Source: a virus. From it: a stretch of DNA of 21,219 nt. The stretch spans positions 1 to 21,219 of the IMG/VR virus record IMGVR_UViG_3300037088_001212; one strand, given 5' to 3'. Below are positions 1-21,219 of this stretch, in pieces. A program made the translations under genes and the position numbers. Under the pieces are notes generated by a model, which was given only the letters and a program-made list of their open reading frames with translations, was not told the DNA's origin and made no database searches. Numbering within the stretch: the first letter of the stretch is position 1; the number at the start of each line of letters is the position of its first letter.

Positions 1-290
1 CTTGTCCGTATGCGCCACATTCCGCGGATTTTGGCGCGCGGCGCCGTTTCTCTCGTTGGAAGAGAGACTCCGTGGGAGAGCACGTTCAACCCCACGGTTG
101 AGGCTGAACCCGACGGGTTTAGGTACGAATTCTCCGGGTTCTCCAGTTGACGGCTCAGATTTGTTGACGGCCCCGTCCAACGTGCGGCCCCTTGCGACAA
201 TCAGTCGAATTCGTCGTTTCCGGTGCTGGATTCGCAGTCGCCAGCGCCGAATACGCGATCATTGGTCGGAAGTGCCCGAAGCGTCGGCGA
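1..290. other. left-edge stretch with no supported gene
   Basis: I see no credible gene here. The plus-strand frame open from base 2 to 505 has an arginine-rich, low-quality translation and runs opposite the better supported minus-strand gene at 291-617. The stretch lies downstream (3') of that gene. The only structure noticed is a 9-base direct repeat, GTTGACGGC, at 146-154 and 163-171, and a short TCTCTC/GAGAGA inverted repeat at 49-67. Neither exceeds what chance can give. Confidence 0.5.
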
Positions 291-617
291 TCAAACGCCT
301 AGGCGCGCTGGTGCAAGAGGGCGATGAGACTCATCGAAAACCCACTGGAACATGGTTCGGCATTGATCTTGCGAGAGGCCGGTCCAGATTTGCTCATGGT
401 CTGACGTTCCCACGAGGAGATAAGAAGAGCCGACGGCGGGTTGGCGCTGCGACTCCCACGATTGGGGGGAGATTCCGCCGAGCGTCGCTTGCGCATACAC
501 GATGACTCGGCGAACAAAGGCCGCCATGGCGGTTGAATCCTTACCTTCGTTCCACAGGCTACGGAAGTCACCATCGGACAGCATCACGTAATTCGATCCT
601 TTGCGGGGTTTTCTCAT
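291..617 (-). CDS. small hypothetical protein (108 aa)
   Basis: I do not recognise this protein. It is the only likely gene on the minus strand. Support: ATG at 617-615 is preceded by a strong purine-rich ribosome binding site (GAAGGAAGGA, about 6 bases upstream), and the translation has balanced composition. The N-terminus is basic (MRKPRKGSNY), followed by a soluble mixed helix/strand region with tryptophans; no membrane segment or known motif is visible. Upstream on the minus strand is a TTGACA hexamer (698-693), but no good -10 box at the expected spacing, so a promoter is only possible. The gene is transcribed away from the recombinase cassette and lies outside the left copy of the 42-bp repeat, so it may belong to the flank rather than the element. 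Existence fairly likely, function unknown. Confidence 0.6.
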   Translation of the reverse strand: MRKPRKGSNYVMLSDGDFRSLWNEGKDSTAMAAFVRRVIVYAQATLGGISPQSWESQRQPAVGSSYLLVGTSDHEQIWTGLSQDQCRTMFQWVFDESHRPLAPARLGV

Positions 618-968
618 ATCGATTCCTTCCTTCTCGATTCACGAGCCGAAGCCGGTTAGTAACGCACTATTTTCGCTATTTGTTCACTCATCTGTCAAGC
701 GCGGACTGCAGTTCGGAAACTGCCGTGGTGTCGCCGCCCGCTTGAAGAAATCCGATCACAGTCCAACTCCCGCTGGTATTAGTTGACAGGGGCGCAAACG
801 CGTCCCGGCAACACCAGACAGCGGGAAGGCCGCCAAGCGGGAGCCGTTGTGGGTGCTGGACGCGAGTTCAAGCAACCACGCGGCGCGCCGGCGGCGGCCG
901 ATGCTTCGCAACCGTCCGGCACCCACTTTGCTCTCGCGCGAGTCAGCCGCCCGCGGAAGGCGAGAGCG
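618..968. other. intergenic region between divergent genes, holds repeat copy 1
   Basis: Roughly 350 bases separate the divergent minus-strand gene and the recombinase cassette. The part from 640 to 700 is comparatively AT-rich and is the natural promoter region of the minus-strand gene. The part from 742 to 783 is copy 1 of the imperfect repeat described separately. A plus-strand reading frame is open from 783 into the next gene, but its first part is Ala/Arg/Gly-rich and has no ribosome binding site, so I treat it as non-coding. Confidence 0.5.
742..783 (+). repeat. imperfect 42-bp direct repeat, copy 1 (possible attachment site)
   Basis: This segment aligns with 17680-17722 in the same orientation. 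Shared blocks in order are TTGAA, GAAATC, GATCA, a 12-base divergent spacer of identical length, and the 13-base block CGCTGGTATTAGT. By eye, about 34 of 42 positions match with a single one-base gap. A 13-mer alone could recur by chance in 21 kb; the colinear upstream blocks make chance unlikely. It lies just upstream of the recombinase cassette, the usual place for an attachment site of a serine-recombinase element. Alternatives are a duplicated regulatory site or a dispersed genomic repeat. Confidence 0.6.
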
Positions 969-1178
969 ATGCAATCCGTTGAACTGCCCGGTGCGGATCA
1001 GTTTCTCAAAGAGATCTCCGGCCTGTTGGCAACGGCCTGGGAGCGGCGTGCACGGCTCCGGCTGATGGCGCCCGTCTCTGAGGCACAGCCGTCAACAAAC
1101 GCGGTTGATAAGGCGGAGCCACCGAGCCCTCATGAAATGACGTTGACACGTCGGAGAAAGGAGGCAACCCGCTCATGA
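969..1178 (+). CDS. small protein at head of recombinase cassette (69 aa)
   Basis: I chose the ATG at 969, preceded by GGAAGG about 7 bases upstream, over the open frame reaching back to 783, whose translation there is low-complexity Ala/Gly/Arg. The product starts MQSVELPGADQFLKEISG, has a helix with several basic residues (WERRARLRLM) and a hydrophilic basic tail. The stop overlaps the start of the DUF2924 gene (ATGA, 1175-1178), showing translational coupling and supporting that it is real. From memory, small ORFs of this kind often lead DUF2924/recombinase cassettes, but I know no function. A role as an accessory to the recombinase is inference from position only. Confidence 0.55.
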   Translation: MQSVELPGADQFLKEISGLLATAWERRARLRLMAPVSEAQPSTNAVDKAEPPSPHEMTLTRRRKEATRS

Positions 1179-1690
1179 GCAACGAGGACGGACTGCCCGA
1201 CATCGGTCAGTTGCCCGAGATGGGCCCGAGACAACTGCAGGCGGTCCATCGGGAACTGTTCGGCGCCGAGCACCCGATATCAAACTGCCAGCACTTGCGC
1301 AGGAAGATCGCCTGGCACGTGCAGGCGCGGCGCGAAGGAGGGCTGCTGCAATCGGTGCGTGCGCTCGCGCTTGGAATCGCTCGCGACGCGACATTGGGGG
1401 CACGAGTTTTAGAGAACGCCGACAGGCGCCAGGATGCGATCCCGGTGGGTCGCGCCGCGACCTCGACCGTTGTTCTGCCTGGTGCGAACACCCGACTTCC
1501 CATGCCAGGCAGCCTGCTGTTTCGCAAGTACAAGGGGCGAACGCTTGTGGTGAAAGTGCTTCCGAGCGGCTTCGAGTTCGAGGGGCGACGGTATACGTCA
1601 CTCAGCGCGATCGCAAGCGAAATCACCGGCACGCACTGGAATGGCCTCGCGTTTTTCCGACTGGGCAAGGGGGCTCGCAATGGCCGCTGA
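1175..1690 (+). CDS. DUF2924 domain protein
   Basis: The 171-residue protein has the hallmarks of the DUF2924 family. The N-terminal half has short helices with a leucine/arginine-rich segment (LRRKIAWHVQARREGGL). The C-terminal half carries the signature block: a basic strand (YKGRTLVVKVL), a GFEFEGRRYTSLSAIASEIT segment, and a THWNGLAFFRLG-like end. The family is known for sitting directly upstream of large serine recombinases in bacterial mobile elements; its biochemical role is not established, and DNA binding or modulation of the recombinase is only plausible. The ATG overlaps the preceding stop by four bases, has GAAAGGAGG upstream (around 1156-1164), and its 3' end overlaps the recombinase start by 11 bases, so the genes are translated as a coupled unit. 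Confidence 0.88.
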   Translation: MSNEDGLPDIGQLPEMGPRQLQAVHRELFGAEHPISNCQHLRRKIAWHVQARREGGLLQSVRALALGIARDATLGARVLENADRRQDAIPVGRAATSTVVLPGANTRLPMPGSLLFRKYKGRTLVVKVLPSGFEFEGRRYTSLSAIASEITGTHWNGLAFFRLGKGARNGR

Positions 1691-3272
1691 ACGGCGCGCG
1701 ATTCGACAGGCAGACGGCGCGGGCGGCCTGCCGATTGTGCGGTGCGCAATCTACACCCGCAAGTCGACGGAGGAAGGCTTGGAGCAGTCCTTCAACACGC
1801 TTGATGCCCAGCGTGAAGCTTCCGAGGCGTACATACTGAGCCAGCAGCTTGAGGGCTGGACGGTGCTGCGGCAGAAGTACGATGACGGTGGCTTCACCGG
1901 CGCGAATATGGATCGGCCCGCGCTGAAGCGGCTGCTGGCGGATGTCGAATCGGGCGTCGTGAATTGCGTGGTCGTCTACAAGGTCGACCGGCTGACACGT
2001 TCCTTGCTCGACTTTTCGAGAATCATCGAGGTCTTCGACCGCCATGGCGTGACGTTTGTTTCGGTCACGCAGCAGTTCAATACTACGAACTCGCTGGGCC
2101 GCCTGACGCTGCATATCCTGCTGAGCTTCGCGCAGTTCGAGCGGGAGATGATCTCGGAGCGCACGCGCGACAAGATGCGGGCCGCACGGCGCAAGGGCAA
2201 GTGGGTGGGCGGCAATCCAGTACTCGGTTACGACATCGGTCCGCAGGGCGGAGTCCTCATTTTGAACCCGGAGGAGTCGCAGCAGGTCCGCGAGATCTTC
2301 GGCCTCTATCTCGAGTACGGTTCACTGATGCCAGTGGTGGAGGAACTCGACCGCCGCGGCTGGCGAATGAAGTCGTGGACGACGCGGGATGGTCGGGCGG
2401 CGGGCGGGCGCCCGATCGCGAAGAACAGTCTATACAACCTGCTGACCAACATTATCTACACGGGCAAGGTCGATCACGGCGGGAAGGTCTACGAGGGGGA
2501 GCATGGGCGGATCGTGGACGACGAGATCTGGGACCGCGTCCAGAGTACGCTGGGCCGAAACGGCCGGCGCGGCGGACGCAACGTCGGCAACAAACACGGC
2601 GCGTTGCTGAAGGGGCTCGTCCGCTGTGCCAGTTGCGACGTCGGGATGATCCATAGCTGGGTCAGCAAACAGAGTCGCGTCTACCGCTACTACGTGTGCG
2701 TGAAGGCGCATCAACGGGGCTGGGCACAGTGCGAGACGCGATCGGTCTCCGCGCCTGTGCTCGAAGAGGCCGTCCTGAGCCAGCTTCGCGGCCTCGGCCG
2801 GGATCCGGCCGTGCTGCGATCAGTGCTCGGAGAGATCGAACAGCGGCGTGCGGTAGAGATCGCTTTGCTGGGGCGGGAACAGGCGGATGCCGAGGCGCAG
2901 ATCAAGAGCGCGGCGCGGGAAATGGCGGAAGTGGCACCACAGGCCGCCCACACGCCGTCGGCGCTGGAGCGTCTGGCTCAACTGCAGGACCACGCGAGGC
3001 ACCTGAACGAGCGGCTGGCGGATGTCCGTGGGCAGCTTGAGCGGGTCGATGACGCGACAACTGATCCGGCGACAGTCGAGGCGGCGCTGCGGGAGTTCAA
3101 CTCGTTGTGGGAGCAGCTATCGACATCGGAGCAGGAGCGCTTCATCCGAATCCTGGTTGATCAGGTCCGCTACGACGGCAGGACCGGCACAGTCACGGTC
3201 GGGTTCCGTTCGATGGCTGCGCGCGACTTGTGCAATTGGGCCGCCGACCGGTCGCAAGAAGGGTGCGAATGA
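1680..3272 (+). CDS. large serine recombinase (site-specific integrase)
   Basis: Predicted to cut and rejoin DNA at attachment sites to integrate or excise the element. The 530-residue protein (ATG at 1680, GGGGG just upstream; an in-frame ATG at 1641 is less likely) has the large serine recombinase order. The resolvase-type catalytic domain carries YTRKST with predicted nucleophile Ser29, the KVDRLTRS segment, and the long helix ending REMISERTRDKMRAARRKGK. Next is a recombinase domain (around residues 175-290) and a zinc beta-ribbon with Cys316, Cys319, Cys340 and Cys351. The charged C-terminal region (about 385-470) is probably coiled coil. Length and intact motifs suggest an active enzyme. 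It overlaps both neighbours. No excisionase-type directionality factor was recognised nearby. Confidence 0.95.
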   Translation: MAAERRAIRQADGAGGLPIVRCAIYTRKSTEEGLEQSFNTLDAQREASEAYILSQQLEGWTVLRQKYDDGGFTGANMDRPALKRLLADVESGVVNCVVVYKVDRLTRSLLDFSRIIEVFDRHGVTFVSVTQQFNTTNSLGRLTLHILLSFAQFEREMISERTRDKMRAARRKGKWVGGNPVLGYDIGPQGGVLILNPEESQQVREIFGLYLEYGSLMPVVEELDRRGWRMKSWTTRDGRAAGGRPIAKNSLYNLLTNIIYTGKVDHGGKVYEGEHGRIVDDEIWDRVQSTLGRNGRRGGRNVGNKHGALLKGLVRCASCDVGMIHSWVSKQSRVYRYYVCVKAHQRGWAQCETRSVSAPVLEEAVLSQLRGLGRDPAVLRSVLGEIEQRRAVEIALLGREQADAEAQIKSAAREMAEVAPQAAHTPSALERLAQLQDHARHLNERLADVRGQLERVDDATTDPATVEAALREFNSLWEQLSTSEQERFIRILVDQVRYDGRTGTVTVGFRSMAARDLCNWAADRSQEGCE

Positions 3273-3673
3273 CAACTAGCGCAGTGGAGATCCAGTTCCA
3301 GCTTCACGCGAGCAGACCACCGAAGAGAGACTCCCCGGAGCGAACGGTTGTATCTCGGCCGGGCGTTCTGCCGCGGATCACGCGGGCCCTGGCGATGGCG
3401 ATTCAGTTTGAGGAAATGATTGCCCTGGGCGAGGCCCGCCATTATGCGGATTTGGCGCGCCTGGGTTGCATCACGCGGGAGCGGATCAGCCAGATCATGG
3501 AACTGCTTTGGCTCGCCCCGGACATCCAGCAGGAGATCTTGGAGCTTCCCGCGACCACCACCGGCCGCTTCCCGCTAAGCGAGGCGGCGGTGCGCCGCGT
3601 CGCGGCGAATCTGGACTGGGTGCAGCAATGTGTGAGCTGGGACAAGCTCAAACAAATCAGCCACATAGGGTAA
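3269..3673 (+). CDS. small HTH-like protein coupled to the recombinase (134 aa)
   Basis: The start MTTSAVEIQ at 3269 overlaps the recombinase stop (ATGA), so the two are translationally coupled. After a basic, proline-containing N-terminus the central part (about residues 40-85) reads RITRALAMAIQFEEMI, then YADLARLGCITRERISQIM. This resembles a helix-turn-helix of the ParB/KorB type, where recognition helices commonly contain a RERISQI-like sequence. The LAPDIQQEILELP segment after it is typical of small ORFs seen next to DUF2924-associated recombinases. Likely a DNA-binding partner or regulator of the cassette, but this is inferred from the helix-turn-helix pattern and position. It is the last gene of the cassette; a ~250-base gap follows. 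Confidence 0.7.
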   Translation: MTTSAVEIQFQLHASRPPKRDSPERTVVSRPGVLPRITRALAMAIQFEEMIALGEARHYADLARLGCITRERISQIMELLWLAPDIQQEILELPATTTGRFPLSEAAVRRVAANLDWVQQCVSWDKLKQISHIG

Positions 3674-3921
3674 ACACTTCAGATTGATGATGAGCATGGC
3701 CAACTCACCTGCGCGAGCCTGTCAAGCGCGAAATCTCCCACCGTTTCAGCAAATTGGGCTGTGATGTTGTTCGTCGTTTATTCGTTGTGTTAATGTGGCG
3801 TTAAGAATCTGAAATTCTGGATCAGGCTCCCCTGGCGACATCGTACGCGGTCGTAAGGTTTTACGCATCTGCCGTCCGCGCCGGGCGTAGTGATGAGTCG
3901 TGATCCCCTGGGAGGTACGCC
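3674..3921. other. intergenic region after the recombinase cassette
   Basis: About 250 bases without a supported gene. The middle (3740-3810) is relatively T-rich, unlike the GC-rich genes, and would be the expected promoter region for the pair of genes that follows, but I could not place convincing -35/-10 boxes. I did not find a hairpin followed by a T-run. The segment ends in GGGAGGT (3910-3916), the ribosome binding site of the next gene. Confidence 0.5.
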
Positions 3922-5112
3922 ATGCCGGGATTCTTCGACCTGCACTCCTTTTTTCGTCGTGTCTCACGACCACTATTGGAGCGCTTCTTCGCTGATACGT
4001 CCGCGTTTGCGGGTTTCGATTGGGGATCCTCAACGCCAAGGAAAACCGATGCGATCGTGGATTGCTTCAACGCCATGACTCCGGAACAGCGCCAGGCCGC
4101 TTTCCAGGTGTTTCGCCGCGTCGAGGCATTGGCCGACGCCACGGGAACGCAGGTACTCATTGAGGCGAGCCGGGCCAAAGCCGGAGTGGCAGCGAAGCTC
4201 GCCGCGATGAAGAACGCACTTGATCGATCTCTCTGGATGTGCCTGGAGCATCCCGATGTCATCGAGGCAGCGCGTACGCTGGCGCGCATCGAATCTCTCT
4301 CGAAGAAAATGTGGGAGCCGCGTTCGGGTCTCCCTATTCAACGGCTGGAAGTGACCGCGGAGATGAAGGAGGGACTGCGACGCCAGATCATGGCGATGTT
4401 TCAACCCGAGCAGTGGCGGGCGGATCATTGCGTCGTGGAACACGTGCAGCGGGAAGGCGGCGTCGAGTGCTTCTTCGCCTATCCAGCCGATTACCTGGAC
4501 GAGCGCGAAGGCTACGACCTGGAGGGGAACTTCGAGCGGACCAGTTGGAACCCCGCCTTCAAGATCGTTTTCGCCTATCACTCCACCGAGGGAACGCTCG
4601 ACGTATATGCTCCCGGTGGATCGAAGATCCGGAATCGTCTGGCGCACATTTTCGCCCAGGCGGTGCTTGGAACCGACCAGGGCATGCAGCTACCGGAGTT
4701 GGATCGCTTTGACCTGGAGATCCTGAAGGACCCCAATCTGACCTTCCCGACCAATCCAGCCGACCGGATCACATTGGTGCGGATCCAATCGATGCGGCTG
4801 CGCTTCCACGGCGACAAGCCGGCGACGTTCGATATCTCGCTGGACGGCCGGCGGCGCGAAGGCAGAATTCACGAGGTGATTGCGGATAAGTTCCGCGACT
4901 TGCACGCTCGCCTATCGACGGCGACGGTGGCGAGTGCCGTCCTGCAGGTCCTTGTGCTCACGCCGACGGGGAAAGAACACAGTTTTACCTTCCGGCTTTC
5001 CGAACCATCGTTCTGCGACCTCGAAGACTCACCCGAAGAGCAAGCCCTGCGGCGGTACCTGCACCTTTGGGGGATCCAGAAAGATGCGCACAGTCTGGCA
5101 ACGGCTGCTTGA
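3922..5112 (+). CDS. unknown protein A of a two-gene module (396 aa)
   Basis: I do not recognise this family. The ATG at 3922 has a strong ribosome binding site (GGGAGG, 6-7 bases upstream), and codon use fits a real gene. The N-terminal third is rich in predicted helices (DAIVDCFNAMTPEQRQAAF and onwards to about residue 135) with a glutamine/alanine/arginine pattern. The rest looks like mixed alpha/beta with aromatic-rich strands, e.g. around residues 185-240 (VECFFAYPADYLDERE and FKIVFAYHSTEGTLDVY) and 280-350. No transmembrane segment, signal peptide, Walker motif or nuclease motif is visible. The 3' end overlaps the start of the next gene by 29 bases, so the two are co-translated. It sits between the integrase cassette and the early control region, a location where phages often carry cargo genes. 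Confidence 0.85.
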   Translation: MPGFFDLHSFFRRVSRPLLERFFADTSAFAGFDWGSSTPRKTDAIVDCFNAMTPEQRQAAFQVFRRVEALADATGTQVLIEASRAKAGVAAKLAAMKNALDRSLWMCLEHPDVIEAARTLARIESLSKKMWEPRSGLPIQRLEVTAEMKEGLRRQIMAMFQPEQWRADHCVVEHVQREGGVECFFAYPADYLDEREGYDLEGNFERTSWNPAFKIVFAYHSTEGTLDVYAPGGSKIRNRLAHIFAQAVLGTDQGMQLPELDRFDLEILKDPNLTFPTNPADRITLVRIQSMRLRFHGDKPATFDISLDGRRREGRIHEVIADKFRDLHARLSTATVASAVLQVLVLTPTGKEHSFTFRLSEPSFCDLEDSPEEQALRRYLHLWGIQKDAHSLATAA

Positions 5113-6529
5113 CCGGCTGGCAGCCGGCGACCGCACGATCTGCGCCGACAGCATCCGGGACTGGGATCAGCGACAGTGGCGGGAAGCCCTCGAACTCGGC
5201 CTGCTCCGCGATATGGAGTTGGCGTCGGTTGTCCTTTGCGACCAGTGCGGCGAGGCGCACTGGTCCGAGGTCCACTGGGACACGCCCGGCGTCAAGGCCT
5301 GCTTCGGCTGCGCGACGGAGGGCGTCGTCGACATCGACATCGACCGGCTACGCCAATGGCGAATTGATCCAGACCGCATCGCTTGCCTCGCCGCGAGTGC
5401 CCTCGGGCTGACTGCGGGTGCCTGTGCGCCGCTGCGAGAGCGGCTCTGGCACTTGGGCCGATGCCGGATCGCCGGCAGGTTTCGAGAGATCTACTTTGGA
5501 CTCGGTGCAGGCTCGCCTGTCTCGGAAATGTCGGCAGCCATTCGAGCCTCGATCGGCCAGGGGCCAGCGCTTGTGCTGACGGTTGGTTGTGCGGGAGGCC
5601 CGGACGGGCTGCCAGCGAGCCATTGCGTATTCGACTTCGCTTCGGTCTCGCGCGTCGAGCGCGGGAAGATCACCGTGGACATGGAGTTTCTGGAGGAGCG
5701 GCTCACCGGCGACGCAGCGGTTCCGCGAGGAGCTTCCCGTCCCCACGCCATTCCCGCTCCCGTCGGCACGACCTGGAGTGATGTCTCGATCATCGTTTTT
5801 GACGGTTTCCTGCAAGTCGCGATTGCCGGCTGCGAGTATGAACGGACCTGGGACGAATTCGGGGTGGACGCGAATTCGCAGCCCGCTGTCCTGCTAAGGC
5901 TGTTCGCAGTGGCGCGGGGAGCGATGGATGCCGCGCGGCTGGCGGCCGCGGCGGAGGGCGATTCTCCTATTAAGGTGCGGGTAGCTCGGTTGCGCGATCT
6001 CCTCGGGGCGATGATGGCCATCGACGGCAACCCAATCACGTACGCCCAAAAGGCGAGGATGTACGTCTGCCAGTTTGCAGTTCGCCTGGCCGCCGACGCT
6101 GGGATTCGCGCGCCTGCGGGCACTTCTTGGCTGGACCTGTCCTTTCATGAGCGCGCGGACGGCCGCATCCTCGTGTCCGTTCCTGAGAAGGAGCTGTACC
6201 GGGCTCACGGCGGGCAGCGCCGGGACGGACTAGCCAGCAGCGAGGTGGCTGAGACGGGCGGCACAATCACGCGCACGCACTCCCTTGAGGAAATGGGGCT
6301 GCGCTCGCCCACAGGGAAGATCACCCCGCAAGGCACCGTCTTTGTCGAGTTGCTTCGCGCCGGTGGCACTCTGGCCTCCGGGCATGACAACTTGGTCGTC
6401 CTCCAGCTCGCCAAGGAACTCCGCGAATGGACAGGGCTTGATGGTGAGCCGCTGCGACTGGTGGACTCGTCCCGCTCGTGGAGTGCGATTTTCACGTGCT
6501 CAAGCGAGTTGCGCCGTTCGAAGAAGTGA
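5084..6529 (+). CDS. unknown zinc-finger-like protein B of a two-gene module (481 aa)
   Basis: Not a family I can name. The start MRTVWQRLLDRL at 5084 lies inside the end of gene A (29-base overlap, GGGGGA about 9 bases upstream); the frame further upstream is an out-of-frame reading of gene A. The N-terminal region has two cysteine pairs, CDQCGEAHW (about residues 47-55) and ACFGCATEG (about 67-75), a likely four-cysteine zinc site. A helical linker follows, then a region of beta strands around GPALVLTVG and HCVFDFASVSRVERGKI (residues ~165-200) and a helical stretch near residues 280-350 (DAARLAAAAEGD, then MYVCQFAVRLAADAG). The C-terminal ~80 residues end in mixed alpha/beta. No catalytic signature was found. 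Coupling to gene A suggests a complex or shared pathway; defence or establishment roles are only guesses from position. Confidence 0.85.
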   Translation: MRTVWQRLLDRLAAGDRTICADSIRDWDQRQWREALELGLLRDMELASVVLCDQCGEAHWSEVHWDTPGVKACFGCATEGVVDIDIDRLRQWRIDPDRIACLAASALGLTAGACAPLRERLWHLGRCRIAGRFREIYFGLGAGSPVSEMSAAIRASIGQGPALVLTVGCAGGPDGLPASHCVFDFASVSRVERGKITVDMEFLEERLTGDAAVPRGASRPHAIPAPVGTTWSDVSIIVFDGFLQVAIAGCEYERTWDEFGVDANSQPAVLLRLFAVARGAMDAARLAAAAEGDSPIKVRVARLRDLLGAMMAIDGNPITYAQKARMYVCQFAVRLAADAGIRAPAGTSWLDLSFHERADGRILVSVPEKELYRAHGGQRRDGLASSEVAETGGTITRTHSLEEMGLRSPTGKITPQGTVFVELLRAGGTLASGHDNLVVLQLAKELREWTGLDGEPLRLVDSSRSWSAIFTCSSELRRSKK

Positions 6530-6634
6530 CGACGACACGGGGCCCGGCGGTCTCGATGCAGCGCCCAAACCCCACCGCTGGCTGCGTCCCGATTCGCTCC
6601 TCACCCCGCCGATCTTGACCGACATTGCCAGCCG

Positions 6635-6648
6635 GGTTACATGTAACC
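6635..6648. promoter_or_regulatory. operator-like palindrome, copy 1
   Basis: GGTTACATGTAACC is a perfect 14-bp palindrome in the non-coding control region. It has the size and symmetry of a binding site for a dimeric repressor or activator, and a near-identical second copy lies 107 bp downstream (centre to centre). Which protein would bind it is not known; no classical repressor gene was recognised in the window. Confidence 0.65.
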
Positions 6649-6739
6649 GCTGCCGAGCGCAGCCCGAAAAAGAATCTCGCGACTCGATTTCCCATTTTTT
6701 CAATTAGATAGCAGTTTCGGGCAGCCGAGCAGGCGCGTT

Positions 6740-6757
6740 CGGGTCACATGTAACCCG
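6740..6757. promoter_or_regulatory. operator-like palindrome, copy 2
   Basis: CGGGTCACATGTAACCCG is an 18-bp palindrome with one mismatched pair (C6745/A6752). Its core, GGTcACATGTaACC, matches copy 1 at 13 of 14 positions. It ends about 20 bases before the ATG at 6777, where a bound protein could block transcription or initiation at the head of the operon. Confidence 0.65.
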
Positions 6758-6776
6758 GACGGTAGCAGAGGGAACA

Positions 6777-7103
6777 ATGAGTTCACTACCTGCTGCTACC
6801 AAAACCACTGCGGACCCCAAACAGAAGCCCGGGCGTGCCTCGCCGGGAATTGAGAACCTCGTGCGCGAGGCATTCAATGACGTCGCGCTCCTAATCGGCG
6901 CCGTTGCCGCGATCCACCAGGTCGAGGACGACCTGGTCTGGACCGTCATGAAGCGGCTCGACCGGATTCGCATCCGGTTGCTGCGCGACTTGAAGGGAGT
7001 GTCGCGACCGGAAGATTTCGATCCGCAGCCGATGCCGACACCGCGCGTCCACGCCGCTGTCGACGAATTCCTGGCGCGGAATCTCGCGGGAGCCGGGGAA
7101 TGA
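6777..7103 (+). CDS. hypothetical protein, first gene of replication operon (108 aa)
   Basis: Unknown small protein. ATG at 6777 follows AGAGGGA, a good ribosome binding site. The N-terminal ~25 residues are polar and probably disordered (Thr/Lys/Pro-rich). Residues ~27-70 look like two or three amphipathic helices (IENLVREAFNDVALLIGAV, then DDLVWTVMKRLDRIRIRLL), and the tail is proline-containing. There is no known motif. Its stop overlaps the next start by four bases. Being the first gene behind the palindromic control region, it could be a regulator of the operon, but nothing in its sequence shows a helix-turn-helix clearly. Confidence 0.7.
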   Translation: MSSLPAATKTTADPKQKPGRASPGIENLVREAFNDVALLIGAVAAIHQVEDDLVWTVMKRLDRIRIRLLRDLKGVSRPEDFDPQPMPTPRVHAAVDEFLARNLAGAGE

Positions 7104-7453
7104 GGGCCGCCATGACGAATCCCACGCGGTTATCCCAGCTCTCCGGGCCCCGGTGCGCGCTGGTCCGACTCCTGCAAACAATCAACTTCGGCTATATCCA
7201 GGACCTCGATATTCGCGGCGGGGAGCCCGTGCTCGCGCCGGCGCCGACCGTCGTGATCGAAGTCAGACTCGACGCCGGTGTTAGCGAACGCCCCGAATCG
7301 ATGCTGGCTGACTACGATCTGAGGAGCGAGATCGTCCGGCTCATGGATCAGCTGGATGTCGTTCGGGATGGCTGGGTCCATCGAATCGACGTCCGTTTTG
7401 GAATCCCGCGTCGCGTCTTGATCGAGCGGGCACGCCAGGAGGTGCGTCGATGA
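7100..7453 (+). CDS. conserved unknown protein (117 aa)
   Basis: The ATG at 7100 overlaps the previous stop (ATGA); an alternative ATG at 7112, with GAGGG upstream, is also possible and would remove four residues. The protein has a recognisable layout: a helix (ALVRLLQTINFGYIQDL), a beta segment with DIRGGEPVLAPAPTVVIEV, then acidic helices (EIVRLMDQLDVVRDGW) and a basic C-terminus. From memory, an INFG-I-x-L ... GEPVL-x-P-P pattern recurs in small hypothetical proteins of Acidobacteria and Planctomycetes mobile elements, but I cannot name a family or function. It overlaps the sigma-like gene by four bases, and the two may act together. Confidence 0.7.
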   Translation: MRAAMTNPTRLSQLSGPRCALVRLLQTINFGYIQDLDIRGGEPVLAPAPTVVIEVRLDAGVSERPESMLADYDLRSEIVRLMDQLDVVRDGWVHRIDVRFGIPRRVLIERARQEVRR

Positions 7454-8025
7454 ACCCGGCGATGACGGCACCTCCTGCGGATTTCGCGCCGTTCTTGATC
7501 GAGCAAGCGAGACTCCGGGCAAGCCTGCTCCGCGCCAGCTTCGGTCTTGGATCGGACGAATGGGAAGACCTCCGCCAGGAACTGGCCATGGACTGTCTGC
7601 GGCGCCTGGTGAATTTTGATCCGGCGCGGAGTGACTGGCGACAGTTTGTGCACAGCGTGGTGCGGAATCACTCCTGTGTCTTGGCATCACGCCTTTCGGC
7701 GCGGCCGTCGATGTACCCGATCGATGTCGACGTCGACGCTGATCAGGCGGAAACCGTCGCGGACCGGGATTCCGATTACGAGGAAAACCGAGATGGCATC
7801 TCGTCGATCGAGCTGCAGATCGACGTGCGGCATGTGCTTGCCGGTCTTACCCCCGACCAGAGGGCAATCGCCCGCCTTCTTTCCCGGTTTTCGATGCGCG
7901 CTGTTCGGCGGATGACCGGGCTGAGCGCCGCGCAACTGGACCGGAGGCTTCGCCGCATTCGCGCCGCCTTTATTGCGGCGGGATTCCACCCAGTTGCGGA
8001 GCGGCTGAAAGGGGGCGAACGATGA
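7450..8025 (+). CDS. sigma-70-family-like protein (ECF-type)
   Basis: A 191-residue protein with the two-domain layout of small sigma factors. Residues ~36-82 resemble region 2: WEDLRQELAMDCLRRL, an FDP turn, then WRQFVHSVVRNH, as in the -10-binding and core-binding helices. An acidic linker (DVDVDADQAETVADRDSDYEE) follows. Residues ~130-182 resemble region 4: LTPDQRAIARLLSRF, then MRAVRRMTGLSAAQLDRRLR with a helix-turn-helix pattern. If functional it would redirect host RNA polymerase to element promoters; alternatively it is a sigma-derived DNA-binding regulator. Divergence in region 2 makes activity uncertain. Strong AGGAGGTG ribosome binding site at 7437-7444, with four-base overlaps to both neighbours. 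Confidence 0.72.
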   Translation: MNPAMTAPPADFAPFLIEQARLRASLLRASFGLGSDEWEDLRQELAMDCLRRLVNFDPARSDWRQFVHSVVRNHSCVLASRLSARPSMYPIDVDVDADQAETVADRDSDYEENRDGISSIELQIDVRHVLAGLTPDQRAIARLLSRFSMRAVRRMTGLSAAQLDRRLRRIRAAFIAAGFHPVAERLKGGER

Positions 8026-9041
8026 CGGCCCTCCCGATCATCTCGACGTATTCGATGTGGAGTCTGTTTCGAAACTGCCGCAAGGCGGTGGAGTGGCGCT
8101 TCATCGAACAGCTCGTGCCGCTGCTGCGCGATCATAACCTCCATTTCGGCTCGCTCATTCACGAGTGCCTGGAGCTATGGCATGGGCAGCGCGACCTCGC
8201 ACTTGTGCTGGATCGCATCGACCGGCTCTGTCGCAACCGCGCCCAGGACGAGGACCAGAAGCGCGACTGGTTCAACGCCACGGCGATGATGACGGCCTAT
8301 TCGGCGCGCTATGCGACGGAGGAGTTTGAGATCGTCGCGCTGGAGAAAACCTTCCAAGGCGCGATCGTCAATCCGGCGACCGGCGCGGCGTCACGCAGTT
8401 TTGTCCTGGCCGGCAAGATCGATGGCATTGTGCGCATCGGCGGCGAGTACTTTGTGCTGGAGCACAAAACGGCGTCGCAGCTCGATGCCGATTACCTCGA
8501 GAAGCTCTGGACCGACTTCCAGATCACGCTCTACGCCTATTACATCGAGCAGACGCTCGGTGTCCCAATCACCGGCATCCTATACAACGTGCTCGTCAAG
8601 GCCCGCCTGCAACAGGGTAAGGGCGAGACGGTCGAGGAATATGAGACGCGGCGCGCCGAGCTGCTCGCCAAATCAAAGAAGGGCAAGACCACGGCGAAGC
8701 GCAAGCTGCCCGAGTCCGACGAGGAGTTCGCCGCCCGGCTCGCCGAGAAGTACGCCGACCCGCTGATGTTCCACCGGGAGATGCTTTATCTCTCGCGTGA
8801 CCGCTTCGACATCCTGTGCAGCGAACTGTGGGAGCTCACGCAAGCATTTCTCGACGCCCGGCGCCGGGGAGTTTTCTACCAGAACACCGCGTTCTGCTTC
8901 AACTACCAACGGCCGTGCGCGTACTTCGCGCTGTGCCGCTCCAACGGCAATCCAAACGTCATCGACAACTTCTTTCAGCGCGTGGCACCCAATGAGGAGC
9001 TGCGCGTGTTACCTCCACCAACAACCGAACCGGCCTTCTAA
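8022..9041 (+). CDS. PD-(D/E)XK nuclease, Cas4/RecB-like, probable Fe-S protein
   Basis: Predicted DNA exonuclease of the RecB/Cas4 superfamily. The catalytic motifs are in the expected order: FGSLIHECLELW with His47, GKIDGIV with Asp134, EYFVLEHKTAS with Glu147 and Lys149, and the QITLY motif (Gln167, Tyr171). One cysteine near the N-terminus (Cys19, in FRNCRK) and three near the C-terminus (Cys292, Cys299, Cys305 in CFNYQRPCAYFALC) match the four-cysteine arrangement that holds a 4Fe-4S cluster in Cas4 and AddB. A charged insertion (about residues 200-250) separates the parts. With the Sak4-like ATPase directly downstream, it probably resects DNA ends for single-strand annealing or replication-coupled recombination. 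No CRISPR genes are near, so a Cas4 spacer-acquisition role is not suggested. Confidence 0.88.
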   Translation: MTALPIISTYSMWSLFRNCRKAVEWRFIEQLVPLLRDHNLHFGSLIHECLELWHGQRDLALVLDRIDRLCRNRAQDEDQKRDWFNATAMMTAYSARYATEEFEIVALEKTFQGAIVNPATGAASRSFVLAGKIDGIVRIGGEYFVLEHKTASQLDADYLEKLWTDFQITLYAYYIEQTLGVPITGILYNVLVKARLQQGKGETVEEYETRRAELLAKSKKGKTTAKRKLPESDEEFAARLAEKYADPLMFHREMLYLSRDRFDILCSELWELTQAFLDARRRGVFYQNTAFCFNYQRPCAYFALCRSNGNPNVIDNFFQRVAPNEELRVLPPPTTEPAF

Positions 9042-9056
9042 AGGAGATCCATCGAA

Positions 9057-9803
9057 ATGGCATTGCTACCCAGCGCCAAGACCGCGCCGAAGCCGAATCT
9101 GGCCGACCTGACCGTGCTCACATACGGGCAGACGAAGATCGGCAAGTCGACCTTTTGCTCGAACTCAGAGAGTGCAGTGTTCCTGGCCACCGAGCCGGGA
9201 TTGAACGCGCTCGACGTCTTCCAGGTGCCGATCCAATCCTGGGACGAACTGCTGGCCACCTGCGCCGAAATCATCGACGGGAAGCACCCCTTCAAAACGG
9301 TGATCATCGACACCATCGACAACGCCTACAAATTCTGCACGGACTCCATCCTCAAGAAGTTCAAGATCGAGCATGAGTCCGATCTCGGTTACGGCAAGGG
9401 CTACGCGATCGTCAACAACGAATTCCAGCGCGTCGTGACGAAGCTGGCGTTTTTGCCCTATGGACTCTTCCTGGTCTCACACGCCAAGGAGATCGAGGTT
9501 GAGACGCGCACGGGCAAGTACACGCGGATCGTACCGACACTGCCCGACAAGGCTCGCAAGATCGTGCTCGGCATGGTCGACATGGTTCTGTACTGCGATC
9601 TGGAAGTAACCGTTGGCGAAAACGGGGAGCAGAGGATGCGGCGGGTGATTCGCACCAAGCCGAGCCTCTACTATGAGGCCGGCGACCGGACCGGGCGGCT
9701 GCCGGAGACGCTCGACCTCGACTTCTCCAAGTTCTACGAGGCCTTCAACACGGCGGTCGCGCCGTTGAAGCCGCAAACTGCCAAAGCATCCGCAACGAAG
9801 TGA
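9057..9803 (+). CDS. Sak4-like RecA-fold ATPase (AAA_24 type)
   Basis: A 248-residue P-loop ATPase. Walker A is GQTKIGKST (residues 24-32) and Walker B is FKTVIIDTID with Asp85. A later strand with GLFLVSHAKEIE fits the sensor segment of RecA-like proteins. Size, motif spacing and context (nuclease, DUF669, helicase) match phage Sak4-like single-strand annealing or recombination proteins. It would bind ssDNA and promote annealing or strand exchange in phage recombination; the exact activity is inferred. The ribosome binding site AAAGGAGA lies about 9 bases before the ATG. A 15-base gap to the nuclease and a 22-base gap to DUF669 keep it in the operon. The lysine/alanine-rich C-terminal tail is probably unstructured. 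Confidence 0.87.
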   Translation: MALLPSAKTAPKPNLADLTVLTYGQTKIGKSTFCSNSESAVFLATEPGLNALDVFQVPIQSWDELLATCAEIIDGKHPFKTVIIDTIDNAYKFCTDSILKKFKIEHESDLGYGKGYAIVNNEFQRVVTKLAFLPYGLFLVSHAKEIEVETRTGKYTRIVPTLPDKARKIVLGMVDMVLYCDLEVTVGENGEQRMRRVIRTKPSLYYEAGDRTGRLPETLDLDFSKFYEAFNTAVAPLKPQTAKASATK

Positions 9804-9825
9804 ATTCTCAACAGGAGCAAACACG

Positions 9826-10284
9826 ATGAGTAACAAACCGATTGATCTGTCTCAATTTGACGCCGGCTTCCGGTCGGAGCAGGCCGCCGAGCGCGGTGAT
9901 TTCGAGAGCGTGCCCGACGGGAAGTACCAGGTGAACGTCGAGAAGGCCGAACTGACCGAAGCACATACCTCGGGCAACCCGATGCTGAAGTGGACGCTGC
10001 GCGTAATCGCGCCGCAATGCGTGAACCGACTGATGTGGCGCAACAGCGTCATCACGCAGAAGACGCTCAAGTATTTGAAGGCCGATCTGCACCTGTGCGG
10101 GCTCGACCTCGAGCGGCTGTCCGATCTGCCGAATCATCTCAGGCGCCTTCTGGACGTGAAGCTCGAAGTCACGAAAAAGACCAAGGGCGACAACGAGAAC
10201 ATCTTCTTCAACCGCCGCATCGACAACGATCGCGCGCCCGGCAACTTCCGGCAGGAGGCGGGCGACGCCCTTGTCCCGTTCTAA
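9826..10284 (+). CDS. DUF669 family protein (phage ssDNA-binding-like)
   Basis: A 152-residue protein with DUF669 features: the N-terminal SQFDAGF, then PDGKYQVNVEKAELTEA, a GNPMLKWTLRVI strand, and a C-terminal basic part ending in an asparagine-rich strand (NENIFFNRRIDND). Proteins of this family occur beside Sak4-like ATPases in phage recombination modules and are thought to act like single-strand DNA binding proteins, with an OB-like fold; this is family knowledge plus context, not shown here. Ribosome binding site CAGGAG, 7-8 bases before the ATG. Its 3' end overlaps the ERCC4 nuclease gene by 14 bases, in another frame. Confidence 0.85.
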   Translation: MSNKPIDLSQFDAGFRSEQAAERGDFESVPDGKYQVNVEKAELTEAHTSGNPMLKWTLRVIAPQCVNRLMWRNSVITQKTLKYLKADLHLCGLDLERLSDLPNHLRRLLDVKLEVTKKTKGDNENIFFNRRIDNDRAPGNFRQEAGDALVPF

Positions 10285-10720
10285 TCCGGGACTGCCCACG
10301 ATCCTCACCGACACGCGAGAGCAGGAGCCCTACTCCTTCGATCCCCGGCTGGCGGCCACCGAGCGCCGCGCGCTGCCGGCCGGGGATTACTCCGTGGCGG
10401 GCCTCGAAGGTGTGGTGGCGGTGGAGCGGAAGAGCCTCGACGATTTCGTCTCCACTGTCATCCATTCCCGCGAGCGTTTCCACCGGGAATTGCAGAAGTT
10501 GGCCGATTACCGGGCGGCGTGCGTGGTGGTTGAGGCGGGCGTCCTCGATGTCCTGCAGAGGCGCTATCGCGGCGCGGCGCACCCGAGTGCCGTGCTTGGC
10601 AGCGCGCTCTCCATCATCCTCGACTTCCGTGTCCCGGTGTTTTTTTGTTCGAGCCGCCAGGCGGCCTGCCATTTCGTGCAGGCATATCTGCTAGGCGCAC
10701 ACAAGAGGTGGAGCATATGA
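10271..10720 (+). CDS. ERCC4-type nuclease
   Basis: A small (149 aa) XPF/ERCC4-fold nuclease. The active-site motifs are visible: Asp14 in LTDTREQEP, GDYSV around residues 38-42, and the ERKxxxD signature with Glu52, Arg53, Lys54 and Asp58 (ERKSLDDF). No helix-hairpin-helix domain is attached, as is common in phage versions. Predicted to cut branched or flapped DNA during recombination or replication. The start is probably TTG at 10271, since no ATG or GTG lies in frame nearby; AGGAGG at 10253-10258 supports it with a spacing of about 12 bases. The last codons overlap the RecD2-like helicase start (ATGA, 10717-10720), so the two are coupled. Confidence 0.85.
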   Translation: MSRSNPGLPTILTDTREQEPYSFDPRLAATERRALPAGDYSVAGLEGVVAVERKSLDDFVSTVIHSRERFHRELQKLADYRAACVVVEAGVLDVLQRRYRGAAHPSAVLGSALSIILDFRVPVFFCSSRQAACHFVQAYLLGAHKRWSI

Positions 10721-12942
10721 CGGATGCCGCAGTCGCGGAGGTTCAAACGAGCCTCCGCGGCATCGTGGAAATCGTGTTCTATTCCGGCGTGACGTTTAGC
10801 GCCGGAAAATTGCGCACTCCGGACGGCGATCTTGCCACCTTTGCCGGCAAGATCTTCGTCCGCGCAGGCGAGTCCGTCCGGCTGGAAGGACACTGGGCCA
10901 AACATCCGAAATACGGCCGGCAGTTTGCCGCGGAGAACCTTGGTTATGACCTGGAGATGGATGCGGATGGCCTGGCCAATTTCCTGGCGAACCATCCGGA
11001 TGTGAAGGGTATCGGCCCGGCGAAGGCGCGCGCGATCGCCGATGAGTTTGGCCGCAGCTTCGATACGGTCATTCGTACTTCGCCGGAGCGCGTCGCGAGC
11101 GTCGCCAGAATTCCCATCGAGGCTGCTCTCGCGCTGAAGCGTCTTTGGGTCGCGAACGCCGACTTCAACGCGGCGATGACGTATCTCTCGCGCTTTGGCT
11201 TGACGCATCACCAGGTCACGACGCTGGTAGATCGCTTCGGCAGCCAGGTCGTGCCCCTTCTGCAGCGGGATCCGTACGTGCTCGTTCGTGAGATCCGCGG
11301 CTTCGGCTTCAAGCGAGTCGACAAGATCGCCCGCAAGATGGGCACGCCGAAGGATCTGCCGTCGCGCATCCGTGCCGGGCTGGCGTTTTGCGTTGCGGAG
11401 GCTCTCGACGACGGCCACTGCTGGGTGGAGTATGAAGATCTCCTCGACCGCGCCAAGACGCTACTGGTGATGGATACCCTGGATTGCCGCGAGGTGATTG
11501 AAGGCCATCTGGAAGCGCTGATTGCCGAGGCGCAGTTGGTTTGCCTGCCCTTTGCTCGGCTCGTTGTCGCCGATCCGGAGATCCATCGGATGGAGGCGGA
11601 GCTCGCCGAAATTCTGCGCGAAGCCGGGCATGCTAACCCGCACGTTGTCACCAATGTCGAGAGGCTGCTCGACGCCGAGGCCGGCGAGCTGAACCCCGAC
11701 CAACGGGCCGCCGTGCGTAATGCATTCTGTTACTCCCTCTCGCTGATGACCGGCGGCGCGGGCAGCGGTAAGACCTACGCCGTCTCGTCGATCACGACCA
11801 TCGCCGAACGCCTCGAACTGAGTGTAGTGCTCGCTGCGCCCACGGGCAAGGCGGCGAAGCGACTGGAAGAGGTGGTCGGCCACGAGGCCAGCACCATTCA
11901 CCGGCTGCTCGGCTACAACGGCCGCAATTACTCGCGCGACGCGCTCAATCCTATCGAGGCCGACATCCTGGTCATCGACGAAGTTTCGATGGTGGACATC
12001 CCGCTGGCTTGGCAGCTCTTTCAAGCCATCGACCGCAGCCGCACGGCGGTGGTTCTCGTTGGCGACCACAACCAACTGCCCCCGGTGGGGCCCGGCAATC
12101 TGCTGCGCGATCTTGTCCAGTCCCGCGCGATTCCCACCACGGTGCTCACGCACATCATCCGCCAGGCGGGCGTCCTGAAGGAGAACTCCACGGCGGTCCT
12201 GGACGGCGAAGTACGGCCAACTACGGACGTGCGGCTAGGTGCGCGCCGGCCCTGGTACGTGATTGATAAGTTCACCGACAGCCTCGATGTCCGCCGCATG
12301 CTGATGCTCCTGTTTGATGAAGTCCTGAAGGAGCGCCTCGGTTACGATCTGCTGCGGGACGTGCAGGTTCTGACGCCCATGCATAAGGGGCCGCTCGGGA
12401 CAGTTGAGCTGAACACCGAGCTGCAGCGGCTTCTGCAGTTGAAGCTCAACGGGGTTGCGGTCGCCGATGTAGAGCCCGGGCGGCGGCCCCGTCTCTATGC
12501 CGGCGACAAGGTGATCCAGACCAAGAACGACTACGAATTGGACGTGATGAACGGCGCCATGGGCGTCGTGCTCGAGGCGGGCAAGGACGGCAGCCTGGCC
12601 ATCGACTTCGACGGGCGCGCCGTGCAGATCGAAGCCGACTCGGATGCCGTGAACTACATCCAGTTGGCCTACGCGACGTCGATCCACAAGGTGCAGGGCT
12701 CGGAGTTTCCCTGCGCGGTTGTGATTGCCCACAAGTCGCATTCCTTCATGCATCACCGCAATCTGCTCTACACCGCGGTAACGCGGGCAATGGAATCCGT
12801 GATTCTGCTGGGCGACAGGTGGGGTATCGAAAACTGCGCCTCCAAGCGCCAAGTGGATCGCCGTAACACGTTCCTGTCATTTCTGCTGCATCCAGATCAT
12901 GATTCGACCGCCCAAGCCTTGTGGCAAGGCCCGGAGAACTGA
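10717..12942 (+). CDS. RecD2-like SF1B DNA helicase
   Basis: A 741-residue helicase. The ATG at 10717 follows AAGAGGTGG and overlaps the upstream stop; the open frame before it is discarded. The N-terminal region has two helix-hairpin-helix-like segments (GIGPAKARAI from residue 98, GFGFKRVDKI from residue 195) typical of RecD2. The motor follows: Walker A GGAGSGKT (346-353), AAPTGKAAKRL, motif II DEVSMVD (Asp421-Glu422), GDHNQLPPVG and IIRQAG. The C-terminal UvrD-like part has IHKVQGSEF and LLYTAVTRAME. RecD2 enzymes are 5'-3' helicases; in a phage operon this is likely the replicative or recombination helicase, working with the neighbouring nucleases. All core motifs look intact. Confidence 0.93.
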   Translation: MTDAAVAEVQTSLRGIVEIVFYSGVTFSAGKLRTPDGDLATFAGKIFVRAGESVRLEGHWAKHPKYGRQFAAENLGYDLEMDADGLANFLANHPDVKGIGPAKARAIADEFGRSFDTVIRTSPERVASVARIPIEAALALKRLWVANADFNAAMTYLSRFGLTHHQVTTLVDRFGSQVVPLLQRDPYVLVREIRGFGFKRVDKIARKMGTPKDLPSRIRAGLAFCVAEALDDGHCWVEYEDLLDRAKTLLVMDTLDCREVIEGHLEALIAEAQLVCLPFARLVVADPEIHRMEAELAEILREAGHANPHVVTNVERLLDAEAGELNPDQRAAVRNAFCYSLSLMTGGAGSGKTYAVSSITTIAERLELSVVLAAPTGKAAKRLEEVVGHEASTIHRLLGYNGRNYSRDALNPIEADILVIDEVSMVDIPLAWQLFQAIDRSRTAVVLVGDHNQLPPVGPGNLLRDLVQSRAIPTTVLTHIIRQAGVLKENSTAVLDGEVRPTTDVRLGARRPWYVIDKFTDSLDVRRMLMLLFDEVLKERLGYDLLRDVQVLTPMHKGPLGTVELNTELQRLLQLKLNGVAVADVEPGRRPRLYAGDKVIQTKNDYELDVMNGAMGVVLEAGKDGSLAIDFDGRAVQIEADSDAVNYIQLAYATSIHKVQGSEFPCAVVIAHKSHSFMHHRNLLYTAVTRAMESVILLGDRWGIENCASKRQVDRRNTFLSFLLHPDHDSTAQALWQGPEN

Positions 12943-12951
12943 GGACAGACA

Positions 12952-13989
12952 ATGCCGAGGTTTATTGATCATCTGCTGGCGGAGAAGAAGTGGCACGTCA
13001 GCGGGATGGGACTCCCGCCGTGGATGATTGCTGGCGGAGAGGTTCTAGTAAAACGTGTGGCCAGAACCCGTCGTATGCTCCATGGGTCCAACGTCGTCCT
13101 GATCGACAACGTGGCCGAATATTACTACTCCCACCACGTCGATGCGAAGCGTGGCCCGGATGGGCCGGAGCAGTTCCCGCAATTGGCCCCGCCCTTTCCG
13201 ATGGCATTCTACGAGTACACGCTCCCGCCCTGGATGTACGACACGCTTTTCACTGATGCAGAAAACGGGGCGCCACGCGCGCTGAATCAAGTCGGAGTGC
13301 TGGTCACCGCTGTGGAGACAAGCGACATCCATGTTAACCCGAGTGAGCACAGCCCGCTTTCCAGTGTTCTCAGTGAGTGTAAGATCGGGTTGCCGCCAAA
13401 ATGGTATCTATGCATTGAGCTGTTCGCTGGAGACCGCACAGATCGCATCCCCTGGTCTCCTGTCCTTCGGGTGGGCTTAACGGTCGATGCTGACGGCGCG
13501 CTCGCTTGTGATCCACGCTATGGCATCTGGGCACTCGATGACCGGATCACGGACAATTCGGCGATAGAACAACACCGTTTCTGGACATTGATGCCGCTTG
13601 TCTATCCGGCATTGCTGGCCAACTCGTTCCTGCACTGCCGCAACGTCAGCACGGAGGAGCATGTGCCGTCGGCCAAACTCAACAAGGCATATCTGAGACG
13701 CCACGGGCTGCCGCTCTTCCGTTACAAGACGCTCACCATAGAGCCGATGAAGCGCATCCTGCGCAAGGAGGGGCAGGTCGAAGCCAATGGCCTTTCCAAG
13801 GCACTTTACATCTGTCGCGGGCACTTCAAGGATTATCGGGAATCTGCCGGCCTTTTTGGAAAGCATAAAGGCCTTTTCTGGTGGGATATGCACGCACGGG
13901 GGGCCCTCGACCACGGTGTCGTGGTGAAGGATTACGCAATCAAACTGCCGAACTCACAGGCGGTGAACCCGCTGGAGACGCAGTCGTGA
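12952..13989 (+). CDS. conserved protein of unknown function (345 aa)
   Basis: Family not named here. ATG at 12952 follows GAGGA; nine bases separate it from the helicase, and its stop overlaps the primase GTG (GTGA, 13986-13989). The N-terminal ~120 residues are aromatic- and proline-rich (PPFPMAFYEYTLPPWMYD). The middle has alternating strands and helices. The C-terminal ~80 residues contain a basic segment with KALYICRGHFKDY followed by GLFGKHKGLFWWDMHARG, a block I remember from hypothetical proteins on mobile elements of many phyla. No nucleotide-binding or catalytic motif is evident; scattered cysteines do not form a clear pair. Position between helicase and primase suggests a replication role, by context only. 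Confidence 0.82.
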   Translation: MPRFIDHLLAEKKWHVSGMGLPPWMIAGGEVLVKRVARTRRMLHGSNVVLIDNVAEYYYSHHVDAKRGPDGPEQFPQLAPPFPMAFYEYTLPPWMYDTLFTDAENGAPRALNQVGVLVTAVETSDIHVNPSEHSPLSSVLSECKIGLPPKWYLCIELFAGDRTDRIPWSPVLRVGLTVDADGALACDPRYGIWALDDRITDNSAIEQHRFWTLMPLVYPALLANSFLHCRNVSTEEHVPSAKLNKAYLRRHGLPLFRYKTLTIEPMKRILRKEGQVEANGLSKALYICRGHFKDYRESAGLFGKHKGLFWWDMHARGALDHGVVVKDYAIKLPNSQAVNPLETQS

Positions 13990-16745
13990 CCGCCACGGCG
14001 ATAGATGTACAAGCCTATTACCGCCAAGTCACCGATATCGATATCGGTGAGATCGCCCGCGAGCTGTTGGCGGGCAGAATCACACAGCAATCAGCGCAGA
14101 CGCTCTTCTGCGACTGTCCGAACCACGGCAGCCAGTCTCATCTGTCTTTGCACGTCATGCTCGACAAGCAGGGTTGGTACTGCTTCGGCTGCGGTGTCGG
14201 CGGCGACGTGCTGCAGCTTGTTGAGTTTGTGCAGGCCGGCATGGTGACACGCGGCCAAACGGGCGTCATGCCGGAGTCGCATCGCCGGGCCCGCGACTTC
14301 TTGGCTGGTCGCGCCGGCTTGCCGCCCTTGTCGCAGATCGGTCGCTCGCCGCAAGAGATCGCCGAAGCGGAGGAGGAGCACCGGCTCACCTGGCGCGTGC
14401 GCGGAGCGCTCGCTGCGCTGGCGGAGATCTACCACCAGCGGCTGGTCGCCAACACCGAAGTCCTCTCCTGGTTCAAGTCGAAGTATGGCATTGGGGACGA
14501 GACCATCGCGCGATTGAAGATCGGCTTCGCTGACAACGAACCCGGCCTGGTGCCGGCACTGACGGACGGTGCCGGCGCCTTCACGCTGCGGGAATTGGCG
14601 GCGACCTCCGCATTCCGACCGACCGCGCAGGACGGGCTCTTCCCGTTCTTCGAAGGCCGGATCGTCTTTCCGTACTGGAGCCGCGGCAATGTCGTTTTCA
14701 TGATCGGCCGCCGCACGCCGTGGACCCCGGATCAGGAATGGGAGAAATCGAAGTACAAGAAACTGGCCGTCCGCAACGACCGCAACAACGACCATGTGGC
14801 GCAGTGCGTCCAGAACGACGTTTTGTACAACGAAGACATCCTGCTGGCACGCCCCGAGCGGGTGATCATCACCGAGGGTGTCACCGACTGCATCTCGCTC
14901 ATGGAGCATGGCTTCCCGGTAGTCTCACCGGTGACCGTGCAGATCCGCGAGGCGGATTGGGAGCGGCTGCTGCCGCGCCTCGCCGGCGTCAAAACGGTCT
15001 TCATCTGTCAGGACAACGAAGTTTCCGAGGCCGGCATGAACGGCGCGCTGAAGACCGCGCGCATCCTTTCCGCCAACGGGATCACCACGCGCGTGGCTGT
15101 ACTGCCGCTGGGCGAGAAACAACGCGCCGCGCGGGAGAAGCTGGCCGGAACGCAGGAAGGCACAGCAGCGGCGGACGCACTGTCGGCCGACGCCAAAATC
15201 GACGTTAACGAATATTTCGCCTCGGGCAAAACAGCGTCCGATTTCGAACAGATCCTCGCCGAGGCGCAGACGCCGCTCGAGATGGCGATCGCGGCGCTTT
15301 CGGTGGATACGCCGGACGCAGATTTGGCGCGCGTCCTTGGCCCGCTCCTGGCGGAGGTCGGGCAGCTTGATCCCATCCTGCAGCCGCGCCTATTGAAGCA
15401 GATCCAGGAGAAGTGCGGCAAGGATCGCCTGCCGATTACTGCCCTTCGCAAGCAGATGAAGGTCGTTCGAATTGACAGCAAGAAGAAGGCAGGCGGCAAG
15501 CGACCTGGCGCCGCGCGATCGCCCGGCCCGCAGCTCGCCGTGGCCGCGCAGCCGTCGGCGAATTGGCGTGACCTGCTGCTGCTCAACCTGAACAGCACAA
15601 TCAAGCCCCTGCTCGCGAATGCCATCACGGCCTTCCGCCATGCGCCGGAATGGTGCGGCGCGCTGGCGCACAACGAGTTCGCTCACGTCACCGTTCTTCA
15701 AAAACCTGCGCCGTGGATGCAGCTCGACACGGAACTCCCAGTAGAGTGGTCTCCAAACGATGACCTCCTCGCCACCGAATGGCTGCATCACCAGGACATT
15801 TCTGTCTCTTCGGATGTGACCGGCCAAGCTGTCGAAGCCGTTGGCCACGAGCGTCCGTTTCATCCGGTCAGAATCTACCTGAAGGATCTCGTGTGGGACG
15901 GTACGCATCGCCTGGAATCCTGGCTGGCCGACTATCTCGGCGCCGATCCGTCGCCGTACGTGGCCGCCGTCGGCTCGCGGTGGATGATTTCGGCGGTGGC
16001 ACGCATCTTTGAACCCGGGTGCAAAGCGGATTGCTGTCTGATTCTTGAGGGAGACCAAGGCATCAAGAAGTCGACCGCCCTGCGGGTGCTGGCACAGCCC
16101 TGGTTCACGGACGAGATCGCCGACCTTGGATCGAAAGACGCGGCGATGCAAACCCGCGGCGTCTGGGTCATTGAGATTGCGGAGCTGGAATCCTTGTCGC
16201 GCTCCGATGTCGGCAAGATTAAGGCGTTCATGAGCCGGGCGACGGACCGCTTCCGACCGCCTTACGGAAAACGGCTGATCGAATCCCCACGGCAATGCGT
16301 GTTCGCCGGCAGCGTCAACCACGGGACGTACCTGCGGGATGAAACCGGCGGACGCCGCTTCTGGCCAGTGGAGTGTAAAGCGCCGGCCATCGACGTGGAT
16401 GGGCTGGCGGGGTGCCGGGACCAGCTGTGGGCCGAAGCCACAGCGCTCTATTTCGACGGGAAGCCGTGGTGGCTGGACTCGGTAGCCCTGAATCGGGAGG
16501 CGGCCTCAGAACAATCGGACCGATACGAGGGTGACCCTTGGGACGAACTGATTCTGAAATGGATCGAAGATCGCGAGTCGGTGTCGATCATGGACGTGCT
16601 GAGCGTGTGCCTGGAAAAAAAGAAGGACACTTGGGCGCAGTGGGATAAAACCCGCGTCGCGCGGTGTCTTCGCGCGCAAGGGTGGAAGCGGTTCAACGCA
16701 CGCACTGGTTCATTGCGGGAGTGGCGATACCGGCGCTCAGAGTGA
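13986..16745 (+). CDS. CHC2/Toprim primase fused to VapE-type helicase
   Basis: A 919-residue replication protein started by GTG at 13986 (overlapping the upstream stop; GGAG about 10 bases upstream). The N-terminal CHC2-type zinc finger has Cys44, His47, Cys66 and Cys69 (FCDCPNH and WYCFGCGVGGD). A primase middle region follows, with a Toprim domain: Glu297 in ITEGVTD and Asp343/Glu345 in ICQDNE. The C-terminal half is a virulence-associated-E (VapE)/D5-like ATPase: Walker A GDQGIKKST (689-697), where a second lysine replaces the usual glycine, and VWVIEIAEL with Glu730. It should synthesise primers and unwind the origin or fork, letting the element replicate with little host help. Intact length and motifs argue for function. 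A perfect palindrome lies within codons 15-22. Confidence 0.93.
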   Translation: MTATAIDVQAYYRQVTDIDIGEIARELLAGRITQQSAQTLFCDCPNHGSQSHLSLHVMLDKQGWYCFGCGVGGDVLQLVEFVQAGMVTRGQTGVMPESHRRARDFLAGRAGLPPLSQIGRSPQEIAEAEEEHRLTWRVRGALAALAEIYHQRLVANTEVLSWFKSKYGIGDETIARLKIGFADNEPGLVPALTDGAGAFTLRELAATSAFRPTAQDGLFPFFEGRIVFPYWSRGNVVFMIGRRTPWTPDQEWEKSKYKKLAVRNDRNNDHVAQCVQNDVLYNEDILLARPERVIITEGVTDCISLMEHGFPVVSPVTVQIREADWERLLPRLAGVKTVFICQDNEVSEAGMNGALKTARILSANGITTRVAVLPLGEKQRAAREKLAGTQEGTAAADALSADAKIDVNEYFASGKTASDFEQILAEAQTPLEMAIAALSVDTPDADLARVLGPLLAEVGQLDPILQPRLLKQIQEKCGKDRLPITALRKQMKVVRIDSKKKAGGKRPGAARSPGPQLAVAAQPSANWRDLLLLNLNSTIKPLLANAITAFRHAPEWCGALAHNEFAHVTVLQKPAPWMQLDTELPVEWSPNDDLLATEWLHHQDISVSSDVTGQAVEAVGHERPFHPVRIYLKDLVWDGTHRLESWLADYLGADPSPYVAAVGSRWMISAVARIFEPGCKADCCLILEGDQGIKKSTALRVLAQPWFTDEIADLGSKDAAMQTRGVWVIEIAELESLSRSDVGKIKAFMSRATDRFRPPYGKRLIESPRQCVFAGSVNHGTYLRDETGGRRFWPVECKAPAIDVDGLAGCRDQLWAEATALYFDGKPWWLDSVALNREAASEQSDRYEGDPWDELILKWIEDRESVSIMDVLSVCLEKKKDTWAQWDKTRVARCLRAQGWKRFNARTGSLREWRYRRSE
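14029..14050. promoter_or_regulatory. perfect 22-bp palindrome inside primase 5' end
   Basis: The segment is the 11-mer TCACCGATATC followed by its exact reverse complement GATATCGGTGA, centred between 14039 and 14040. It starts 43 bases after the primase start codon and encodes part of VTDIDIGE. A perfect palindrome of this length is unlikely by chance alone, although repeated Asp-Ile codons make it easier. It could be an operator, an origin element, or an mRNA hairpin reducing translation. No second copy was seen in the window. Confidence 0.45.
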
Positions 16746-16750
16746 AATGT

Positions 16751-16845
16751 TGGTTCCAGTCTCGGCTTTGGTTCCAGTCTGGTTCCAGTCTCTGGTTCCA
16801 GTCTAACTCGTTGATTTTGCAGGTTGGTTCCAGTGGTTCCACTCT
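16751..16845 (+). repeat. direct-repeat array TGGTTCCAGTCT (iteron-like)
   Basis: Starting six bases after the primase stop, TGGTTCCAGTCT occurs exactly at 16751-16762, 16769-16780, 16780-16791 and 16793-16804. Shorter or degenerate copies follow at 16825-16834 (TGGTTCCAGT) and 16834-16845 (TGGTTCCActct). Spacing is irregular (18, 11, 13, 32 and 9 bases between starts), unlike classical evenly phased iterons. All copies are in one orientation and lie in non-coding DNA, followed by an AT-rich patch at about 16851-16920. The array may be the origin recognised by the primase-helicase, or a binding array for a regulator. Confidence 0.75.
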
Positions 16846-16915
16846 ACCCCTTATCACGCGTAGAGATAAAAAACAGCATATGATGAGCATACACATACAC
16901 ACACGTAATTATTAT
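16846..16915. other. AT-rich patch next to the repeat array
   Basis: This stretch is strikingly AT-rich for the window, with AGATAAAAAACAGCATATGA, alternating ACACATACACACACG and TAATTATTATG. It directly follows the TGGTTCCAGTCT array. AT-rich DNA next to repeated binding sites is the layout of many replication origins (duplex unwinding element), and it could equally hold a promoter for the following gene. I saw no convincing DnaA box. Confidence 0.4.
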
Positions 16916-17683
16916 GGGAAGTTTAGCGGAACCACTTCGGATGGTGTACCACTGGTACCTAAGCGGACAACTCCCATCCGCTCAGATGCTTGCGTGGTTC
17001 CAGTCTCACTTTCGGCGGGGCTCGTCACTGGAACCAGACTGGAACCAGAGGCCTCCCAGCAGCCGAGACCGGCCGCGCTGTTCGTATCCACCTCCCTCGA
17101 CACTTGGATGACGGATCACGCGGGAGCATTCAACCGCGACGTCCAGATCAACGACACCGCCTACCGGCGGCTCGATCCCGAGTATTACGCCTGGCTGCGC
17201 AGCAAGATGCACATGGCGAAACTGGCCGCCCTCGCCGGGCAGCTTGCCCAGGAACCGTTTGACGTGCTGCGCGACAGCTTCAACCGGATCCACGAGTGGG
17301 CGATGGTGCATTTCGGAGAAACGATGCTGGGCGAAGCCGTGCGCACCCTGGATGCGAGGGATTACGGGCCGCCCGTGGTCGAGCCGTGGGATCGCCACGA
17401 AACACCGACCGCGGCCGGAAAGGCCGTCGCTCACCCAGAAGCGCTCGCCATGGTCGATGCCATCCAGGAGCAAGCGATCAGCCTGGGCTGGAAACAAGAA
17501 CGGCTCTACGCGCTGGGCAAGCCACAAAGCCCGCTCCGCGGGCTGGCATCGTATTTGAATCCCGGTGACCGTATCGGTGCCGTCACGCGCGAAGCCATAG
17601 AGATCATCCTGCCGAGCGGGGTGCGTCAGCACTTCTACAATCCCGACGTCGAGCAGCCCTGGATCACACGCGAGAAAAGTTGA
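16880..17683 (+). CDS. hypothetical protein downstream of primase (about 267 aa)
   Basis: Unknown protein with a doubtful start. The frame is open far upstream into the primase gene, where it reads the repeat array as WFQS units and is surely not coding. I chose the tandem ATGs at 16880/16883, but the ribosome binding site is weak and residues 1-75 look poorly structured and still contain copies of the repeat; ATG at 17108 is an alternative giving about 191 residues. From there on the protein looks genuine: YRRLDPEYYAWLRSKMHMAK, an amphipathic helical region to about residue 155, then conserved-looking GLASYLNPGDRIGAVTREA and a beta-rich C-terminus. No catalytic motif. The stop lies in copy 2 of the 42-bp repeat. 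Confidence 0.7.
   Translation: MMSIHIHTRNYYGKFSGTTSDGVPLVPKRTTPIRSDACVVPVSLSAGLVTGTRLEPEASQQPRPAALFVSTSLDTWMTDHAGAFNRDVQINDTAYRRLDPEYYAWLRSKMHMAKLAALAGQLAQEPFDVLRDSFNRIHEWAMVHFGETMLGEAVRTLDARDYGPPVVEPWDRHETPTAAGKAVAHPEALAMVDAIQEQAISLGWKQERLYALGKPQSPLRGLASYLNPGDRIGAVTREAIEIILPSGVRQHFYNPDVEQPWITREKS
16995..17047. repeat. further TGGTTCCAGTCT copies in inverted arrangement
   Basis: One exact forward copy, TGGTTCCAGTCT (16995-17006), faces two reverse copies, ACTGGAACCA (17027-17036) and AGACTGGAACCA (17036-17047). The forward copy and the last reverse copy could pair as a 12-bp stem with a ~29-base loop. These copies lie in the uncertain 5' part of the following gene and extend the upstream array, for nine clear or near-complete copies over about 300 bases. 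Confidence 0.65.
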
Positions 17684-17722
17684 AAGAAATCTGATCAACG
17701 GCCTTCGCTCGCTGGTATTAGT
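17680..17722 (+). repeat. imperfect 42-bp direct repeat, copy 2 (possible attachment site)
   Basis: The partner of 742-783, in the same orientation and with the same block order: TTGAA, GAAATC, GATCA, a 12-base spacer, CGCTGGTATTAGT. It overlaps the last codon and stop of the upstream gene and begins the 145-base gap before the next one. If the two copies are attL and attR, the enclosed 16.9 kb carries the recombinase, the unknown gene pair and the whole replication operon. Confidence 0.6.
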
Positions 17723-17732
17723 AATCAGAAGG

Positions 17733-17757
17733 CTGCTTCAGGCAACCTGCTTCAGGC
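17733..17757 (+). repeat. short tandem repeat CTGCTTCAGGC
   Basis: CTGCTTCAGGC occurs at 17733-17743 and again at 17747-17757, a 14-base period. It lies in the non-coding gap after copy 2 of the 42-bp repeat. The tandem arrangement is more than chance would suggest, but its meaning is unknown: a regulator site or a replication slippage product. Confidence 0.5.
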
Positions 17758-17828
17758 GCTTCTCACGAGCAGCGCACCAACATAAATGGTACCGGCGGGC
17801 CGGGCCCAAAAATAGTCCGAACCTGCTG

Positions 17829-18176
17829 TTGCACGTCGAAGTGTCTCCAGACAACATGAGAATCCTTGTCTTTGCCGGCCCCCGAATACTCGACATATGC
17901 GACGCCGTAAGCGTACGCCGCTATCTCGGCGCAGCCAACGCCGAGATCGTTCGCAAACGCAAGACTGGCCAGATCGTGCAGGTCAACCTGTCTTCGCACG
18001 GCGACGATTCGCAATTACCGTCGCGGTATGACGACTTCCATCCGACCTACCTGGAGCAAGTCGGCCCACATCCGGTGGTGATGCTGAAGCGTTTCGATCA
18101 GATAACCGGGCAACTGTTACGGTGGCCCTCCGAAGACGGGGCTGATGCAGGCCGGGCACTTGGTGCAGTGGGCTGA
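17829..18176 (+). CDS. possible small hypothetical protein (115 aa or less)
   Basis: A plausible but weakly supported gene. The translation has good composition and a pattern of beta strands and helices (MRILVFAGPRILDI, then KRKTGQIVQVNLSSHGDD and HPVVMLKRFD). The frame is open from the preceding gene, so the start is uncertain: TTG at 17829 has no evident ribosome binding site, and ATG at 17856 only a weak one. A minus-strand frame at 17763-18014 overlaps it but looks less protein-like. No known family recognised. It is the first gene to the right of the 42-bp repeat copy 2 and could be a small phage-encoded protein. Confidence 0.45.
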   Translation: MHVEVSPDNMRILVFAGPRILDICDAVSVRRYLGAANAEIVRKRKTGQIVQVNLSSHGDDSQLPSRYDDFHPTYLEQVGPHPVVMLKRFDQITGQLLRWPSEDGADAGRALGAVG

Positions 18177-18206
18177 GAGCCAACCGGCGGATCCGAGGTC
18201 TCATAC

Positions 18207-18470
18207 ATGCCGAACCTCCGGGAAAGAGCCCGCAGAGTGGCCGGTGATTTGCTCATCCGGTCCTTCTCGGAACGCTGCCGCGCCGAGAGCCGGATCGAAC
18301 AAGAACTGATTTCGCTCGTGCGGGAGTGCATAGTGCAGGTCGACGGGAATGGATTGGCGGCACGCCGCGCGCCAGAGGCAGTGAAGGCCCTCCAGCGGTT
18401 GCTCGTGTACGCGCCACAGCGGGACATCAGAGTGGCGAAGCCAGTTTCGAAAGAAGCCCATGAAGAATAA
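18207..18470 (+). CDS. small hypothetical protein (87 aa)
   Basis: Starts MPNLRERARRVAGDLL with GAGGT about 10 bases upstream. It is highly charged and probably all-helical, with SFSERCRAESRIEQELISLV in the middle and a basic-to-acidic tail (KPVSKEAHEE). No signal, membrane segment or known motif. Its 3' end overlaps the next gene by 11 bases, which argues for an operon of two small proteins. Short helical proteins of this size before an HNH gene are common in phage genomes, but no function can be assigned. Confidence 0.6.
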   Translation: MPNLRERARRVAGDLLIRSFSERCRAESRIEQELISLVRECIVQVDGNGLAARRAPEAVKALQRLLVYAPQRDIRVAKPVSKEAHEE

Positions 18471-18864
18471 CATCAACCGAAAAGGCCGAAGGACTTCACC
18501 CTCTCGTCGAATCAGATGTCGCAGACTGCCCGGTGAGCCCAAGCCGGACCGCTATACACAGCGCCTCCTCGACGTAGCGATGATGCGGCAAGCAGTGCTC
18601 GACCTCAAAATGCCGATCGATGGCGCTGGCATGAAGAGGCACGAAAAGCGGGAATGCCGCGAGCAGATGCTCTCGACGGCACGTTGGCTCTTTACCAACC
18701 GCCATCCGCAACATGTGTTCAACCCTGAGCGGCTGTGCCAGCGGCTCGGCATTGATGTCCGAAGACTAAGCGCGCAGGTCTTCGCCAAGCTGACCTCTGA
18801 GCGGCAAGAAGAAATTCGGGAAGGATTGCGGCACTATCGGTGCGCGTTCCTGCCGGCCGCCTGA
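18460..18864 (+). CDS. small basic hypothetical protein (134 aa)
   Basis: The N-terminal 35 residues are strongly basic (MKNNINRKGRRTSPSRR), suggesting nucleic acid contact. The rest is mostly helical: DRYTQRLLDVAMMRQAVLDL, then KRECREQMLSTARWLF, then NPERLCQRLGIDVRRLSAQVF, the last resembling a helix-turn-helix in its spacing. A phage regulatory protein is possible, but I do not recognise the family. AAAGAAG precedes the ATG at 18460, and the start lies inside the previous gene (11-base overlap). A 334-base gap follows it. Confidence 0.62.
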   Translation: MKNNINRKGRRTSPSRRIRCRRLPGEPKPDRYTQRLLDVAMMRQAVLDLKMPIDGAGMKRHEKRECREQMLSTARWLFTNRHPQHVFNPERLCQRLGIDVRRLSAQVFAKLTSERQEEIREGLRHYRCAFLPAA

Positions 18865-19198
18865 AGGCGACAGAGGCGCGCACGCCCGATCATGGGACCG
18901 AAGCAGAATCAAGCGGGATTCCCGAGATGGCCGGCATCCGCTGTGCGGGTTGCCTTCGTGGGGGCGTTTTGTGACGCGTCGGGCGGTCTGCTCGTCACAG
19001 TCGTGCTCGTGGCCAAGGCAGGCGCAGAGGGCGCGACACGGGCCAACGTGGGCGCAACGGGGGCCAACGGCACGCGCCAGAGAGACAAAAGCTGAAATCG
19101 GTAAAACTGCCGCACTGACGCCGAACTTCGGAAGGTTCTGCTGAAGTGGCGTCGGCGTTGAAGTTCTATAGACGTTCTCGCTTGAACCCTTCCTACCC
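18865..19198. other. intergenic gap without a supported gene
   Basis: A short frame at 18892-19095 exists, but it has no ribosome binding site and a low-complexity Ala/Gly/Val translation. The reason is a local direct repeat: GGGCCAACG at 19040-19048 and again at 19061-19069, a 21-base period. The right half (19100-19198) is less GC-rich and is the expected control region of the HNH gene, but I could not place a promoter. Confidence 0.5.
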
Positions 19199-20020
19199 GT
19201 GGGATCGAAGTGGCTCACAACCAGGACCTGCAAGGAGTGCGGCGCAACAGGATCGCACGCAGCATGGCCTCGATATGCGAAGAACGGCCGGCTGAGTAAC
19301 TTCTGTTCCACGTGCCACGCGCAGAACGAAGAGCGGCTAAAGCGATCGCACGAGAAGCTCTGCCAGCGATGTGGTCAAGCACCAGCCGTGCTTAATTCGC
19401 AATGTCGTGCATGCGATCACATCTACAAGCGAGCACAGCGGGAGCGCGAAGCCAAAGCCCAGGGCAGAGAGTACATCCCGCACGACGTCCAGGTGTTCCA
19501 GTCTGCAATGGCGAAAGCAGAACGCGAAGCGGACAGATTGCGAGCACGATGGGCAGCGGCGTATCTGCGGCCATTCCGAGTTCTGTCGAAAAAAGATCTG
19601 GCAGCATGTCAGCGAAGCCACTACAATCGCCATCGGATTCAAGAACTTCATCGGGGTCAAAGGTACAAACTGGACAACCCCGCACGAAAGGCTGTGTGGG
19701 ATTCTGTTCGTAAGCTCAGAGAGGCAGATCAGTCCGATGGCTCAGTAACGCGCCTATCGATTGCCCGCATGAAAAGGGGCGCGCGCCTTTGCGCCTACTG
19801 TGGATGCACGCTCCACCGCAAGCAGACGGACCATATGATTCCGCTGGCGCTCGGCGGCGAACATTCCCTTCGCAATATCGTGATCGTCTGCCCAGACTGC
19901 AATCAGCGCAAACACGCACTGAGCTACGAGGAGTGGATCGAGAGGGTCGATCCAAAGCACCGCGATCATGTCGTCGCACTCATGGAGACACGGTACGGTG
20001 TGCGGATTAATGCGGCGTGA
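19199..20020 (+). CDS. HNH endonuclease with extra zinc-binding cysteines
   Basis: A 273-residue protein started by GTG at 19199; an in-frame stop at 19169 leaves no better codon, and the ribosome binding site is poor. Two N-terminal cysteine pairs (CKECG and FCSTC) and a second set (LCQRCG and CRACD) look like zinc knuckles. A long charged helical linker follows (around residues 75-190). The C-terminal HNH fold has CAYC (198-201), Asp211-His212 in TDHMIPLALGGEH, Asn226, CPDCN (231-235) and His239. It should nick or cut DNA, either as a homing-type endonuclease or in phage DNA packaging, where HNH proteins commonly precede terminase genes. Base composition is less GC-rich than the replication operon, a hint of separate origin. 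Confidence 0.88.
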   Translation: MGSKWLTTRTCKECGATGSHAAWPRYAKNGRLSNFCSTCHAQNEERLKRSHEKLCQRCGQAPAVLNSQCRACDHIYKRAQREREAKAQGREYIPHDVQVFQSAMAKAEREADRLRARWAAAYLRPFRVLSKKDLAACQRSHYNRHRIQELHRGQRYKLDNPARKAVWDSVRKLREADQSDGSVTRLSIARMKRGARLCAYCGCTLHRKQTDHMIPLALGGEHSLRNIVIVCPDCNQRKHALSYEEWIERVDPKHRDHVVALMETRYGVRINAA

Positions 20021-20032
20021 TAGCTTCCTTAC

Positions 20033-20046
20033 AGTCAATCTTGACT
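20033..20046. promoter_or_regulatory. inverted repeat AGTCAA-TC-TTGACT
   Basis: AGTCAA and TTGACT (20033-20038 and 20041-20046) are exact inverted repeats two bases apart, 12 bases after the HNH stop. With only a two-base centre it is more a protein-binding palindrome than an RNA hairpin; the TTGACT part could double as a -35 box. No run of T follows, so a terminator is unlikely. Confidence 0.4.
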
Positions 20047-20064
20047 AAAAGATCCTTGGGTCCT

Positions 20065-20086
20065 CCGACCAGCATTTCGCGGTCGG
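20065..20086 (+). other. short hairpin CCGACC/GGTCGG
   Basis: A 6-bp GC-rich stem (20065-20070 and 20081-20086) with a 10-base loop, in the gap between the HNH and methyltransferase genes. There is no T-tract, so it would be a weak terminator at best. Confidence 0.3.
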
Positions 20087-20119
20087 GTAAACCGATTGCG
20101 GATTCTCGCTAGTTAGACG

Positions 20120-20138
20120 GTGACGACCGGGTCGTCAC
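20120..20138 (+). promoter_or_regulatory. hairpin/operator GTGACGAC-CGG-GTCGTCAC
   Basis: An 8-bp perfect stem with a three-base loop, ending 12 bases before the TTG start of the ParB-methyltransferase gene. It occupies the place where a ribosome binding site is expected, and none is visible. It could block or shape translation initiation, or bind a repressor, including the downstream ParB-like protein itself. Confidence 0.45.
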
Positions 20139-20150
20139 TCACCTAAACCA

Positions 20151-21219
20151 TTGCAAACAATCAAACTGCCAACCAGCATCGAGCTGCGGCCGATCGGGGA
20201 TTTGCTGCCGTTTACCCGCAACTCGCGCACGCATTCGGAGGCTCAGGTGGCTCAAGTCGCGGCATCGATCATGGAGTTCGGGTTCGTCAACCCGGTTCTG
20301 GTCGGGGCCGACGGCGTGATTATTGCCGGCCACGCCCGGGTGCTGGCGGCGCGCAAGCTGGGCTTGGCCGAGGTGCCGGTCATCGTGCTCGGACACTTGT
20401 CGGAGACGCAGCGCCGGGCCCTGGTGATTGCCGACAACAAGCTGGCCATGAACGCAGGGTGGGATGAGGAGATTCTTCGCGAGGAGATGCAGGCGGTCGA
20501 AGCAGCGGGCTTCGACCTCGACCTCGTGGGCTTCAGCGACGAAGAGATCCGCGCGTTGATGGCCGATGCGGCGGGCCAGGCGGAGACCGCTGCGACGGAA
20601 GCTGTTGACGAGGTGCCGGAGCCGCCGGTCAATCCGGTCACCCGCGCCGGCGACATCTGGGTGATCGGCCGGCACCGGTTGATATGCGGAGACTGCCGCG
20701 ACCTGGCCGTTGTAAAGGCGGTCCTAAACGGTGCGGCCGTGAACGTGGCCATCACGTCGCCGCCGTACGCCACGCAGCGCGAGTACGATCCGTCGAGCGG
20801 CTTCAAGCCGATCCCGCCGGACGAGTACGTGGATTGGTTCCGCGCGGTGGCGGGCAACGTCCAAGCAGTGCTGGCCGCCGATGGCTCGTGGCTCGTCAAC
20901 ATCAAAGCCCACGCGGAAAACGGCGAACGCCACCTCTACACGCTGGACTTGGTCATCGCACACAAACGGCAGTGGGGCTGGCGCTACGTCGACGAGTTCT
21001 GCTGGCGCAAGACCGACAACGGAGTGCCTGGAGGGTGGCCTAACCGCTTCAAGAATGCTTGGGAACCGGTACATCACTTCAGTCGCCAAGCGGACATCAA
21101 ATTCAACGCGCTGGCTTGTGGCACCGCGTCGGACTACTGCTTCGACTACTCGCCGCACAATCCTAAATCGGCCTCGGGGAGCGGTCTGCTGGGGACGGGC
21201 CCACGCGGTGCATATGCTT
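20151..21219 (+). CDS. ParB-like domain fused to DNA methyltransferase (3' truncated)
   Basis: Runs off the window; at least 356 residues are encoded. The N-terminal part (about 1-100) is a ParB/Srx-like domain: IELRPIGDLLPFTRNSRTHS, AASIMEFGFVNPVLV, GVIIAGHARVLAARKLG and LVIADNKLAMNAGWDE. A linker precedes the methyltransferase domain, with ICGDCRD and the catalytic TSPPY motif at residues 202-206, which points to an N4-cytosine or N6-adenine DNA methyltransferase; the SAM-binding FxGxG-type motif should lie beyond the window. Such fusions are common in phages, next to terminase genes, where they modify phage DNA against host restriction. I chose TTG at 20151 because family members begin just there, and an in-frame stop at 20121 allows no ATG upstream. 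Confidence 0.92.
   Translation, partial: MQTIKLPTSIELRPIGDLLPFTRNSRTHSEAQVAQVAASIMEFGFVNPVLVGADGVIIAGHARVLAARKLGLAEVPVIVLGHLSETQRRALVIADNKLAMNAGWDEEILREEMQAVEAAGFDLDLVGFSDEEIRALMADAAGQAETAATEAVDEVPEPPVNPVTRAGDIWVIGRHRLICGDCRDLAVVKAVLNGAAVNVAITSPPYATQREYDPSSGFKPIPPDEYVDWFRAVAGNVQAVLAADGSWLVNIKAHAENGERHLYTLDLVIAHKRQWGWRYVDEFCWRKTDNGVPGGWPNRFKNAWEPVHHFSRQADIKFNALACGTASDYCFDYSPHNPKSASGSGLLGTGPRGAYA

Follow-up and report, generated by a model that had tools for sequence, protein, structure and literature searches.

The DNA analyzed here (the window, 21,219 nucleotides in full) is a viral contig that ends before the late (terminase/head) region. Its primase-helicase gene has, on the 5′ side, genes for RecD2-like, ERCC4, DUF669, AAA_24, and PDDEXK proteins and for a large serine integrase and, on the 3′ side, genes for an HNH endonuclease and a ParB-methyltransferase. 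The start codon of the primase-helicase is uncertain, and its relatives align from about residue 26–42 onward. An ORF of 345 residues (12952–13989; PHROG 20769, of unknown function) overlaps the start of the primase ORF and has a homologue in none of the near relatives' loci, and another of 191 residues (7450–8025) has, by eye, a likeness to small sigma factors and no Pfam match. The primase-helicase gene ends 5 bp before an array of short repeats, the first of which begins 6 bp past the stop codon. The features are as follows:

13881–16745, + strand: primase-helicase gene, the putative initiator (Pfam, PDB, Foldseek); the ORF start is given
16533–16736, + strand: C-terminal winged-helix domain, putative iteron-binding domain (AlphaFold2)
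16695–16703, + strand: codons 939 (AAC, Asn) and 941 (CGC, Arg) in the first wing strand, candidate specificity determinants for iteron bases 5 and 2 (column association, tree, and pair control)
16751–16762, + strand: iteron 1, TGGTTCCAGTCT, exact
16769–16780, + strand: iteron 2, TGGTTCCAGTCT, exact
16780–16791, + strand: iteron 3, TGGTTCCAGTCT, exact
16793–16804, + strand: iteron 4, TGGTTCCAGTCT, exact
16825–16836, + strand: iteron 5, near copy TGGTTCCAGTGG, first of a pair 9 bp apart
16834–16845, + strand: iteron 6, near copy TGGTTCCACTCT
16846–16922: AT-rich center between the two iteron sets, putative melting site (A+T content)
16880–17683, + strand: next ORF, 267 residues, sharing its 5′ part with the right half of the array
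16887–16907: alternating purine-pyrimidine tract of 21 nt, GCATACACATACACACACGTA, within the center
16923–16934, − strand: iteron 7, inverted, imperfect, TGGTTCCGCTAA
16951–16961, − strand: decayed inverted copy TAGGTACCAGT (from sequence; relatives have an intact inverted copy there)
16995–17006, + strand: iteron 8, forward, TGGTTCCAGTCT, exact
17025–17036, − strand: iteron 9, inverted, near copy TGGTTCCAGTGA
17036–17047, − strand: iteron 10, inverted, TGGTTCCAGTCT, exact
20151–21218: ParB_N-methyltransferase gene

The first-pass annotation described positions 16751–17047 as a repeat array with an AT-rich patch, and both are borne out. The unit TGGTTCCAGTCT has 12 matches with at most two mismatches in the whole window, nine of them inside the array, compared with 0.92 ± 0.90 expected, and none of 100 shuffles reached 12. 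When the whole sequence was scanned in windows of 400 nt, the top repeat score was that of the array (9.6), the best elsewhere being 5.0 and the median 3.4. The gap between the two iteron sets is 62% A+T, compared with 38% for the window. The tenth, inverted and imperfect copy at 16923–16934 and the decayed one near 16951–16961 are additions to the copies listed earlier. GC skew, which had been proposed as a check, shows no clear switch around the array.

The array had also been said to disturb the start of the following gene, and its right half does lie within the 5′ part of ORF 16880–17683. This ORF has no Pfam or PHROG match but is conserved in relatives, with an N-terminal NYYGK/SYRK; the apparently disturbed start arises because the right half of the array sits inside the 5′ part of the next ORF in most of them. 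The frame through the right half is broken in two relatives (L062 and L070). The right half of the array encodes the first ∼55 codons of the ORF, and the N terminus of the ORF varies by iteron class (GTLEH, GPRGP, and others).

Loci of relatives of the primase-helicase were drawn from genome and viral collections, comprising viral contigs and bacterial genomes, and an array behind the primase-VapE gene, which the first-pass annotation proposed to seek in related elements, is present in all 26 distinct near relatives. It lies directly 3′ of the gene and has a common layout: four direct copies, two further direct copies 8–9 bp apart, an AT-rich center of alternating purines and pyrimidines, and then inverted, forward, and inverted copies. 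The distances between successive copies in the window (18, 11, 13, 32, and 9) are uneven, as had been noted, but the spacing itself is largely conserved, being about 18, 11–12, 12–13, 32–33 (longer in the AGGTCCAC/AGGTGCAC classes), and 8–9 in the relatives. In every full-length relative the array is 3′ of the gene and the order and spacing of the sites are largely kept, but the unit differs; units differ among elements, whereas within one element all of the copies change together. The units seen are TGGTTCCAGTCT, GTGTTCCAGTCT, GCGTCCCAGTCT, AGGTCCACGTCT, AGGTGCACGTGG, and TGGTGCGCGTGG, with the following distribution:

TGGTTCCAGTCT: the window and L008; nearly identical in L055
GTGTTCCAGTCT: ten loci, with slight variation; plus ATGTTCCAGTCT in L073
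G[CT]GTCCCAGTCT: L004, L062, L070
AGGTCCACGTNN: L059–L061, L063, L067, L069
AGGTGCACGTGG: L016, L065, L066
TGGTGCGCGTGG: L234

The strongest repeat window is at the 3′ end of the helicase gene in all 19 loci scanned at full length (one gene further in L126). The median A+T content of the centers across loci is 0.56 versus 0.37, and their alternating purine-pyrimidine runs, which could form Z-DNA, have a median at the 99.3rd percentile of the locus. Tracts of this kind occur in the centers of most relatives and are often long (37 nt in L241; also in L126, L003, and L004, and CGCGCGCGCACGCG in others). In a sample of Acidobacteriota genomes, 10 of 396 had a match, mostly distant, with few near relatives. 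The Terriglobia MAG that contains L008 (G006) has further VapE copies (L122–L124), two with an in-frame stop, which suggests that these are decayed prophages.

A single unit common to all copies of an element is what homogenization would yield, and the array could on that account be a functionless low-complexity or repeat expansion maintained by slippage or gene conversion. This is the least probable of the explanations considered, and it is hardly to be credited: positions, orientations, and spacings are retained while the spacers diverge, and it is contradicted by the covariation of the unit with two residues of the adjoining protein, described below.

The order of domains in the primase-helicase is a CHC2 zinc finger, a DnaG-type core with Toprim, a VapE/Rep-type helicase, and a C-terminal winged helix, and its Pfam matches are VapE-like_dom (E = 4e-79), Zn_ribbon_DnaG, and Toprim_2. 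The helicase half is homologous to PriRep1 (PDB 7pds, solved as six chains on double-stranded DNA), with E = 2.8e-83 by sequence profile and E = 1e-31 and a TM score of about 0.78 by Foldseek. AlphaFold2 modeling of the C-terminal domain with 23 homologues (mean pLDDT 82) gives three helices and a two-stranded wing, and a 394-residue model agrees. The first of the predicted wing strands (residues ∼935–942) contains residues 939 and 941, and the second spans residues 945–952; across near relatives the recognition helix is almost unchanged. For the isolated domain, Foldseek matches to winged helices are weak, the best having E = 0.037; 7pds chains are among the highest ranked.

Covariation between protein and unit was examined in 27 distinct loci (the window and 26 relatives), using the 572 variable columns of the 954-residue protein and a gapless 12-base register. 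In this register, the final residues of the protein predict which class of unit accompanies it. Residue 941 corresponds one-to-one with base 2 in 27 of 27 loci, Arg occurring with G in 13 and Gly with C or T in 14, and is the sole such column among the 572. Residue 939 is the best column for base 5 (score 0.85 versus 0.42 for the next), with Asn accompanying T in 14 loci, Lys or Arg accompanying C in 9, and Tyr accompanying G in 4. Arg with G, and on the other strand Asn with A and Lys or Arg with G, would be chemically sensible protein-DNA contacts. On a tree of the helicase body (37 tips), from which the C-terminal 75 residues were excluded, about seven changes are counted for base 2 and about seven for residue 941, and seven of seven path-independent pairs are concordant in the expected direction; the only tip at which the two mismatch is L241. 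At base 5, all six independent core pairs differ in residue 939, a property shared only by the hypervariable N-terminal residues 32/33. Agreement at bases 7–8 of the unit was discarded as part of a code: several distant columns match equally well, and these bases are therefore confounded with phylogeny.

The register used to extend the comparison to distant proteins, NNGTNC, was picked after the units were known, and these transfer tests are therefore not strictly blind; in them the code fits L232, L243, L231, L263, L125, L126, and L268. It fails at both bases in L241, where the wing is one residue shorter, and at base 5 in L393, and it does not hold for L127 and L128, two distant plasmid proteins. 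In the Q939 group (L233 and L260–L262) the register of the unit is ambiguous. The C-terminal tip and roughly ten repeats changing together look like a simple protein-DNA recognition code, and the covariation points to the primase-helicase itself as the protein that binds the array.

These data bear on two other possible roles for the array. Initiators often regulate neighboring genes, and the location of the right half in the 5′ part of the next ORF means that a bound protein would also affect expression of that ORF. The array might therefore be an operator through which the primase-helicase or a phage repressor controls the following or late genes, with no start of replication, but this is improbable. 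The primase-helicase is the only protein with residues that track the repeat unit: a seemingly perfect match of column 175 of the downstream protein to base 2, seen in 13 loci only, was lost in a full-length alignment of 27 loci, and with it the case for an operator of that protein, and when the other proteins of the locus were compared in a coarser local alignment, none had a comparable column for base 5. Furthermore, arrays lie 3′ of VapE genes in phages and plasmids despite quite different downstream genes, and an AT-rich center between two opposed iteron sets is the layout of an origin (PMC6092414).

It is more doubtful still that a different phage protein, such as the ParB-like-methyltransferase fusion encoded at 20151–21218, binds the array as a site of partition/segregation, packaging, or recombination, although repeat clusters can serve as partition or packaging sites. 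The ParB-like protein has homologues in 24 loci but no column that tracks the bases well (best 0.44 for base 2 and 0.36 for base 5), the serine integrase, encoded at the opposite end of the window, could be matched to a homologue in just two loci, and the array stays with the helicase gene.

The earlier reading of a replication origin tied to the primase/VapE helicase is supported by the conserved position of the array and by the protein-DNA covariation, and 16751–17047 is very probably the replication origin of the phage, bound by its own primase-helicase. Replication of a temperate tailed phage would start at this site. The C-terminal winged helix of the primase-helicase would bind each 9–12-bp iteron, with wing residues 939 and 941 reading base pairs 5 and 2 and the nearly constant recognition helix probably reading the constant bases of the unit. 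The two iteron sets, the left direct and the right mainly inverted, would gather two helicase hexamers around the AT-rich center, which would melt and be the site at which the helicases are loaded; the fused primase would then prime both forks, making replication bidirectional. The array, its position and conserved layout, the joint change of its copies, the covariation, and the PriRep1 homology are observed, whereas binding, melting, helicase loading, two-hexamer assembly, and the direction of replication are inferred. Counting against this reading are the lack of a clear GC-skew switch, the proteins for which the code fails, and the distant VapE genes described below that have no array close behind them.

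Comparison of close relatives indicates how the specificity of such an origin may switch, the switch being a single-base change in every aligned iteron. In L065 and L069, whose gene bodies are 92% identical, base 5 agrees at 0 of 11 aligned sites, as opposed to 11 of 11 for each of bases 4, 6, and 7; L003 versus L004 and the window versus L073 show the same kind of pattern, at base 5 and base 2. Among pairs with a body identity of at least 0.90, the spacers between iterons are 79% identical when the two loci are of the same class but 62% when they are of different classes, whereas the identity of the downstream gene depends little on class (90 and 86%, respectively); in L059 and L066, for example, the identities are 0.954 for the body, 0.562 for the spacers, and 0.905 downstream. 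The divergence of the spacers, but not of the downstream gene, with class suggests that the end of the gene and the origin are sometimes swapped as one cassette; because the pairs are not independent, the comparison is a hint rather than a test. A broader proposal, which we regard as somewhat better than evenly balanced, is that phage (and some plasmid) initiators carry a two-residue DNA code in the C-terminal wing and that origin specificity has switched repeatedly among lineages through changes in one or two wing residues, accompanied by a change of the same base in all of the about ten iterons, in part by exchange of gene-end/origin cassettes. If this code is true, closely related phages would be incompatible replicons and the origin of a new element would be predictable from its protein sequence.

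Beyond the near relatives, many VapE genes have an array of another unit behind them, including those of Marinobacter phage PS3, Pseudomonas phages U5, Haddon, and LPPA36 (one or more genes further), Komagataeibacter, Gluconobacter, and Roseomonas plasmids, and Paenibacillus phage Bob, among others. The Gluconobacter oxydans plasmid pGO128 (L128; 4340 bp, five annotated genes) encodes a VapE-type protein followed by repeats of TAGTGCTG; as it has no other obvious Rep, VapE is probably its initiator. Within ∼1.1 kb 3′ of some distant VapE genes (L266–L282, L289–L291, L394, L395, and L398), no array was found; the phages without one near VapE include Achromobacter phage Mano, Streptococcus phage Javan100, and Rhodobacter phage RcPeripeteia. 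L266–L282 and L289–L291 are a clade of VapE phage genes, with the protein tail LKWPRRRR, that lack a detectable array within this distance, and their origin may lie elsewhere.

Some loci share only the primase half, which is fused to an unrelated C-terminal portion. In 25 of 28 such loci scanned, the highest-scoring repeat window of the locus is a dense array 1.4 to 4.1 kb past the primase, and the array begins at the 3′ end of the fused gene in most of those where that gene was traceable. Loci of this type with an array are L011, L012, L014, L018, L020, L024, L028, L029, L037, L041, L074–L076, L079, L080, L083–L085, L091, L097, L102, L107, and L204, and their units include TGCGAAGG, GGAGACGT, TGGGGACC, GTAGAAAG, and GGTGAAAG, among others. 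The array begins within ∼30 nt of the stop of the fused ORF in L018, L020, L041, L083, L085, L080, and L204. Neither PDB nor Pfam yields a helicase match for the C-terminal half in L018, except for a weak AAA one.

The replication origins of most uncultured phages are unknown. Since the position, layout, and unit of the array follow from the initiator gene, origins can be annotated from sequence in many VapE phages and plasmids. The covariation also bears on how a self-loading helicase recognizes its origin and on how replicon incompatibility evolves, which is usually studied in only a few plasmids.

The window is a tailed-phage fragment. Relatives in which the gene order is similar have genes for the terminase large subunit (L070, L062, and L069), terminase small subunit (L069), portal (L062), and head protease (L062 and L069), and are therefore tailed phages rather than satellites. 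The large subunits were found with PHROG profiles; a search with PF03354 gave no match because they belong to a different terminase family. A phage-inducible element of the PICI type is a satellite without its own terminase large subunit and capsid genes, a description that, judged from the relatives, does not apply here. Thus, the predicted origin would work like a PICI origin, but the element itself is, on gene content, a phage.

The suggestion that the array might represent a wholly new type of origin does not hold, as the layout is that of published PICI/SaPI origins (PMC6092414, PMC7581432). PICI origins have two iteron sets around an AT-rich region 3′ of rep and drive plasmid replication, and in 2018 this type of origin was called common to no other known replicon (PMC6092414). 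In SaPIs, the C-terminal domain of the Rep helicase recognizes iterons directly 3′ of its gene (PMC7581432). The present array likewise has iteron sets around an AT-rich region immediately 3′ of a primase-helicase gene, and its initiator belongs with the Rep/PriRep helicases through its homology to PriRep1 (7pds); the covariation of residues 939 and 941 with the unit would place specificity, and probably origin recognition, in the C-terminal domain here as well. The differences are that the arrays described here occur in complete tailed phages (from the relatives) rather than satellites, the primase part is of the DnaG/Toprim type, the iteron unit and wing residues switch repeatedly, the center is often an alternating purine-pyrimidine tract, and the right half overlaps the next coding sequence.

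The α protein of phage P4 combines a primase-helicase with a winged helix that binds the origin, and the P4 ori contains short iterons; the present system is similar in its short iterons and in its winged helix, which is predicted to bind the origin. However, P4 requires a second, distant site (crr), and its primase is of a different family; no second iteron cluster of the crr type was seen in the 21-kb window, although such a cluster could lie in the absent late region. In classical iteron plasmid origins of the RepA/RepE type, the direct repeats are evenly spaced and the Rep lacks helicase activity. They are similar in that repeated initiator sites adjoin an AT-rich melting element, but regular direct iterons in helical phase are not what is found here, where the units are short and unevenly spaced (18, 11, 13, 32, and 9) and the right-hand copies are opposed. 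In the putative origin of SCCmec, the isolated C-terminal domain of Cch2 binds its direct repeats 3′ of the helicase gene (PMC7581432), as would be expected of the domain described here, but that origin has only three 5-nt iterons, a helicase of a different family, and a separate primase. A search of open-access papers for VapE together with iterons found no phage origin of this kind. What is new here is the spread of the PICI type of origin to ordinary tailed phages, together with the recognition code.
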